Assembly (NCBI RefSeq): GCF_015840335.1
Contig: NZ_CP060395.1
Span: 2,207,277-2,271,276 of the forward strand
DNA: 64,000 bases
Origin: Synechococcus sp. CBW1108
GTDB taxonomy: Bacteria; Cyanobacteriota; Cyanobacteriia; PCC-6307; Cyanobiaceae
Reading direction: 5' to 3'
The translations under genes were made by a program, and so were the position numbers. The stretch's first letter is position 1; the number at the start of each line of letters is the position of its first letter. Shown piece after piece: positions 1-64,000 of this stretch. The notes under the pieces are model-generated. The model did not search any database. It saw only the letters and a list, made by a program, of their open reading frames with translations, and had not been told where the DNA came from.

Positions 1-374
1 GCCACCGCCTGGCGATCCACCAGCTCGATGCGCAGCCGGGGCGGCGCCATCAGCCGGCGCACCTGCACCTGCTCCACCGGCAGGGCATTCACCACTGCGG
101 TGGCGATCCGCTTGGGCTCCAGTGCCAGCAGGGGCTGGGGAAAGGTCAGCTGGGCAGCCTGCACCACGTGCTTTGGCCTCACCAGCTCACTGCCGATGAC
201 CTCCACCTGGCTGGGCCCGCTCAACATCCAGCCCTGCCGCAGCAGGCCATAGCCCAGGCCGCCGGAGAGGGCGAGCAGCACCACCAGCCGCCAGGAGTTG
301 CGTAGCCGCTCCCTGATCCGCTGCTGACGCAGCTGGCGCCGGCGTTCCGACCCGGGCGGCGAAGGGGTGCTCAC
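1..374 (-). CDS. ftsQ: Cell division protein FtsQ, N-terminal part (cut by window edge)
   Basis: Only the first ~124 codons are in the window; the gene runs off the left edge. Translation from GTG at 374 gives a basic, Arg-rich cytoplasmic tail, one membrane segment (residues ~26-43, WRLVVLLALSGGLGYGLL), then an extracytoplasmic stretch fitting a POTRA domain (SQVEVIGSELVRPKHVV). FtsQ is a bitopic divisome protein that links early and late septum factors. It is the last visible gene of a leftward set miaB-ddl-orf-ftsQ; ftsZ would be expected next, outside the window. Assignment rests on architecture and the cyanobacterial gene order, as FtsQ sequences diverge strongly. Confidence 0.8.
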   Translation of the reverse strand, partial: MSTPSPPGSERRRQLRQQRIRERLRNSWRLVVLLALSGGLGYGLLRQGWMLSGPSQVEVIGSELVRPKHVVQAAQLTFPQPLLALEPKRIATAVVNALPVEQVQVRRLMAPPRLRIELVDRQAV

Positions 375-396
375 CTCAAAAAGCCCCGCAACTGGC

Positions 397-807
397 TCAA
401 AGTTCGCAGCGGGAGCGAGACATCAGCTCCTCGATCCAGCGCCGCGCCCTCTCGGCATCGGCGAAGGGCAGATCTTTGCGCGCCCCTCCCCCCACCAGCC
501 GCAGCCGGCAGGCCCCCTGGCTCTCATCGGTGAGGGGGGCTTCGCCGGAGTGCAGGGAAAGGAGCTCCACCAGTTCCAGGTTTTTGATGACAAAGGAGCC
601 CTCTTCCTGGATCTGGCCGGCTTCAAAGCGGCACCAACTGAGCACCCCATCCACCAGTCGGGCGCCGCCGCAGCTGTCGAGCTTGGCCAGTTCCGAGCCC
701 TCAGCCCATTCGCGGAACAGCCGCTGGCGCCGTCGTTCCAACCAGCCCAGGGCCGTGACCAGCACAAAGACCAGCAGCAGGGGAAGCCAGAGCAGACCTT
801 CTGTCAT
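397..807 (-). CDS. Small conserved membrane-anchored protein between ddl and ftsQ
   Basis: 136 residues starting [10 protein letters not shown]. An N-terminal membrane helix (residues ~4-20) is followed by a basic cytoplasmic-type region ([22 protein letters not shown]) and a ~90-residue soluble domain with no motif I recognise. Its ATG overlaps the ddl stop codon in an ATGA arrangement (804-807), and ftsQ follows after ~22 bases, so it is very likely co-transcribed and translationally coupled. The position suggests a cell-wall or division accessory role, but that is inference only. A much longer ORF in this frame reaches back inside ddl and is a shadow. Confidence 0.75.
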
Positions 808-1919
808 GGCGTTGGCACTCCCAGGGATGGCTGGTGCCATTCTCGGGCCCCCTCGATCAATTCGCACACCAGTTGCGGCAGGGGAATGCCACTGGAGGCC
901 CAAAGCATCGGGTACATGCTCTGGCTGGTGAAACCGGGCATGGTGTTGATCTCGTTGAGCCACAGCTCGCCGCTGGCTTCGCTGTAGAAGAAATCCACCC
1001 GGGCCAGGCCCATCGCCCCAACGGCCCCACAGGCCTCGATGGCCATGGCGCGGGCCCGCTCGGTGATCGCTTCGGGCACCTTCGCCGGGATCACGGTGTG
1101 ACTCTTGCCCTCGCTGTATTTCGTGTCGTAGTCGTACCAGTCGGCATCGAAACAGATCTCCCCCAGCACCGAGGCCTGCAGGGGTGCGCCGCCGCCTCCT
1201 TTCACTGCGCATTCCAGCTCCCGGGCGGCCACGCCCTGCTCCACCACCAGGCGCGGGTCGAGGGCCGCGGCGGTGCGCAGGCCGTTCAGCAGGCTGGCCC
1301 GGTCGGTGGCCTTGCTGATCCCCACCGAGGAGCCCAGATTGGCCGGCTTGACGAAACAGGGGTAGCCGAGCTGGGTTTCGAGCTTCCCCATCAGGGCTTC
1401 GGGATCTGACGCCACCTGGCTGGCACTGACGCAGGCATAGGCCACCTGGGGCAGGCCGGTGGCGGCGAAGGCGGCTTTCATAGCCTGTTTGTCCATGCCC
1501 ACGGCCGAGCCCAGTACCCCCGAACCCACGAAAGGCACCTGCATCAGGGTGAATAGTCCCTGGATGGTGCCGTCTTCGCCGTTGGGGCCATGCAGCACCG
1601 GAAACCACACCTCGATCTCCAGGGCTGCAGCTGGGAAGCCACGGAAGCCGCCGCGCGCCAGGGAGTGGCCGCTCTGCCGCGCCGCCGCCTCCAGTTGCTC
1701 GGCGCTGGCTGGGCTGCCCTGGGCCAGCACCGCGTCGGCCAGTTCGGGGCCCCACCAGCGCCCCTGGGGATCGATGTAGAAACAGTGCAGCGCGTAGCGA
1801 GCCGCGTTGGAGGGATGGCGCAGGGCGGCGGCCACGGTGGCGGCGGAGCGAATCGAGACCTCGTGCTCACCGGAGGCTCCCCCCAGGATCAGACCAACGG
1901 CGGTGGGGAAGCTGTTCAT
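804..1919 (-). CDS. ddl: D-alanine--D-alanine ligase
   Basis: 371 residues with the ATP-grasp fold of Ddl: N-terminal [34 protein letters not shown] in the middle, then [11 protein letters not shown], and near the C terminus [25 protein letters not shown], which carries the metal ligands (Glu/Asn) and substrate-binding loop. The enzyme makes the D-Ala-D-Ala dipeptide for peptidoglycan. Length fits the longer DdlA-type class. It follows miaB by ~30 bases and overlaps the next gene by four, so it sits in a cell-wall and division operon. ATG at 1919 is the natural start, directly before the conserved [11 protein letters not shown]. Confidence 0.96.
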
Positions 1920-1950
1920 GCCGATCGGCTGGTGCCCACGGGGCCAAAAC

Positions 1951-3375
1951 TCAGGCCAGTTTGCCGCTGAGGGAGAAGGGGCGCACCTCTTCGATTTGGA
2001 CCGTCACCAGCTCGCCGGGGTGGATCGCTGTGCCATCGGGGCGCTGGCCGGGGAAGAAGGTGGGCCGGTTGGTGCGGGTGCGACCCACGACCTGCTCTGG
2101 TTTCTTGGGGTTGCTGCCCTCCACCAGCACCTCCTCGAGCCGGCCGAGATAGCGCTCGCTGCGCCGGCGGGCCGTGAGCTCTACCAGGGCGTTGAGCTCC
2201 TGCAGCCGCTCCACCTTCACCGCTTCGCCCAGCTGGTCTGGCCAGTCGGCGGCAGGGGTGTGGGGCCGCGGCGAGTAGGCGGCGGTATTCACCTGGTCGA
2301 AGCCGATCTCTTCGACCAGGGCCAGGGTGCGCCGGAACTGGGCGTCGGTTTCGCCCGGAAAGGCCACGATCACATCGGCACTGATGGCGGCATCGCTCAT
2401 GCGCTCGCGGATGCGCTCGACGATGCGGCGGTAGCGATCCACCGTGTAGCCCCGGGCCATGGCCTTGAGCACCTCATCGTCGCCGCTTTGGAAGGGGATG
2501 TGGAAGTGCTCGCACACTTTCGGCAGCTCGGCGCAGGCATCGATCAGTCGCTCGGTGAAGTAGCGGGGATGGCTGGTGGCGAAGCGGATCCGCTCAATTC
2601 CGGCCACGTCGTGCACGTGGTGGAGCAGGTCGGTGAGGGTGTGGCTGCGGCGGCCCTCGGGGGTGATGCCCGGCAGGTCGCGGCCGTAGGCATCGATGTT
2701 CTGGCCCAGCAGGGTGATCTCCTTGAAGCCGCGGGCGGCCAGGCCCTCCATCTCCAGCTTGATGGCGCCCGGTAGGCGTGACTGCTCCTGGCCCCGCACC
2801 GAGGGCACCACGCAATAGGTGCAGCGCTCGTTGCAGCCGTAGATCACATTCACCCAGCCGCAGACGCTGCTGTCGCGGCGGGCGGTGGTGATGTCTTCAA
2901 GGATGTGGTGCTCGCCGGTGGCCACCACCTGCTGGCCCTGCTCCACCTGGGCCAGCAGCACATCGAGCCGGTTGGCGTGCTGGGGGCCCATCACCAGATC
3001 CAGCTCGGGCACGCGCCGCAACAGCGATTCCCCCTCCTGCTGGGCGACGCAGCCCGCCACCACCAGGGTGAGGTTGGGGTTGGTGCGTTTGCGCTGGGCC
3101 TGGCGGCCCAGGTAGCTGTACACCTTCTGTTCCGCGTTGTCGCGGATCGTGCAGGTGTTGTAGAGCACCAGATCGGCCTCCAGCTCCGCCTCGGCCTCCC
3201 GATAGCCCATCGACTCCAGGATTCCGGCCATGCGCTCGGAATCCGCCTTGTTCATCTGGCAGCCGAAGGTGGTGATCCAGTAGCTGCCGCGTTGGCCGGG
3301 CGCCGGTCCTGTTGCCGGGGCTGCGCTGGCGCTGGGCTGGGAAAGGGTCGCGATCATCCAACCAGTGTCGACCAT
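1951..3375 (-). CDS. miaB: tRNA-2-methylthio-N6-dimethylallyladenosine synthase MiaB
   Basis: 474 residues with the full methylthiotransferase layout. The N-terminal UPF0004 domain has three cluster cysteines (FGCQMN, NTCTIRD, AGCVAQQ). The radical-SAM domain carries the CxxxCxxC motif in [15 protein letters not shown], and a C-terminal TRAM domain ends near [15 protein letters not shown]. It adds the 2-methylthio group to i6A37 in tRNAs reading UNN codons, using two Fe-S clusters and [16 protein letters not shown] and the CVVPSVRG loop favour MiaB over MtaB or RimO. ATG at 3375 gives the longest product; an ATG at 3357 (MIATLSQ) is an equally plausible start. Confidence 0.95.
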
Positions 3376-3416
3376 GGCTGATTGTCGCGATCGATGGCCC
3401 CGCCGCGACGCCCCGC

Positions 3417-5258
3417 TCAGAGGTGGTCCATCACCGAGAGCTGATAGCTGGTGCGCCCCAGCCGCCCACCCAGTTCGGCGGAGAGGGCCAGCAGCAACTG
3501 GATCGCTGTTTCCGGGGAACGCAGCCGCAGGCGCTCGAAGTCGTCGCGGCTGAGCACCAGCAGATCCCCAGGTTCATCGGCCACCACGTCAGCGCTGCGG
3601 GGCTTGCCGCTGAGAAAGCTGATCTCGCCGAAGCACATGCCGCTGGTGAAGGTCGCCAGGCGTGAGTGACGGCTGTCCCCGCTGCCGAACTGCACGTGGA
3701 CCCCGGTGGTGAAGTGCCCCGCGACAATCAGGAAGAGGCTGTCGCCATCGTCGCCTCGGCGGATGACCCGTTCGCCGGTCTTCACCGTGCGCGGCACCAG
3801 CAGGCTTTCCAGTTCCTGTCGCTGGGGCGGATCCAGTTGCAGGAGCAGCGACGGACGTTCCGGTGATGGTCGGTCGGGCCGCGCCTCGCGGGCCTGCAGC
3901 AACAGCTTTTCGCCGAGCTCGAGGGCGATGTCCAGTTCATCCACCCGCTCAATGCCCGTCTGGGCCAGGAGGTCGGCCCATCGGGGCGACTCGATCAGTC
4001 CTTGGGCCCGGGAGATCACCACCCGGATTCCCTGGCGGTCGAGTTCACCCAGCGTCTGGATCAGCATCTCCAGGGAATTGGGCAGGAGTTCCTGCACGTG
4101 GTGCATGTCCAGCACGATCACCCTGGCGCTGCGCGCCATGCCCTCCAGGTTGGCCAGCAACTGCTCCGTTCCGTAGAAATCCAGAACCCCCTGGGCGTGA
4201 AGAATGCGCAGGGACTGGCCCTGATCGCGCAGGTGCACCAGTTCCGTGTTGGTGCGCCAGCGGCGCGACTGAATGTGGTTGCCGGTGTAGCTGCGGCGGA
4301 TGGCCGAGCGGCCCAGGGGGTTCTGGTCGTAGAGGTGCAGGCTGAGGCGCTCGGAGAGCTCTTTGCAGGCGGCCACCCCGCGCACGCTGTTGCCGTAGCT
4401 GTCGAGCGGCGGGGAGTAGACGGCGATGCCGAACTGGCCGGGCACCACGGCCAGGACGCCGCCGGCCACCCCGCTCTTGGCGGGCATGCCGACATCGTGC
4501 AGCCATTGGCCGGCGGCGTCGTACATGCCGCAGGTGCCCATCAGGCTCAGCATCTGAACGGTGGTGGGGGCATCCAGGGGGCGTTCGCCGGTGAGCGGGT
4601 TGCGTCCCTGGCAGGCGAGGGTGGCCGCCATCACACCGAGATCGCGGCAGGTGACGCTGATCGCACACTGGCGGAAATAGAGGTCGAGGCCGGGTTCCAC
4701 ATCCCCCTCGATCACCGACACATTGCGCAGCAGGTGGCTGATGGCCCGGTTGCGGTGGCCGGTGTCCCGTTCCGAGGCGTAGACCTCCAGGTCGATGCTG
4801 AGCTCCCGCCCAGCCAGCTGGGAGAAGAAGTGGAGCAGCAGCGCCTCGGCCCCGGCACCGGCCAGCTGTTGCAGTTGGGCTGAGGTGGCGATCGCCCCCG
4901 CGTTGATCATCGGGTTGCGCGGTCGGCCCGTTTCCGGATCGAGGCTGATGGCATTGAAGGCTTCCCCCGACGGTTCCACCCCCACCTTGCGCTGCATGTG
5001 CTCCACCGAGAGCTGTTGCAGCGCCAGGCCATAGGCGAAGGGCTTGGAGATCGACTGGATGGTGAACGGCTTCTCCGTCTCGCCCACCGCATAGATCCGG
5101 CCATCGGCCATCGCCACCACGATGCCGAAGTCCCGGGGGACCGCCTTGGCCAGCTCCGGGATGTAATCCGCAACGGCACCCTCCTGGCATTGGGACAGCC
5201 GGTCGTGGAGCTCCTGAAGCAACCCGAGGATCACCGTCGACTGGGTTGCGGGGGCCAT
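3417..5258 (-). CDS. glsA: Glutaminase fused to STAS and cyclic-nucleotide-binding domains
   Basis: 613 residues. Residues ~1-320 are a serine-dependent beta-lactamase-fold glutaminase: the QSISKPF box holds the catalytic Ser-x-x-Lys (about S69/K72), with further family blocks NAGAIA and KSGVAGG. Glutaminases of this class are usually ~310 residues, so about half of this protein is extra. Residues ~350-460 look like a STAS domain ([21 protein letters not shown]), and ~475-595 like a cyclic-nucleotide-binding domain ([38 protein letters not shown]). This suggests glutamine hydrolysis gated by a nucleotide or a partner protein. The gene is monocistronic and divergent from the DgcA-like gene. 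Confidence 0.9.
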
Positions 5259-5446
5259 GCAGGCACACGGTCGGGATTGGAACCTGGCCTGAGCCCAACC
5301 TGGCGAACTGTCGCCGATGCGACCGAAGCGAGCGCAAAGACATAGTGCGCCATCCGTCCCGCTCCCCTTGCCCTGCAGGGGCGGGCGCCGCCAACGCTGA
5401 CGCCGGCCCCGGGCCGTGCCAGCTTGACGGCAGCGCCCCAGCCCCG

Positions 5447-6532
5447 ATGCGCCTGCGCCTGCGCCGCTTTCCGCTCACCAAGGCCGTGCCGCTGGCGATC
5501 AGCCGCGGCAGCACCAGCGCCGTGGAGCACCTGCTGGTGGTGCTGGAGCACGACGGGATCACGGGCTGCGGCGAGACCGGCGGCTTCGACACTGGCCACC
5601 GCGCCTACGAGACCACCGCCATCGCGGCGGAGCTGGAGGCTCTCGCCCCGTGCCTGGTGCCCATGGCGCCCGAGCCCCTGCAGGCCCTTGAACCGCTGCT
5701 GGCGGGGCTCAGCCCGCCGGCGCGCTGCGGCCTGGATCTGGCGCTTCACGACTGGTGGGGCCAGCGGTTGGGCCAGCCGCTGCACCGGCTCTGGAGCCTG
5801 GATCCGGGAGCGTGTGTCGCCACCAGCGTCACCCTCGGGCTGGGGGAGCCCGCGGCGGTGCTGGCGCGGCTCGAGCGCTGGTGGCAGCAGCTGCCCGCCA
5901 CCCGCATCAAGCTCAAGCTGGGCAGCCCCGATGGTCTCGCCCACGATCTGGCCCTGTTGGAGACCGTGGCGGCAGCCCTGGAGCAGCGGCGCCGGGCCAC
6001 TGGCGTGGCGTGCGAGCTGCAGGTGGATGCCAACGGTGGCTGGACGCTCGATGCCGCCAGGGCGATGCTGGAGCCCCTGGCGCGGGCCGGCGTGGTGCTG
6101 CTGGAGCAGCCGCTGGCGCCCCAGGCCGATGCCGAGGCCGACACGGCCGGCTTTGCGGCGCTCCATCCGCTTTGCCCGCTGCCGCTGGTGGCGGATGAGA
6201 GCTGCTGGGACCTGGCCGACCTGCTGCGGCAGGCCCCCCACGTGGACGGCATCAACATCAAGCTGCTTAAGAGCGGCGGCCTGGCCGAAGCCCTACTGAT
6301 GGCCCGTACGGCCCGGCGGCTGGGGTTGGGGGTGATGATGGGCTGCTATTCCGATGCCGCCCTGCTCAACGGCGCCGCCGCCCAACTGCTGCCGCTGGTG
6401 AATTGGCCCGACCTTGACAGCCACCTGAACCTGGTGGACGACCCCTTCAGCGGCCTGCACCTGGACGCCGATGTGCTGGTGCCCCCTTCGGGGGCCGGGC
6501 TGGGCATCAGCCTGAGGCAGGAGCCATGTTGA
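5447..6532 (+). CDS. Enolase-superfamily epimerase/racemase, DgcA-like
   Basis: 361 residues from ATG 5447 (MRLRLRRFPL). The N-terminal capping domain is followed by a TIM barrel with muconate-lactonizing-type residues: the KLKLG lysine pair (general base), metal ligands in VDANGGW, LEQPLA and VADESCW, and the second catalytic Lys in INIKLLKSGG. Such enzymes include dipeptide epimerases, o-succinylbenzoate synthases and N-acetyl-D-glutamate racemase (DgcA). The 7-base overlap with a DUF1611 gene makes the DgcA reading attractive, because DUF1611 protein DgcN and DgcA form a described D-glutamate catabolic pair. Substrate is inferred; L-Ala-D/L-Glu epimerase remains possible. Confidence 0.85.
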   Translation: MRLRLRRFPLTKAVPLAISRGSTSAVEHLLVVLEHDGITGCGETGGFDTGHRAYETTAIAAELEALAPCLVPMAPEPLQALEPLLAGLSPPARCGLDLALHDWWGQRLGQPLHRLWSLDPGACVATSVTLGLGEPAAVLARLERWWQQLPATRIKLKLGSPDGLAHDLALLETVAAALEQRRRATGVACELQVDANGGWTLDAARAMLEPLARAGVVLLEQPLAPQADAEADTAGFAALHPLCPLPLVADESCWDLADLLRQAPHVDGINIKLLKSGGLAEALLMARTARRLGLGVMMGCYSDAALLNGAAAQLLPLVNWPDLDSHLNLVDDPFSGLHLDADVLVPPSGAGLGISLRQEPC

Positions 6533-7596
6533 GCGCCTCCGCCCCGATCGTGCTGCTGCAGCACGGCGGCCTCGACGACCTCTCGGGCAAGACCGGCCTG
6601 GCCATGCTGCGCTACCGCTCCGGCCCGATCGTCGCCGTGATCGATCCGGCCTTCGCCGGCGCCGACCTGCGGGCCATCACCGGCATCCCCCGGGCCGTGC
6701 CGGTGGTGGCCGACATGGCCGCCGCCCTGGCCTACGGGCCCGCGGCGGCGGTGGTGGGCCTGGCCCCCTCCGGTGGGCGGCTGCCGGAGCTGATGCGCGC
6801 CGATGTGCTGGTGGGGCTCCAGGCGGGGCTCAACCTGGCCAGTGGTCTGCACAGCCGCCTGGGCGACGATCCCGAGCTGGCAGGGGCCTGCACCCGGCCC
6901 GGCCAGTGGATCTGGGACCTGCGCCAGGAGCCCCCAGCCCTGGCGGTGGCCACGGCGCGAGCGGCCGCCCTGCCCTGCCGGCGACTGCTGGCGGTGGGTT
7001 CCGACATGGCCGTCGGCAAGATGAGTGCCTGCCTGGAGCTGCAGGCGGAAGGCCTGCGCCGGGGGCTCGATGCCCGCTTTGTGGGCACGGGCCAGGCGGG
7101 GATCCTGATTGCCGGCACCGGGGTGGCCCTCGATGCGGTGCGGGTGGACTACGCCGCCGGGGCGGTGGAAGGGGCGGTGCTGCAGGCGGCCGCCGGGGCT
7201 GGGCCAGCAGCGCTGGTGCTTGTCGAGGGACAGGGTTCCCTCTGCCACCCGGGATCATCCGCCACCCTGCCGCTGCTGCGCGGCAGCCAGCCCACCGATC
7301 TGCTGCTGGTGCATCGTGCTGGCCAGAGCCAGGTGCGCACCAGGCCCGGGGCCGCCCCAGTGGCCATTCCCCCCCTCCCGGAGCTGATCGCCGCCGTGGA
7401 GGCGCTGGCGGCCCTGGGCCGGCCCGATGGCCTGCGGCCCCGGGTGCGGGCCGTGGCGCTCAACACCGCCCGGCTCGCCGGCGCTGAAGCAGACGCAGCC
7501 CTGGCGGCCACCGCCGCCGAGACGGGCCTGGCCTGCGTCGATCCGGTGCGGCAGGGCGCTGGCCAGCTGCTGGATGCTCTGCTGGCCGCTGGCTGA
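6526..7596 (+). CDS. DUF1611 family protein, DgcN-like (putative D-glutamate N-acetyltransferase)
   Basis: 356 residues. The N-terminal half is Rossmann-like (GPIVAVIDPAFAGADLRAITG). The C-terminal half has the P-loop-like motif VGSDMAVGKMSACLEL, a GTGQAGILIAG loop, and LVEGQGSLCHPG, all characteristic of DUF1611. ATG at 6526 lies inside the stop region of the upstream racemase-like gene (ATGTTGA overlap), so the two are translationally coupled. DgcN, a characterised DUF1611 protein in marine bacteria, acetylates D-Glu so that DgcA can racemise it. Function here is transferred by family and neighbour. A strong terminator-like hairpin follows, oriented for the opposite strand. Confidence 0.82.
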   Translation: MLSASAPIVLLQHGGLDDLSGKTGLAMLRYRSGPIVAVIDPAFAGADLRAITGIPRAVPVVADMAAALAYGPAAAVVGLAPSGGRLPELMRADVLVGLQAGLNLASGLHSRLGDDPELAGACTRPGQWIWDLRQEPPALAVATARAAALPCRRLLAVGSDMAVGKMSACLELQAEGLRRGLDARFVGTGQAGILIAGTGVALDAVRVDYAAGAVEGAVLQAAAGAGPAALVLVEGQGSLCHPGSSATLPLLRGSQPTDLLLVHRAGQSQVRTRPGAAPVAIPPLPELIAAVEALAALGRPDGLRPRVRAVALNTARLAGAEADAALAATAAETGLACVDPVRQGAGQLLDALLAAG

Positions 7597-7598
7597 AT

Positions 7599-7629
7599 AA
7601 AAAAACCGTCCCCACCTGGGTGGAAACGG
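7599..7629 (-). terminator. Rho-independent terminator downstream of tRNA-His
   Basis: On the minus strand an 11-bp stem with a 2-base loop (plus-strand 7606-7629, two G-T pairs) is followed at once by seven T (7605-7599). It lies directly 3' of tRNA-His and would end that transcript. It also touches the end of the convergent DUF1611 operon, but no T-run follows on that strand. Confidence 0.75.
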
Positions 7630-7641
7630 CTGGGAAACAAG

Positions 7642-7714
7642 GGCGAGCGAGGGGATTCGAACCCCCGGATGGCGGCACCACAAGCCGCTGCCTTAACCGC
7701 TTGGCGACGCCCGC
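7642..7714 (-). tRNA. tRNA-His (GTG)
   Basis: The minus strand folds as a full cloverleaf: acceptor GCGGGCG with CGCTCGC, anticodon stem GCGGC/GCCGC around loop TTGTGGT (anticodon GTG), T-loop GTTCGAATC. The discriminator base is C and the base before the acceptor is G (7715), giving the G-1:C73 pair that identifies tRNA-His. CCA is not encoded. Confidence 0.96.
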
Positions 7715-7813
7715 CTCAAACTACCCAAATGTACCAAGCCTCCCGGCCAGGGGGGTTTCCATTTCCTGGACCGATTTAGTGCCAACCTGGAAAGCCATTC
7801 AGCCACGCCTCGT

Positions 7814-8242
7814 TTGCCCGGCCGTCCGGACCTCCCCGCCCGTGCCCCCTGGCGCTCAGGCCTGCTGCTGCTGGCGCTGGCCGGCTCCGGCCTGGCACTC
7901 ACCAACCCAGCCTCGGCCGACTTCGAGGCTTTTGCTACCGACCGGTTGGTCGATGAGATCAGCGATGAGCTCTGCGTCAAGGGCGGGCTGCCCGTGTTGT
8001 TGCGGATGGCGATACCCAACTGCCAGGAGCTGGTGGAGGCCCAGCGCCAGGCCTTGGCTGGCGTTGTGGCCAGCCACACCCGCCGCACCAACCTGGTGGT
8101 GGCGAGCCTCTACCGCAGTGAGGTGGGTGGCCAGACCGTGCTGGCTTGGCAGGTGCCGCGCTTCCGCTCCACCGTGCTGGCAGTGGCCGGCCAGTTTGTG
8201 CTGATCGCGGCCAGCAGCGACAACTCCCAGGAGGGGCCGTGA
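7814..8242 (+). CDS. Secreted DUF4359-type protein
   Basis: 142 residues if started at TTG 7814. An N-terminal membrane or signal segment (SGLLLLALAGSGLALTNPASA, residues ~15-35) is followed by a ~100-residue exported domain with two Cys (ELCVKGG and PNCQELV) and ending in LAVAGQFVLIAAS. Length, signal segment and the TNP-x-(3-5)-F start of the mature domain fit the cyanobacterial DUF4359 family, whose function is unknown. I see no ATG in frame; TTG is the best candidate. Its stop overlaps the GTG of the next gene (GTGA), so the two are probably one operon. Confidence 0.65.
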   Translation: MPGRPDLPARAPWRSGLLLLALAGSGLALTNPASADFEAFATDRLVDEISDELCVKGGLPVLLRMAIPNCQELVEAQRQALAGVVASHTRRTNLVVASLYRSEVGGQTVLAWQVPRFRSTVLAVAGQFVLIAASSDNSQEGP

Positions 8243-9564
8243 ACCCTGCTGCTGGGCCCAGCTCGCTGCTGGTGCGCCTGCCCCGCGGCCTGCTGGATCC
8301 ACGGCTGGCGGTGGGCTTTGGGGCCGATGCCGATGGTCTGGTGTGGCTAAGGCTCCGGGTAGCAGCTGGCCAGATCACGGCGATCGAACCCCTGCCGGCC
8401 GCGGCGCCCCCCACGGCCGCCGGGCTGCCGTTGGCGCTCACGCCCCTGGTGGAGCCCCATGCCCACCTCGATAAGGCCTTCAGCGCCGTCGCCTTTCCCA
8501 ACCGCCAGGGCACCATGGCCGCGGCCATGGCGGCCAACCAGTGCGAACACGGCGAGCGCACGGCCGAGCAGGTGGCCGAGCGGGCCGAGCGGGCCCTGGA
8601 TCGGGCCTGGCGCAATGGTCTGCGGGCCATCCGCAGCCACGTTGACAGCCTGGGGCCGGCGGCCCAGCCCAGCTGGGATGCCCTGCTGGAAGCCCGCCAG
8701 CGCTGGCTTGGCCGGGTGGAGCTGCAGCTGGTGGCGATGGCACCTGTGGAGCACTGGCTCAGCCCCGACGGCGTTCCCCTGGCCCGCAGGGTGGCGGACG
8801 GCCAGGGGCTGCTGGGTGGGGTGATCGGCCCCCCCTATGGCCAGGGGCTGGCCCGCCGCATCGCCGATCGGGAGGCGCTGCTGGCCCTGCTTGAGCTGGC
8901 CGAGCGCTGTGGCTGTGGCGTGGACCTCCACGTCGATGAATCCGACGCCTATCCCGGCGTCGGGGTTGATCTGGTGGCTGGGCTGGCCCTGGAGCAGCGC
9001 CGGGCCGTGGCGATCACCTGCAGCCACGCCAGCAGCATGGGCCTGCTCTCAGCGCGGGCCTGCGACCGGCTGGCCGACCGGCTGGCCGAGGCGGAGATCG
9101 CCGTTGTGGCCCTGCCGACGACTAATTTTTGGCTGCTGGGGCGCCGGCCGGAACGCACCCCCTGGCGCCGCCCGCTGGCGCCGATCCGCAGCCTGCAGCG
9201 GGCCGGGGTGCGGCTGGCCATCGGCGGCGACAACGTGCAGGATCCCTGGTATCCCGGCGGGGATTTTGATCCGATCGAGCTGCTGCGCCTAGCGGCGCCG
9301 CTGTGTCAGCTGATGCCCTGGCAGCGCCTTGGCCTGGCCCCCTTCAGCACCGCCGCCGCCGCGGTGCTCCAACTGGCCTGGGACGGGGTGGTGCGGGTGG
9401 GTGCCCCCGCCGACCTGGTGCTGTTGGGGGCAGGCTCCTGGGGCGAGTTGCTGGCCCGGCCGCCCCAGCGGCGGGTGCTGCGCGGCGGCCAGTGGCTGCC
9501 CCCTCCCGAGCAGGAGCTGCCCTCCCCTCTCCTATTCACCCCCGCCCCCGTCTCCCATGGCTGA
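8239..9564 (+). CDS. Metal-dependent amidohydrolase, cytosine-deaminase (CodA)-like
   Basis: 441 residues from GTG 8239, preceded by a good Shine-Dalgarno (GGAGGG, 8230-8235). The TIM-barrel amidohydrolase signature is complete: HxH in EPHAHLDKAF, a His-Glu pair in DLHVDESDA, a His in ITCSHASSMG, and the metal/acid Asp in GGDNVQDPWYPGGDF, which resembles the E. coli CodA segment DDVFDPWYP. It therefore likely hydrolyses a cyclic amidine or amide, but the real substrate is uncertain. It overlaps the DUF4359 gene by 4 bases and the FAD-oxidase gene by 8. Confidence 0.83.
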   Translation: MNPAAGPSSLLVRLPRGLLDPRLAVGFGADADGLVWLRLRVAAGQITAIEPLPAAAPPTAAGLPLALTPLVEPHAHLDKAFSAVAFPNRQGTMAAAMAANQCEHGERTAEQVAERAERALDRAWRNGLRAIRSHVDSLGPAAQPSWDALLEARQRWLGRVELQLVAMAPVEHWLSPDGVPLARRVADGQGLLGGVIGPPYGQGLARRIADREALLALLELAERCGCGVDLHVDESDAYPGVGVDLVAGLALEQRRAVAITCSHASSMGLLSARACDRLADRLAEAEIAVVALPTTNFWLLGRRPERTPWRRPLAPIRSLQRAGVRLAIGGDNVQDPWYPGGDFDPIELLRLAAPLCQLMPWQRLGLAPFSTAAAAVLQLAWDGVVRVGAPADLVLLGAGSWGELLARPPQRRVLRGGQWLPPPEQELPSPLLFTPAPVSHG

Positions 9565-10963
9565 GTTACAGCCCGACTATTCCGGCTTTTTTAGATATCC
9601 AGAGGCCCGGATCGCAGCCCTGGCGGCGGAGCTGGGCCGGCTGGATCCGTCCATGCCGCTGCTGGGTGCGGAGGCACCGGCCGAATTGGAGCGCCTCTCG
9701 CGCGACTACTCCGACTACTCACCTGTGCTGGTGGAGCGGTTGCGGGGCTGCCGGGCCCAGCTGGTGGCATCGGCCTCCAGCCTTGAGCAGGTGCGGCTGG
9801 TGGCGGGGGCCTGTGCCCGCCACGGCATTGCTCTGACGGTGCGAGGGGCCGGCACCGGCAATTACGGCCAGTGCGTGCCGCTGCAGGGGGGGCTGGTGCT
9901 CGATCTGTGCGGCCTTGACCGGCTGCGCCACGTCGATGCCGCCACGGGGGTGATCGAGGTGGAGGCCGGCAGCTTGATGGGTGGCCTCAACCAGCAGCTC
10001 GAGCCCCTGGGCCGGGCCCTGCGCCTGGTGCCCAGTACCGCCCGCAGCGCCACCATCGGCGGCTTCATCGCCGGCGGCTCCGGGGGTATTGGTTCACTGC
10101 GCTGGGGCTTTCTGCGCGATCCGGGCAACCTGCTGGGCCTGGAGGTGGTGACCGTCGAACCCGAGCCCCGGCTGCTGCGGCTCGATGCGGCTGCCAGCAC
10201 CCCGCTCAACCATGCCTATGGCACCAACGGCATCCTCACCGCCCTGCGCCTGCCCACCACCGAGTTGGTGGCGTGGCAGCAGCTGGTGGTGGGTTTTGAC
10301 AGCTGGGATAGGGCCCTGGCGGCAGCCCAGGCCCTGCTGGGCACCGCCTTCCAGCTCCAGGCCCTGACCCTGCTGGCAGCGCCGATCGCCCAGCAGCTGC
10401 CCTGGCCGGGGGGCTGCCCAGCGCCCCTGGCGGCGGAACAGCGCCTGTTGCTGCTGGCCGCACCGGATGCCCTCGAGGTGCTGCCGGCCTGGCTGGCGGC
10501 CTTGGGCGGCCAGATCCACTGGCAGGCGCCCCAGGGCGGCAGCCGGGGCCTGCCGCTGCGCGAACTCAGCTGGAACCACACCACCCTGCACTGGCGCGCC
10601 CGCAATCCGGATTGGACCTACCTGCAGATGCTGCTGCCCCAGCCGGAGGCCCCCTGCCTGGACCTGCTGAGGGAGCGGTGGGGCGATGACCTGCTCTGGC
10701 ACCTGGAGGCCGTCAGGCAGCAGGGGGGCGCGCGTCTGGCCGCCCTGCCGCTGCTGCGCTGGCGGGGCGAGGAGGCCCTGGAGCGGTTGATGGCTGACTG
10801 CCGCCAAGCGGGCGCCGTGATCTTCAACCCCCACGTGATCAGCGTCGAGGATGGGGGCCTGGGGGTGGTGGATGCCGACCAGGTGGCGGCCAAGGCCGCC
10901 CATGACCCGGCCGGTTTGCTCAACCCCGGCAAGCTGGGCGGCTGGCTCAGCAGCCCAGGCTGA
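9557..10963 (+). CDS. FAD-binding (PCMH-type) oxidoreductase
   Basis: 468 residues from ATG 9557. Residues ~70-240 form the FAD-binding PCMH domain: VRGAGTGNYGQCVPLQGG, VLDLCGLDRLRHVDAATGVIEVEAG and ATIGGFIAGGSGGIGSLRWG match the glycolate-oxidase/MurB-type fold. The C-terminal substrate domain ends FNPHVISVEDGG...LLNPGKLGG, as in FAD-linked 2-hydroxyacid oxidases. I cannot name the substrate. The gene begins 8 bases inside the upstream amidohydrolase, making a three-gene operon. Its 3' end overlaps the convergent pentapeptide gene by 17 bases. Confidence 0.85.
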   Translation: MAELQPDYSGFFRYPEARIAALAAELGRLDPSMPLLGAEAPAELERLSRDYSDYSPVLVERLRGCRAQLVASASSLEQVRLVAGACARHGIALTVRGAGTGNYGQCVPLQGGLVLDLCGLDRLRHVDAATGVIEVEAGSLMGGLNQQLEPLGRALRLVPSTARSATIGGFIAGGSGGIGSLRWGFLRDPGNLLGLEVVTVEPEPRLLRLDAAASTPLNHAYGTNGILTALRLPTTELVAWQQLVVGFDSWDRALAAAQALLGTAFQLQALTLLAAPIAQQLPWPGGCPAPLAAEQRLLLLAAPDALEVLPAWLAALGGQIHWQAPQGGSRGLPLRELSWNHTTLHWRARNPDWTYLQMLLPQPEAPCLDLLRERWGDDLLWHLEAVRQQGGARLAALPLLRWRGEEALERLMADCRQAGAVIFNPHVISVEDGGLGVVDADQVAAKAAHDPAGLLNPGKLGGWLSSPG

Positions 10964-11486
10964 GCCGGGTGTCAACGCCGGTGCCCGGGTGGGTGCCCTC
11001 GGCGTCGCGGCAGAGGGAGCGCTGGTCGAGACGGTCGATCAGGGCGTCACTGAAGTCGGCATTGGTGACGGTGGCGCCATAGAAGCTGCTGCCCGAGGCA
11101 ATCGCCCCAGTCAGATTGGCCCCGGTCAGATCAACGCCGGAGAAGTCCACCTTGTCCATCAGGGTGCCGCTCAGATCGGCGCCGGCAAAATTGGCCTCCG
11201 GGAAGGCCGCCTGGGTGAGGATCGCGCCGTGCAGGTCGGCGCCGCTGAAATTGGCCTGCCGTCCGGTGGCGCCGGCGAAGGAGGTGTTGGCCAGGTTCTG
11301 GCCGCTGAAATCCTGGCCGTTCTGGTTTGTCAGGGTGTAGTCAACCCCGCTGAACTCGGCGGCCGCCGGCATCGCTGGCACCAGGGCCAGGGCCATAGCC
11401 AGGACCAGATTCAAAGCCAGAGCCAGATTCAAGGCAAGCACCGGGGCCAGCGCATTGCGCAGGATTTTGCCCAGGGGATGGGCCAT
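10947..11486 (-). CDS. Exported pentapeptide-repeat protein (thylakoid lumen or periplasm)
   Basis: 179 residues from ATG 11486. A long hydrophobic signal segment (residues ~12-40, Ala/Leu-rich, ending PAAAEF) precedes ~16 pentapeptide repeats of A(D/N)LXX type (FSGQNLANTSFAGA, ANFAGADLSGTLMDKVDFSGVDLTGANLTGA), forming a right-handed quadrilateral beta-helix. The C-terminal tail has two Cys (SLCRDAEG, LSLGC). Similar short lumenal pentapeptide proteins are common in cyanobacteria and mostly of unknown role. A larger ORF in the same frame reaching ~11960 runs into folC and is not used as the gene. Confidence 0.87.
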   Translation of the reverse strand: MAHPLGKILRNALAPVLALNLALALNLVLAMALALVPAMPAAAEFSGVDYTLTNQNGQDFSGQNLANTSFAGATGRQANFSGADLHGAILTQAAFPEANFAGADLSGTLMDKVDFSGVDLTGANLTGAIASGSSFYGATVTNADFSDALIDRLDQRSLCRDAEGTHPGTGVDTRLSLGC

Positions 11487-11506
11487 GGCGAGGGGGGTCG
11501 GGCCTT

Positions 11507-12802
11507 TCACTCTGGACCTTTCCTGTCCAGGAGTGGACCATCCAGGAGTGGACCATCCAGGAGTGGGCCATCCAGGAGAGCACCTCTGAGAAGCTCCCCG
11601 ACCAGATAGAGGGAGCCGGCCACGATCAATGGTGCCGTGCTGGCTCCGTGCTGCCCTAGGGCTGTAGCCAGATCTGGGGCGGTATTGAGCTGGGGGGCGA
11701 GCTGGGGGCAGGCGGTCGCCAGGGCTGGCTGGCTCCAGCTGGGGTGGCCCGGCACCGGCACAATCGTGGCCCGATCGCCCGGGGCCAGCAGAGCCGTGAC
11801 GATCTCTGGCCCCTGCTTGTTGGCCAGGATGCCCAGCACCCAGGCGCGGGGACCTGGCTTCAGGCCATGGCGGGCTGGCTCGGTGTCGAGTTCGGCCCGC
11901 AGGGCGATGGCGGCGGGCAGGTTGTGGGCCCCATCGAGCAGCAGGGGGCAACCGCGCCAACGCACCTGCTGCAGCCTGCCGGGCCAGCGGGCGCCGGCGA
12001 AGCCGCGGCGGATACCTGCCGCGTCGATCGGCCAGCCCCGCTCCGCCAGGGCCCTAAGCATCCCCAGGGCTACGGCGCCGTTGCTCGCCTGCACGGCTCC
12101 CGGCAACCCCAGGTGCCAGGCGTTCAGATCCAAGGGCTCCACCCAGTGCAGCTCGGCCCCCACCGCCCCGGCCTGGGCGGTGAGAACCGCCGCCACAGCA
12201 GGGTCCTGGGGGGCGCTGAAGGCGCTGACTCCTGGCTGGAGCACGCCAGCCTTCTCGGCGGCAATCGTGGCTGAATCCGGCCCCAGAATCTCGGTGTGGT
12301 CGAGACCGATCGAGGCAAAGCCGATCACGCTGCGGTCGGGATGGCAGGTGGTGGCATCGAGCCGGCCCCCCAGACCCACCTCCAGCACCACCAGCTCCAG
12401 TTCCGCTGCGGCGAAGGCCAGGAAGGCGGCCGCAGTAACCAGTTCAAACGGCGTCAGCAGGTGGCGGCGGGCGGCCGGCGTGGCCCTCTCCAGCTGGTGG
12501 CGCAGGTTGGCGACGCTGATCGGCCCGGCCCCGATCAGGATCCGCTCGCTCCAGCACACCAGGTGGGGCGAGGTGTAGAGGCCGGCGCGCAGGCCAGAGG
12601 CCAGCAGGGCCCGGTGCACCAGGGTGCAGATCGAACCCTTGCCATTGGTTCCCGCCACCTGCACGGCGGCGAAGCGGCGCTCGGGATGGCCCAGCTCGGC
12701 CAGGGCAGCCCCTAGCCTCCCCAGGCCCAGATCAACGCCGCGGCGGCTGAAGGGTTCGATCAGGTCGGCAAAGGGATCGCCACTGGCGGGCGGTTCAGGC
12801 AA
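11507..12802 (-). CDS. folC: Bifunctional folylpolyglutamate / dihydrofolate synthase
   Basis: 431 residues of the Mur-ligase superfamily. The P-loop VAGTNGKGSICTLVHRAL, the folate-binding region PHLVCWSERI, GLGGRLDATTCHPDRSVIGFASIGLDHTEILG and LLDGAHNLPAA are the FolC hallmarks. It attaches glutamates to dihydropteroate and folates. The last ~25 residues are odd: a tandem GPLLD repeat generated by a 15-bp DNA repeat just before the stop, beyond the usual family end. Its start lies 8 bases inside the argD 3' end, so argD-folC are co-transcribed. Confidence 0.94.
   Translation of the reverse strand: MPEPPASGDPFADLIEPFSRRGVDLGLGRLGAALAELGHPERRFAAVQVAGTNGKGSICTLVHRALLASGLRAGLYTSPHLVCWSERILIGAGPISVANLRHQLERATPAARRHLLTPFELVTAAAFLAFAAAELELVVLEVGLGGRLDATTCHPDRSVIGFASIGLDHTEILGPDSATIAAEKAGVLQPGVSAFSAPQDPAVAAVLTAQAGAVGAELHWVEPLDLNAWHLGLPGAVQASNGAVALGMLRALAERGWPIDAAGIRRGFAGARWPGRLQQVRWRGCPLLLDGAHNLPAAIALRAELDTEPARHGLKPGPRAWVLGILANKQGPEIVTALLAPGDRATIVPVPGHPSWSQPALATACPQLAPQLNTAPDLATALGQHGASTAPLIVAGSLYLVGELLRGALLDGPLLDGPLLDGPLLDRKGPE
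11526..11578. repeat. 15-bp tandem repeat encoding the FolC tail
   Basis: Three and a half copies of TCCAGGAGTGGACCA, with one substitution in the third. Because the unit is 15 bp it adds five residues per copy (GPLLD on the minus strand) to the C terminus of FolC without shifting the frame. Confidence 0.9.
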
Positions 12803-14009
12803 GGCTCACCAGGGCGCGCTCGAGGCGGTCGACGGCCAGGCGCAGGTGGCGGGGCTGGATCACCAGCGGCGGCACGAAGCGCACCACCCGGGGGCCGGCG
12901 GGCACCAGCAACAGGCCCTGCTCGATCGCAGCTGTGACGATCGCGGGGGCGTTGGGGGCCTCCTCGCGCAGCACCAGCCCCTGCAGCAGGCCCCAGCCCC
13001 GGACCCCCTCCAGCAGGGTGGGGTGACGACTGACCAGGGCGGCCAGCAGCTCCTGCAGCAGCGCCCCCATCCGCTGGACGTGGTTGAGCAGGTCGCGGCG
13101 CTCCAGTTCGGCCAACACCGTCAGGCCGGCCCGGCAGGCGAAGGGATTGCCGCCGAAGGTGCTGGCGTGGTCGCCGGGGCAGAAGTGGTCCACCTTGGCC
13201 TTGACCGCCAGGGCCCCGATCGGGATGCCGCCGCCCAGCCCCTTGGCCAGGGTGATCGCATCGGGCTCCACCCCCAGCTGCTGGTAGCCCCAGAGCTGGC
13301 CGCTGCGGCCGATGCCGATCTGCACCTCGTCGAAGATCAGCAGGATCTTGTGGGCGTCGCAGAGTTCGCGCACCCGCTGGAAAAAGCTGCGGTTGCCGGG
13401 ATGGACCCCGCCCTCGCCCTGGATCGGCTCCAGCAGCACTGCCGCCACCCGCGGCCTCCCGGCCTGGCAGCTGGCCAGAAGGGCTTCGAAGGCGGCGGTG
13501 TCGTTGTAGGGGAAGTAGCGGAAACCCTGCACCATCGGCTCAAAGCCCTGGTGGTATTTCGGCTGGCCCGTGGCGGTGACGGCGGCCAGGGTGCGGCCGT
13601 GGAAGCTGGCCTGGGCGGTGAGGATCAGGGGGCCTTGGTCATCGCCGCGGCCGCCGCTGGTCCCCCGCAGGTTGGCGTGCTTGCGGGCCAGCTTGATGGC
13701 TGCCTCATTGGCCTCGGCGCCGGAGTTGCAGAAAAAGACCCTATCCAGGCAGCTGCGGGCCCGGATTAGCTCGGCCAGCTCTTCCTGCTCCGGAATCCGA
13801 TAGAGGTTTGAAACGTGCTGAAGCTTGCCCAGTTGCCGGCCGAGGGCCCGTTTCATCCGCCCGTCGCTGTGGCCCAGGGTGCACACGGCGATGCCAGCTA
13901 CGCAGTCGAGGTAGCGCTTTCCCTTGCTGTCCCAGACCCACACCCCCCGCCCCCGGGTGAGGCTGATCGGGAAGCGGGCATAGGTTCCCATCACTGCTGA
14001 TGTGGACAC
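12795..14009 (-). CDS. argD: Acetylornithine / N-acetyl-LL-diaminopimelate class III aminotransferase
   Basis: 404 residues from GTG 14009. The class III PLP fold is clear: PHE-type substrate block in TYARFPISLTRG, FFCNSGAEANEAAIKLARK, FHGRTLAAVTATGQPKYHQGF, DEVQIGIGRSGQLWGYQ, and the Schiff-base lysine in ITLAKGLGGGIPIGA. It performs a step of arginine biosynthesis (N-acetylornithine to glutamate semialdehyde). The open frame continues upstream through the tRNA-Leu gene, but this cannot be real; GTG 14009 or ATG 13991 (MGTYARFP) are the sensible starts. It shares an operon with folC. Confidence 0.93.
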   Translation of the reverse strand: MSTSAVMGTYARFPISLTRGRGVWVWDSKGKRYLDCVAGIAVCTLGHSDGRMKRALGRQLGKLQHVSNLYRIPEQEELAELIRARSCLDRVFFCNSGAEANEAAIKLARKHANLRGTSGGRGDDQGPLILTAQASFHGRTLAAVTATGQPKYHQGFEPMVQGFRYFPYNDTAAFEALLASCQAGRPRVAAVLLEPIQGEGGVHPGNRSFFQRVRELCDAHKILLIFDEVQIGIGRSGQLWGYQQLGVEPDAITLAKGLGGGIPIGALAVKAKVDHFCPGDHASTFGGNPFACRAGLTVLAELERRDLLNHVQRMGALLQELLAALVSRHPTLLEGVRGWGLLQGLVLREEAPNAPAIVTAAIEQGLLLVPAGPRVVRFVPPLVIQPRHLRLAVDRLERALVSLA

Positions 14010-14017
14010 CGGCGAGA

Positions 14018-14099
14018 TGGGAGCGGTGGGACTCGAACCCACAAACCCGAAGGCGCTCGATTTTGAGTCGAGTCCGTCTACCAATTCCGGCACGCTCCC
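14018..14099 (-). tRNA. tRNA-Leu (CAA)
   Basis: 82-nt class II tRNA on the minus strand: acceptor GGGAGCG with CGCTCCC, discriminator A, anticodon stem CTCGA/TCGAG around loop CTCAAAA (anticodon CAA), short variable arm CGCCTTCGGG, T-loop GGTTCGAGTCC. CCA is not encoded. It lies ~9 bases upstream of the argD start codon and may be on the same transcript. Confidence 0.96.
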
Positions 14100-14111
14100 G
14101 CGATACAGAGC

Positions 14112-15449
14112 TTAGGCGGCGATGCCCGCGCCGCTGCCATGGCCACTGACCCGCTGGATGCGGGCGCCGGCGGCGTTGAGCTTGCCCTCCAGGTTGGCGT
14201 AGCCGCGATCGAGGAATTCCAGCCCCCGCACGGTGGTGATGCCCTCGGCGCCGAGACCGGCCAGCACCATGGCGGCCGAGGCCCGCAGATCGGTGCCCCG
14301 CACCGGCGCGCCGCTGAGGCGGGCAACCCCCTCGACGAAGGCGGTGTTGCCCTGCATGCGGATATCGGCTCCCATGCGCTGCAGTTCTGCGACGTGTTGC
14401 AGCCGGTTTTCAAAGATATTTTCCGTGATCACGCTGGTGCCCCTAGCCGTGGCCAGCAGGCTCATGAAAGGGGCCTGCAGATCGGTGGGGAAGCCGGGGA
14501 ACGGCTGGGTGCGCAGGTCAACGGCATTGATCTGGTCGGCCTTGATCGTGAGGCCGATGCCGTCGTGCTCGATGCTGCAGCCGGCCTCCTCGAGTTTGGT
14601 GATCACGGCACCGAGATGTTCGGGAATCACCGGCGACACCCGCAGCTGGGAGCGGGTGATGGCCGCAGCCAGCAGAAAGGTGCCGGCTTCAATGCGGTCG
14701 GGGATGACCGCGTAGTCGGCGCCGTGGAGACGCTCCACGCCGACGATCGTGATCGTGGGGGTGCCCGCGCCGCGGATCCTGGCGCCCATGGCGATCAGCA
14801 GGCCGGCCAGATCCAGTACCTCGGGCTCGAGGGCAGCGTTGTCGATCACAGTCTCGCCATCGGCGAGGGCGGCAGCCATCATCAGGGTCTCGGTTGCCCC
14901 CACGCTGGGGCAGTCCATGTGGATGCGGCCGCCGGTGAGCCGATGGCCCCGGCCGGGGACGACTGCTGTGACGATCCCATGCTCAATGGTCACCTGGGCT
15001 CCCAGGGCCTTTAGCCCCTTGACGTGTTCCACCACGGGCCGGGTGCCGATCTGGCAGCCGCCCGGCAGGGGCACCTTGGCCATGCCCATCCGGGCGAGCA
15101 GCGGACCGATGCAGAAGAAGCTGGCCCGCAGGCTGTTCACCAGCTCGTAGGGGGCCGTGGAATTATTGACCGTTTCGCCGCTGAGTTCCAGGCAGTCACC
15201 CTGGCGCCGCACCCGGCCACCGAGGCTGGTAAGCATCTCGGCCATGGCCGAGATGTCGGTGAGGGGCGGCACGTTGCGCAGTCGAACCGGATCGCGGGTG
15301 AGCAGGCAGGTGGCCATCAGGACCAACGCCGAATTCTTGGCCCCGCTCACGTGGAGCTCGCCGCTGAGGCTGCGGCCACCACTGATCTCCAGCTGGGGGT
15401 TAAGAATGATTTGGGGAATCGAGCGGGGCTGAACAGCGTTCAAGCTCAT
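14112..15449 (-). CDS. murA: UDP-N-acetylglucosamine 1-carboxyvinyltransferase
   Basis: 445 residues from ATG 15449 (MSLNAVQ); a GTG five codons upstream at 15464 is possible. The two inverse alpha/beta barrels of the EPSP-synthase family are recognisable: [16 protein letters not shown] near the N terminus, the active-site Cys in [13 protein letters not shown], and [15 protein letters not shown] in the second half. It catalyses the first committed step of peptidoglycan synthesis, transferring enolpyruvate from PEP to UDP-GlcNAc, and is fosfomycin-sensitive when this Cys is present. The ~150-bp region upstream holds repeated palindromic motifs that may be regulatory. Confidence 0.95.
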
Positions 15450-15527
15450 GGAAGGGCTGTCCACCTACTGCTGGGGCATATTGACAACAAAAGTTGGGTC
15501 CGTCTAGGCGGACGCTGGCGGAACTGG

Positions 15528-15559
15528 CTTGATCTCAAGGCATTGGGCTTGATCTCAAG
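15528..15559. promoter_or_regulatory. Pair of 12-bp inverted repeats upstream of murA
   Basis: CTTGATCTCAAG occurs twice, at 15528-15539 and 15548-15559. Each is CTTGA and its reverse complement around a 2-base spacer, and the two are exactly 20 bp apart, about two helical turns. A degenerate half-site (TTGATCTTGAG) lies ~15 bp further. The block sits between divergent murA and tRNA-Leu(CAG). It resembles a repressor operator array, but no known cyanobacterial site is matched. Confidence 0.4.
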
Positions 15560-15650
15560 AGCCCCCCTGGCCATTGATCTTGAGCTGACCTTGTGCTGAC
15601 GGGTCTCCCCTGATGTCCTATCTTTTCTGAGTCGTTCCGGCGACGGCCAC

Positions 15651-15734
15651 GCGGATGTGGCGGAATTGGTAGACGCGCTAGTTTCAGGTACTAGTGGCAG
15701 CAATGTCGTGGGAGTTCAAGTCTCCCCATCCGCA
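15651..15734 (+). tRNA. tRNA-Leu (CAG)
   Basis: 84-nt class II tRNA: acceptor GCGGATG with CATCCGC, discriminator A, D-arm GGCGGAATTGGTAGACGC, anticodon stem CTAGT/ACTAG around loop TTCAGGT (anticodon CAG), variable arm, T-loop GAGTTCAAGTCTC. Seven T follow directly (15735-15741). The next ORF begins 8 bases beyond the 3' end. Confidence 0.96.
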
Positions 15735-15741
15735 TTTTTTT

Positions 15742-15990
15742 ATGATCGTCCTCAAGATTTCGAATGCCTCCGAGTTGATGGCCTCGAAGGTGGGCAAGTT
15801 TCTGGAGAGCCTCACCCCCGAAAGCCTCGACCAGACAACCATCGAGGACGTGGTTCTTAAAAAGCTCGTCCAGAACCTTCAGGCCGAGGGTCTCAAGGGC
15901 GAAGTGGCCGCGGTGCGGGGCCTCGACCTGGCAGGCAAGGAGCTGGTGCTCCAGAACCAGATGCACGTGCGCAGGCACCAGACCTTCTGA
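15742..15990 (+). CDS. Small conserved hypothetical protein upstream of rRNA methylase
   Basis: 82 residues from ATG 15742: MIVLKISNASELMASKVGKFLESLTPESLDQTTIEDVVLKKL and on to a C-terminal VQNLQAEG...MHVRRHQTF. It is soluble, mostly helical by composition, and I recognise no domain. It lies in the same direction and only four bases upstream of the SpoU-type methyltransferase, so an operon is likely. Coding is supported by open frame, plausible composition and tight packing; function is unknown. Confidence 0.65.
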   Translation: MIVLKISNASELMASKVGKFLESLTPESLDQTTIEDVVLKKLVQNLQAEGLKGEVAAVRGLDLAGKELVLQNQMHVRRHQTF

Positions 15991-15994
15991 GCTG

Positions 15995-16822
15995 GTGACC
16001 AGCGCCAGGCTGAACAGCGCAGAACCGATCACCAGCCGGCGCAATCCTTTGGTAAAGAGGCTGCGGCTGCTCCACCACGCCAGGGGTCGGATCCAGGAGG
16101 GTCTGCTGCTTTTGGAGGGAACCCACCTGCTCGAGGAGGTGCTTCGGCTGGGGCTGCAGCCGCTCGAGTTGCTGGCAACGCCGCCCTGGTGGGCCCGCCA
16201 GAGCAGGTTGGCTGCCGCCCTGCCGGAGGCCTGCATTTGCCACTTGGTCAGTGAAGAGGTGTTGGCGGCCATTGCCACAACCCGCCATCCCGATGGGGTG
16301 GTGCTGACCCTTCCGCCCCCGCCGGAGGCCAGCTCCGGCCCCTGGCCGTCTCTGGTTCTGGCCCTAGATGGCCTGCAGGATCCCGGCAATCTCGGCACCT
16401 TGATGCGCACCGCCCTGGCCAGCGGCGTTGAGGCCCTGTGGCTGGCTGATGGGGCCGATCCCCTCCAACCCAAGGTGTTGCGCGCTTCGGCGGGGGCGGC
16501 CCTGGCCCTGCCGCTGCGGCGCGAGCCCCGGGCAGCCCTGGGGGAGCGGCTGGCGGCGGCGCGGGCCGCGGGGCTGCAGCTGGTGGTGGCGGTTCGCCCC
16601 GGGGCTGGACCGCCCGAGCCGCTGCCCTACTGGCAGCTCGACTGGCGGCTGCCCACCATGCTGCTGCTCGGCAATGAGGGGGCCGGCGTGTCCGCGGACC
16701 TGGAGGCCCTGGCCAGTCAGCGGGTCACCATTCCCCACAGCGGGGCGGTGGAATCCCTGAATGTGGCGGTGGCGGCGGCCCCCCTGCTGCTCGAACGTCT
16801 GCGGCAGCAGGCCGGAGCCTGA
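15995..16822 (+). CDS. TrmH/SpoU-family RNA 2'-O-ribose methyltransferase
   Basis: 275 residues from GTG 15995. An N-terminal substrate-binding domain (SRRNPLVKRLRLLHHARGR..LLLEGTHLLEE) precedes the SPOUT domain with all three motifs: LDGLQDPGNLGTLMRTA (motif 1, Asn and Arg), LLLGNEGAGVS (motif 2) and IPHSGAVESLNVAVAAA (motif 3, forming the trefoil knot that holds SAM). The target nucleotide (23S rRNA or tRNA) cannot be told from sequence. A short spacer leads to lpdA. Confidence 0.92.
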   Translation: MTSARLNSAEPITSRRNPLVKRLRLLHHARGRIQEGLLLLEGTHLLEEVLRLGLQPLELLATPPWWARQSRLAAALPEACICHLVSEEVLAAIATTRHPDGVVLTLPPPPEASSGPWPSLVLALDGLQDPGNLGTLMRTALASGVEALWLADGADPLQPKVLRASAGAALALPLRREPRAALGERLAAARAAGLQLVVAVRPGAGPPEPLPYWQLDWRLPTMLLLGNEGAGVSADLEALASQRVTIPHSGAVESLNVAVAAAPLLLERLRQQAGA

Positions 16823-16859
16823 AGGGGGAGAATGCCCCCTACAACCGCAGTGCTGCCCG

Positions 16860-18335
16860 GTGAGCAACGCCCCCTCCCCCGGATCAGGTTTCGATTACGA
16901 CGTGATCGTGATCGGGGCCGGTTACGGCGGCTTCGATGCGGCCAAGCACGCCGCTGACCATGGTCTACGGGTCGCCATCGTCGAATCCCGTGACCTTGGC
17001 GGCACCTGCGTTAACCGGGGCTGTGTGCCCTCCAAGGCCCTGCTGGCTGCCAGCGGCCGGGTGCGGGAGCTGGCCGATGCCAAGCACCTGGCCGGCTTCG
17101 GCATCTATGCCGCACCGGTGCGCTTCGAGCGCCAGAAGATCGCCGACCACGCCAACCAGCTGGTGGCGACGATCCGCACCAACCTCACCAAGACCCTCGA
17201 GCGGGCCGGAGTGTCAATTCTGTTGGGCAAGGGGCGCCTGGCCGCTCACCAGCGGGTGACGGTGCGGGAGAGCGGCAGCGGCGTGGAGCGCACCTATGCC
17301 GCCCGAGACGTGATCATCGCCACCGGCTCCGAGCCTTTTGTGCCCCGTGGCATCGAGACCGACGGCCGCACCGTCTTTACCAGCGACGAGGCGGTGAGCC
17401 TGGAGTGGCTGCCCCGCTGGCTGGCGATCATCGGCAGCGGCTACATCGGCCTGGAATTTGCCGATGTGTACACGGCCCTGGGCTGCGAGGTCACGATGGT
17501 CGAGGCCCTGGATCGGGTGATGCCCACCTTCGATCCCGACATCGCCAAGCTGGCCGCCCGCAAGTTGATCGACGGCCGCGACATCGACGCCCGCGCCGGC
17601 CTGCTGGCCCGCAAGGTGACGCCCGGCTGCCCGGTGACGATCGAGCTGGCCGACATGGGCAGCAAGGAGCTGGTGGAGACCCTGGAGGTGGATGCGGTGC
17701 TGGTGGCCACCGGCCGGGTGCCGACCAGCGCTGAGCTGAACCTGGCGGCGCTGGGGGTCGAGACCGAGCGCGGCTTCATCCCGGTTGACGACCACATGCG
17801 GGTGCTGGTGGGCGGCGAACCCTTGCCCCACCTCTGGGCCGTGGGCGATGTGACCGGCAAGATGATGCTGGCCCACACCGCAGCCGCCCAGGGCACCGTG
17901 GCGATCGACAACATCCTCGGCCACGCCCGAGCGATCGATTACCGCTCAATTCCGGCGGCCACCTTCACCCACCCGGAGATCAGCTCGGTGGGCCTGAGCG
18001 AGGTCGATGCCAAGGCCCTGGCGGCCAAGGAGGGTTTTGAGCTGGGAACTGTGCGCAGCTATTTCAAGGCCAATTCCAAGGCCCTGGCCGAGCTGGAGAG
18101 CGACGGCCTGATGAAGCTGCTGTTCAGCAAGAGCAGCGGCGAGGTGCTCGGTGCCCACATCTACGGCCTACATGCGGCCGACCTGATCCAGGAGATTGCC
18201 AACGCCGTGGCCCGCCGCCAGAGCGTGGTGCAACTGGCCACTGAGGTGCACACCCATCCCACCCTCAGCGAGGTGGTGGAGGCGGGCTACAAGCAGGCGG
18301 CGGCCACCATTGCCCCTGCCCTGGTGGGGGTCTGA
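16860..18335 (+). CDS. lpdA: Dihydrolipoyl dehydrogenase (E3)
   Basis: 491 residues from GTG 16860. FAD-binding [18 protein letters not shown], the redox disulfide in [19 protein letters not shown]-binding [38 protein letters not shown], and the C-terminal dimer-interface His-Glu ([14 protein letters not shown]) are all present. It re-oxidises dihydrolipoyl groups of pyruvate dehydrogenase and the glycine cleavage system. The first Gly box has the GAGYGG form seen in cyanobacterial E3. trpC follows after one base. Confidence 0.95.
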
Positions 18336-18336
18336 G

Positions 18337-19221
18337 ATGGAGTTCCGTCGCCGCCCCCCCAACCCCAAGGTCAAGGTGCTCCATCTGGAGTACGCCATCC
18401 GCCACAAGGAGAGCGAACCGCGCCACATCCTCGAGAAAATCGTCTGGGAGAAGGACCGTGAAGTGGCCGCGGCCAGGGAGCGGGTGCCCCTGGAGAAACT
18501 CAAGCAGCAGGTGGCCGATCTGCCCGCGCCCCGGGATTTTTCAGCGGCCCTGCGGGCGGCCTGTCGCAAGCCGGCGGTGATCGCCGAGATCAAGAAGGCC
18601 AGCCCCAGCAAGGGGGTGATCCGCGAGGATTTTGACCCCGAGGCCATCGCCCGGGCCTATGCGGCCGGTGGGGCCAGCTGCCTGTCGGTGCTCACCGATA
18701 GGCAGTTTTTCCAGGGCGGCTTTGAGGTGCTGGTGCAGGTGCGCCAGGTGGTCGACCTGCCCCTGCTCTGCAAGGATTTCATCCTCAGCCCCTACCAGCT
18801 ATTTCAGGCCCGGGCCGCCGGTGCCGATGCGGCCCTGCTGATCGCGGCGATCTTGAGCGATCAGGACATGGCCTACCTGCTCAAGGTGGCCAGGGCCCTC
18901 GGCCTCACCCTCCTGGTGGAGGTGCATGACGCCACAGAGATGGAGCGGGTGCTGGCCCTTGAGGGCGTGCAGCTGATCGGCATCAACAACCGCAACCTGG
19001 CCACATTTGAAACCGATCTGGCCACCACCGAGCAGCTCACTGCCAGCTATGGCGAGCAGATCCGAGCCAAGGGCTGCCTACTGGTGAGCGAATCGGGGCT
19101 GACCAGCCGCGCCGACCTCGACCGGGTGCAGAGCGCTGGCGCCGATGCGGTACTGGTGGGCGAAGCGCTGATGCGCCAGGCGGATGTGACGGCGGCCCTG
19201 GAAACCCTGATCGGAGTTTGA
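18337..19221 (+). CDS. trpC: Indole-3-glycerol-phosphate synthase
   Basis: 294 residues from ATG 18337. The TIM barrel has the catalytic and binding motifs of Trp[21 protein letters not shown] (Lys), [27 protein letters not shown] (general-acid Lys), [31 protein letters not shown], and [12 protein letters not shown] with GEALMR closing the phosphate site. An N-terminal extension of ~40 residues ([18 protein letters not shown]) is usual in cyanobacteria. It forms an operon with lpdA one base upstream. Confidence 0.95.
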
Positions 19222-19226
19222 CGGGG

Positions 19227-20516
19227 ATGGCACCGCCAGCCCACGAGCAGCGGCCCCGATACGACCTGGTGGTGGTGGGGGCCGGGCCGGCCGGCGCCAC
19301 GGCGGCGGCGGTGGCGGCCAGAGGTGGGCTGCGGGTGGCCCTGCTGGAGAAGCAGCCCTTGCCCCGCCACAAGCCCTGTGGCGGCGGCATGCCGGTGCCG
19401 GTGCAGCGGGAGCTGCTCGACCTGGCCCCCGAGGCGCTGGTGGATACGCGGGTGCGCTACATGCGCCACAGCTGGTGTTTCGGCCGGGCGGTGGAGGCGC
19501 CGATTGATCCGCCCGGCACGCCGCCGGAGCAATCGCGCGGGCTGCTGATGGTGCAGCGGCCGCGCTTCGACCATGCCCTGGTGTGCCAGGCCCAGGCCGC
19601 CGGCGTTGAGCTGCTGGAGGGCCATGCCTTTGCGGGCCTCGAGCGCGTTGCTGGCGGCGTGACTCTGCAGGTGCGGCGGCGGGCCGTGGCGGGCCAGGAA
19701 GCCGCGGCGGGCTCGCTGCTGGCCGATGCCGTGATCGGTGCCGATGGGGCCGCCGGAGGGGTGGCCGCCGCCGTGGGGCTGCGCCGCTCAGCGCGGATCG
19801 CCCTGGCCCTCGAGCTGGAGGTGCCGCACCGCTGGGATCCGGCCGATCCGCTGCTGCGCCCGGATCTGCTGCATCTGGAATACGGCGCCCTGCGCCGCGG
19901 CTACGCCTGGGTGTTCCCGAAGGCCGACCACCTCAACATCGGCGCTGGCCTCTTCTACGGCCGCCAGCGGGACCTGCGCCGCGACCCCCGCGCCCGTTCC
20001 CGCATCATGGCGGCGATAGGGGCATATGCCGCCGCCCTGGGGGTGGACCCCGCTCGCCTGCGCGGCCTGCGGGGCCACGGCCATCCCCTGCCCATCTGGG
20101 ACGGGCCGGAACCGCTGCACAGCGCCGATGGCCGGGTGCTGCTGGTGGGCGATGCGGCCGGCCTGATCAATCCCCTCTTCGGCGACGGCCTGTTCCATGC
20201 CATCCGCAGCGGCCGGCTGGCGGCCGAGGCGCTACTGGCAGGCCAGCCCTGCAGCCACACCGCCCGGGTGCATGGCCTGCTCGCCGATGATTTTGAGGCG
20301 GCGCGGCGATTGGGGCGGCTCTTTTACGGCCTGAGCGGCCTCACCTACCGCTACGGCATCGCCCAGCCGCGGGCTACGCCATTGGCGGTGCGGCTTCTGG
20401 GGGGCGAGCTGAACTTCCGGGGCCTGGGCCGCCGCTCGCTGCGGCGCATCGCTAGCGGGCTGTTGGGGGAGGTGGTGGGGATCGGCTGGCGCCAACAAAA
20501 AGCCCCGGACGGTTGA
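19227..20516 (+). CDS. FAD-dependent oxidoreductase of the geranylgeranyl-reductase family
   Basis: 429 residues from ATG 19227; a TTG nine bases upstream is less likely. The N terminus has the dinucleotide fold VVVGAGPAGATAAAVAARGG, then HKPCGGGMP, the family substrate-loop Cys-containing block. Further on are ADAVIGADGAAGGVA and GRVLLVGDAAGLINPLFGDGLFHAIRSG, the GG-reductase FAD motif with the GDG variant. ChlP-type enzymes reduce prenyl chains for chlorophyll and tocopherol, but this paralogue class is not ChlP itself and its substrate is unknown. A terminator for rpsD overlaps its 3' end. Confidence 0.88.
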   Translation: MAPPAHEQRPRYDLVVVGAGPAGATAAAVAARGGLRVALLEKQPLPRHKPCGGGMPVPVQRELLDLAPEALVDTRVRYMRHSWCFGRAVEAPIDPPGTPPEQSRGLLMVQRPRFDHALVCQAQAAGVELLEGHAFAGLERVAGGVTLQVRRRAVAGQEAAAGSLLADAVIGADGAAGGVAAAVGLRRSARIALALELEVPHRWDPADPLLRPDLLHLEYGALRRGYAWVFPKADHLNIGAGLFYGRQRDLRRDPRARSRIMAAIGAYAAALGVDPARLRGLRGHGHPLPIWDGPEPLHSADGRVLLVGDAAGLINPLFGDGLFHAIRSGRLAAEALLAGQPCSHTARVHGLLADDFEAARRLGRLFYGLSGLTYRYGIAQPRATPLAVRLLGGELNFRGLGRRSLRRIASGLLGEVVGIGWRQQKAPDG

Positions 20517-20532
20517 ACGCAACCAGCCGGGG
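20497..20532 (-). terminator. Rho-independent terminator of rpsD
   Basis: On the minus strand CCCCGG...CCGGGG with an inner GGTTG/CAACC stem (plus-strand 20503-20532) is followed by CTTTTTG. It sits ~30 bases after the rpsD stop codon and inside the 3' end of the convergent reductase gene. Confidence 0.75.
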
Positions 20533-20564
20533 AAAGGGGTTTGAACTGACCTGGGCCGCTGGGA

Positions 20565-21173
20565 TCAAACCTTGCGGCTATAGAACTCCACCACCAGAAG
20601 TTCGTTTATTTCGAGGGCGACCCACTCGCGCTCGCACTTGCTGATCACCTTGGCTGTGAGCTTGTTCTTGTCGAGCTCAAGGTGGGGTGGGATGTTGGCC
20701 AGGCCGGGGAATTCCAGGTTGCTCTCAGCCAGCTTCTTGCTCTGTTTGCGCTCGCGGATGACGATCACGTCGCCGGCCTTGCACTGGTAGCTGGGGATGT
20801 CCACAACACGATTGTTGACGGTCACGTGGCCATGGTTCACCAGCTGGCGGGCACCGGGCACGGTGGGGCCAAACCCCAGGCGGAAGCACACATTGTCGAG
20901 GCGGCTCTCGAGCAGCTTCAGCAGGTTGGTTCCGGTGGAACCCTCCTGGGCGCGCGCCTTCTTGACGTAGCGCACGAGCTGGCGCTCGGAGATGCCGTAG
21001 TTGAAGCGAAGCTTTTGCTTCTCTTCGAGGCGGATGGCGTATTCGGAGCGCTTGCGACGGGCTTGGCCGTGCTGACCGGGGGGATAAGACCGCTTGGCGG
21101 ACTTACGGGTGAGACCGGGAAGGTCTCCCAAGCGCCGCGTGATCCTCAGACGAGGGCCGCGGTAGCGAGACAT
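20565..21173 (-). CDS. rpsD: 30S ribosomal protein S4
   Basis: 202 residues from ATG 21173 ([16 protein letters not shown]). The S4 signature is plain: [50 protein letters not shown], and the S4 RNA-binding domain [28 protein letters not shown]. It nucleates 30S assembly on the 16S 5' domain. As in many cyanobacteria and plastids it stands alone, away from the ribosomal-protein superoperon. A 33-codon upstream extension is open but lacks family support. Confidence 0.97.
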
Positions 21174-21263
21174 GAAGAGGTATTCAAAGGACGAGGGAAG
21201 CGACAGGCCCCCATGGCGCCGTGGCTTCGAGCATGCTGGGGGAACCCGCCTGCTCGCACCTTG

Positions 21264-21584
21264 ATGCGCCAACGATCGATCCTATCGGTTGGGCCGCGCG
21301 ACCTTGAGCTGCAGCCCGAGCCGACGCTGGCGTCGCTCGCAGCCGCTGGGCCCGGGGGGCTGGCGGGGCTGGTGGCGGCTCTGTTGCTTGGCTTGATTGG
21401 CTTCTACCGCCGCTGGCTCTCGCCCCTGCTGGGCCCCCGCTGCCGCTTCATCCCCAGCTGCAGCGCCTATGGCCTCGAGGCGATCAGTCGCCATGGCCCC
21501 TGGCGCGGCAGCTGGCTCACCCTGGGGCGGCTACTGCGCTGCCATCCGTTCACCCCCTGCGGCTGTGATCCCGTACCCGATTAG
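21264..21584 (+). CDS. yidD: Membrane protein insertion efficiency factor YidD
   Basis: 106 residues from ATG 21264. After a variable N-terminal region comes the core of the family: [65 protein letters not shown], containing the conserved Cys and His residues. YidD is a short amphipathic protein at the inner membrane assisting YidC-mediated insertion. The start could be further downstream. The following glutaredoxin-like gene begins at the base after its stop. Confidence 0.9.
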
Positions 21585-21857
21585 ATGAATTCGCTGATTC
21601 TGATAACCCGCAAGGGCTGCTGCCTGTGTGAGGGCCTTGGCCAGAAGCTGGCCGCCCTGGCCCCTGCGCCGGCAGTGGTGGTGATCGATGTGGACACTGA
21701 CCCGGCCCTGCAGCATCGCTACGGGCTGGAGGTGCCCGTGTTGCTGCTGCGCTCATCGGCTGGGGATCGGGAGTTGCCTCGGGTGCCGCCGCGGCTGACC
21801 GGGGCCGGCTTGCAGGTTTGGTTGCAGAAGCAGGGTTTTTTCGGCCAGGAGGCTTAG
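21585..21857 (+). CDS. Glutaredoxin-family (thioredoxin-fold) small protein
   Basis: 90 residues: MNSLILITRKGCCLCEGLGQKLAALAP..., with a CCLC site after the first strand, VVIDVDTDPALQHRYGLEVPVLLL with a cis-Pro, then a C-terminal helix. This is the DUF836/glutaredoxin-like layout common next to murE in marine Synechococcus. The CxxC is shifted relative to classical glutaredoxin. It probably acts as a dithiol redox protein, but that is inference. It abuts yidD with no spacer and lies 27 bases before murE. Confidence 0.82.
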   Translation: MNSLILITRKGCCLCEGLGQKLAALAPAPAVVVIDVDTDPALQHRYGLEVPVLLLRSSAGDRELPRVPPRLTGAGLQVWLQKQGFFGQEA

Positions 21858-21884
21858 AAAGTCCCCATTCAGCCAACTGGTGCC

Positions 21885-23378
21885 ATGACCCAGCTGCTCC
21901 ATTCGGTCCTGCGGCAGGTGGGTCTGGAGGTGCCGGCGGACTTGCCGGACGGGGAGCTGGCCGGCATCAGTTGCGATTCCCGCCGGGTAGGCCCCGGCTC
22001 CCTGTTTGTGGGGTTGCCAGGCACCCAGGTGGATGGGGGTTGCTTCTGGCCCCAGGCACTTCGGGCCGGGGCCCTGGCGGCCGTGATCAGCCCTGCGGCG
22101 GCCGCGGCCCACCCGCCTGGCCCAGGGGATGGGGTGCTGGTGGCAGCCGATCCCCTGGCCCGCTGGGCGGGTTTGCTGGCGGCAGAGTTTTGGGACCAGC
22201 CCAGCCAGCGGCTCACCTTGATCGGGGTCACCGGCACCAATGGCAAAACCACCACCACCCACCTGATTGAGCATCTGGCCGCCGCTGCCGGCCGGCCGGC
22301 GGCCCTCTTCGGCACCCTGGTGAACCGCTGGCCCGGCCAGAGCGTCACCGCCCAGCACACCACCGCCTTCGCCGATCTGCTCCAGGCCCAGCTGGCCCAG
22401 GCCGTCGAGGCCGGTGCCCAGATCGGTGCCATGGAGGTGAGCTCCCATGCCCTGGATCAGCAGCGGGTGGCGGGATGTCGGTTCGCCGGGGCCGTGTTCA
22501 CCAATCTCAGTCAAGACCATCTCGACTACCACCCATCTATGCAGGCCTACTTCGAGGCCAAGGCGCGGTTGTTTGCCGAGCCGTTGCTGGCGGGCGGGGC
22601 GGTGGTGAATGCTGATGACCCCTGGGGAGCCCAGCTGGCGGCACGGTTGGGCGCGAGCTGCTGGCGCAGTTCCCTGGAAGACCCCAGCGCCGAGCTGTTC
22701 ATCGCTGAGCTGCAGCTCGGCGCAGCTGGCGTGCGCGGGGTGCTGCGGACGCCGGCGGGGGAAGGGTCATTCCACTCGCCGCTGGTGGGGCGCTTCAACC
22801 TGATGAACCTGCTGCAGGCGGTTGGAGCCTTGGTACAGCAGGGAGTCCCCCTGCCCCGGTTGCTCGAGGGGCTGGCCAGCTTCGGCGGCGTGCCCGGCCG
22901 GATGGAGCGGGTGGTGGTGGGGGATGGCCAGGGGGCTCCGGCGGTGCTGGTGGATTACGCCCACACTCCCGATGGCCTGGAAAACGCCCTGGCGGCCTGC
23001 CGGCCCTTCACGGCGGGGCGTCTGATCTGCGTGTTTGGCTGCGGCGGTGACCGCGACCGCAGCAAGCGCCCCCAGATGGGTGCGATCGCAGCGCGGCTGG
23101 CCGACCAGCTCTATGTGACCTCCGACAACCCCCGCACCGAAGATCCCCAGCAGATCCTGGCCGACGTGGTGGCAGGCATTCCTCCTGGAGGATCCATGCA
23201 GGTGGAGGCCGACCGGGCGGCAGCCATCGCCGCCGCCATCGCCACGGCCGCACCTGGGGATCTGGTGCTGATCGCCGGCAAGGGCCACGAGGACTACCAG
23301 ATTCTCGGCACCACCAAGGTTCCTTTCGACGATCGGGAAGAGGCGGAGAAAGCCCTGCGCCGCCGGCGGACCACTTAG
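21885..23378 (+). CDS. murE: UDP-MurNAc-L-Ala-D-Glu:meso-diaminopimelate ligase
   Basis: 497 residues. Mur-ligase three-domain layout: N-terminal UDP-binding domain ([18 protein letters not shown]), ATP-binding P-loop [46 protein letters not shown], and in the C-terminal domain [16 protein letters not shown] and [10 protein letters not shown], whose DNPR motif selects meso-DAP over lysine. It adds the third residue of the peptidoglycan stem. It ends the yidD-grx-murE run. Confidence 0.96.
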
Positions 23379-23461
23379 GGCTGAATGCTTCGGAATGTGC
23401 CCGGTGTCTTGTTGGTGCCAGGTGGTCTGGATATATTTATATTGTTGTATCAACCATCTTT

Positions 23462-24220
23462 GTGACAACCTCTATTCCAATAGGCAGGAAGCTTCTTGCC
23501 GAAGGCTTCGGTACTTTTTGGCTGGTGTTGGGAGGGTGCGGCAGTGCCGCAATCGCAGCTAATTTCCCTTACATCACTGGATCTGATATTGCCCCGGGCA
23601 ATCCCTTTGGCCTGGGCTTTCTGGGCGTGTCGCTGGCCTTTGGTCTCACGGTGGTGACCATGGCCTATGCAATTGGCCACATCTCTGGATGTCACCTCAA
23701 TCCGGCGGTGAGCTTCGGCCTTTGGGCCAGCGGCCGAATGAAGGGTTCGGAGCTGCTTCCTTACATCGTGGCTCAGGTGATTGGGGGTGTGCTGGCGGGA
23801 GGTTTCATCAAGCTGGTGGTGGCCGGTGGACCGGCGTTTGATTTAGTAATGTCTGGCAGCAACCCGCTTGCAACAAATGGGTGGGGCAGCCATTCGCCGG
23901 GTGGCTATGGCTTTTGGGCGGCCTTGATCGTGGAGCTGGTGCTCACTTTCTTCTTCCTGTTGGTGATTATTGGGGCCACCGATCGTCTGGCACCCTCTGG
24001 TTTTGCTGGCCTTGCTATCGGCCTCACCTTGGCGCTGATTCACATGATCAGTATTCCGGTGACCAACACATCAGTGAACCCTGCCCGGAGCACTGCAGTG
24101 GCTGTTTGGGCCGGAGTGGAAGCGATGGGTCAGCTCTGGTTGTTCTGGCTGGCGCCGATTGTGGGGGCCCTGCTGGCTGGCTGGGTTTATCGCAATGTGT
24201 TCAGCGACCAGGCTTCCTGA
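23462..24220 (+). CDS. aqpZ: Aquaporin Z
   Basis: 252 residues from GTG 23462. A six-helix MIP channel with both NPA boxes, [10 protein letters not shown] and [10 protein letters not shown], and the AqpZ-type N terminus [18 protein letters not shown]. The Arg after the second NPA and the narrow-filter context fit a water-selective channel. The ~80-bp upstream region is conspicuously AT-rich compared with its neighbours. Placement between murE and the class V aminotransferase looks like an insertion into a conserved pair. Confidence 0.95.
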
Positions 24221-24254
24221 TCCCAATTAGATCTAGGCAGGCTGGATCTAGATA

Positions 24255-24275
24255 AGGGGCGTAAGCCTCTTTTTT
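24255..24275 (+). terminator. Rho-independent terminator of aqpZ
   Basis: AGGGGC-GTAA-GCCTCT (6-bp stem with one G-T pair, tetraloop) followed by six T, ~35 bases after the aqpZ stop codon. Confidence 0.65.
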
Positions 24276-24294
24276 GTTTGGAGTTGGGAGCGAC

Positions 24295-25518
24295 TCAGAC
24301 CGTTTGCAAAGCTTCAAGCAGCTGGTCAATCTCAGCTTCGGTGCTGAAGATGTGGGTGCAGGCCCGCAGGCAGTGGGGATCGTCGAGGCTGCGCAGCCAG
24401 ATGCCCTGTTCACCCAGGAGCTTCACCACCCTTTGCGGATCTTCGCCGCTGAGCTCAAAGCTCACCAGCCCCGCTGGTGGCGGCAGCTCCAGCAGGGTGC
24501 GGGCCCGCGGGTTGGCCTGCAGTCCTTGCCAGAGATAGCCGCTGCGGCGCTGAATCAGGGCCAGGCGCTCTTCGGCAGTGCCTTGCTCCTCCAGCAGGTG
24601 CAGGGATTGCTCCAGCCCAGCGCAAAGGGGTATGCAGGAGGTTGCCACTTCAAAGCGCCGGCTGTCGGTGTGAAATTCGCTCTGGCCGGTGGCTGCGTGG
24701 CTCAGGCTGCGCCAGCCGATCAGGGTGGGCCTGGCCTCGCGCACCACCCGCTCGGATAGGGCTACTGCTCCCAGTCCCTCGGGTCCGCAACACCATTTGT
24801 GGCCGGTGCAGCCGTAGATGTCGGCAGCTGCGGCTGCTTCGATGGGAATGGCCCCAAGGGATTGGGCCCCGTCCACCAGCAGCCAGGGATGCTTGGGGTG
24901 TGAGCTGAGCTGGCCGGCTACCGCTGCAATCGGCATCACCTGGCCCGTATTCCAGAGCAGGTGTGAAAGCACAACCAATCGGGTGGCGGGGCTGAGCTGG
25001 CGATCCAATCGCCGCAGCACCTGCTTGTTGGTGTCAGCGACAGTGCCGCGCAGATCCGCCACCGCCAGGGTCGAAATCGTCAGTCCCTGGCGGTGGGCCA
25101 GTTCGCGGCAGGCGGCCACCACCCCCGGGTGCTCGCAGTCGCTGATCAGGAGTTCGTCGCCGGCCTGCCAGGGCAGGCCCCAGAGCGGCAGTACGCAGCC
25201 ACTGGTTACGTTTTCGCTGAAGGCCAGCCGGTGCGCCGGCACGCCAAACCAGTCGGCCAGGTGCTGGCGCAGCTGGCTGGTGGTTTGTTCCACAAACGGC
25301 CAGACGGCGCCGGAAAATGGGCCCAGCTCCTGGATGGTGCGCCAGGCGGCCGTGATGGCCTCGAGGGAGGAGCTCGGCAGGGGGCCCTGGCCGCCGTAGT
25401 TGAAGTAGGTCTTGTTTGCCAGGGCGGGTAGCTGGGCGCGGAAATCAGCTGGCAGTTCGGGGCCTGCGTTTATATCCTGGCCTTCTGAATCCTTGCTTTG
25501 CAAATTCTGGTGTCGCAT
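24295..25518 (-). CDS. Class V PLP aminotransferase (cysteine desulfurase / SufS-like)
   Basis: 407 residues from ATG 25518. N-terminal YFNYGGQGPLP, SENVTSGCVLPLWGLPW, DCEHPGVVAA, LVVLSHLLWNTGQVMPI, DGAQSLGAIPIE, and the Schiff-base lysine in YGCTGHKWCCGPEGLG give a class V fold. It lacks the C-terminal flexible Cys loop of IscS, so type II (SufS-like) or isopenicillin-epimerase-like activity is possible; substrate is uncertain. An upstream region of only ~50 bp separates it from the divergent mscS remnant. Confidence 0.85.
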   Translation of the reverse strand: MRHQNLQSKDSEGQDINAGPELPADFRAQLPALANKTYFNYGGQGPLPSSSLEAITAAWRTIQELGPFSGAVWPFVEQTTSQLRQHLADWFGVPAHRLAFSENVTSGCVLPLWGLPWQAGDELLISDCEHPGVVAACRELAHRQGLTISTLAVADLRGTVADTNKQVLRRLDRQLSPATRLVVLSHLLWNTGQVMPIAAVAGQLSSHPKHPWLLVDGAQSLGAIPIEAAAAADIYGCTGHKWCCGPEGLGAVALSERVVREARPTLIGWRSLSHAATGQSEFHTDSRRFEVATSCIPLCAGLEQSLHLLEEQGTAEERLALIQRRSGYLWQGLQANPRARTLLELPPPAGLVSFELSGEDPQRVVKLLGEQGIWLRSLDDPHCLRACTHIFSTEAEIDQLLEALQTV

Positions 25519-25569
25519 TGACGGCCGGGTGGAAGCTATCTAGGTTTGGTTTTTACTTGGTCCGAGGCT

Positions 25570-26317
25570 ATGCCGATCCCAGATTTCTCCTTGCTTCTGG
25601 CGAGCACGATTGTGCCCTTTGTGCTCAAGCTGGTATGGGCCGTTGCCCTCTGGATTGCCGGTGGCTGGCTGATTCAGATGGCAATGCGCATTATGCGCAA
25701 AAGTTTGCGCCAAAGAGCCCTTGATGCCACTGTCGTCGCCTATCTGATCAACATCCTCGGAGCCGTGCTACGAGTGATCCTAGTGGTGGCCATTCTGGGC
25801 TTCTTCGGCATCCAGACAGCCAGCTTCGCGGCCCTGCTCGCCGGCGCCGGTGTGGCGCTTGGGGCGGCCTGGAGCGGCATGCTCGGCAATTTCGCCGCCG
25901 GGGTTTTCCTGCAGGTTTTCCGGCCCTTCAGTGTGGGCGACTTCATCACCGCTGCCGGCATTACAGGCACGGTGGAGGAAATCGGCATGTTCGTCACCTC
26001 GCTGCTGGCACCCGACAACGTGCGCAACATCGTGCCCAACGGCAAATTGTTCGGCGACACCATTCAGAACTATTCGGTCCACGGCTACCGCCGAGTTGAA
26101 CTGGTTGCCCAATCAATTTGAGGGCATGGGGGGCGATGTGGAGGTGCTGGAATTCAGCGAACGGGGGCCCCGGCTGGCGGTCCGTCCTTACACCCACACC
26201 GACAACTACTGGCAGGTGTATTTCGACACCAACCGCATGATTGTCGATGTGCTTTGCAGCAACGGTTTCCCGGTTCCCAGGATCCCCGTGGCGATGGCCG
26301 ATCCCTCAGCCAACTGA
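25570..26317 (+). pseudogene. mscS: mscS, small-conductance mechanosensitive channel, frameshifted
   Basis: The frame from ATG 25570 gives N-terminal TM helices (VPFVLKLVWAVALWIAGG), the pore-lining TM3 (LLAGAGVALGAAWSGMLGNFAAGVF), and the beta domain FRPFSVGDFITAAGITGTVEEIGMF...NIVPNGKLFGDTIQNY. It stops at 26119-26121. The cytoplasmic alpha/beta domain (DVEVLEFSERGPRLAVRPYTHTDNYW) continues in another frame to 26317. About 20-25 residues normally lying between the two parts are also missing, so a small deletion with frameshift near 26105-26125 probably destroyed the gene. The N-terminal piece could still make a truncated pore. Confidence 0.8.
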
Positions 26318-26340
26318 TCTGCTAATCGCATCTGATCTGA

Positions 26341-26514
26341 TCAGAGCACCTGGCCGACCATCACGGCGGCCAGGGCGGAAAACAGAGTGATGGCTAGGGC
26401 GGTCAGGGGGTTCTGCCCCTGGGCCACCGCCACCGTGGTCACAACCCCGGCGCCCAGGCAGGCAACGGCCAGCTGGTTGACCATTTCCGGACGGCTGTGG
26501 GGGGTCGGGGTCAT
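26341..26514 (-). CDS. Small membrane protein, unknown function
   Basis: 57 residues from ATG 26514: a short polar start MTPTPHSRPEMVNQ, then two hydrophobic stretches (LAVACLGAGVVTTVAVA and ALAITLFSALAAVMVGQVL) that fit a two-helix membrane hairpin. I recognise no family. It lies downstream of ycf46 on the same strand, ~90 bases away. Coding is plausible from composition, but short ORFs of this kind are common by chance in GC-rich DNA. Confidence 0.45.
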   Translation of the reverse strand: MTPTPHSRPEMVNQLAVACLGAGVVTTVAVAQGQNPLTALAITLFSALAAVMVGQVL

Positions 26515-26605
26515 GGCGTAGGGGGCGTATGGACCCGACCGTAGGGGTAGGGACTTGGGCTGAGTAGGCCTGGGGGCAAGCCTTGTTACCTGCCGTCTAA
26601 GTTCG

Positions 26606-28096
26606 TTACTCCCCGAAATCAACTCGGGCGCTGGCCAGCCTGGCCCGGCCGCCCCTGGCCCAACTCTGCAGGGCCTCAAGCTGTTCCCGGGCGGTGCGCG
26701 AGAGCGGCACCACCTGGCTGGCAGCGGCGATCAGGTCGGCCTCGCCGAATTCCCGCTGCTCGGCGAAGGCCAGGTGCATGGCCTCGATCACCGTCTGCTC
26801 GAGTTCGGCGCCGGAAAATCCGCCCGTGCGGTCCACCAGCACATCCAGCGGGATGGTGTGGCTGGGTCGCCGTCGCCCCAGCTGCAGATCGAGGATCGCC
26901 CGGCGCTCCTCGGCGCTGGGTAGGTCCAGCAGGAAGATCTCGTCGAAGCGGCCCTTGCGCAGCAGCTCGGCCGGCAGCTTGTCGACCCCGTTGGCCGTGG
27001 CCACCACGAAGACGGCGCTGGTTTTCTCTGCCATCCAGGTGAGCACCGTGCCCAGCACCCGCTGGCTGGTGCCGCCATCGCTGCGGGAGTCGCCCCCAAA
27101 CCCCTTATCGATCTCATCGATCCAGAGCACGCAGGGCGCCATGGCCTCTGCCCGCTGGATCATGTCGCGGGTGCGGGCCTCGGAAGCCCCCACCAAGCCG
27201 GCAAATAGCCGGCCCACATCCAGGCGCAGCAGGGGCATGCTCCAGCTGTGGGCGATCGCCTTGGCCGTGAGCGATTTGCCCGTGCCCTGGGGACCCACCA
27301 GCAGCACGCCGCGGGGCAGGGGCAGGCCGTAGCGCATCGCCTCTTCGCTGAAGGCCATGTGGCGCTGCTCCAGCCAGTGCTTGAGGGCCTCGAGCCCACC
27401 GATGTCGGCGGGGCTGGCCTCGCTGGGGCAGTACTCCAGCAGCTCGCTCTTGGCGATCGCCTGACGTTTCTCCTCCAGCACCTCGGCCAGATCCTCCTCC
27501 CCGAGTTGGCCGCGCCGGGCCAGTGCCCGGGCGGCCAGCTGGCGCACCCGCTGCTCACTGAGGCCGTGGCAGGCGGCGGTGAGCTGTTCGGCCACCCCGG
27601 GGCTGAGGGGATGGCCACTGGCATTGGCAATTGTGCTCAGCAGGGTTCGGATCTCCTCCGCAGCAGGGAGGGGCAGATCCAGCAGGGTGATGCTGTCTTC
27701 GAGCTCCCTTGGGATCGACCAGTCGGGGGCGGTGATCACCAGGGTGCGGGGCGCCTGGCGCAGGCTGGCCGCCAGGTTGCGCAGACGCCTGCAGACGCCC
27801 GCATCTTCGCAGTAGCGGTGAAAATCGCGCAGCACCAACATGGCCGCCTGCTCGGGCGGCAGCGGATCGAGGCAGGCCAGGGCAGCCATCGGGTTGCGGG
27901 CGGCCTCACCGCTGCGGTTGGGGGCGCCGCCGAGACCCTCGATGAAGTCCCAGCGCAGCAGGGTGCGGCCGCCCAGCCGTTGGGCTGCCTGCTCCAGCAG
28001 GGCTTCAACCCGCTCCTCCTCCAGGCTGCGAATCCAGAGAATCGGCGTGCGGGCGCGGATCAGGAGATCGAGTTGGTCGCCCCAGCTGTCGGTCAC
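26606..28096 (-). CDS. ycf46: AAA+ ATPase Ycf46
   Basis: 496 residues. A degenerate N-terminal AAA region (residues ~1-180) precedes a canonical AAA+ module: Walker A LLVGPQGTGKSLTAKAIAHSW, Walker B CVLWIDEIDKGF, sensor FVVATANGVDKLPAEL, arginine-finger region LLRKGRFDEIF, and C-terminal lid with FSGAELEQTVIEAMHLAF. Ycf46 is conserved in cyanobacteria and some plastid genomes, with a proposed role in regulating inorganic-carbon use. The next gene upstream on this strand, yceD, ends 10 bases from its start codon. Confidence 0.93.
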   Translation of the reverse strand: MTDSWGDQLDLLIRARTPILWIRSLEEERVEALLEQAAQRLGGRTLLRWDFIEGLGGAPNRSGEAARNPMAALACLDPLPPEQAAMLVLRDFHRYCEDAGVCRRLRNLAASLRQAPRTLVITAPDWSIPRELEDSITLLDLPLPAAEEIRTLLSTIANASGHPLSPGVAEQLTAACHGLSEQRVRQLAARALARRGQLGEEDLAEVLEEKRQAIAKSELLEYCPSEASPADIGGLEALKHWLEQRHMAFSEEAMRYGLPLPRGVLLVGPQGTGKSLTAKAIAHSWSMPLLRLDVGRLFAGLVGASEARTRDMIQRAEAMAPCVLWIDEIDKGFGGDSRSDGGTSQRVLGTVLTWMAEKTSAVFVVATANGVDKLPAELLRKGRFDEIFLLDLPSAEERRAILDLQLGRRRPSHTIPLDVLVDRTGGFSGAELEQTVIEAMHLAFAEQREFGEADLIAAASQVVPLSRTAREQLEALQSWARGGRARLASARVDFGE

Positions 28097-28106
28097 GGCG
28101 GCTCGC

Positions 28107-28586
28107 CTAGGGGGTCAGGTTCTGCAGTGCCTGCCAGCGGGGGTCGATGCCGGAGCTGGCGCTGCTCCAGGTGGCAGGGCCCGGGCAGTGGCTGCCGCAG
28201 TGATTGACGATCGGCAGTTGCAAGCTCAGCTGCTCGAAGATCCAGTGCTCCGGATCGAAGCTGCCCCTCGGATCGAGCCTTTCCACCAGCTGGCTGTCAT
28301 CGCTCTCTGCCGCGCCGATCAAGATCAGCTCCGTGCTGGCGGCGCTCAGGGTCATGTTGAAGTGCTGAAGGCAGCGGTCGCAGCAGAGGGTCACGATCGC
28401 TTCGGCCCTGCCCTTGACCTCCAGCACATTGCCCAGGTGGGTGGCCTGCAGTTCGCCCCGCACCGGCGTGAGCGTGGCCAGCCCGGCGATCGGCTGGCCG
28501 ATCTGCCAGTGGCGGCCCCCATCCAGGTACTGCAGCTCCTGAAGGGGAAGCGGGCGCAGGGGAACGGGCTCGGATTGGACGGGCAA
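28107..28586 (-). CDS. YceD / DUF177 family protein
   Basis: 159 residues. The diagnostic element is VTLCCDRCLQHFNMTL, the CxRC-type cysteine pair of DUF177, followed by an acidic stretch ending DPEHWIFEQLSLQLPIVNHC and the Cys pair HCGSHCPG. YceD is linked with 23S rRNA processing and, in plants, with plastid ribosome assembly. It sits between yidC and ycf46, the usual cyanobacterial arrangement, with short spacers on both sides. Confidence 0.88.
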   Translation of the reverse strand: MPVQSEPVPLRPLPLQELQYLDGGRHWQIGQPIAGLATLTPVRGELQATHLGNVLEVKGRAEAIVTLCCDRCLQHFNMTLSAASTELILIGAAESDDSQLVERLDPRGSFDPEHWIFEQLSLQLPIVNHCGSHCPGPATWSSASSGIDPRWQALQNLTP

Positions 28587-28603
28587 GGGCTCAGGAGGGT
28601 GGG

Positions 28604-29731
28604 TTATTTCTTGCCCTTGGGCTCGAAGGGCATGCGGCTGCCACTGGCGCTGACCGTGACCGGTTGCTGGGCCATCTGCTGGTCGAGGATCGCCTGCAGG
28701 TTGTCCGGCAGGGCCTCGCGGCTGAGCAGGAAGGTCTGCAGGGCCTGGAAGATGTTGGCCACCACCATGTAGAGCAGCACCCCGGCCGGCAGGGGAAAAA
28801 ATAGGAACATGCCCGTGATCATCACCGGCGTGATCTTGTTGGCCGTGGACTGCTGGGGGTTGGCCGGCATGCCCATGCCCGAAAGGATCTGGGAGGCAAA
28901 CAGGCTGGCGCCGAATCCGGCCACCAGGATCGCGATGTCCCAGTTGACGGCTCCGTCGGTCATGAAGCCCACCTGACCCAGGGCCTTGATGAACAGGAAG
29001 CCGCTGCGGGCCGCCAGGCCGGGGATCTTGGCCTCCACGGTGGCATCGCCGGTGCCGAGGGCGGTGATGGTGCCATCCGCTGCCACGCTGACCACCCCGT
29101 CGCCCTTGGTGACGCTCCAGGTGGGGGCAAAGGCGTCGCCGCCGTCAATGCCCTGCAGCACGGAAGCGAAGCTGTCGCCCTCTTTGGTGTGCAGCTTCAC
29201 CTGGGCCGAATCACCCACGCCCAGCTTGGTGCCGCCCTCCAGGCTGGCAATGACGGGCACGTGGCTGGTTTCGGTGATGAAGATCGAGTGGCTGGCGCTG
29301 TTAAAAGGTTTCGGCTCCACCGCGGCGATCTGCTCAGCGGGCAGCACCTTGAGGTTGAGGGTGTAGGGCACATCGGCAAACGGTGAGCCCCGCAGGGTGG
29401 CGAACAGGGCAAACAGGATCGGCATCTGCACCACCAGGGGCAGGCAGCCGGCCAGGGGGCTGCCGAACTCCTTCATCAGCTGGCCCAGTTCTTCCTGCTG
29501 TTTCTGGGGGTTGGAGGCGTACTTAGCCTTGATCTCGGCCTGCCGCTTCTGCATGGCGGGCTGGGCAATGCGCATGCGCCGGGCATTGCGGATCGAACCG
29601 GCGCTCAGGGGGAACAGCGCCAGCCGGATCACCACCGTCAGGGCAATGATCGCCAGCCCGTAGCTGGGCACCAATCCGTAAAAGAAATCGAGGATCGGCA
29701 GCAGCAGATTGTCGGAGATGTACCCGATCAC
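28604..29731 (-). CDS. yidC: Membrane protein insertase YidC/Alb3 with Ig-like insertion
   Basis: 375 residues. Core 60KD_IMP domain: first helix [22 protein letters not shown] with the pore Arg, the cytoplasmic coiled hairpin [29 protein letters not shown], then [30 protein letters not shown], and after an insertion the last helices. Between TM2 and TM3 (residues ~150-250) lies an extra ~100-residue lumen/periplasm-facing segment containing [32 protein letters not shown], a typical BIG2 immunoglobulin-like strand pattern. YidC inserts membrane and thylakoid proteins. It belongs to the rpmH-rnpA-PH-yidC run. Confidence 0.94.
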
Positions 29732-29784
29732 GGCAGAGGGGCTCTGGGGGTAGGGGGGAGCGTGGGCTCAGTGTGACTGATGGT

Positions 29785-30207
29785 CTAGGCGGCCATGCCC
29801 TTCGGTGTGGAGCTCTTGGCCTGGCGGCGTTCCTCGATGTAGGTCTCCAGCTCGCGGAAGCCAGGCACCGAGCGCATCTCCAGCTTGGAGCCATCGTTCA
29901 GCACCAGCACCATGTCGCCCCACAGGCCGAAGCCCCGGGGCACGCTGCGCACCTCCCGGATCTGGCTGTACACCACCTGGGTGCGATCGCGGCCCAGCCA
30001 GCCGCCGTTCACTTCGATCCGGCGACTGGTGATGCGGAAGCGCAGCCACAGGGCCCGCACGATCGCTCCGACGGCAAAGGGAATGCCGATCAGCGTCAAT
30101 CCCAGGAGCAGGTTGAACACCAGATCCCCCTTGGCCGGCCCACCCTCGTAATAAACGGTCTCCTGGATGCTCTTGCTTTCTTGGCTCGTGCTGCTGTCTT
30201 GGCTCAT
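29785..30207 (-). CDS. PH-domain membrane protein between rnpA and yidC
   Basis: 140 residues from ATG 30207. A polar N terminus (SQDSSTSQESKSIQ) precedes two hydrophobic segments (LVFNLLLGLTLIGIPFAVGAIVRAL) and a bacterial PH-type beta domain (FRITSRRIEVNGGWLGRDRTQVVYSQIREVRSV). It is conserved at this position in cyanobacteria. Its start codon overlaps the rnpA stop (30204-30207), so expression is coupled. The role is unknown; a function connected with YidC or membrane assembly is inference. Confidence 0.88.
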   Translation of the reverse strand: MSQDSSTSQESKSIQETVYYEGGPAKGDLVFNLLLGLTLIGIPFAVGAIVRALWLRFRITSRRIEVNGGWLGRDRTQVVYSQIREVRSVPRGFGLWGDMVLVLNDGSKLEMRSVPGFRELETYIEERRQAKSSTPKGMAA

Positions 30208-30587
30208 GGCGTCAGGCCTGCCTGGTGCAGAAGTTGGTTGCATTCTCCCAGCAGGGCCAGGCTGGGGAGATCGGCACTGCCCGGTTTGAGGCTAAGCAGC
30301 AGCCAGAGGGAGCGCCCACCTGCTCCGATCGACTGGGCCAGCAGGTGGCCGTGGAGCAGGCGCCGCAGTCGATTACGCCGCACGGCCCGCTTGTGAACCT
30401 TGCTGCTCACCACCACCCCACAGCGCCAGGGGCTTGGGGGGTGGAGCTGTTGCTCAAGGGGGAGCAGGCCGGGCTGGGCATCGAGGATGCGCAGCACCAT
30501 GGCGGGACCTTGGTGCCTACTTCCCCTCTGGTACACCTGGTCAAACACGCGCTGCCCCTTGAGCCGGTGACGCTGGGGCAGGGCCAA
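30204..30587 (-). CDS. rnpA: Ribonuclease P protein component
   Basis: 127 residues. ALPQRHRLKGQRVFDQVYQRGSRHQGPAMVLR is the usual N terminus, and the RNR box is KVHKRAVRRNRLRRLLHGHL, which binds the precursor-tRNA leader and the RNase P RNA. It lies 10 bases after rpmH and overlaps the following PH-domain gene by four, as in most bacteria. Confidence 0.95.
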   Translation of the reverse strand: MALPQRHRLKGQRVFDQVYQRGSRHQGPAMVLRILDAQPGLLPLEQQLHPPSPWRCGVVVSSKVHKRAVRRNRLRRLLHGHLLAQSIGAGGRSLWLLLSLKPGSADLPSLALLGECNQLLHQAGLTP

Positions 30588-30597
30588 GGGAAGGGTC

Positions 30598-30735
30598 CTA
30601 AACAGCCAGCCGGGCGCGGCCGCGGCGCCGCCGGGTGCGGATTACCCGGCGGCCGGTGTGGCTGCGCATGCGCACCCGAAAACCGGAGACGCGCTTGCGC
30701 TTACGGCTTGTTCCTTCCAGGGTGCGCTTGGTCAT
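30598..30735 (-). CDS. rpmH: 50S ribosomal protein L34
   Basis: 45 residues, [45 protein letters not shown]. It carries the invariant L34 core GFRxRMxxxxGRxVIxxRRxxGR. It starts the operon rpmH-rnpA-PH-yidC-yceD-ycf46 and would normally be strongly expressed; its promoter should lie in 30736-30789. Confidence 0.97.
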
Positions 30736-30789
30736 GGCTGGCTTGTTGCTGCGCTCGTCGCGTCGGTATTGGGCGTTAGGGCCAACCTA

Positions 30790-31422
30790 TCAGTTGCTGG
30801 GCGGATCGATCTGAATCAGCCAGCTGCCCAGATAGCCGGCAATCGGCACATCGCCCGGGGCCTGGGCCAGGGCGTTGAACTGATACATGCCGATGTTGAA
30901 CGGGTTGAAGATATTCATGTAAACCCCAATCGTGCCCGTATCCGGAATGGGGGTGTCGGGGAAGATCTCAATGGCGCTGCCGTTTTCAGCGATTTCGATC
31001 GTGGCCGGGATCGTCTCCTGGCACTTGGTGCGTGACATCATGCCGCCTTCGCTCATCTTGCAGAGCTTTACCCGTTTGGGATCGATCTTGGCATCGAAAT
31101 AGCTGGGGATGCTGATGCTCAGCTTCAGAATTGCTGTTTTGCGGTCTTTAGGTCTGAGAATCAGGTAGTACTCCGAACGCTTGAGACGCTGGGTCTCGGT
31201 CATGAAGTAGTAGAGCTTGCGGTAATCCTTGGTGTTGTCCCAGCGGAACTCCATCAGGCTCGGGGTGCCCTGGGCCCGGGCTGGTTGCTCCAGCGCGCCA
31301 GGGGCCAGGGCTCCCAGCCCGGCCAGGGCTGCGGCTGTCACCAGGGCAGGCAGGGGTGCCGCAAGGCGACTCAGGGAAGGGAAGCCCATCAGGGAGATAC
31401 CGGTGAGGAATTCGATTCTCAT
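30790..31422 (-). CDS. Exported DUF2808 protein
   Basis: 210 residues from ATG 31422; ATG 31389 (MGFPSLSRL) is an alternative. An Ala/Leu-rich signal peptide ends at about QPARAQGTP. The mature part starts LMEFRWDNTKDYRKLYYFMTETQRLKRSEYYLILRPKDRKTAI and contains FPDTPIPDTGTIGVYMNIFNPFNIGMYQFN, the DUF2808 core found almost only in cyanobacteria. The family is beta-rich and of unknown function in the envelope. Two Cys (KLCKMS, TKCQET) may form a disulfide. Confidence 0.85.
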   Translation of the reverse strand: MRIEFLTGISLMGFPSLSRLAAPLPALVTAAALAGLGALAPGALEQPARAQGTPSLMEFRWDNTKDYRKLYYFMTETQRLKRSEYYLILRPKDRKTAILKLSISIPSYFDAKIDPKRVKLCKMSEGGMMSRTKCQETIPATIEIAENGSAIEIFPDTPIPDTGTIGVYMNIFNPFNIGMYQFNALAQAPGDVPIAGYLGSWLIQIDPPSN

Positions 31423-31477
31423 CAGCCAGGGCCTGGCCCGCTGGTCTCGGTGGTCGGCCCTGCAGGTGGCGGCCGGA

Positions 31478-31855
31478 TCAGGGATCGACCCGGTCGGGCC
31501 TGAGCTGGGCCGCTGCCCGCAGGTAGGGATGGAGCGGCGCCTGCTGGGGGGGGAGCCAGGCATGGGCCAGGAGCCGGATACAGCGGGGCAGATCACCCAC
31601 TACGGCCATCTGCTGGCAATCGAGCAGGGCCACCTGGCCCCAGCCGGGCTGGCGTCGGGCGATGGCGGCCGGGAAGCAGGCATCGAGATCGCCAGTCACC
31701 GAAAAGGTGACCGACACCAGCTGCTCCGCCCCCAGGCCATTGCGCGCCACCAGGGCCTGCACCAGTTCGGCCACGGCAGCCTCGATCGCCTCGGCGGTGT
31801 TGGCGTCGGCGGTGGTGGCCCCGCGCAGGGCGCGCAGCACAGGGGACTGGCTCAT
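31478..31855 (-). CDS. aroH: Chorismate mutase, AroH class
   Basis: 125 residues from ATG 31855. The AroH-type (monofunctional, trimeric) fold is indicated by LRALRGATTADANTAEAIEAAVAELVQALV, SVTFSVTGDLDACFPA, ALLDCQQMAVVGDLPRCIRLLAHAW, matching the RGAT, SVTxDL and (M)xVxGxLxxCIR blocks of B. subtilis AroH. It converts chorismate to prephenate for Phe/Tyr. It overlaps the sppA stop by four bases (31852-31855). Confidence 0.92.
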   Translation of the reverse strand: MSQSPVLRALRGATTADANTAEAIEAAVAELVQALVARNGLGAEQLVSVTFSVTGDLDACFPAAIARRQPGWGQVALLDCQQMAVVGDLPRCIRLLAHAWLPPQQAPLHPYLRAAAQLRPDRVDP

Positions 31856-32664
31856 GGCCGGTAGAGCCACAGCGGTTGGCCGTTCCAGGCGAGTTCGAGG
31901 CTGAGGGCCTGGCCCAGTCCCCGCAGCTGACTGCGGCCGGGCAGGAGCCCGGCGAAGCGTTTCGGCGGGCTGCCAAAGGTGATCGTTCGGGTTTTTGCTG
32001 GGTCGAGGTCGGCCAGCTCGGCGGCCAGCCGCCGGGCCGTCTCCTCATCGCCCAGGCCATCGACAAGGCCATGTTCCTTGGCCTGGGCACCGCTGAACAC
32101 CCGGCCATCGGCGAAGGCCCGCACCAGCTTCTGGTCCAGCCCCCGACCCGTGGCCACCGCCTCGACGAACTGGTCGTAGCTTGAGTCGATCAGGCCTTGC
32201 AACAGCTCCCTTTCCCCTTCGGTGAGGGCGCGATCGGGGGAGAGGATGTCCTTGTAAAGGCCGCTTTTGACGGTTTCAAAGCTCACCCCCACACGTTTGA
32301 GCAACTTGGAGAGGTTGTTGCCGCGCAGGATCACGCCGATGGAGCCGGTGATCGTGCCCGGGTTGGCGATGATCTTCTCGGCCGCGACGCCGATGTAGAC
32401 CCCGCCGGATGCGGAGATATTGCCGAAGCTGGCGACAACCCTGCATCCCTTCTCCCGCAGGCGCAGCAGGGAGCTGTGAATTTCCTGGCTGTCGCCCACG
32501 GTGCCGCCCGGGCTGTCGATGCGCAGCAGCAGGGCGGGGCATTCGCGCTGCTCCACCTGGTGGATGGCCTTGAGCACCCGGGTGCGGGTGGCGCCGGCGA
32601 TGGGCCCTTCGATGGCGATGCGCGCCAGGGTGCGACGGGTCTTGCGACGCCAGGGCCAGGGCAT
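31852..32664 (-). CDS. sppA: Signal peptide peptidase SppA (S49 family, short form)
   Basis: 270 residues from ATG 32664. Single S49 domain: IAIEGPIAG, LLLRIDSPGGTVGDSQEI, the nucleophile Ser in SFGNISASGGVYIGVAAEKI, TGSIGVI, and the general-base Lys in SGLYKDILSPDR. It degrades remnant signal peptides in the membrane; plant and cyanobacterial SppA responds to light. It is the short form (E. coli is double this size). No clear TM helix is visible at the N terminus. Confidence 0.92.
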   Translation of the reverse strand: MPWPWRRKTRRTLARIAIEGPIAGATRTRVLKAIHQVEQRECPALLLRIDSPGGTVGDSQEIHSSLLRLREKGCRVVASFGNISASGGVYIGVAAEKIIANPGTITGSIGVILRGNNLSKLLKRVGVSFETVKSGLYKDILSPDRALTEGERELLQGLIDSSYDQFVEAVATGRGLDQKLVRAFADGRVFSGAQAKEHGLVDGLGDEETARRLAAELADLDPAKTRTITFGSPPKRFAGLLPGRSQLRGLGQALSLELAWNGQPLWLYRP

Positions 32665-32723
32665 TGGGGTGCGGTGAAGTGGTTGGATCTTAAAAAGAAT
32701 GCCCCCACCGGCCAGCAAGCGCC

Positions 32724-33659
32724 ATGCCCCAGGCCCTGCGATGGCCCCTGATGTTGCTGCCCTTTGCCCTCTGGGGCACGGCGATGGCGGCAATGCGGCC
32801 CCTGCTGGAGGGGGGCACTCCCCTGCAGGTGGCCAGTTTGAGGTTGCTGCCCGCAGGTGGCCTGGTGCTGGTGGGGGCAATGCTGCTGGGCCGCTCCCTG
32901 CGGGTTGCCGCCAGCGATTGGCCCTGGCTGCTGCTCTTCGCCCTGGTCGATGGCAGCCTGTTTCAGGGCCTGCTGGCCAGGGGCCTGGGCCAGACCGGGG
33001 CCGGTTTGGGCTCGGTTTTGATCGACTCCCAGCCCCTGCTGGTGGCCCTGCTGGCCCGCAGTCTGTTTGGCGAGGCGATCAATCCGGTGGGCTGGGTGGG
33101 TCTGCTGCTCGGGTTGCTCGGCATCCTCTGTTTGGGTCTGCCGGCGCCGGTGCTGCGTCATTGGTGGCTGGAGGGTCCAGCCGCCCTGGGGGAGCAAGCG
33201 TGGAGCCACGGGGAACTGTGGATGTTGGCGGCGGCGGCGGCGATGGCCATCGGCACGGTGCTGAGCCGCTACGCCAGCCGCCAGAGTGATCCGGTGGCGA
33301 TCACCGGCTGGCACATGCTGATTGGCGGACTGCCCCTGTTGGGCGGCGTTGGCCTGGCCGGCTCCCCCCTGCCCGCCTGGAGCCCGGCGGAGTGGGGCCT
33401 GATGGCCTACGCCACCGTGTTCGGCAGTGCCCTGGCCTACGGGCTCTTCTTCTGGTTTGCCAACAGCGGCGACCTCACCGGTTTCACGGCGCTCACTTTT
33501 TTAACGCCGGTGTTTGCCCTGCTCTGTGGCGTGTGGTGGCTCGATGAGCAGTTGCGGCCGCTGCAGTGGCTTGGGGCGCTGCTGGCCCTGGTATCGGTGC
33601 TGCTGATCAGCCGCCGCAAGCAGCTCTGGCAGGGCGGTTTCCTGGAGCAGCAGGCCTGA
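32724..33659 (+). CDS. EamA/DMT-family transporter
   Basis: 311 residues with ten predicted membrane helices in two EamA repeats. LMLLPFALWGTAMAAMRPLLEGGTPLQVASLRLLPAGGL opens the first; AYGLFFWFANSGDLTGFTALTFLTPVFALLCGVWWLDE is the signature end of the second. Family members export amino acids or other metabolites, or import nucleotide-linked substrates; the substrate here cannot be told. Its stop overlaps the ATG of the following glycosyltransferase by one base. Confidence 0.9.
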   Translation: MPQALRWPLMLLPFALWGTAMAAMRPLLEGGTPLQVASLRLLPAGGLVLVGAMLLGRSLRVAASDWPWLLLFALVDGSLFQGLLARGLGQTGAGLGSVLIDSQPLLVALLARSLFGEAINPVGWVGLLLGLLGILCLGLPAPVLRHWWLEGPAALGEQAWSHGELWMLAAAAAMAIGTVLSRYASRQSDPVAITGWHMLIGGLPLLGGVGLAGSPLPAWSPAEWGLMAYATVFGSALAYGLFFWFANSGDLTGFTALTFLTPVFALLCGVWWLDEQLRPLQWLGALLALVSVLLISRRKQLWQGGFLEQQA

Positions 33660-34735
33660 TGCGGATTCTGGTGGTGAGCACCCCCTTGGGGGCCCTGGGC
33701 AGTGGCTGTGGCGGTGGGGTGGAACTGACGGCCACCACCCTGGTGGCGGGCCTGCTGGAGCGGGGGCACGCGGTAACCGTGCTGGCGGCTGGGGGGTCGG
33801 TGCTGCCGCCCGCCTGCGCCGCCGCAACCCTCTGGACCTGCACTGGCCAATCCCAGCCCAGTGCCCAGCACCAGGAGCGCAGCGCCCCGATCACGATGCT
33901 GGCCGATGGGCTGCTGCCGCGCTTTTGGCGGCGGGTGCTGCTGGAGGGCCCGGCGGCGGGCTTTGAGCTGGTGCTCAACCTGGCCTACGACTGGCTGCCC
34001 TTCTGGTTGACCCCCACAGCGCCGCTGCCGATCTTCCATCTGGTCAGCATGGGCTCGGTGGGGGATGCCATGGATGGGGTGATCGCCGACGTGGCCCGCT
34101 GGGACCAGCGGCGGCTGGCCTTCCACAGCGCCGTTCAGGCAGCGGATTTCAATCTGCCCCAGCCGCCGGTGGTGTTGGGCAATGGCTTTGATCTGGCGGC
34201 CTATGGGTTTTGCGCCGAGCCGGAGCCGCTACTGGGCTGGGCCGGGCGGGTGGCGCCGGAAAAGGGGCTGGAGGATGCGGCGGCCGCGGCGGCCCAGCTG
34301 GGCTTGCCCCTGGCGGTGTGGGGCCTGGTTGAGGACCGGGCCTATGCGGCGGCGGTGGAGGCCTCTGTGCCGGCCGGCACCCTGCAGTGGCGAGGCTTCC
34401 TGCCCACCGATCAGCTGCAGGAGCAGCTGGGTCGCTGCCGGGCTCTGCTGAACACCCCCAAGTGGAACGAGGCCTACGGCAACGTGGTGGTGGAGGCGCT
34501 GGCCTGCGGCGTGCCGGTGGTGGCCTACCGCCGCGGCGGTCCGGGCGAGCTGGTGCAGCCGGGTCTCACGGGGCTGCTGGTGGAGCCCGATGATGTGGGG
34601 GGCCTGGTGGCGGCTGTGGCCCAGGTGGGGGCAATCGATCGACGCGCCTGCCGCCAGTGGGCCCAGGCCAACGCCTCCCGAGAGGTGCTGGCAGAGCGGG
34701 TTGAGGCGTGGGTATTGGCTGGGCTGGGTTTGTGA
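33659..34735 (+). CDS. Group 4 (GT-B) glycosyltransferase
   Basis: 358 residues from ATG 33659. The N-terminal GGGVELTATTLVAGLLERGHAVTVLAAGG donor/acceptor loop, LLGWAGRVAPEKGLEDAAAAA, LQWRGFLPTDQLQEQLGRCRALLNTPKWNEAYGNVVVEALACGVPVVAYRRGGPGELV is the GT4 C-terminal domain, with the EX7E-like pair. It probably adds a sugar to an envelope glycan. It overlaps the EamA transporter gene, implying co-expression. Confidence 0.9.
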   Translation: MRILVVSTPLGALGSGCGGGVELTATTLVAGLLERGHAVTVLAAGGSVLPPACAAATLWTCTGQSQPSAQHQERSAPITMLADGLLPRFWRRVLLEGPAAGFELVLNLAYDWLPFWLTPTAPLPIFHLVSMGSVGDAMDGVIADVARWDQRRLAFHSAVQAADFNLPQPPVVLGNGFDLAAYGFCAEPEPLLGWAGRVAPEKGLEDAAAAAAQLGLPLAVWGLVEDRAYAAAVEASVPAGTLQWRGFLPTDQLQEQLGRCRALLNTPKWNEAYGNVVVEALACGVPVVAYRRGGPGELVQPGLTGLLVEPDDVGGLVAAVAQVGAIDRRACRQWAQANASREVLAERVEAWVLAGLGL

Positions 34736-34774
34736 AACGGTTTGTTCAACCCATCCTGGGACCCCAATGTTGAT

Positions 34775-34790
34775 GCTTAGTCGACTAAGC
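34775..34790. promoter_or_regulatory. 16-bp palindrome, likely toxin-antitoxin operator
   Basis: GCTTAGTCGACTAAGC is a perfect 16-bp palindrome 30 bases before the antitoxin start codon. Phd/YefM-type antitoxins bind such sites, alone or with the toxin, to repress their own operon. The operator role is inferred from position. Confidence 0.6.
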
Positions 34791-34819
34791 TGGTCGAATT
34801 AGGAAGGTGGATCACGGCC

Positions 34820-35068
34820 ATGCGCCAGGTGAACATGCACGAGGCCAAAACCCACCTCTCGCGGCTGGTGGAGGAGGCAGCAGCAGGGGAATCGTTTGTG
34901 ATCTGCAAGGCCGGCCGACCCATGGTGCGCGTCACCCCCCTCAACGAAGCAGGCGCTGCTGCGGCGCCGCTGCGGCGCCTGGGCCTGCTGGCCGGCCAGT
35001 GCCAGGTGCCCGACGACTTTGATCAGCTGGCCGCCGCCGAGATCGCCGATCTGTTTGAAGGCGCCTGA
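34820..35068 (+). CDS. Type II antitoxin, Phd/YefM family
   Basis: 82 residues: RQVNMHEAKTHLSRLVEEAAAGESFVICKAGRPMVRVTPL is the Phd/YefM DNA-binding and dimerisation domain. The C-terminal tail (LGLLAGQCQVPDDFDQLAAAEIADLFEGA) is the toxin-wrapping part. It lies 7 bases before the PIN-domain toxin gene and downstream of a palindrome. A degraded second copy of its tail occurs near 38.5 kb. Confidence 0.92.
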   Translation: MRQVNMHEAKTHLSRLVEEAAAGESFVICKAGRPMVRVTPLNEAGAAAAPLRRLGLLAGQCQVPDDFDQLAAAEIADLFEGA

Positions 35069-35075
35069 GCCAGCG

Positions 35076-35474
35076 ATGCGCCTGCTGCTCGATACGCACT
35101 TGCTGGTGTGGGCGCAGGGCACACCTGAGCGGCTGCCTGCGGCCCTGGCGGCGATGCTGCAGGATCACGCCAACACCCCGGTGTTCAGTGTGGCCAGCCT
35201 GTGGGAGCTGGTGATCAAACAGGCGCTAGGGCGGCCCGATTTCCGGGTGGAGCCGGCCGTGCTGCGCCGAGTCCTGCTTGATGGCGGCTGGCAGGAACTG
35301 CCGATCCAGGCCCATCACGCCCTGGCTGTGGACGCACTGCCGCCCCTGCATCGCGATCCCTTTGATCGGCTGTTGCTGGCCCAGGCCAGCGCCGATGGCC
35401 TGTTGCTGATTACGGCCGATCAGCAACTGGCGGCCTACCCGGGGCCGGTGCGGCTGATGGGCGGGATGGGCTGA
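35076..35474 (+). CDS. PIN-domain ribonuclease toxin, VapC-like
   Basis: 132 residues from ATG 35076. MRLLLDTHLLVWAQG gives the first metal Asp, SLWELVIKQALGRPDF the Glu, and HRDPFDRLLLAQASADGLLLITAD the remaining acidic ligands of the PIN domain. Such toxins cut tRNA or rRNA when the antitoxin is degraded. It is intact, unlike the second copy at 38.6 kb. Confidence 0.92.
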   Translation: MRLLLDTHLLVWAQGTPERLPAALAAMLQDHANTPVFSVASLWELVIKQALGRPDFRVEPAVLRRVLLDGGWQELPIQAHHALAVDALPPLHRDPFDRLLLAQASADGLLLITADQQLAAYPGPVRLMGGMG

Positions 35475-35555
35475 ATGAGTCTCCCCAGCTTGGGGCAATG
35501 ATCTCGTGCTTGACCGTCAGTTAGATCAAGATATCGCTGATTCCAGTTTGATTTC

Positions 35556-35939
35556 TCAGGGGCAGAAGCCGAGAATTTGAGCCACGATCTCCTGCACCTG
35601 TTGGAGCTGTTCAGCCGGCACCACCCCCATGGGATGGGGCCTGGCGCCGCGAACCTTCCAGTCGGAGGATTTCAGCTGATGGCACAGCACGTAGCTGTGG
35701 GCATCCGGCCGATCCGGAATCGGACCAAGATCCACGGCCATGGAAGAGCCCTGGTTGTAGGGCGCTGATGTCATGGCGCATCCCACCACCAGGCCCACGG
35801 CGGAGTTAAACGTAGCGCTCGAGAGCACCAGAAACGGATGATGGTCCCTCAACTCCCTTCCGGCCAGAGGGTTGTGATCGATCCAGATCAGCTCGCCGCG
35901 CTCGGGAATCCAGGTGCCACGCAAGCGCCGTGGTGTCAT
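35556..35939 (-). CDS. PemK/MazF-family toxin
   Basis: 127 residues. IPERGELIWIDHNPLAGRELRDHHPFLVLSSATFNSAVGLVVGCAMTS is the MazF core (RGxI, G-x-E-x-x-x-x-RPxLVLS-like, with H in place of one Arg), followed by YVLCHQLKSSDWKVRGA. MazF proteins are sequence-specific endoribonucleases. It overlaps the antitoxin stop codon by one base (TAATG on the minus strand). Confidence 0.88.
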   Translation of the reverse strand: MTPRRLRGTWIPERGELIWIDHNPLAGRELRDHHPFLVLSSATFNSAVGLVVGCAMTSAPYNQGSSMAVDLGPIPDRPDAHSYVLCHQLKSSDWKVRGARPHPMGVVPAEQLQQVQEIVAQILGFCP

Positions 35940-36229
35940 TAAGTCGCTTCAGCGCCGAGCGGCTCCCAGGCCATGGCTTCGACCGGCTCAGGCGGCATCG
36001 GTACGTACGCCGCCAAGCGCTGCTCCAGCGACAGCCGGGGCTGGATGGGCCGGATCAGCACCCCGTCCTCCACAACACTCAGCTCGATGTCCTGGTCTTC
36101 CTGGAGATGGGCTGCGCGGGCGATAGCCACCGGTAGCCGTACACCCAGGCTGTTACCCCAGCGCCGCAAGGCCTGGCGAGATGGGCCAGCCGCCGGCACT
36201 CCTCCTATCGACACTCCTCCTGTCGCCAT
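35939..36229 (-). CDS. MazE-like AbrB-fold antitoxin
   Basis: 96 residues from ATG 36229. ALRRWGNSLGVRLPVAIARAAHLQEDQDIELSVVEDGVLIRPIQPRLSLEQRLAAY is the swapped-hairpin AbrB fold of MazE, with the acidic C-terminal toxin-binding tail. The open frame continues upstream into the neighbouring IS element, whose inverted repeat ends 27 bases before the ATG. The element may have replaced the original promoter. Confidence 0.85.
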   Translation of the reverse strand: MATGGVSIGGVPAAGPSRQALRRWGNSLGVRLPVAIARAAHLQEDQDIELSVVEDGVLIRPIQPRLSLEQRLAAYVPMPPEPVEAMAWEPLGAEAT

Positions 36230-36437
36230 TCCGGCCGTCCCAGTTCTAATCTCCTGTTTAAGAGTTTGCGGAAAAACTGCCTGAAAGGCCGCGTTTTTCC
36301 CTCCAGAGAGCTGATTGTGCTCCGTTCGGGCTGAAATGATGCGTTTCAGCGGTTCAGAACGCCCGATTTCAGGCGTTTTGCCCCGTTGGGGCTTCCTGGA
36401 GGCCGCCTCATTGGCACACCTCTGGGCAACCACCTGT

Positions 36438-37572
36438 TCATGCCGCCGCCATCGCCGGTTTGAGCAGGTTGCCCAGCCGGATCAGGTTGTAGGCGATCAC
36501 GTGCAGGCCAAACACCGCACTCACCTTGTCGGTGCCGCGCAGTTTGAATTGGCGCAGACCGCCCCACTGTTTGATCCAACCAAACACCTTCTCGATACCG
36601 CGGCGGGCATTGATCGACTTGGCGTAGCCCTCGTGGCGCGTGGTGCGGCCATCAATGGCGGAGCCACCAGAGCGGGCGGTGTTCTGAGCGACGTGCGGCG
36701 TCACGGCGATGCGACGCATCTCGGCGACAAAGCCCTTGGTGTCGTAGTTCTTGTCGGCACCGATGGTTTTTTGGTGGGCACCGGGGATGTCAGCCGCCAT
36801 CGCTTTGGCGGCTGACATCCCCGGTACCCACTGCTTGGGTAACGCGGCAATCGACGATCAGGGCATGGCGGTTGTCCATGAGCACGTGGCCTCGGTAGCT
36901 GGGTTGGGCCGGGTGGGAATTGGACTTGCGGGCCAGCAAGGCGTCTGGATCGACGCTGGAGCGGTGGGTCTTGTTGCTGAGCTTGATGCCGCGGAAGTCA
37001 CCCTTGGCCCGCTTCTTACCGGGCTTTGGAGCGCCAAAGCCCTCGCCAGGGCCTGACGACGGTGGCGGTGGGTCCTGCTGACCATCGGTCCGCTCCAGTG
37101 AGGCATGGGACGCCCAGGCCTGCAGCAGGGTGCCATCCACTGAGAAGTGTTCGTCGCTGAGTAGCGGCTTGACCTCCGGAGCACCCATCAGCTTCTCCAG
37201 GAAGCGCCCCATGACCTGCTCGTTCAGCAACCGCTCCCGATTTTTGGTGAATGTGGTGGGGTGCCAGATCGGATCATCCGGGCTCAGGCCCACAAACCAG
37301 CGGTACAGCAGGTTGTAGTGGAGCTGCTCCAGCAACAGCCGCTCCGAGCGAATCCCGTAGAACGCCTGCAGCAACGAGGCCAGCAGCAGCTGTTCTGGCG
37401 GCACCGAGGGCCGGCCTTCTGCGGCGTAGAGCGCGCAAAAGGTGGGATTGAGCCGATCGAGGGCCTGATCCGCCAGTTTCCGGATCCGCCGCAGCGGATG
37501 ACTGGCCGGGATCCGCTCCTCAATCGACACGTAGGAGAACAGGGAGCCGCTGCGCTCCCGGTGACCTCGCAT
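36438..37572 (-). pseudogene. IS5-family DDE transposase (DUF772 type), frameshifted
   Basis: The N-terminal piece (37572 to ~36820; RERSGSLFSYVSIEERIPASHPLRRIRKLADQAL) has the DUF772 domain and first catalytic Asp (HFSVDGTLLQAWAS). The C-terminal piece (from ~36818 to 36438, another frame) has the second Asp (TIGADKNYDTKGFV) and Glu (RGIEKVFGWIKQWGGLRQ). The reading frame changes exactly in an inverted repeat at 36774-36831, where the normal coding sequence has been replaced by a mirror copy of the adjacent downstream sequence. Not functional in cis unless frameshifting occurs. Confidence 0.85.
36774..36831. repeat. 25-bp inverted repeat inside transposase pseudogene
   Basis: Left arm 36774-36798 and right arm 36807-36831 are reverse complements with a single mismatch, around an 8-base loop (ATCGCTTT). 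The right arm sits in the coding sequence expected for VTQAxGTxxxxAAKAM but does not fit it, whereas the left arm does fit the transposase family. This is the pattern of a template-switch mutation. Confidence 0.85.
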
Positions 37573-37631
37573 CTGGGCTGGGCGGTTAATCCATTTTCGC
37601 GCAGGCTTGGTTTTTCAGCAAACTCTTAAAC

Positions 37632-37919
37632 GTAGTTTGGTCCGGCGCTGTCCGCCAGAGAAGTCACGCCCTTCTCTTTGGGCCGTTGACCAGGATGAAC
37701 GGGTGGGTCTTGCAACGGTCCTGTGGCAGCTGAACATGCACGAGGGCTACTTGGCAGCGCCGGCTCGCCCGGCGGCGGGCCTGCTACCAGTTGAAGGCAA
37801 GCCTGAGCGAGCAACTGCTCCTCTCTGAACCGACGGATCGGCCCGGTTGATCGGGGTGATTGGGCTCGTCATTGCCTCATGGAAGGAAAATCCGAAGGCA
37901 CCCTCGCGAACCGCACCCC
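37632..37919. other. Non-coding stretch between IS and coiled-coil ORF
   Basis: No convincing gene. A 16-base match to the 5' part of the antitoxin at 34.8 kb (TGAACATGCACGAGG, near 37731) may be a remnant. A 7-bp hairpin (AGAGAAG/CTTCTCT) lies near 37658-37678 with a short T-run but weak. Confidence 0.4.
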
Positions 37920-38399
37920 TCAGGCGAACGGCCGGTACTCGAGAAGGAAGGCGATCAAGCCCCGGAGTTGTCGGGTGTGCTCTGGGGTGGGGTCGAGCTG
38001 GTGCTGGAGCTGCACAAGAGTGCATCTAACTTGGAGTCGAGCTCGTCGAGCTGCCTCATCTTCTGCTCGTGCGCGATCGAGCGCTGCTCGTCTTCGATCT
38101 TCAGCTGCTCGCTCTCTTTCTGCAGCTGCTGCATTTTCTGCTTGTACTCGATCTCCCTCCGATCGAACTCGATCTCTCTCAGCTCGTAGTCGACGACGGG
38201 TCGCCAGTTCAACATCGCCAACCAACGCCGGAACCAAGGCAACGAGGAGTAGTACTCCGACTTGCTGATCAAGGGCGACGGTGCCGGCGAAGGGGAGGGA
38301 TGCATTGCTGTAGGACGAGAAGAGAGTGATCAGCGCCAGCAGGCCGCCGATGACGAGGGTGATCCAGCCCTGGATGTCGAAGACCAAAACCCTACCCAA
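37920..38399 (-). CDS. Membrane-anchored coiled-coil protein, unknown function
   Basis: 159 residues. Two hydrophobic segments (GWITLVIGGLLALITLFSSY and VGVLLLVALVPALVGDVEL) precede a highly charged coiled coil (RRRLRAERDRVRSEGDRVQAENAAAAERERAAEDRRRAAL) and a C-terminal VQLQHQLDPTPEHTRQLRGLIAFLLEY. The pattern resembles small Synechococcus/Cyanobium proteins with an R-D-R coiled coil and a QLDPSPxN tail; function unknown. A second open frame on the same strand (37955-38305, 116 residues) also reads as charged coiled coil, so the frame choice is not fully secure. It sits between toxin-antitoxin remnants. Confidence 0.6.
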   Translation of the reverse strand: MGRVLVFDIQGWITLVIGGLLALITLFSSYSNASLPFAGTVALDQQVGVLLLVALVPALVGDVELATRRRLRAERDRVRSEGDRVQAENAAAAERERAAEDRRRAALDRARAEDEAARRARLQVRCTLVQLQHQLDPTPEHTRQLRGLIAFLLEYRPFA

Positions 38400-38516
38400 G
38401 CCGAGCCCTCGCCGCTTTCAGCATAGTACGCCAGTACTCGCCAAAGCGAATGCGCGCGGCGATGTTCTCAGGGTGCAGGGGCTGCAATGGTGGAGGGCGT
38501 GGCCCAAGTGAAAGGA

Positions 38517-38739
38517 GGCCAGTGCCAGGTGCCCGATGACTTTGATCAGCTGGCCGCCGCCGAGATCGCCGATTTGTTTGAAGGCGCCTGAGGCCAGCGA
38601 TGCGCTTGCTGCTCGATACGCCGGTGTTCAGTGTGGCCAGCCTGTGGGAGCTGGTGATCAAGCAGGCGCTGGGGCGGCCCGATTTTCGGGTGGAGCCGGC
38701 CGTGCTGCGTCGAGCCCTGCTTGAGGGCGCTCCCCGGTA
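38517..38739 (+). pseudogene. Decayed second copy of the Phd/VapC-type pair
   Basis: 38517-38590 matches the last ~24 codons of the antitoxin at 34.8 kb almost base for base (CQVPDDFDQLAAAEIADLFEGA). ATG 38599 then opens a 46-residue ORF identical in style to the toxin: MRLLLDT joined directly to PVFSVASLWELVIKQALGRPDFRVEPAVLRR, ending ALLEGAPR. Relative to the intact toxin, 27 codons (81 bp) after MRLLLDT are missing in frame and the C-terminal half is absent. The metal-binding DTHLLVW and DPFDR motifs are therefore lost. Confidence 0.85.
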
Positions 38740-39082
38740 ATCCGGTTGCCGACCTGTTCGAAAACAGGCCAAGGGCATTCATCAAGCTTCCGACGTTTGA
38801 TAGAGACGCCTTGAGGGGCTTGGCGTTGCGGCGGAATGTGCAGCGCTGGGGCCGTAGATCCACGGCCTGCTTCAGTTAATGTGGATCGAGTGTCTGCTGC
38901 TCAGTGTGGCGAACATTATGTCGATCCGTTAGTTGTGTGGTCCCACTGGCGTGACCCCCTTTGCTGCTCCAGTTCTTATCAGAGGTGATGGGGTGATCAG
39001 GCTGGCTTCCATTGCTGGAGGGCTTTCGGGGGGGGGCTCCCCTCACCTGAAATTGCTTTGACAAATCTGAGTAAAATTTTAG
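38740..39082. other. Intergenic region without recognisable gene
   Basis: 343 bp with no ORF I can support. A run of nine G (39028-39036) and a short region with open frame ending ~38877 are the only features seen. Base composition falls from GC-rich to AT-richer toward the glycosyltransferase at 39083. Confidence 0.5.
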
Positions 39083-39814
39083 TTAATCATCATCTTCATC
39101 ACAATAGACATTTTTATCTTTCCAAAGAGACATGTAGTTATTCAACCCCTTGTTTGCGGTATCGCTTAGCCTGCCTCCTGCGGGAAGTAGTGGCTTCCAG
39201 CGGGCGACTATCTGGCCGCTGGGCAAAAGACAGCATGTGTTCTTATGCTGATATGAAGGTGTAGTATGCTTGAAATCGCCCATTACTAAACCCTTGCTTA
39301 ATCCTGTCTGCGCCAATGCGGCACCCCAAGGAATTGGCCCAGTAGGGCAAAGGGGGGTGAGGCCGTAGTACCTATTGCGAATATTTGACATTACTCTTTC
39401 TAATACAAGTTTCAGTGCTGGATGCTTTGGCTTTGCATATATTATGCTGGGTGCGCATGCCCACGAGTTTCCCAAAAACTCCTGCATATCCCTGAACGCT
39501 ATCAATTCAACTTGACTGTTGACATCAAATGATGGCAGGCACCATTGCATGCCCGCATCAATATACCAGCCGCCAAATCTATAAAGTATACAATATCTCG
39601 CCATGTCCGCCTTAAAGGAGTAGGGCCTCAGCTGCCTATATGCAGCCAATACGTCCACTCCAAAGTTATCGCGCAAGAAGAGCGCAATCATGCTGTCGCT
39701 GTAACATTTGTATTCGTGCCCAGCGGCTGCGTCTTTGATGGAGTTCATGTAACTCCTTATTGGGCCGACCGGTGGCTCGTTGTTGTCTGATATATATATC
39801 TGTGTTATTTGCAT
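39083..39814 (-). CDS. Glycosyltransferase with DXD-type sugar-binding region (capsular / Gly_transf_sug-like)
   Basis: 243 residues. RPYSFKADMARYCILYRFGGWYIDAGMQWCLPSF matches the family core (SD-x-x-RY-x-x-LY-x-x-GG-x-Y-x-D-x-D), but the second Asp of the DXD motif is Gly (DAG), which could weaken metal binding. The rest (SNIRNRYYGLTPLCPTGPIPWGAALAQTG) fits the same family. Codon use and GC are clearly lower than neighbours, suggesting transfer with an envelope-glycan cluster. The C terminus ends in an acidic EDDD. Confidence 0.8.
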   Translation of the reverse strand: MQITQIYISDNNEPPVGPIRSYMNSIKDAAAGHEYKCYSDSMIALFLRDNFGVDVLAAYRQLRPYSFKADMARYCILYRFGGWYIDAGMQWCLPSFDVNSQVELIAFRDMQEFLGNSWACAPSIIYAKPKHPALKLVLERVMSNIRNRYYGLTPLCPTGPIPWGAALAQTGLSKGLVMGDFKHTTPSYQHKNTCCLLPSGQIVARWKPLLPAGGRLSDTANKGLNNYMSLWKDKNVYCDEDDD

Positions 39815-39856
39815 TTGCTGAGTGGAGTGTGGATCGTTGCGCTCACAGGAGTCTCC

Positions 39857-40299
39857 CTAATACGACTTAAGCCACCCCCTTGATCTTGCCGCTTTAATTA
39901 ACTCGAGAATTTGCGTCTCTAGATCGTCAGATGCAAGAGCTACACTTAGTAGTTCGGCTAGTTGATTTAATACTCCGCTGCACTTTTGTGGCTCCCAAGC
40001 TTGGAAATAATGCAGCCTTCTTAAGGTTAGATCCACGTGCATACTTAATGAGACTCGGGGATCTCGAAAGGTCTGAATTGCGCTGTCTTTGAGGGGTGCA
40101 ATTGTGCTTAAAAATGGAAGTGTGATGGCAGCAGAAAGCTTGCCTTCACGGATGAGTTGTCTGTAAAACATATCATTGATCGGCACCCTGCCGCTTAGTT
40201 CAATGCCGCGCATTGCTTCCAAGAGGCGTTTAGCCCCGCGCCTTGTTAAAATAAAAGAAGAGGCGCATGCAAGATACTGCCCTCCGTTCATGAACATAA
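39857..40299 (-). pseudogene. GT25-like gene, 3' fragment beyond the IS
   Basis: Encodes the last ~147 residues of the split gene, starting at the ATAA duplication: FMNGGQYLACASSFILTRRGAKRLLEAMRGIELSGRVPINDMFYRQLI, typical of the LPS-type GT25 C-terminal part, and ending RSRGWLKSY. An apparently longer ORF to 40345 borrows its first codons from the IS. Confidence 0.8.
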
Positions 40300-41547
40300 G
40301 GGGACCTCGAAAAATCAAGAATTTCACACCTACAGCCGCTTGCAAAAAAAACGCCTTGCGGCGCCAAACGATCTAATGATTTGCACAACAAAACGACTAA
40401 ATTGAATCAGGCAGCCTCATGAAAATTATTACTCATTCGAGTGCAAATGCACGATTTGCTCTTAGAAGATATCGCAAGAAGTTAAATGTCAGATTCTTGA
40501 GACCCCACCATGCTTTGTTTTTCTCAAGCCCAATCTTTCTAGTCATCTTGCCACCCATAGACATGCTCATGCAGCCAAAAACATGTTCCACACAAGCTCT
40601 AATTGCTGATTTAATACGGTTACGCTCTTTGGCTGCGTCGCTTAGCGGGTGATTGCGGCTGCCTTTTTCGTGAATGCAACTTTCAAAACCGCCAAGATCC
40701 AGTAGGTCTTCAAAGCGCTCGCCTGCAAAGGCAGAATCTGCCCAAACATAATCATCTGTGTTCTCAGGATCGAGGAGCATCGGCAGCATCTGACTGTCAT
40801 GGATATTGGCCGGTGTCACGGCATAGCGTCTGATAAATCCATGTTCAACGTCGATACAGATACTGTTCTTGTAGCCATAGTGATTGATGCCGTTCTTTTT
40901 AACCCATCGCGCATCTAAGTCCTTTTGCTGCAATAGATTTGAGATTTCGTCCCATCCTTCAGGCATGCGATTCTCTTTAATCTCCTTGTTGTCTTCTCTG
41001 CTATTCCGCTGCCGTGGCACTGGAACCAACGTTGCATCAATTATCTGCCCGCCACGGGCTTCGAGGCCTTGGGACCGGAGATAGGCCTCAAACTTTTCAA
41101 ACAGCTCTTCGATTACCCCAGCCTTACGAAGCCTTTCTCTAAAAAAGGCGATAGTAGTAGCATCGGGAATATCGTTCATTACGCCTAAGCCAACAAACTC
41201 TTCAAAAGAACGGCGATCATTTACCTGGAACTCAGTGTCATCATCGCTCAAATTGAAAAGCGGTTGGAGCACCAGCATTTTGAAGAGGATCAGAGGATCA
41301 ATTCTCCGCCGACCAGCATTGCTTTTCCGCTCTTGCGCATAACCTCTTTCGAGCAGTGGGCGAAATGATTCCCAAGGAATCGACTGGGAAAGTCGCTCAA
41401 GAACAGGTTTTTTAGTTTTGAGCTTTTCAACCCTCTGCTGCTCGTCCCAGAAGCCTCTCTGGCCCATACCAGGCATGCAATTAACTATCCAAATTATAAG
41501 CTATTGTCGCCTCAACGCAAGGGCTGGTCGTATTTTTCGAGGTGCCC
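40300..41547 (-). mobile_element. IS5-family insertion sequence with ATAA target duplication
   Basis: 1248 bp. Ends are short inverted repeats (GGGGACCTCGAAAAAT at the left, GGGCACCTCGAAAAAT read from the right). Direct repeats ATAA lie at 40296-40299 and 41548-41551. Precise excision restores the host reading frame, confirming the boundaries. Confidence 0.92.
40433..41476 (-). CDS. IS5-family transposase
   Basis: 347 residues, intact. N-terminal DUF772 domain (SQSIPWESFRPLLERGYAQ...RRRIDPLILFKMLVLQPLFNLSDDDTEFQVNDRRSF), catalytic Asp in QIIDATLVPVPRQRN, second Asp in VWADSAFAGERFEDL, and Glu in RACVEHVFGCMSMSMGG complete the DDE triad. Its GC is lower than the surrounding gene. It appears competent and therefore recently active. 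Confidence 0.93.
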   Translation of the reverse strand: MPGMGQRGFWDEQQRVEKLKTKKPVLERLSQSIPWESFRPLLERGYAQERKSNAGRRRIDPLILFKMLVLQPLFNLSDDDTEFQVNDRRSFEEFVGLGVMNDIPDATTIAFFRERLRKAGVIEELFEKFEAYLRSQGLEARGGQIIDATLVPVPRQRNSREDNKEIKENRMPEGWDEISNLLQQKDLDARWVKKNGINHYGYKNSICIDVEHGFIRRYAVTPANIHDSQMLPMLLDPENTDDYVWADSAFAGERFEDLLDLGGFESCIHEKGSRNHPLSDAAKERNRIKSAIRACVEHVFGCMSMSMGGKMTRKIGLEKNKAWWGLKNLTFNFLRYLLRANRAFALE

Positions 41548-41551
41548 ATAA

Positions 41552-43118
41552 TTCCTCCATTTGCATGCTGCCTTTGCTTGTCAAGACTGCGGAAGCGTTG
41601 ATAGAGAGGAACTGTAAGAAATGACTCTGTAAATACAATATCGATCATGCCTTGATGGCTCTTCAGGGGCTCGATTGCCAATGGAAGCGATGGATTGAGA
41701 ACGGCATCATCCTCAACGAGGTGAAGGAAGTTATTTAAAGATGCCTGATCAGCAAGCCATTCCTCTAGCAGGCTTATTGTCGTGCGCCACAGGCCTAGAT
41801 AGCCCGCACTTGGTAATCCAACCGCCTTCGCTTCATCCATGGTGGCCTCTTTGGCTGCAAATCGCTGATGGGTCGAGACCCATCCGAGTGTCTCAAGTTG
41901 ATGTGCCATACATGCCCATCTATGCGTTGCCCGATCGAGATTCATAATCCAACCAGTTATGGTCTGGGGCATTGCCGGCTTGGGGTCAACAACCAGCGGC
42001 TTATGCCATCGGACTAGCACCAAGTCTTCAGGTGGCTCTTGGCTAGTTGGGATGAGTGCAAACGGATCCTCTCCCTCCACTTGCAGGCACGGATAACGCT
42101 GCAACCAACCCGCCAGCCAGAGGGACTGCCCCTCCCGCTGGGCCCCAAATTCGTTCTGGCCGACGTGCCGGTTGCCGACCGGTTCGGGGTCGGGCCAGGG
42201 CACACTCCCCTCGCTGCGGAAACAGCGGTCGTGCACCAGGGCCAGCGGCCTGATGCTGCCCCAGAGCAGATCGCGCAGGAACCACTGGTCCACATTGGCG
42301 GTTTCCTTGGCGGGTGGCCTGTAGGCGCTCAGCAGCGCCGTCAGATCCGGCAGCACGCCGGCCACCCCGCCCCACATGCCCGCCAGGATTGGATCGGTGT
42401 GGCTCCACCAGTCGCGCATTACATGGAACCAGCGCTCGGAGGCGAGCCACTGCTGCACCGCCGCCACCTCCCGCTGGTTCACCACCGAATCGCAATCGCG
42501 CACCAGGAAGCGCCCCACGGCCGGATCGTTGGCCACCAGGAATCGCCAGCAGAGCTTCTGGCGCATGCTCTGGCCCGCGGGCATCAGCCGGAGCTCAGCG
42601 CCAAGGCTTTGCAGCAGCTCCCTGAACTCCAAGGGCACCGTGGTGTCCAGGTGGAAGCGGGCCTGCCAACCGGGATAGAGGTCGGGGATCAGCAGGGCAT
42701 TGCGTAGGGCACCCCGCAGATAGCGGGGGTTGCTGCCCCAGATCGAGAACGCGATCACATCACGCAGCTGCTGGCGCCCGGGCCGCTCAAGGTGCTGCTG
42801 GGGGCTGCCGGCCGGCGGCTGCCAGCCTTGCAGGGGCAGGGCTGCCTTGGTTTTCAGGGCCAGGGAGCGCTCGCCGGCTGCACGCGCCTCCGCAAAACGT
42901 TCAAGCCGGGCAAGGCTGGCTGCGAGCCCATCCCAAGCATTGACGTTGCCGGGCGAGCGGGCCACCACCTGCTCGAAACAGGGCGCCGCCTCGGCCGCCT
43001 TCCCCTGACGGCCGAGCATCACCGCCAGGTTCTCGAGGATCTCCAGATCATCCGGATGCACCTGCAGCAGCCGGCGCAGAAAAAGCTCTGCCCCGGGCAG
43101 ATCTCCCAGCTGAAAGAT
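41552..43118 (-). pseudogene. TPR-GT25-like gene, middle fragment between TAG and IS
   Basis: Continuous frame of ~520 residues lying between the in-frame TAG and the IS. An internal GTG at 43061 (HPDDLEILEN) could restart translation. Lowest level of decay of the three pieces; the acidic stretch VEDDAVLN near its end is the GT25-type metal/donor site region. Confidence 0.8.
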
Positions 43119-43370
43119 CTAATAAACCAGCTGCAGGCCCAGCTGCCGCGGGATTGCCGGCTTGGCGGCGTTGATGGGCAGCAGGAGTCGATCGATTGCC
43201 GCCTGCTGCTGCCCCTGCTCCCAGAGTTGCTGGGCCATGCCATCCCACGCGGGCGACGCTGGTGATCCGGCCATCAAGGGCAGCTGGCAGCTGCTGCCAT
43301 GGTGCCCAATGCCATCGCCGGCTGCCCGTAGATCTGGCCGGGATAGGTTCAAAGCTTCCGCCCTGGCCGG

Positions 43371-45164
43371 ATGGCCCCGCCGCCCGTCGCTTCGCTCCAG
43401 CGCCGCCAGGTGCTGTTGATCACGGCGGCGGTGGCCCTGGTGCTATTTGGGTGGCAGCTGGGCAGCTCCGGCCTGGTGGACGAGACCGCTCCCCTGTTTG
43501 CCGCCTCGGCCCGGGCCATGGCCGAAACCGGTGACTGGTTGATCCCCCGGGTGAACGGCCTGCCTCGCTTCGATAAGCCGCCGCTGGTGTACTGGGCGAT
43601 GGGGATGCTCTATGCCCTCCCCGGCCAGGAGCTCTGGAACCCCCTGGGCACTTGGGCGGCGCGGCTGCCCTCGGCCCTGGCTTGCGGCGCCGTGATGCTG
43701 GCCCTGGCAGACACCCTGCTGCGCTGGCCCCAGCGGCCCGGCCGGCCGGCCCTGGTCGCCCTGACGGCTGCCTTTGCCTTTGGCCTTTCCCCCCTGGTGC
43801 TGCTCTGGGGCCGCATCGCCGTCAGTGATGCCCTGTTTTCAGGGCTCCTGGCCCTCAGCCTGCTGCTGGGTTGGCAGACCTATGCCCGGGGCCAGGGCTG
43901 GTGGCGTTGCTGGTTGCTGCTGGGCCTGGCGGTGCTGGCCAAGGGGCCGGTGGCAGTGGTTTTGCTGGGCCTGACCCTGCTGCTGTTTGGCTGGTTGCAG
44001 GCGGATATGGCCGGGCTCTGGCGGCGCCTGAGGCCCCTGCCTGGGCTGGCGATCACGGCTCTGGTGGCGCTTCCCTGGTACGGGGCCGCCCTGGTGGTGG
44101 CAGGGGAACCCTTCTGGCGCAGCTTTTTTGGCTACCACAACCTGCAGCGCTTCACGGTGGTGGTGAACAACCACCTGCAGCCCTGGTGGTTCTTCGTGCC
44201 GGTACTGGTGATCGCCAGCCTGCCGGCCACGCCCCTGCTGTTGCTGGGCCTGGCCCAGGGGGTGGGCCCCCTTCGCTGGAGCTGGCTGCCGGCGAAGCCC
44301 CTGGCGCCGGAACTCTCGCTGCAGCGTTTCGCGGCCTGCTGGTTGCTGGCGGTACTGCTGTTTTTCACCGCCGCGGCAACCAAGTTGCCCAGTTACTGGC
44401 TGCCGGCCACGCCGGCGGCGGCCCTGCTGATTGCCCTGGCAGCCCAGCGGGGGCAAGGCTGGGCCTGGCGACTCAGCCTTGCCCTTACGGCCGTGCTGGC
44501 GGCCGGTTGGCTGGCTTCTCCCCTCTGGGTGCCGCTGATCGTGGCGCCGGAGATCCCGGGCCTGGCGCCGGAGCTGCTGGCCGGCGGCTGGCTGTTGCTG
44601 GGCGGGGGGCTCTACGCCCTCGCCGTGGTTCTGGGCTTGGCTCAGGGGCGGAGCGGTGGCGCCGCCGCCCTGCTGGCGCTGCAGCTTCCCCTGCTTGCCT
44701 TTGTGCCCTTGGTGCTCCAACCTGCCTGGCAGCTAGGTGATCGGCTGCGGGGTCTGCCGGTGCGGCAGATGGCCTCGGCGCTGGTTCGGCAGGCCCGCCC
44801 CTCCGAACCGGTGGCGATGGTGGGGATGCTCAAGCCCTCCCTGCACTATTACGGCCGCCGGGTGGTGATCTACGAGGGGGCCGAGCCCCACAACCTGGTC
44901 AACCTGGCCGACCGGCTTCGGACCGAGACCCGCCCCGGCCAGCCAGCCAGCACCCCGGGCGAGCAGCCCACCCTGCTGATGGTGATCGATACCGGCACCG
45001 CCGCCCTGCCCTTCTGGCAGGGCCTCGAGCCCCAGCTGCTGGATCGCCTGGGCATCTATGGCCTCTGGCGCCTGGATCGCCGCCGGCTAGAGGGGCGGGC
45101 AGCCCAGCTGCAGCGGCAGGGGGTCGCCGCCGACTGGCGGCTGCCGCGCCCAGAGCGCTATTGA
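43371..45164 (+). CDS. GT39 (ArnT/PMT-like) membrane glycosyltransferase
   Basis: 597 residues with ~12 membrane helices. The first extracytoplasmic loop has the catalytic acidic motif LVDETAPLFAASARAMAETGDWLIPRVNGLPRFDKPPLVYW, characteristic of ArnT-like enzymes that use undecaprenyl- or dolichyl-phosphate-linked sugars on the periplasmic face. The C-terminal soluble domain contains VAMVGMLKPSLHYYGRRVVIYEG. It converges on the DciA-like gene one base away (45164/45166). Confidence 0.88.
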   Translation: MAPPPVASLQRRQVLLITAAVALVLFGWQLGSSGLVDETAPLFAASARAMAETGDWLIPRVNGLPRFDKPPLVYWAMGMLYALPGQELWNPLGTWAARLPSALACGAVMLALADTLLRWPQRPGRPALVALTAAFAFGLSPLVLLWGRIAVSDALFSGLLALSLLLGWQTYARGQGWWRCWLLLGLAVLAKGPVAVVLLGLTLLLFGWLQADMAGLWRRLRPLPGLAITALVALPWYGAALVVAGEPFWRSFFGYHNLQRFTVVVNNHLQPWWFFVPVLVIASLPATPLLLLGLAQGVGPLRWSWLPAKPLAPELSLQRFAACWLLAVLLFFTAAATKLPSYWLPATPAAALLIALAAQRGQGWAWRLSLALTAVLAAGWLASPLWVPLIVAPEIPGLAPELLAGGWLLLGGGLYALAVVLGLAQGRSGGAAALLALQLPLLAFVPLVLQPAWQLGDRLRGLPVRQMASALVRQARPSEPVAMVGMLKPSLHYYGRRVVIYEGAEPHNLVNLADRLRTETRPGQPASTPGEQPTLLMVIDTGTAALPFWQGLEPQLLDRLGIYGLWRLDRRRLEGRAAQLQRQGVAADWRLPRPERY

Positions 45165-45165
45165 G

Positions 45166-45708
45166 TTAGCCGGTGGGGCGGGCTGCCAGGGCCAGCTGCT
45201 TCTGGCGGCAGAAGCTGCAGTGGCCCCAGCGGGCCATCTCCCCGGCCGGGGCCGGACTGCTGCAGCGGGGACAGGTGGCCATGCCGTGGACATCCACCCG
45301 GCTGGGGTGGGCTGCCCACACCTCCCCTTCCTGCAGACCGCCAGGGGGGGCGGCCGCCGCGGGGTGGTGTTGTTCCAGGCGCAGATCGCGCACGCTGAAG
45401 CCATTGGCGCGCAGGGCCCCCAGCAGCTGGTGCCGGTTGTATTGGAGGGCCTGGAGCCAGGGGCCCGGGGCCGCCCCCACGGTGAGCAGGCCGCTGTGCA
45501 GGCGCAGGGGCCTGCAGTGGGGGGCGAGCTGGGCGCCGGCGATGCGGGGCCAGGCCTGCCAGAGGGCCGCCAAGTGCCCGCCCTGCTGCCAGCGTTGCTC
45601 CAGCTCCCGCAGGCAGCTGGCCAGGCCGCTGGGGGGTGGGCGCGGAGCAGGAACCAGCAGGCTGAGGTTGCCGATCTGGCGGGTTTGCTGGCGGGAGGCC
45701 TTGGCCAT
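45166..45708 (-). CDS. DciA/DUF721-like protein with C-terminal zinc ribbon
   Basis: 180 residues. The DUF721 core is LASCLRELEQRWQQGGHLAALWQAWPRIAGAQLAPHCRPLRLHSGLLTVGAAPGPWLQALQYNRHQLLGAL, as in DciA, the helicase-loader of bacteria lacking DnaC. The C terminus carries CPRC...CSFC, a zinc-ribbon four-Cys arrangement not universal in the family. Probable replication-initiation role by family; not proven. Confidence 0.8.
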   Translation of the reverse strand: MAKASRQQTRQIGNLSLLVPAPRPPPSGLASCLRELEQRWQQGGHLAALWQAWPRIAGAQLAPHCRPLRLHSGLLTVGAAPGPWLQALQYNRHQLLGALRANGFSVRDLRLEQHHPAAAAPPGGLQEGEVWAAHPSRVDVHGMATCPRCSSPAPAGEMARWGHCSFCRQKQLALAARPTG

Positions 45709-45796
45709 GGGCTGACGTTATCGGGGGTGCGGCAATCCCGCTGGTAAACCGCGCCAAACTCTGGCTACCCTCAAGCATCGCCCCCCGCCAGCTTCG

Positions 45797-46543
45797 ATGG
45801 GCTTCTTTGATCGCCTCAGCCGCCTGATTCGGGCCAACGCCAATGCGGCGGTGGGATCCATGGAGGATCCGGCCAAGATCCTCGACCAATCGGTGGCCGA
45901 CATGCAGTCGGACCTGATCAAGTTGCGCCAGGCGGTGGCCACGGCTATCGCCAGCCAGAAGCGCATCCAGAACCAGGCAGAGCAGGCCGAATCCCAGGCA
46001 GCCACCTGGTATGAGCGAGCCGAGCTGGCGCTCAAAAAGGGTGAGGAAGACCTGGCCCGTGAGGCCCTCGGCCGTCGCAAGACCTGCCAGGACACCGCCA
46101 CGGCCCTGAACACCCAGCTGCAGAGCCAGGCAGGCCAGGTGGAGCAGCTCAAAAAGAGCTTGATCACCCTCGAGAGCAGGATCGCCGAGGCCAAGACCAA
46201 AAAGGACATGCTCAAGGCCCGCGCCCAGGCGGCCCAGGCCCAGGAGCAGCTGCAGAGCGCCGTCGGCAGCCTTGGCACCAACAGCTCAATGGCGGCCTTC
46301 GAGCGGATGGAGGAAAAGGTGCAGACGCTGGAGGCTCGCAGCCAAGCGGCCGCCGAGCTGGCCGGTGCAGATCTGGAAAGCCAGTTTGCGGCCCTGGAGG
46401 GGGCGCCCGAGGTGGACGATGAACTTGCGGCGCTGAAGAACCGCCTGGCCGGCGGAGTGGCGGCCCCCCAGCTGGAGCCCGTCAAGGTGAGTGAGCTCGA
46501 TCCCGAGCTCGAGCAGCTGAAGCGCTCGATCGACAAGCTCTGA
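45797..46543 (+). CDS. PspA/IM30 (Vipp1-type) membrane-remodelling protein
   Basis: 248 residues. MGFFDRLSRLIRANANAAVGSMEDPAKILDQSVADMQSDLIKLRQAVA is the classic PspA/Vipp1 start with helix alpha-0, followed by long coiled coils and KTKKDMLKARAQAAQAQEQLQ. The C-terminal extra helix (VSELDPELEQLKRSIDKL) points to Vipp1, the ESCRT-III-like protein that protects and shapes thylakoids. A lone PspA cannot be excluded. A divergent DciA-like gene starts ~90 bases upstream. Confidence 0.9.
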   Translation: MGFFDRLSRLIRANANAAVGSMEDPAKILDQSVADMQSDLIKLRQAVATAIASQKRIQNQAEQAESQAATWYERAELALKKGEEDLAREALGRRKTCQDTATALNTQLQSQAGQVEQLKKSLITLESRIAEAKTKKDMLKARAQAAQAQEQLQSAVGSLGTNSSMAAFERMEEKVQTLEARSQAAAELAGADLESQFAALEGAPEVDDELAALKNRLAGGVAAPQLEPVKVSELDPELEQLKRSIDKL

Positions 46544-46578
46544 GGCCCCTGGCCATCCAACTGGGGCTTCCCTCTCCA

Positions 46579-46584
46579 TACAAT
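46579..46584 (+). promoter_or_regulatory. Possible -10 element of the thioredoxin gene
   Basis: TACAAT lies 34 bases before the thioredoxin GTG start. No clear -35 is seen at optimal spacing, which is common in cyanobacterial promoters. Confidence 0.3.
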
Positions 46585-46617
46585 CGGGGTTCTACCAGTT
46601 GTTTGCGGGGCCTTGCC

Positions 46618-46938
46618 GTGTCCGTTGTTCAGCTCACCGACGCCAATTTTCAAACCGAGGTGCTGGATGCTGCTGGCCCAGTGCTGGTTGATGTTTGGGC
46701 CCAGTGGTGTGGTCCCTGCAGGCTGATGGCGCCGATGATGAATTGGCTGGACGCCGAATACACCGGCCGCCTTGCGGTGGGCAAGCTGGAGGCCGATGGC
46801 AACCCCACCATCCGCGATTCCCTGCAGATCCAGGGTCTGCCGACCCTGATTCTGTTCAAGGGCGGCCAAGAGCTGGCTCGCCACGAGGGTGCCATGGCCA
46901 AGCCCCAGCTCCAGGCATTTGTGGATGCCCATCTCTGA
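46618..46938 (+). CDS. trxA: Thioredoxin
   Basis: 106 residues from GTG 46618. Active site WAQWCGPCRLMAPMM with the canonical CGPC; cis-Pro in IQGLPTLILFKGG. Asp in the buried position (VLVDVWAQ) is present. Length fits a cytosolic m/x-type thioredoxin. The following aminotransferase gene starts inside its last codons (46925), so the two are translationally coupled. Confidence 0.92.
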   Translation: MSVVQLTDANFQTEVLDAAGPVLVDVWAQWCGPCRLMAPMMNWLDAEYTGRLAVGKLEADGNPTIRDSLQIQGLPTLILFKGGQELARHEGAMAKPQLQAFVDAHL

Positions 46939-48112
46939 GCGGCTCTCTCGGCTGGGCAGCGGCGTCTTTGCCCGCAACGACCAGCGCAAGTCCGCCTACG
47001 TGGCCAGGGCTTTGGAGCTAGGGATGCCAGAGCTGGTGGATCTCTCGCTCGGCTCCACCGACCTGCAACCCCCTGCCGTGGCGATCGAGGCGATGGCTGC
47101 CCAGTTGGCAGCGCCGGCAAGCTCAGCCTACTGCCTCCATGGGGCCACTCTCCCCTTCCGCCTGGCCGTGGCCGCCTGGGCCCAGCAGCGTTTTGGGGTG
47201 GCGGTGGATCCGGAAACGGAGGTGCTGCTGCTGGTGGGATCCCAGGAGGGCACGGCCCACCTGCCGCTGGCGGTGCTGAATCCGGGCGATCGGGCCCTGC
47301 TGCTCGATCCCTACTACCCCTCCCACATGGGCGGTCTGCATTTGGCATCGGCCGAGCCGGTGTTGCTGCGGCTGGATGGGGCGGCGGGGTGGCGGCCCGA
47401 TTTCGACGCTCTTGGCGCCACCGAGTGGGATGTCCTGAAGTTGATGGTGCTCGGTTTTCCCCACAACCCCACCGCTACCACCGGCGAGCAGGCCTGGGTT
47501 GATCGGGCCGCCGAGCTGGCCCTGCGCCACGGCGTTGTGTTCGCCCATGACAACCCCTACGTAGACCTGGCCCTCGATGGCGAGGCGCCGGCGCTGCTGC
47601 GCTCCCCCCACTGGCGTGGCTGCGGGATCGAATTTTTCTCCCTCTCGAAGGGCTGGTGCCTGGGTGGTTATCGCCTTGCCTTTGCGATTGGGGCTGAGTG
47701 GTTGATCACCGCCCTGCGCCAACTCAAGGGGGTGGTGGATTTCAACCAGTCGCTGGCCCTGCAGGCCGGGGCGATCGCTGCCCTGCAGCAGGCGCCCCAC
47801 TGCCCCGAGCAGCTGCGCACGACCTACCTTCAGCGCCGCGATGGGATGGCGGCCGCCCTGGAGGCCGTGGGCTGGCCGGTGCAGCTGCCATCGATGGCGC
47901 TCTACCTCTGGCTTCAGGTGCCGCCCCAGGCCGCCGGCATGGGCTCGGAGGCCTTTTGCGCCGCCCTGCTCGAGGCCACGGGCGTGGCGCTGACGCCCGG
48001 CAATGGCTTCGGCCCCGGTGGGGAGGGCTGGCTGCGGCTGGCCCTGGTGCAGCCGCTGGCAGAGCTGGAGGCCGCTGCCGCCCGCATCGGCGTCTGGCTG
48101 GCTGGTCTTTGA
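46925..48112 (+). CDS. Class I/II PLP aminotransferase
   Basis: 395 residues from ATG 46925. SLGSTDLQPPAVAIEAMAAQLA, LVGSQEGTAHLPLAVLNPGD, LDPYYPSHMGGLHLA, FPHNPTATTGEQAW, DNPYVDLALDG and the PLP lysine in FFSLSKGWCLGGYRLAFAIG place it in fold type I. It resembles LL-diaminopimelate or succinyl-DAP aminotransferase paralogues of marine Synechococcus, but the substrate cannot be assigned. birA follows with a 4-base overlap. Confidence 0.83.
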   Translation: MPISERLSRLGSGVFARNDQRKSAYVARALELGMPELVDLSLGSTDLQPPAVAIEAMAAQLAAPASSAYCLHGATLPFRLAVAAWAQQRFGVAVDPETEVLLLVGSQEGTAHLPLAVLNPGDRALLLDPYYPSHMGGLHLASAEPVLLRLDGAAGWRPDFDALGATEWDVLKLMVLGFPHNPTATTGEQAWVDRAAELALRHGVVFAHDNPYVDLALDGEAPALLRSPHWRGCGIEFFSLSKGWCLGGYRLAFAIGAEWLITALRQLKGVVDFNQSLALQAGAIAALQQAPHCPEQLRTTYLQRRDGMAAALEAVGWPVQLPSMALYLWLQVPPQAAGMGSEAFCAALLEATGVALTPGNGFGPGGEGWLRLALVQPLAELEAAAARIGVWLAGL

Positions 48113-48816
48113 GCTGGCAGCTGCGCCGTTTGCCGGTGTGTGCCAGCACGGAACTGGAGCTGGATCGCTGGCTGGCCCAGCGCCAGGGCCTTGGCTTGCC
48201 GCTGGCCAAGCTTGCTGTGCAGGCTGGGCGCCAGCGCTTCGGCCACGGCCAGCAGGGACGCCCCTGGCAGTCACCGGCCGGTGGACTCTGGCTCAGTGCG
48301 GCCTTCCCCTGGGCCGGGGCTTTGCCTAGCTCGGCGGCCCTGGGGCTGGCGGTGGCGGTGGGGCTGGCCCAGCAGTTGGAGCAGCTGGGGGTGCCGGTGC
48401 AGTTGAAGTGGCCCAACGACCTGCTGGTGCACAACCGCAAGCTGGCGGGCCTGCTGCCGCGGCTACGGCTGCGGGGTGGCTCTATCCGCTGGGCCCAGGT
48501 AGGCCTGGGCTTGAACGGTTGCAACCGGGTGCCCGCCGCCGCGATCTCCCTTGCCCAGGCCCTGGGTGCCCGGCGCTGCCATCCCCAGGCCCGTCCCCAG
48601 AGGTTGCTGATCAGGCTCCTAGCCGCCTGCGACTGGGCCTCCGCCCACGCCAACGAGCCCGAGCTGGTGCGCAGCGCCGCCGAGGCCAGGCTGTGGCGGC
48701 CGGTGGCTGGCTGGCCCCACGGGGGTGATAGCTGGCAGGTGGTGGGTTTGGATGGCAGCGGTCGCCTGCGCCTGGCTCTGGGCAACCGCCAGGTGGCCCT
48801 GCAGCGCCATTTCTGA
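48109..48816 (+). CDS. birA: Biotin--[acetyl-CoA-carboxylase] ligase
   Basis: 235 residues if started at TTG 48109, which overlaps the upstream stop; GTG 48136 is an alternative. CASTELELD, RFGHGQQGRPWQSPAGGLWLSAAFP (the biotin-binding GRGRxG-like loop), KWPNDLLVHNRKLAGLL and VGLGLNGCN define the catalytic domain. No N-terminal helix-turn-helix is present, so it is an enzyme only, not a repressor. It biotinylates the acetyl-CoA carboxylase carrier. Confidence 0.9.
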   Translation: MSWQLRRLPVCASTELELDRWLAQRQGLGLPLAKLAVQAGRQRFGHGQQGRPWQSPAGGLWLSAAFPWAGALPSSAALGLAVAVGLAQQLEQLGVPVQLKWPNDLLVHNRKLAGLLPRLRLRGGSIRWAQVGLGLNGCNRVPAAAISLAQALGARRCHPQARPQRLLIRLLAACDWASAHANEPELVRSAAEARLWRPVAGWPHGGDSWQVVGLDGSGRLRLALGNRQVALQRHF

Positions 48817-48891
48817 GCATCTCCAGCCCGCCGGCCAGCTTTGGCGGTGCCGGTGCCTACCCTTGGGAGCCGAGTTTTTTGCTTGCCTGAG

Positions 48892-49959
48892 ATGGTCCAG
48901 CGTTTGCCAGCTGTGGCGATCGCACTAGCAGTGGCGGCGATGGTTGGCCGGGCCATGGCCCAGCTTCCGCCACCTCCAGTTGAGCCGCCCATAGCTGAGC
49001 AGCCAGTTGAGGAGCCAGCCCAGCAGCAAGCGCTTCCCCCCAGGGCGGCACCGCTGCGGCCCGATCCGGCGGTGCTGCCGAGCCGCCCCCCCACCCGCTT
49101 TGATGCCTCCCTCGATTCGCTTGTGCGCGATGGGGTGGTGTCCCCGGCGGAGCGGGCCCGGATTCGCAGCGGCTCCGGCATGACCCCCTTCAATGTGCCG
49201 GCCCACCAGCAGGCCTGCCGCAGCGGTGCCCTCTCCCAGCAGGAATGCAGCAGCGGCGTGGTGGTGCGCTGGCGAGGTCGCCTCAACGGAGGCAGCGGCC
49301 TGGTCGCCGGCGAGGTGCCGGGCGGCTTTGCCAGCCCCCTGCCCCCCCTGACCGTGCCGGTTTCAGCCCTGCTGGCGGGGGCTGGGGGCACGTTTCGGCT
49401 CGCCGATGTGTTTGGCGTGACGCCCCGGCCGGCGCCGATCGGCGGCAACGGCAATCGCCAGCTGCTGTTCCCCCTGATCGGCTCGGCCGTAACCAGCAGC
49501 AATTTCGGCTACCGGCTCCATCCTCTGCTGGGCAGCTGGCTGATGCATGCCGGCCGCGATCTGGCGGCGCCGGAGGGCACGCCGGTGGTGGCGGCCCTGG
49601 GCGGCCGGGTGGTGAGCAGTGGCCTGGCGGGGGGCTACGGCCTGGCGATTGAGGTGGAGCACGACCGTCCCCGGCGCCGCACCCTCTACGGCCACCTCAG
49701 CGAGCTGTATGTGAAGGAGGGCGACCGGGTGCGCCAGGGCGAGGTGATCGGCCGGGTGGGCAGCACGGGCCTGAGCACCGGGCCCCACCTCCATTTCGAG
49801 CTGCGCCTGCCCGGCGAGGGTGGCTGGGTGGCGGTGGATCCCGGCGATCTTGATCCCGGCAAGGGAGCTGCCGGCAGCGATGCCATCGCCCTGTTGATGG
49901 GGCAGCTGTTGCAGAGGCTCGAGCGGCCGCCTGCAGGAACACCAGGCGTCAGGGGCTGA
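48892..49959 (+). CDS. M23-family (LytM-type) metallopeptidase with signal peptide
   Basis: 355 residues from ATG 48892. A signal peptide (LPAVAIALAVAAMVGRAMAQ) and a Pro/Glu-rich linker lead to a middle domain with a Cys pair (QQACRSGALSQQECSSG), then the M23 domain: NFGYRLHPLLGSWLMHAGRDLAAPEGTPV (first His/Asp ligands) and STGLSTGPHLHFELRLPG (HxH). Full metal-ligand set suggests an active cell-wall endopeptidase in the periplasm. Its 3' end overlaps the convergent araC pseudogene by 11 bases. Confidence 0.9.
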   Translation: MVQRLPAVAIALAVAAMVGRAMAQLPPPPVEPPIAEQPVEEPAQQQALPPRAAPLRPDPAVLPSRPPTRFDASLDSLVRDGVVSPAERARIRSGSGMTPFNVPAHQQACRSGALSQQECSSGVVVRWRGRLNGGSGLVAGEVPGGFASPLPPLTVPVSALLAGAGGTFRLADVFGVTPRPAPIGGNGNRQLLFPLIGSAVTSSNFGYRLHPLLGSWLMHAGRDLAAPEGTPVVAALGGRVVSSGLAGGYGLAIEVEHDRPRRRTLYGHLSELYVKEGDRVRQGEVIGRVGSTGLSTGPHLHFELRLPGEGGWVAVDPGDLDPGKGAAGSDAIALLMGQLLQRLERPPAGTPGVRG

Positions 49960-50857
49960 GCTGCTTGCGCAAGGCGGCGGGGGTTGTGCCGTAGCGAACC
50001 TTGAACGCCCGGCCGGTGCTGGGGCTGTCGCTCAGTTGCCAGCGCTTGTAGAGCGCCCTGATGCCCAGGTGGTGATGGCAGGGATCCAGCAGCTCGCGGT
50101 GCAGGGCTTCCAGGCGCAGCTGGCGCAGCAGCTCCATCGGTGTGAGTGTCAGGCGCTGCTGGCAGAGCTCCTGCAGGCGGCGGCTGCTGAGGCAGGCGGC
50201 CGCCGCCAGATCGGCGGCGCTGAGCTGTTGATCGAGGCGGGGTTTGAGCCAGTCGATCAGGGTTTGCAGCGGGTCATCACTGTTGGCGGCCAGTCGGATG
50301 CTCTGGGCCTCGAGCGTGCTAGTGCAGTAGCCCTGCAGGGCCTGGACCAGGCGGGTGCGGGTGGCCTCGTCGCCGTGCTCGAGCTGGGCTTGCTCGAGGA
50401 GTTGCAGCATCGGCTGCAGCAAGGGCAGGGGCTGGCAGCCATGCCATTCGGCCGGCGCCCACCCCAAGCCCGGCGGCAGCGCGAGCCGCACCAGCTGCAC
50501 CGGTGCCGACAGCAGGGTGAATTCCTGCAGGGTGGTGCGGGTAAGGCAGAGGTTGGTCCCATTGGCTCAGAGCAGCAGGGGATTGCTGCGATCGCCCAGA
50601 TCGAGCGCCAGCCGCCCCCGCAGCACCAGCAGCAACCAGGAGCGGGCTTCGCTGAAACGCTGCCGCAGCCCCTGACGGCGCAGGTAGAACTCCTCGCTGA
50701 GCAGCAAATCGGCTTCGCTGAGCAAGCGGGCCCGCAAGGCAGGCACCGGCCCCAGGCGGGGGTGGTCGGGTGCCTGATGTTCAAACTCCAGTTCGGCGCC
50801 CAGACGCTGGCTGAGTTCGGCGCGGGATAGGGGCTTGGCTGGGGCAGCTCCCGCCAC
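49949..50857 (-). pseudogene. AraC-family transcriptional regulator with in-frame TGA
   Basis: The frame from 50857 reads an N-terminal beta domain (VLRGRLALDLGDRSNPLLL) up to TGA at 50567-50569, then continues in the same frame without another stop (ANGTNLCLTRTTLQEFTLLSAPVQLVRLALPP) to the C-terminal HTH pair: LSAADLAAAACLSSRRLQELCQQRLTLTPMELLRQLRLEALHREL and FKVRYGTTPAALRKQ. Either a nonsense mutation or a sequencing error. A GTG or ATG restart could still make the DNA-binding half alone. Confidence 0.78.
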
Positions 50858-51034
50858 GTCTGCACCAGAGACAAGAAGTAAGTTTAAGGAAATCTGCCTG
50901 CCTGTCAGCCGCGCCCGACCATCGAAGGGTCAAAAGCGCGATCAAAGGCTCCAAAAACGCGGGCTGGGCCCAGGAGTCATGGGTGCAGGAGCTGGCACCA
51001 GCGAAGCTGAAATCAGCTGCTGATCTGCCCCGCC
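50858..51034. other. Intergenic region before the giant exoprotein
   Basis: 177 bp between divergent genes. No terminator or clear promoter recognised. The exoprotein start (TTG 51035) is weakly defined. Confidence 0.4.
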
Positions 51035-52108
51035 TTGGAAGAGCTCTTCAAGAGTGATCTCGACGCCAGCAGCACGGGGCTGAATAGCGGCGGCGATATC
51101 GGTTCCAACTCAAGCGAGCCCGGCGGCTGCGACTGGACCAACCCCCAACAGAGTGGCTTAGACGGCGACCTGCAGCGCAGCCAGGAGGCGGTGGCCCTCA
51201 ATGAGCTGCTGCAGGAGCAGGGCCTGGAGGGGGGCGCGGTGGATGCCCTGGTGCAGGGTGACAGCTATGGCGACCTGGGCGGCGCCAGCGATGATCCGCT
51301 GCTTTCGGAGGTAGCTCCTCCCCCCCTGGCGCTCAGCCTGGTGGTGCTGGATCAGTCGCTGGACGACTGGCGTGAGCTGGCGGTGAGCGCCCCGGCGGAT
51401 GCCGAGCTGCTGGTGCTCGATCAGGCCAGCGATGGCGTGGCACAGATTTCCGACTATCTGCTGCAGCAGCGACTCGACGGCCAGGGCAGCTACAGCAGCC
51501 TGGAGATAGTGAGTGAGGGGGCTGACGGCCTGCTGCAGCTGGGCAACGGCACACTGGAAGCCGCCAACCTCAGCAGTTACGGCGATCAGCTGCGCACCTG
51601 GGCCGACAGTCTGACCAGCGGCGCCGACCTGCTGCTGTTCGGCTCGAATGTGGCCGCCAGCGCTGCGGGCGTGAGCTTCGTGCAGGAACTGGCCAGCCTC
51701 ACCGGCACGAACGTGGCCGCCAGCCGCGACCGCACCGGTGCCACCGAGCAGGGCGGCAACCTGCTGCTGGAGGAGCAGACCGGATTGGTCGAAACCAGCC
51801 TGGCCTGGCTGGAGCAGAGCATTGATGAGCTGGGCATGGTGCTGGATGCACCGGCAATGGAGGAGGAGCAGGAGGCCGCCAGCAGTGCGGAGCCCGTTGC
51901 TGAACAGATTGCCGAACCTGGTGCTGAGGCGCCCGCCGAAGCCACGGCAGAAATAGCATTGGAGATTGGCTCAGAGTTCAGCTCTGAGGAGCAGGTTGGC
52001 AGTGCGGAGCTGGCTCAGGAAGACGCGGTGGTTGCGGTCACCACCCCCACCCAACACAGCACCTCACCGCCCTTTGCGAAGAGCGCCTTAGCGATGCTGC
52101 GGCCCTGA
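51035..52108 (+). CDS. Exoprotein fragment 1: DUF4347 domain
   Basis: 357 residues from TTG 51035; start uncertain. The DUF4347 domain spans about residues 105-255: LALSLVVLDQSLDDWRELA, LLVLDQASDGVAQISDYLL, LEIVSEGADGLLQLGNGTLEAANL, LLLFGSNVAASAAGVSFVQELASLTGTNVAAS. In other members the motifs read SHG and GCN, with His and Cys reminiscent of a clan-CD cysteine-peptidase dyad; here they are SEG and GSN, so any such activity is lost. The tail is acidic and low-complexity (EEEQEAASSAEPVAEQIAEP) and ends in a shifted frame. Confidence 0.8.
   Translation: MEELFKSDLDASSTGLNSGGDIGSNSSEPGGCDWTNPQQSGLDGDLQRSQEAVALNELLQEQGLEGGAVDALVQGDSYGDLGGASDDPLLSEVAPPPLALSLVVLDQSLDDWRELAVSAPADAELLVLDQASDGVAQISDYLLQQRLDGQGSYSSLEIVSEGADGLLQLGNGTLEAANLSSYGDQLRTWADSLTSGADLLLFGSNVAASAAGVSFVQELASLTGTNVAASRDRTGATEQGGNLLLEEQTGLVETSLAWLEQSIDELGMVLDAPAMEEEQEAASSAEPVAEQIAEPGAEAPAEATAEIALEIGSEFSSEEQVGSAELAQEDAVVAVTTPTQHSTSPPFAKSALAMLRP
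52044..52048 (+). other. Likely frameshift site in exoprotein gene (C5 run)
   Basis: The downstream frame (LCEERLSDAAALNTWQQALSDV) is one base behind fragment 1, consistent with loss of one base between ~52040 and 52100. The run CCCCC at 52044-52048 is the easiest place. Confidence 0.45.
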
Positions 52109-52182
52109 ACACATGGCAGCAGGCCCTTAGCGACGTCAACCAGATTCTCAGCGATCTACCTGAGCGGGGCGACTACGGCGAC

Positions 52183-52839
52183 GTGCTGCAGGAAGCCTTC
52201 GGCAATGCCGGCACCGATCCCACTGCATTTAGGGGCAACGAGGCCACGCTGGCCGAAACGCTCAACAGCAGCGGCCTGCAGATCACGGTGGAATTGCGCA
52301 GCGCTGAGGAACTCAATGGCGCGGCGGCGGCCTACGCGGCCCAAGGCCACACCGGCACTGAACGCATCTACGTGAATGCCGATTGGCTGGCCTCCGGTCC
52401 TGGCGCCGCCGAAATCAGCCAGGTGTTGCTGGAGGAAACCGGCCATGCCATTGATCAGCGCCTCAATGCCGAGCTGGACAGCCCGGGTGATGAGGGCGAA
52501 TTGTTTGCAGCTCTGCTGCTGGGTCAATCGTTGAGCGAAGGCCAACTTGTGCGGATCAGTGTAGATGCTGATCATCAAATCATGGCGCTGGATGGCGTTC
52601 AGGTGGCTGTTCAAACGTCTGAAGTAGCCCCAGACAGAATCATTATTAGCTCAGATTTTGAAAGCAACCCATTTAATTTGGGATGGACGACCGAAGGCGA
52701 GGGTGCGTCGTGGACGAGCTCAGATGCAGCGGCGGGAATTTATTCACTGCGTGTCGAGGACAATTACTGGGCATCGCCACTGATAGAGACAACGTTGAAC
52801 CAGTGGTATAATCTCTCCTTCAAAACAAAAGCTCCCTAA
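52183..52839 (+). CDS. Exoprotein fragment 2: EETGH and beta-rich region
   Basis: 218 residues if started at GTG 52183; real frame extends further upstream to ~52060. It holds ISQVLLEETGHAIDQRLNAELDSPGDEGELFAALLLG, a block common in large cyanobacterial calcium-binding exoproteins that looks like a HExxH metal site whose first His is Glu. A ~70-residue beta-rich segment (DFESNPFNLGWTTEGEGASWTSSDAAAGIYSLRVEDNYWASPL) follows, then TAA. The frame continues unchanged beyond the stop (NNIGSSGYGYWAAIFFDSNGNLID). Confidence 0.75.
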   Translation: MLQEAFGNAGTDPTAFRGNEATLAETLNSSGLQITVELRSAEELNGAAAAYAAQGHTGTERIYVNADWLASGPGAAEISQVLLEETGHAIDQRLNAELDSPGDEGELFAALLLGQSLSEGQLVRISVDADHQIMALDGVQVAVQTSEVAPDRIIISSDFESNPFNLGWTTEGEGASWTSSDAAAGIYSLRVEDNYWASPLIETTLNQWYNLSFKTKAP

Positions 52840-55800
52840 GTCGTCAACAATATCGGCAGCAGCGGCTACGGCTACTGGGCTGCCATTTTCTTCGACAGTA
52901 ACGGCAATCTGATTGACGACATATATTCAAGTGTCTTCCAATCTGATGACTGGTCTAGCAATAATGTACGCATTCGGGCCAAGCACAGGATCGGCGCCGA
53001 AGGGACATTTTTGCCCGTCAGCATGCAGATTCGATTTGTGCCAATTGGGTCGCAACCATTTTACATCGATGATGTGGTTCTACGGGAAACAACCCTCGAT
53101 GAGGTAGCCCAATGGGCAGATACATTTTATGATCACATGCCTGCCAAGTTGGATTACGACCCCAACAACAGTCGGTGGGATCGAATTCCTGAGACGATCA
53201 ATAAGCTTCAAAACGGGGAACCACTAAGAATTGTGATGCTTGGCGACAGTGTTCAGCAGGACACGGCCAATTCTCCATTTGAAGCCTTTCTCCAGCGCGC
53301 CTACCCCAACAGCCAAGTGGAATTAATTGGGTCCACGCGAGGCGGGACTGGAGTTAGCTTTTACCAAGATCACGTGGAGGAATATGTAACCAGATATAGC
53401 CCTGATCTGTTGATGATTGGTGGAATCAGTAACGGAGATAACCTTGATGCTTACCAAAGCCTCATCGATAAAGTCCGCGCCCATGACTTAGAAAATGGTC
53501 ACACTACAGAAATTATTCTACAGACGCGCGCATGGAGTCCAAGCGGTATTTTTTACCCCCCCCCCCCCTACTTCTTTCTGCGGCAAGACATGAGGGAGCT
53601 GGACCAGTTAGATGACCTCGGCAACCACGATCTCTCGACAGATGATTTCCGCGTTGCCCTGCTGAACTTCGCTGCAGACAACGATGTTGAATATCTCGAC
53701 ATGACTGGCATTGTCGCAGAATTTATTTTCGGGCCCGCCACTGAAGCAGGCATTGGAGCAACAACAAGCACGGCTGGTGACCCTTACAGCTACTGGATGC
53801 GCGACTGGGTGCATACTAATGATTACGGGAAACAGATTCTTGGCCGGATATTAGAGAGCTACTTTGCACCTGCTGATAACGGTGATGCGGTTTTCTCCAT
53901 CAGCGGCACCCTCGCTGTAGGTCAGACCCTTACCGCCGCTGTTGCAACAGATGACCCTGATGGCAATGGCCCCTTCTCCTACACCTGGCAGGCCTTATCC
54001 GACACCCACATCGATGGCAACACCTGGTACAACGTCGGCACCGATAGTCCCTCCTACACCATTCTCCCGGGCGATCAAGGTAAGGAGCTAAGATTACTTG
54101 TCTCCTACACCGATGGCGGAGGACACCTTGAATCTGTCGCCACTTCTGCTGGCCAAGTTGCCGCTAATCATAACAGTCACCCTGTAGATCCCGAGGCGCG
54201 TGAGGAGTTTGAAATCAATATTCTCGAGCGTCCGGTCTTCGCCGAGTCGTTTAGTAATGGGTCACGGTTCCTGCTTGATCGGATGCAACGTGTGGGCAGC
54301 GACGAAACGGGCTTTGGTATTTCCGCTGAACCCGGCGAAGGGTGGTCTGAGGCTAAATACTTTTTCGCTGAGCCGCTTGATGTCACGGAGGAAGAAATCA
54401 TCGTCTATTGGAGCTTCCGGGCCGATCCCTCGGAAGGCGCTGAGAAAGCCACATTGAACATGTATCTTAATTTTACCGACGTGCCCGATACGGAGACGGA
54501 GCCTCCCGAACCTGCACGGATCGGGATGCGGGTGCGTTCAAACGCGGAGGCAAATTTGAATGTCGACCCAGGTTGGCAGAAGATTAATGACCCAGATATA
54601 TATACTGCCTCCCGCACAATGTTTCCAGACGCTGACACGATAGCAAAATTTCGATTGCGGATTCGATTGACTGGCGAGGACGAGGTTGAAGCAGAGCCGT
54701 CATGGTGGGACCCGACAGGCACGACACCTCAGTGGAAGCCGTTACTTGTGAATGGGTCAAATGAACCGGTGGTCATGACCCTGAGCATCGAAACCCATCT
54801 CTTAGGTAATACTACATTTCCTTCCCTCTTCTTTCAATCACCATGGGATGTGCCGTATCTCGACACCGTGCTGGTGACGAGACTCCAATATAACGCTGAA
54901 AACTATCCCGCCGTCATCAGCGGCACCAGCACCGGCGACGTCACAGAAGACGGCGGCGAGGGCGAGTTCACCAGCGGCAGCCTTTCCGTCAGCGATGACG
55001 ACAGCGGTGAATCGGGCTTTGCACCGGTAGATCCCGCAGCTCTCATTGGCACCTACGGATCCTTCACCTTCGAATCCGGTGCTTGGACCTATCGCCTCGA
55101 TAACGCAAGCGCTCCTGTTCAGGAGCTCACGGCTGGAGAAACGGTCACAGACAGCCTCACCGTCCAATCCGTTGATCTCAGCGCCAGCGAAACCATCACC
55201 GTCACGATCACAGGCGCCGGCGACTCTGCTTTCATCAGCGGCACCAGCACCGGCGACGTCACAGAAGACGCCGCCGGCAATGCGGAGGGATCGGTTGTTG
55301 CCACCTTCTCCACCGCCGATGCAGAAGGCAACCCTGTCACCGTCAGCCTTTCCGATACCACCAATTACATCCTTGGCACCGGCGAAAATGCCGGCAAGGT
55401 TCTACTCACCGCCGCCGGTCTGGCCCTGGTCAATGCCGGCACTGAGCTGCCTCCCTTCACGCTCACACCCAATGACGGCAGCATCAACGGCACACCCGTT
55501 GCGGTTGATCCTTCCGTCGCCGCCGTCAATGACGCGCCGACGCTGACGCTGATCAGCACCACCGCCTTCACAGAAGATGCCGCCGGCAATGCGGAGGGAT
55601 CGGTTGTTGCCACCTTCTCCACCGCCGATGCAGAAGGCAACCCTGTCACCGTCACCCTTTCCGATACCACCAATTACATCCTTGGCACCGGCGAAAATGC
55701 CGGCAAGGTTCTACTCACCGCCGCCGGTCTGGCCCTGGTCAATGCCGGCACTGAGCTGCCTCCCTTCACGCTCACACCCAATGACGGCAGCATCAACGGC

Positions 55801-56782
55801 ACACCCGTTGCGGTTGATCCTTCCGTCGCCGCCGTCAATGACGCGCCGACGGTTGCTTCCCCCCTGGTCAATCAGAGCGCCACAGAAAATTCACCCTTCT
55901 TCTTCACCGTTCCGGCCGACACCTTCGCTGATGCTGATGCCGGCGTCACGCTCAGCCTCAGCGCCACCCTCGCCGGTGGTGCAGCTCTGCCGAGCTGGCT
56001 GAGCTTCAACGCTGAGACATACACCTTCAGCGGCACTCCCACCATCGGCGATGTCGGCACGATCAGCGTCCTTGTCACCGCTACCGACGGCAGCGCTTCT
56101 GTTAGCGACTCCTTTTACATCGTCATTGCTACCGCCGCCGTCATCCCCGACAACACTCAGCCGGTGACAGTGGTCGAAGTCGACATTAACGAAGACGACT
56201 TCACCATGTCTGGCGGTGTGATACAGGACGTCATCCAGGCGGAGCCCGTTGTAGATGCGGAAGGCGCTATTAGCGGATTTATATTGATAGTTGGTGACGC
56301 GCCGGTTGTGATTACGGTTCCTGCCGTGGAGGAATTAGGGATTGATCCTTCAGATGGTCTTGTATTGCTCGGGGATCCATTTCTGTTCGCTGTAGAAATT
56401 ACAGCTGACGCTGACCAACGGCCTGGTACCCAGGTGGTTATCAGCGTTGACTTGTCTAATCAGGAAGGGCTTGAAGGCATACCGCTTGACGAACTCGTCT
56501 ATGCTAAGTACTACACTCAGGCTGCTATTGATGAATACATGTTCAATTATGGAAGTCTGCTGGGCCTCGATGGCGAGTCAATTACGACGGGAGGCTGGTA
56601 TCCATTCATGCAACAATCGGTAGAAGACGAAAATGGCGCGAGAGTCTACTCTGGGGATGGAGCTCGGTTCGCTGTTGTGGACGGCAATCTGACCCTCATT
56701 ATATCTTTGACTGATAATGCATTTGGCGACGTTGATTTAGATCTTGACGAGCTCATTGACCCCGGCATTATGTATGCCCTAG
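52840..56782 (+). CDS. Exoprotein fragment 3: SGNH esterase, VCBS and cadherin-like domains
   Basis: Open from the codon after TAA to the IS; the first usable start is TTG 53011, and the present ORF ends at 56799 inside the IS. The esterase (~residues 50-280 of the 53011 ORF) has block I VMLGDSVQQD (nucleophile Ser), block III GGISNGDN and block V DWVHTND (Asp-His). Then Ig-like (SISGTLAVGQTLTAAVATDDPDGNGPFSYTWQ), a beta-sandwich, VCBS (SGTSTGDVTEDGGEGEFTSGSLSVSDDD), two 94-residue repeats, and a cadherin-like domain (ENSPFFFTVPADTFADADAG). SGNH domains in exoproteins often remove acetyl groups from polysaccharide. Confidence 0.82.
53556..53568 (+). repeat. 13-base poly-C tract inside the esterase coding region
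   Basis: Thirteen consecutive C (after TTTTTTA, before TACTTC). At this length the frame is open (FYPPPPYFF). Such tracts slip easily in replication and sequencing. Confidence 0.95.
55261..55542 (+). repeat. 282-bp direct repeat, copy 1 (VCBS-like module)
   Basis: Copy 1 of two nearly identical 282-bp units 309 bp apart. Encodes TEDAAGNAEGSVVATFSTADAEGNPVTVSLSDTTNYILGTGENAGKV...AAVNDAPT. Differs from copy 2 in only a few bases (for example GACGCC/GATGCC). Confidence 0.93.
55570..55851 (+). repeat. 282-bp direct repeat, copy 2 (VCBS-like module)
   Basis: Second copy, separated from the first by LTLISTTAF. Near-identity at DNA level implies recent duplication or gene conversion and lets copy number vary by recombination. 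Confidence 0.93.
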
Positions 56783-58568
56783 GAGGCTGTTGCGCGTAGA
56801 TCACCCAGCGACACTCCACAGACGTATCCAAATCTGCCCTGATCCCAGTGACAGCAGTGGATCTGGGCGATAAAATGGGGCATGCAGAAGCGCAAGACCT
56901 TTCGTCCCTGGCAGCCGGAGCAGACCTCCTTGCTGCCGGCCTCACCGAGTGACTGGCTGACCGCTGACCATCAGGTGTATTTCCTGCTCGATCTGGTCGA
57001 TGAGCTGGATCTGTCGGCGATCGTGATCCCTGCCCAGAGCAAAGATCCCCGTGGCGAGAAGGGTTTCGACCCCAGGATGATGACGCTATTGCTGCTTTAC
57101 GCCTACTGCGTGGGCACGGTCTCCTCCCGGAAGATTGAGCGGGCCTGCTACGAGGATCTGGCCTTCCGGGTGCTTACCGGCAACCAGCAGCCGGACCACA
57201 GCCGGATCAGTGAGTTCCGGCGCCGCAACCTTGAGGCCCTGAGCGAGCTGTTCGTTCAGATCCTGCGCCTCTGTCAGGCGGCCGGCATGGTCAGCCTGGG
57301 CCATGTGGCGCTGGACGGCACCAAGGTGCAGGCCAATGCCTCCAAACACAAAGCGATGAGCCACGAGCGGATGCTCAAAGCCGAGGCGCAGCTCGAGAAG
57401 GAGATCAAGGAGCTGATGCGCCGGGCCGAGATCCTTGATGCGCAGGAAGACGGCAAGTACGGCAAAGGCAAGCTGGGCAGTGATCTGCCCAAGGAGCTGC
57501 GGCGGCGCGAGGACCGGCTGAAGAAGATCCGCCATGCCCGACAAGCGTTGGAGGCAGAAGCAGCGGCCGCCGCTGCCCGTGATCGCGCCAAGCAGGCAGC
57601 AGAGGCAGAAGCTGCGGTGGCGGATGCTGCTGCTGCTGCCGATGCCGCAGTAGCGGATGCCAGCGAACAGCAGAAGCTGGCTGGCAAAGCAGCCAAGGCG
57701 CAGGAGAAAGCAGAGGCCGCCAAGGAGCTAGCGATCGAGAAGGCCCAGGAGGCAGGCCTTGAGCCGGAAGGATTGGATCCTCAGCCGGCTGACGCCATGC
57801 CTTATCGCGGCCTGGCCCATCGGGCCGATGGCAGCCCCACAGCCGCTGCGCAGCGGAACTACACGGATCCAGACAGCCACATCATGAAAAGCGACGGCAA
57901 CCTGCTGCAGGGCTACAACTGCCAAGCGGCCGTCGATGGCGATCACCAGGTGATCGTGGCGATGGGCGTCAGCAACCAACCGCCGGATCCAGAGCACCTG
58001 GTGCCCATGCTGGAGCGCACCATGGCCAACACCACCCAGGTGCCCAGGACGTTCATTGCTGATGCGGGCTACTGGAGTGAGGACAACGTTTCTGCCTGCG
58101 AAAAGCGAGGCACCGACCCCCACATCGCGACGGGCAGGCTGCCGCACGGTCAGCCATTACCACCGATCTATGGCCCGATCCCCAAGGGGCTGGATGCCAA
58201 AGGCAAGATGGCCCGCAAGCTACGCAAGAAAGAAGGCCGAGAGATCTACGCCAAGCGCAAAACGATCGTGGAGCCGGTGTTTGGTCAAACCAAAGAAGTG
58301 CGAGGGCTGCGGCGCTTCCTGCTGCGCGGGCTGGCCAAGGTGAATGGGGAATGGATGCTCTGGGGAACAACCCACAACCTCAACAAGCTGTGGCGCCACC
58401 TGAAGAAACAGAGGCTGCAGGAGGCGATGGCAACGGGATAGGGGGGCAGACCCCCACGGCTGAGCAGAAGTCAGCGAACCGCGTCCGAAATTCAAAGGAA
58501 GACGGTAAAGAAAGAAGTGCCGAGCTGCGCTGGATGGCGTGAGCGGCGGCGCTACGAGCGACACACTC
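56783..58568 (+). mobile_element. IS1182-family insertion sequence with CTAG target duplication
   Basis: 1786 bp. Imperfect inverted ends begin GAGGCTGTTGCGCGTAG at the left and GAGTGTGTCGCTCGTAG read from the right. The palindromic 4-bp CTAG is repeated at 56779-56782 and 58569-58572, typical of this family. Excision rejoins GCC-CTA to GTT-GCT and keeps the exoprotein frame. Confidence 0.92.
56882..58441 (+). CDS. IS1182-family transposase
   Basis: 519 residues, intact. N-terminal DUF772 part (LLPASPSDWLTADHQVYFLLDLVDELDLSAIV..KGFDPRMMTLLLLYAYCVG), first catalytic Asp in HVALDGTKVQANASKHKAMSH, a long Ala/Glu/Lys coiled coil (residues ~150-290), second Asp in RTFIADAGYWSEDN, and Glu in RKTIVEPVFGQTKEVRGLRRFLLRG. 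A GGGGGG...CCCCC hairpin follows the stop. The intact gene suggests recent movement. Confidence 0.93.
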   Translation: MQKRKTFRPWQPEQTSLLPASPSDWLTADHQVYFLLDLVDELDLSAIVIPAQSKDPRGEKGFDPRMMTLLLLYAYCVGTVSSRKIERACYEDLAFRVLTGNQQPDHSRISEFRRRNLEALSELFVQILRLCQAAGMVSLGHVALDGTKVQANASKHKAMSHERMLKAEAQLEKEIKELMRRAEILDAQEDGKYGKGKLGSDLPKELRRREDRLKKIRHARQALEAEAAAAAARDRAKQAAEAEAAVADAAAAADAAVADASEQQKLAGKAAKAQEKAEAAKELAIEKAQEAGLEPEGLDPQPADAMPYRGLAHRADGSPTAAAQRNYTDPDSHIMKSDGNLLQGYNCQAAVDGDHQVIVAMGVSNQPPDPEHLVPMLERTMANTTQVPRTFIADAGYWSEDNVSACEKRGTDPHIATGRLPHGQPLPPIYGPIPKGLDAKGKMARKLRKKEGREIYAKRKTIVEPVFGQTKEVRGLRRFLLRGLAKVNGEWMLWGTTHNLNKLWRHLKKQRLQEAMATG

Positions 58569-58572
58569 CTAG

Positions 58573-59648
58573 TTGCTGCGGAATCCCCGGATGGCGTCAC
58601 CCCGCCCCCCGATCAACCAGCCCCCCAAGCCGGTGTGTTCGAAGTTGCCTCCGTGAGCTCCACCGACAGAACTTTTGCTTCTTCGGTCGCCACCCCAGGG
58701 GAAACAGTCACCCTAGAAACCACAGCCGCCGCAGAAGCCGCCGCAGAAGGCCCGGCCGATTCGGGCGCCGCTTCCGGCTCGGATGCTGGATCCGGCTCTA
58801 CCAAGCCCGATAACTCCTTGGTGCTGGCCTATGCGGAGCGGGCCTTTGATGACTTGATGAGCTGGGCCACCAGCTCCGGCTTGATCAGCCCCCCAGTCGA
58901 TGGCCAAGGCGCTGCCACCAGCAACGGCAACGGCACCAGGAGCACAACCACAGACGAGTCCCGGACGCTGGCGTTTGTGTCCCAAGCACTCGGCATTGAA
59001 CCCGGCCTGTCCCGCGGCATGCTGCAAGCCCTGGCCCTTGGTGGCGCCAGCCTCTACGCCATCAACCGCTTTGGCGGCGGCAGGCTCAGCAGCTGGGTGC
59101 GGAAGCTGCTGCCTGCCGCCCCCCAGGTGGCCGCGGCCGAGCGCATCGTGGTGGTGTTCAAGCTGCTTTCCCCGGCCGGGCTGCACTGCCTGGTGGCGGC
59201 CCAGGTAGATGCGGACAAGCTTGAGATCTTGGCTGAGCAGGCCCTGCCGATGAGCCTCAGTGCCGCTGCCGCCCCCAGCCAGGCCGATCTGGAGCCCCAC
59301 CTGCGCAAGCTGGTGGAGCGGGTCAGCAACCAGACAGGCACCCACGACCTACTGCTCTACGACCCGCACCTCCGCCAGGAGCTGCCCATCTACGACAGCC
59401 TTGGCCGCATGCAGGCCGAGTTGCAGCCCCAGAGCCTCGATAGCATCCTCGCCTCGCTTGGGCCCGACCAGCTTGTTGAGCTGCGCAGCTGGATCAACCG
59501 GCCCTCCGGCACCGACCTGCGCCAGCACCCCGTGGGCGATCGGCTCGAGAGGCGTCAGCGTGAATTGCGCCAGCGCATGGATACCGACAAGGCCTCACTT
59601 ATCAGCCTGCTTGAGCTCAGCCTGGCCCTGGGTCAGCGCTTCGCCTGA
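58573..59648 (+). CDS. Exoprotein fragment 4: C-terminal region
   Basis: About 357 residues in frame with fragment 3 once the IS is removed; today an ORF could start inside the IS at GTG 58539. A low-complexity linker (TTAAAEAAAEGPADSGAASGSDAG) leads to a helical region (LAYAERAFDDLMSWATSSG..FVSQALGIEPGLSRGMLQALALGGASLYAINRFGGGRLSSWVRKLLP) and then a C-terminal domain with LVAAQVDADKLEILAEQALP and ASLGPDQLVELRSWI, ending in a Leu-rich helix. The end lacks an obvious RTX repeat. It converges on the cyclase gene 31 bases away. Confidence 0.75.
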
Positions 59649-59679
59649 GCCTGGCACCCCCGACTACTTGCGCCCCTGG

Positions 59680-62202
59680 CTATTTGCCCTCCATGACCCA
59701 CACCCCGTTCCAGTCCGGGCCGGGGTTGTTTTGTTGCAGGTGCTCGCAGCGCTCTAGGTAGAGCGCACTCAGCCGGTCACCCGGGTGCAGTGCCAGTGCC
59801 GCCTGGAACTCGCCCATCGCCTCTGCCCACTGCTGTTGGCGGTAGGCCTGGAGCCCCGTGCCATAGCGGGCGAACACCGCATCGCGGTTGGGGAAGCTCG
59901 CTTCGGTGCTGAAATCCAGCAGCTCATGCACCAGCACCGGCTCGCTCTTGCCCTTCACCACCACCTGGTCTGCTTCCCGGCTCACATATCGGCCCTTGGC
60001 CCGCCGCAGGGTGGCATCGCTCACGAGCAGTTTGGCGCCATAAAACTTGCAGGCCGATTCCAGCCGCGCCGCCAGGTTCACGCCATCGCCGATCACCGTG
60101 TAGTTCATGCGCTTGGGGGAGCCGATATTGCCGCTCACCACCGCATCGGTGTGCAGCCCAATGCCGATCCCTATCGGCTGCTCCCCCCGCGTCTGGCGTT
60201 CGCTGTTGAAGTTCCCCAACACCTCCTGCATGGCGATCGCCGAGCGGATCGCCTGATCTTCGTCGCTGTCGCCCGCCACCGGCAGCCCAAACACGGCCAT
60301 CACGGCGTCGCCGATGAACTTATCGAGCATGCCGCCTTCCCGTTGCAGGCAATCCACCATCAAGGTGAAGTAGTCGTTGAGGAAGCGCACCGTGCCCTGG
60401 GCGCCCAGCACTTCGGTGATGCTGGTGAAGCTGCGGATATCGCTGAACAACACCGTGGCCATGCTCTCCACACCACCAAGGGTGTCGGAGCCGCTGCGCA
60501 GTAGCTGCTCGGCGATCAGGGGGTCCATGTAGCGGGCCATCGTGCCCCTGATCCGTTTCTCCTCGCTGATGTCCTCGAGCATCAGGATCACGCCGATCGT
60601 GCCGAGGCGGGGGTCCTGCAGCGGCTGCAGGGTGATATTTACAGATGTGGTGCCCTCAGTGAGGGCCAGCTCCGTATCCAGCAGCTGGCGGCTCTCGCCG
60701 CGGTGCTGCACCTCCTGCAGTTGCAATGCCAGCCAGCCGTTAGGGCCGCCAAACAGCTCGGTGGCGGGCCGGTCAACCAATTGCTCCAGTTCGCAGCCGA
60801 GGATCCGGCAACTCGCCTGGTTGGCCGTGCGCACCAGCCCAGACTCGCTGAAGGTGATCACGCCGCTGGGCATGCTTTCGAGGATCGACTCCTGGTAGTT
60901 CTTGGAGGCCTCCAGATCGCCATAGCTCTGGCGCAGCTGGCCGGCCATGCCGTTGAACGACAGGGTGAGGTCGTTGACCTCATCGATGGCGCTGCCGCTC
61001 AGCCGTTGATCCAGCTCACCTTTGGCCATCGCATCGGCGGCGCCGGCCAGCTTTTGCAGTGGTGAGCTCACCAGCTTGGCCGTGAACCGGCTCACCAGCA
61101 CCACCACCCCGAAGCTCATCAACACCAGCACAAGGCTGGTGGCGAGGGTGTTTTTCGCCGCTGCCAGGTAGTTATCTTCCGGCGTGGCCACCACCACCTG
61201 CCAGCGGATACCGGAGGGGTCGTTCCACATCCGCGTCACCACCATGCTGGCGCTGCCATTGATGCTGCGGCGCTCCGCCAGTTCCTGGCCAAAGCGTGGT
61301 TTCACCAGCTGGGCCATGCCGCGAACCAGCGGGTCGCTGGCTTCGGTGGCCCGTTGGCGCACCAGGCGTCCACCCTCGATCCCATAGAGCTTCTGGGCAC
61401 TGGAGCTGCCCACCACAAATCCCTGCTGGTCCACCACCAGCACCGCCGCCCCCTTGCCGATCTGGAGGTTTTGCAGAAAGCGGGTGATCTGGATCGGCCA
61501 GATGTCGGCGCCGGCCACGCCAGCGGGAGCTTTGGTGGAACCGAAGGGCACGGAAAAACCGCTGATTGCCTCCGGATTGCCCACGGCTCTCTGATACCAG
61601 AGCATCTGCCGGGCATCAAAGCTCTGGCTGCGGATCGCCTCTCCCGGCTGGCCATCGGCTCCTGCTCGGGCGGTGATCATGGGGCGCAAGCCCGATCCCG
61701 GCCCCTGGCGGCTCAGTTCCAGCTCGTCGGTTTGCTGGTTGCGCTCCAGGGCGATGTAGGTGCCATCGGGGCGGGCCAGCTGCACATAGCCCAGGCCCTG
61801 GAACTGCTCCATCTCCGTCTGCAGCAGTGGCCCCAGCTCCAGCACCCGCCCCGGGCTGATCAGGCCGCTGCCCAGCAACCTGGCATTGATGGCGTTCACC
61901 TGGCGCGGGGCGCTGAGCTGGGCATTCAGCTCCTGCAGCACCCGCTCGCCGATCTGGCCACCCAGCTCACTGGTGAGCTGGGTGATGATCCGCCCCGCCA
62001 TCTGATAGCTCAATCCCAGCACCAGCGCCATCGCCAGCAGCAGCTGGGCGGCAAAGGGGGCGAACATCAACTGGGGCAGGCTGCTGCGCTGGGGCAGGCG
62101 ATCGCGCAGGTTCTCCAGCCACCGCAGGCGGGGGCTGCGTCGTCTTCGCCGGGGCACTGGGCCGCCGGGGCTCAGCTGGCTGGAGCTTTCCATTCTTCCC
62201 AC
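59680..62202 (-). CDS. Membrane class III adenylate/guanylate cyclase with sensor, HAMP and PAS domains
   Basis: 840 residues from 62202; ATG 62193 (MESSSQLSP) is also possible. TM1 (FAAQLLLAMALVLGLSYQM), a large periplasmic sensor (residues ~75-345, dCache-like), TM2 (TLATSLVLVLMSFGVVVLV), HAMP, a PAS domain (~440-560), then the class III catalytic domain: FSDIRSFTSI (metal Asp), DKFIGDAVMAVFG (Lys for adenine plus second metal Asp), NYTVIGDGVNLAARLESA. It is therefore more likely an adenylyl than a guanylyl cyclase. The C terminus looks TPR-like. It starts within the end of the small upstream ORF. Confidence 0.93.
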   Translation of the reverse strand: MGRMESSSQLSPGGPVPRRRRRSPRLRWLENLRDRLPQRSSLPQLMFAPFAAQLLLAMALVLGLSYQMAGRIITQLTSELGGQIGERVLQELNAQLSAPRQVNAINARLLGSGLISPGRVLELGPLLQTEMEQFQGLGYVQLARPDGTYIALERNQQTDELELSRQGPGSGLRPMITARAGADGQPGEAIRSQSFDARQMLWYQRAVGNPEAISGFSVPFGSTKAPAGVAGADIWPIQITRFLQNLQIGKGAAVLVVDQQGFVVGSSSAQKLYGIEGGRLVRQRATEASDPLVRGMAQLVKPRFGQELAERRSINGSASMVVTRMWNDPSGIRWQVVVATPEDNYLAAAKNTLATSLVLVLMSFGVVVLVSRFTAKLVSSPLQKLAGAADAMAKGELDQRLSGSAIDEVNDLTLSFNGMAGQLRQSYGDLEASKNYQESILESMPSGVITFSESGLVRTANQASCRILGCELEQLVDRPATELFGGPNGWLALQLQEVQHRGESRQLLDTELALTEGTTSVNITLQPLQDPRLGTIGVILMLEDISEEKRIRGTMARYMDPLIAEQLLRSGSDTLGGVESMATVLFSDIRSFTSITEVLGAQGTVRFLNDYFTLMVDCLQREGGMLDKFIGDAVMAVFGLPVAGDSDEDQAIRSAIAMQEVLGNFNSERQTRGEQPIGIGIGLHTDAVVSGNIGSPKRMNYTVIGDGVNLAARLESACKFYGAKLLVSDATLRRAKGRYVSREADQVVVKGKSEPVLVHELLDFSTEASFPNRDAVFARYGTGLQAYRQQQWAEAMGEFQAALALHPGDRLSALYLERCEHLQQNNPGPDWNGVWVMEGK

Positions 62203-62459
62203 TCCACAACTACATCGCTGATCGCGGCTGGATCTGGAGGTGGCATGCGGGAGAGCACATCCTGGGGCAGGCCTAGCCGCTGGAACACCTCCTGGCGCTG
62301 CTCCTGGGCCATCGAGGCCAGTGCCTGCACCACATCGCGGATCTTTTTCTCCCTGTAAACCAGGCCCATCAGGTGGTGCTGATCGTCTGGCTGGAGGCTT
62401 TCAAACCACTGCAAAAAGCTGGAGACGCGTTCGGCAGTGGGGCGGGGAGTGGCGGTCAT
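62172..62459 (-). CDS. Small conserved protein between HlyD and cyclase genes
   Basis: 95 residues: MTATPRPTAERVSSFLQWFESLQPDDQHHLMGLVYREKKIRDVVQALASMAQEQRQEVFQRLGLPQDVLSRM. Helical and soluble, no domain I recognise. It overlaps the start of the cyclase gene by ~20-30 bases and follows hlyD by 5, so it is in the same operon and likely co-translated. A regulatory or adaptor role for secretion or the cyclase is inference. Confidence 0.75.
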   Translation of the reverse strand: MTATPRPTAERVSSFLQWFESLQPDDQHHLMGLVYREKKIRDVVQALASMAQEQRQEVFQRLGLPQDVLSRMPPPDPAAISDVVVEWEEWKAPAS

Positions 62460-62464
62460 GGTGG

Positions 62465-63610
62465 TTAGGAGCGGATGCGGCGCAGGGAGTCGATCGCCTT
62501 CTGCACCGCATCGGTGAGCAGGGTGATCACCCGTTTTTCGCGCACCACCAGATTCACCGATACGGTTTGGCCGGAGCTCACCTGGTGGCGGGTGCCGTTG
62601 TTCTCCAGGTAGAGCCGATCGAGGGCCACGTAGGCCGGAAAGCGTGGCAGGGGGTTCTCTGGATCGGGCGGCAGCGAATCGGTGCCGATCGCCTTTAGCC
62701 GGCCGGGGATGGAGCCAAATTGGGTGAAGGGAAAGGCGTCCACCCGCACCTGGGCTTCCTGGCCGGGGCGGGCAAAGCCCACATCCCGGTTGGTGAGAAA
62801 CACCTTCGCCTCCAAGGTGCCGCTGGGCACCACCTTCAGCAGGGTTTCGTTGGCGCTGGCCGCATAGCCCGGGCTGGATGGTTTGAGCTCGAACACCATC
62901 CCCGCCAGCGGTGCGCGCAACATCTCATATTCCCGGGCCTTGTTCACTTCCACCAACTGGCGCTCCAGGTCGGAAAGATTACGCAGCGATTCCTGGCGCA
63001 GCTTCACCAGTTCGGCCTGCACCTCCCGCAAATTCGCTTCCGATTGGGCGATTTCCGAGCGCAGTTGCTGGATCTTGTTTTTCTGCTGCAGCACCTGCAC
63101 AGTCTGAATTCCACCTTCCCGGGCCAGCGGTTCGATCTGGCTGAGGATCACCCGCTCGGTTTCTACCGAACCCTCCAGGCTCTCGGTGCGTGAGCCCAGG
63201 CTCTGCTCGCGGGCCCTGAAAGCCCGCTCCTGCTCCTGGAAGCGCTGGCGCTCGAGCCGCAACTGTTGCTGCAGGGTGTTACGCCGCGTTTGGCTCACTT
63301 CCGGATCAAAGCGCAGCAGCGGTTCGCCAGCCCGCACCGACTGGCCCTCTTTGACGAAGATCTGGCTCACCACCCCCGGGGCGGGGCTCATGATCGGCCG
63401 GGCTGCTCCCAAGGCCTGGATGGTGCCGTTGGCCACCACCACCTCATCAATCTTGGCGGTGACCGCATAGATAAACCCGAGTGAGGCGGTGCCGATGATC
63501 GTCCACACCACCGCCTGGCTCCACACCGGTGCAGCTTTGAGACGTACCTCCTGGTAATCCAGGGGCCTGGCCACCAGCGCGGCCTTGCTGCGTTTGCCCA
63601 GGTTGGTCAT
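62465..63610 (-). CDS. HlyD-type membrane fusion protein (type I secretion adaptor)
   Basis: 381 residues. A short cytoplasmic N terminus and one TM helix (AVVWTIIGTASLGFIYAVTA) precede a split lipoyl domain (PAPGVVSQIFVKEGQSVRAGEPLLRFD) and a long alpha-hairpin (LRLERQRFQEQERAF...LREVQAELVKLRQESLRNL). The second lipoyl half (LRAPLAGMVFELKPSSPGYAA), the beta barrel (AKVFLTNRDVGFARPGQEAQVRVDAFPFTQFG) and the VREKRVITLL end are typical. It bridges the ABC exporter and TolC. It overlaps the exporter stop by four bases (63607-63610). Confidence 0.93.
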   Translation of the reverse strand: MTNLGKRSKAALVARPLDYQEVRLKAAPVWSQAVVWTIIGTASLGFIYAVTAKIDEVVVANGTIQALGAARPIMSPAPGVVSQIFVKEGQSVRAGEPLLRFDPEVSQTRRNTLQQQLRLERQRFQEQERAFRAREQSLGSRTESLEGSVETERVILSQIEPLAREGGIQTVQVLQQKNKIQQLRSEIAQSEANLREVQAELVKLRQESLRNLSDLERQLVEVNKAREYEMLRAPLAGMVFELKPSSPGYAASANETLLKVVPSGTLEAKVFLTNRDVGFARPGQEAQVRVDAFPFTQFGSIPGRLKAIGTDSLPPDPENPLPRFPAYVALDRLYLENNGTRHQVSSGQTVSVNLVVREKRVITLLTDAVQKAIDSLRRIRS

Positions 63611-64000
63611 ACAAGCGCCGCCTCCTGCTGGCTGTAGAGCGTGGCGTAGCGGCCGCCCAGGGCCATCAGCTCAGCGTGGGCGCCCTGCTCCACCAGGGCG
63701 CCCTTATCCATCACCAGGATCTGATCGGCGTGACGCAGTGCTCCGAGCCGATGGGTGATGAACAGCACCGTGCGGCCCCGGTAGGCCTCCATCAGGTTGC
63801 GGGTTACCTGCTTCTCGGTTTCCCCATCGAGGGCGCTGGTGGCCTCATCGAGAATCAGCAACCGCGGCTGCTTGAGCACCATGCGGGCAATGGCGATCCG
63901 CTGGCGCTGGCCGCCACTTAAGCCAGCCCCCCGCTCGCCCACCGAGCTGCTGTAGCCAGCTGGCATGGCCTGGATGAACTCGTGGGCACAGGCCACCTCG
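63607..64000 (-). CDS. ABC exporter of type I secretion system, C-terminal ATPase part (cut by window edge)
   Basis: Last ~130 residues only. The signature motif SGGQRQRIAIARMVLKQPRLLILDEATSALDGETE contains the ABC signature and Walker B; the D-loop and H-loop (VLFITHRL) follow, then VEQGAHAELMALGGRYATLYSQQEA. The N-terminal membrane and possible C39 peptidase parts lie beyond the window. Coupled with hlyD downstream, this is an HlyB-like exporter; its nearest visible candidate substrate is the exoprotein at 51-59.6 kb. Confidence 0.92.
   Translation of the reverse strand, partial: EVACAHEFIQAMPAGYSSSVGERGAGLSGGQRQRIAIARMVLKQPRLLILDEATSALDGETEKQVTRNLMEAYRGRTVLFITHRLGALRHADQILVMDKGALVEQGAHAELMALGGRYATLYSQQEAALV

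Follow-up and report, generated by a model that had tools for sequence, protein, structure and literature searches.

The window analysed here, a stretch of 64,000 nucleotides from Synechococcus sp. CBW1108, carries on its minus strand a complete open reading frame at 3417–5258, which according to the list of open reading frames and its translation codes for a protein of 613 amino acids and runs from an ATG to the stop codon at 3417–3419. A preliminary description had interpreted the product as a glutaminase fused to a STAS domain and a cyclic nucleotide-binding (cNMP) domain. The question raised by this locus is what the domains behind the glutaminase are for, and in particular whether the enzyme could be controlled by a cyclic nucleotide through its own C-terminal half.

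All three domains were found by hmmscan against Pfam, in agreement with the fusion that had been claimed. The glutaminase domain (PF04960) comprises residues 27–310 (4329–5180, on the minus strand like all parts of the gene), and the match covers positions 1–286 of the 286 positions of the profile with 371.8 bits at a cut-off of 27 (2.7e-111). The STAS domain (PF01740, residues 349–437, 3948–4214) was recognized only just, its score of 25.3 bits being marginal at a cut-off of 22.6. The cNMP-binding domain (PF00027, residues 490–578, 3525–3791) passed its cut-off of 27.5 with 60.1 bits (2.2e-16). The cassette motif quoted in the preliminary description was located in this domain; the phosphate-binding cassette comprises 14 residues (543–556, 3591–3632) including E545 and R554. 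Altogether 303 residues (311–613) follow the catalytic domain, close to the approximately 290 stated before. They start with a linker (residues 311–348, 4215–4328) which contains a conserved basic patch, S331-R-R-W-R335; in the alignment of fused sequences S331 is present in 115, R332 in 76, R333 in 95, and R335 in 106 of the 119 proteins. A long C-terminal helix is predicted at residues 582–612, after the cNMP-binding domain.

Relatives of full length align to the fusion protein across nearly its entire length. The domain trio is not a random combination: in a cross-phylum alignment of our own selection all 58 members match the glutaminase and cNMP-binding profiles and 53 match STAS (E-value 0.01). 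The same catalytic domain is found in the second glutaminase of the genome (G000:C1 at about 407,900; L002:1195–2901, about 407,600–409,300), which instead of STAS and cNMP domains has a TerB C-terminus, together with an EF-hand-like N-terminus. Open frames of about 570–610 amino acids with a glutaminase-domain match occur in several genomes of the same genus and may resemble this EF-hand/TerB glutaminase.

The residues that presumably matter for catalysis are intact. S69-x-x-K72, N119, E163, N170, Y194, Y246, and V264, mapped by eye on alignments to known glutaminase structures, are each kept in 118 or 119 of the 119 sequences; their active-site roles and human numbering are those usual for the family and are assumed to apply here. 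In the cassette, E545 and R554 are taken by us to contact the ribose and the phosphate, respectively. The glutamate is kept in 112 of the 119 fused sequences and replaced in seven (by aspartate in five), and the arginine is kept in 102. Loss of the arginine affects all 14 actinobacterial (Nocardia/Rhodococcus-type) copies, as well as 2/46 Cyanobiaceae and 1/59 other sequences.

An AlphaFold2 model built from the 58-sequence alignment is confident over nearly the whole protein (mean pLDDT 91.2, pTM 0.89), the surroundings of residues 460–470 being weak. A structure prediction of the cassette had been proposed before, and the region around it (481–580) is indeed predicted with a pLDDT of 84–97. 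The structure comparison covered mainly residues 1–401 and barely probed this part of the model, so the identification of the cNMP part rests on sequence. The best match in the PDB by structure is 3iha_A (Z 45.8, model residues 8–422), a chain of Mglu, the salt-tolerant glutaminase of Micrococcus luteus (PDB 3agd, 3if5, 3iha). Mglu is also the best match by sequence for the catalytic part. Behind its glutaminase there is likewise a domain aligning with STAS; the STAS domain of the fusion coincides with this aligned C-terminal domain. Mglu with its 456 residues is too short for a cNMP domain, unlike the fusion. Since the rmsd is 11.5 with both domains aligned, compared with 1.6 for the catalytic part alone, glutaminase and STAS are probably placed differently in our model and in Mglu. 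Human GLS/GAC belongs to the same catalytic family (kidney-isoform chains such as 5d3o, E-value about 5e-72, residues 14–312). By sequence it matches the fusion in the catalytic domain only, and the structural alignment covers mainly the catalytic part as well.

A further known enzyme with a fused cNMP domain is the mycobacterial lysine acetyltransferase Pat (Rv0998/MSMEG_5458). Apart from being a different enzyme, Pat carries this domain at its N-terminus, in contrast to the C-terminal position in the fusion, and it presumably contains no STAS domain. Pat is directly activated by cAMP, as stated in the excerpted text of PMC5861322, which cites Nambi 2010. The excerpts of PMC8049743 concern a cNMP domain in encapsulins, and those of PMC10117731 and PMC4284465 concern cAMP in cyanobacteria. 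On a glutaminase with a STAS or cyclic nucleotide-binding domain, nothing relevant was found among the papers listed from the open-licence literature, a scope outside of which most subscription journals lie, and this fits the earlier remark that the combination is little studied. By analogy we propose that the fusion is a glutaminase–STAS enzyme with an added cNMP domain, which might work in the way of Pat.

The full-length fusion is present in 47 of the 399 genomes of the order to which the window genome belongs. Among these 47, two genomes (G217, G094) have an internal stop in the gene, one (G321) has it in two pieces, and two (G083, G246) have two copies. In 12 further genomes of the order the glutaminase part only was matched (E-value 1e-70). 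The best 80 loci on species-representative contigs, many of which come from metagenome-assembled genomes, place the fusion by record title in at least six phyla, the titles naming Cyanobacteria, Verrucomicrobia, Planctomycetes, several proteobacterial groups, Myxococcota, Dehalococcoidia, and Actinobacteria. One of them, L179, is titled as a Planctomycetia genome; the compared motifs of its fused protein are close to those of L005 from the genus of the window, and the contig is probably mis-binned. Genomes were also drawn from four groups with differing cut-offs, and with the seed included the fusion was present in 11/337 genomes of Verrucomicrobiota, 6/350 of a betaproteobacterial class, and 5/179 of an alphaproteobacterial family. 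Spread by plasmids was considered and rejected: 278 plasmid records match, but no single site in any of them covers 80% of the query.

The argument for gating had originally been drawn from a cyclase elsewhere in the window. This gene exists (59680–62202, minus strand, with HAMP, PAS, and class III cyclase domains), but we rejected it as evidence, because it is situated about 54 kb away, is one of the genome's four class III cyclase domains, and no cyclase was found in the retrieved sequence (up to about 9 kb) flanking the window gene or its miaB–ddl relatives. What stood of the earlier reading are the domains and nucleotide gating as the best explanation; the reason given for it is weak, and the better evidence is the cyclase linkage in other relatives described below. 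The genome contains ten cNMP domains above the cut-off. Elsewhere in it, at G000:C1 at about 1,162,000–1,176,000, two cNMP proteins are clustered with a pair of class III cyclases, and as a centre for cAMP this cluster is more natural than the cyclase of the window.

The immediate surroundings of the gene are housekeeping-like, the gene order gls–miaB–ddl being common to relatives of the window's lineage. The gene miaB (1951–3375, minus strand) lies 41 bp downstream of the fused gene and is possibly cotranscribed with it; we regard it as context outside the proposed switch. Promoter and terminator scans over 1700–5600 found nothing, and Rfam at gathering scores found three tRNAs only across the whole window. 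At 5246–7596 there are two genes divergent from the glutaminase whose best matches are two proteins of D-glutamate catabolism, DgcA and DgcN. Neither match reaches its curated cut-off, with 153 bits against 400 for DgcA and 210 bits against 480 for DgcN. The MR_MLE gene accompanies the fused glutaminase at 11 of the 48 loci of the order, and a glutamate theme shared by the glutaminase and its DgcA/DgcN-like neighbours is possible.

Linkage to cyclase genes was assessed within the order. The 47 genomes contributed 48 fused loci, the second copy of G246 being excluded, and these were compared with all 39 listed stand-alone matches; the fetched stretches were 6.6 to 20 kb long, shorter near contig ends. 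A class III cyclase was present within about 9 kb at 18/48 fused loci as compared with 0/39 stand-alone loci (Fisher 5e-6, loci counted as independent). As the Cyanobiaceae loci are related, these are not 18 separate events. A tight arrangement was found in one genus: at L082, L083, L086, L087, and L089 only 7–13 bp separate the glutaminase stop from the first possible start of a cyclase that follows on the same strand. Three of the eight fused genomes of this genus contain no intact tight pair; at L093 a broken glutaminase precedes the cyclase, at L081 the cyclase is 4.5 kb away, and at L088 none was found. Synechococcus sp. WH 5701 (L170) carries the same glutaminase–cyclase pair, and at L105 the two genes converge with 17 bp between their stops. 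All three cyclases tested in this respect (L090, L082, L105) possess CHASE2 sensor domains.

Another cNMP protein was found near 20/48 fused and 3/39 stand-alone loci of the order. Downstream of the fused gene, at L082–L089 and other loci, there are nearby genes for proteins related to a cNMP domain-containing channel of the MscS type (cluster 3, 19/48 loci) and for small cNMP proteins (cluster 29, 8/48). Together with the fused glutaminase beside them, the channel and the small proteins could possibly form a local cAMP module. Co-occurrence at the genome level (a cyclase is present in 46/47 fused genomes and 96/352 others) was set aside because genome size is a confounder; a cyclase is present in 9 of the 12 genomes that have a stand-alone match only.

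Beyond Cyanobiaceae, a cyclase lies within 6 kb at 5 of the 60 loci among the best 80 (L192, L203, L205, L210, L211). About 0.7 would be expected (P 7e-4) from 124 cyclase domains in 119.5 Mb, a density that derives partly from the same genomes as the tested loci. At L192 the first ATG of the glutaminase comes 126 bp behind the end of a CHASE2 cyclase, at L248 a CHASE2 cyclase starts 39 bp past the glutaminase stop, and at L203 the glutaminase stop is directly followed by the open frame of a double-cyclase ATPase. Close pairs of fusion and cyclase also occur in Verrucomicrobiota and Myxococcota. The Myxococcota pair stands alone and has no replication, because at 1e-80 the seed is the sole match among the 235 genomes drawn. 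At L205 the gap between glutaminase and cyclase would accommodate a small gene, and the cyclase is the only one found in that genome. None of four further alphaproteobacterial relatives of L205 has a cyclase nearby, and adjacency as a conserved trait of this family was rejected on this basis. The L210 cyclase is small and weak; among the best 80 loci it has a phmmer match in one other locus only, the L203 cyclase.

From the Verrucomicrobiota and betaproteobacterial draws 15 fused loci were taken regardless of cyclases, together with 25 of the 26 listed stand-alone loci. A cyclase lies within about 8 kb at 2/15 fused and 0/25 stand-alone loci. By Pfam coordinates 4/15 fused loci have one within 10 kb, a limit picked post hoc (0.27 expected, P about 1e-4); with shorter limits the result is 1/15 at 1.4 kb (P 0.06) and 2/15 at 5.3 kb (P 0.01). 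The training set of the first cyclase HMM had included neighbours of fused genes. With a neutral HMM, made from the four cyclases of the window genome only, the counts of 18/48, 0/39, 5/60, 2/15, and 0/25 were unchanged. In these draws small cNMP-domain proteins adjoin the fused glutaminase at L249, L251, and L265 (two Verrucomicrobiota, one betaproteobacterial), in stretches in which no cyclase was found; none of the 25 stand-alone loci has a small cNMP protein nearby.

Taken over all fused loci, 24/123 have a cyclase within 6 kb and 99/123 do not, some of the latter having short flanks. This label changes at least 14 times on a tree calculated with FastTree for 119 fused proteins, from which L093, L117, L247, and L234 were dropped. 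Outside Cyanobiaceae seven rows of the tree are cyclase-linked, of which L205 and L211 are near each other and several are on long branches. The cassette glutamate and arginine are both intact in 23/23 cyclase-linked proteins as opposed to 72/95 others (Fisher 0.006, sequences counted as independent). That the fusion gene stands beside a cyclase gene in some distant bacteria suggests, as far as gene order can indicate it, direct control of glutamine breakdown by cAMP.

The three domains are present, the residues of the active site and of the cassette are intact, the model is confident for all three domains, and relatives show linkage to cyclases. On this basis we consider it probable that a cyclic nucleotide, most likely cAMP, sets the activity of this presumably cytosolic glutaminase through the enzyme's own C-terminal cNMP domain. 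A class III cyclase would raise the level of cAMP, which would enter the cassette and be held by Arg554 at the phosphate and by Glu545 at the ribose. The C-terminal helix would then move, and the change would be relayed through STAS to the glutaminase, probably by altered subunit packing. As a consequence the hydrolysis of glutamine to glutamate and ammonia would change, an increase being likelier than a decrease. In some relatives the product of the neighbouring cyclase gene would be the likely partner; in the window genome the cyclase would come from elsewhere.

Other explanations of the C-terminal half have to be weighed against this proposal. The STAS and cNMP parts could be structural, determining the oligomeric state, the stability, or the location of the enzyme with no nucleotide bound, which we regard as improbable. 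The actinobacterial copies, which retain the domain with the cassette arginine lost, would agree with such a role, and so would the faster divergence of these parts: mean identity to the window protein in 32 relatives, including one broken copy without STAS and cNMP domains, is about 36% for STAS and 45% for cNMP as compared with about 71% for the glutaminase. Most other copies, however, keep the cassette glutamate and arginine, and the repeated linkage to cyclases is hard to account for without a ligand. If a ligand is bound, it could also be cGMP or another cyclic nucleotide in place of cAMP, which appears quite unlikely to us. In some channels and kinases a threonine following the cassette arginine is associated with cGMP, and this position is occupied by threonine in 33 and by serine in 59 of the 119 sequences. 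Furthermore, the cyclase linked at L211 has a glutamate where adenylate cyclases have a lysine. In the other 24 of the 25 linked cyclases the base-recognition position, mapped by eye and the one specificity position scored, is lysine, which we take to be the adenylate-cyclase state; because of this cAMP seems the likelier ligand.

It is very unlikely, in our estimation, that the STAS domain is the true input, responding to a partner protein, phosphorylation, or a nucleotide in the manner of SpoIIAA or SulP transporters, and that the cNMP domain is secondary. Glutaminase–STAS proteins without a cNMP domain do exist, Mglu being one that aligns over residues 8–422, and in the plasmid collection the alignments of matches from Embleya and Acinetobacter reach residues 423 and 428. 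A serine of the type phosphorylated in SpoIIAA would be expected at the start of a STAS helix, a site presumed to lie at columns 392–396, but no conserved serine was found in these columns of the 119 sequences; columns 393, 394, and 395 contain serine in 6, 30, and 52 of them.

With cAMP gating as the favoured explanation, the pairs of genes separated by 7–13 bp render the idea directly testable. Whether the fusions constitute a widespread and apparently undescribed class of cAMP-gated metabolic enzymes, which in some lineages form a two-gene unit with their own membrane-bound CHASE2 cyclase, is in our judgement evenly balanced. The effectors of cAMP known so far in bacteria are mostly transcription factors. 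If the proposal is true, a single external stimulus would set glutamine hydrolysis without any transcription factor, and a cAMP-gated glutaminase would tie the second messenger straight to the balance of glutamine and glutamate at the centre of nitrogen metabolism.
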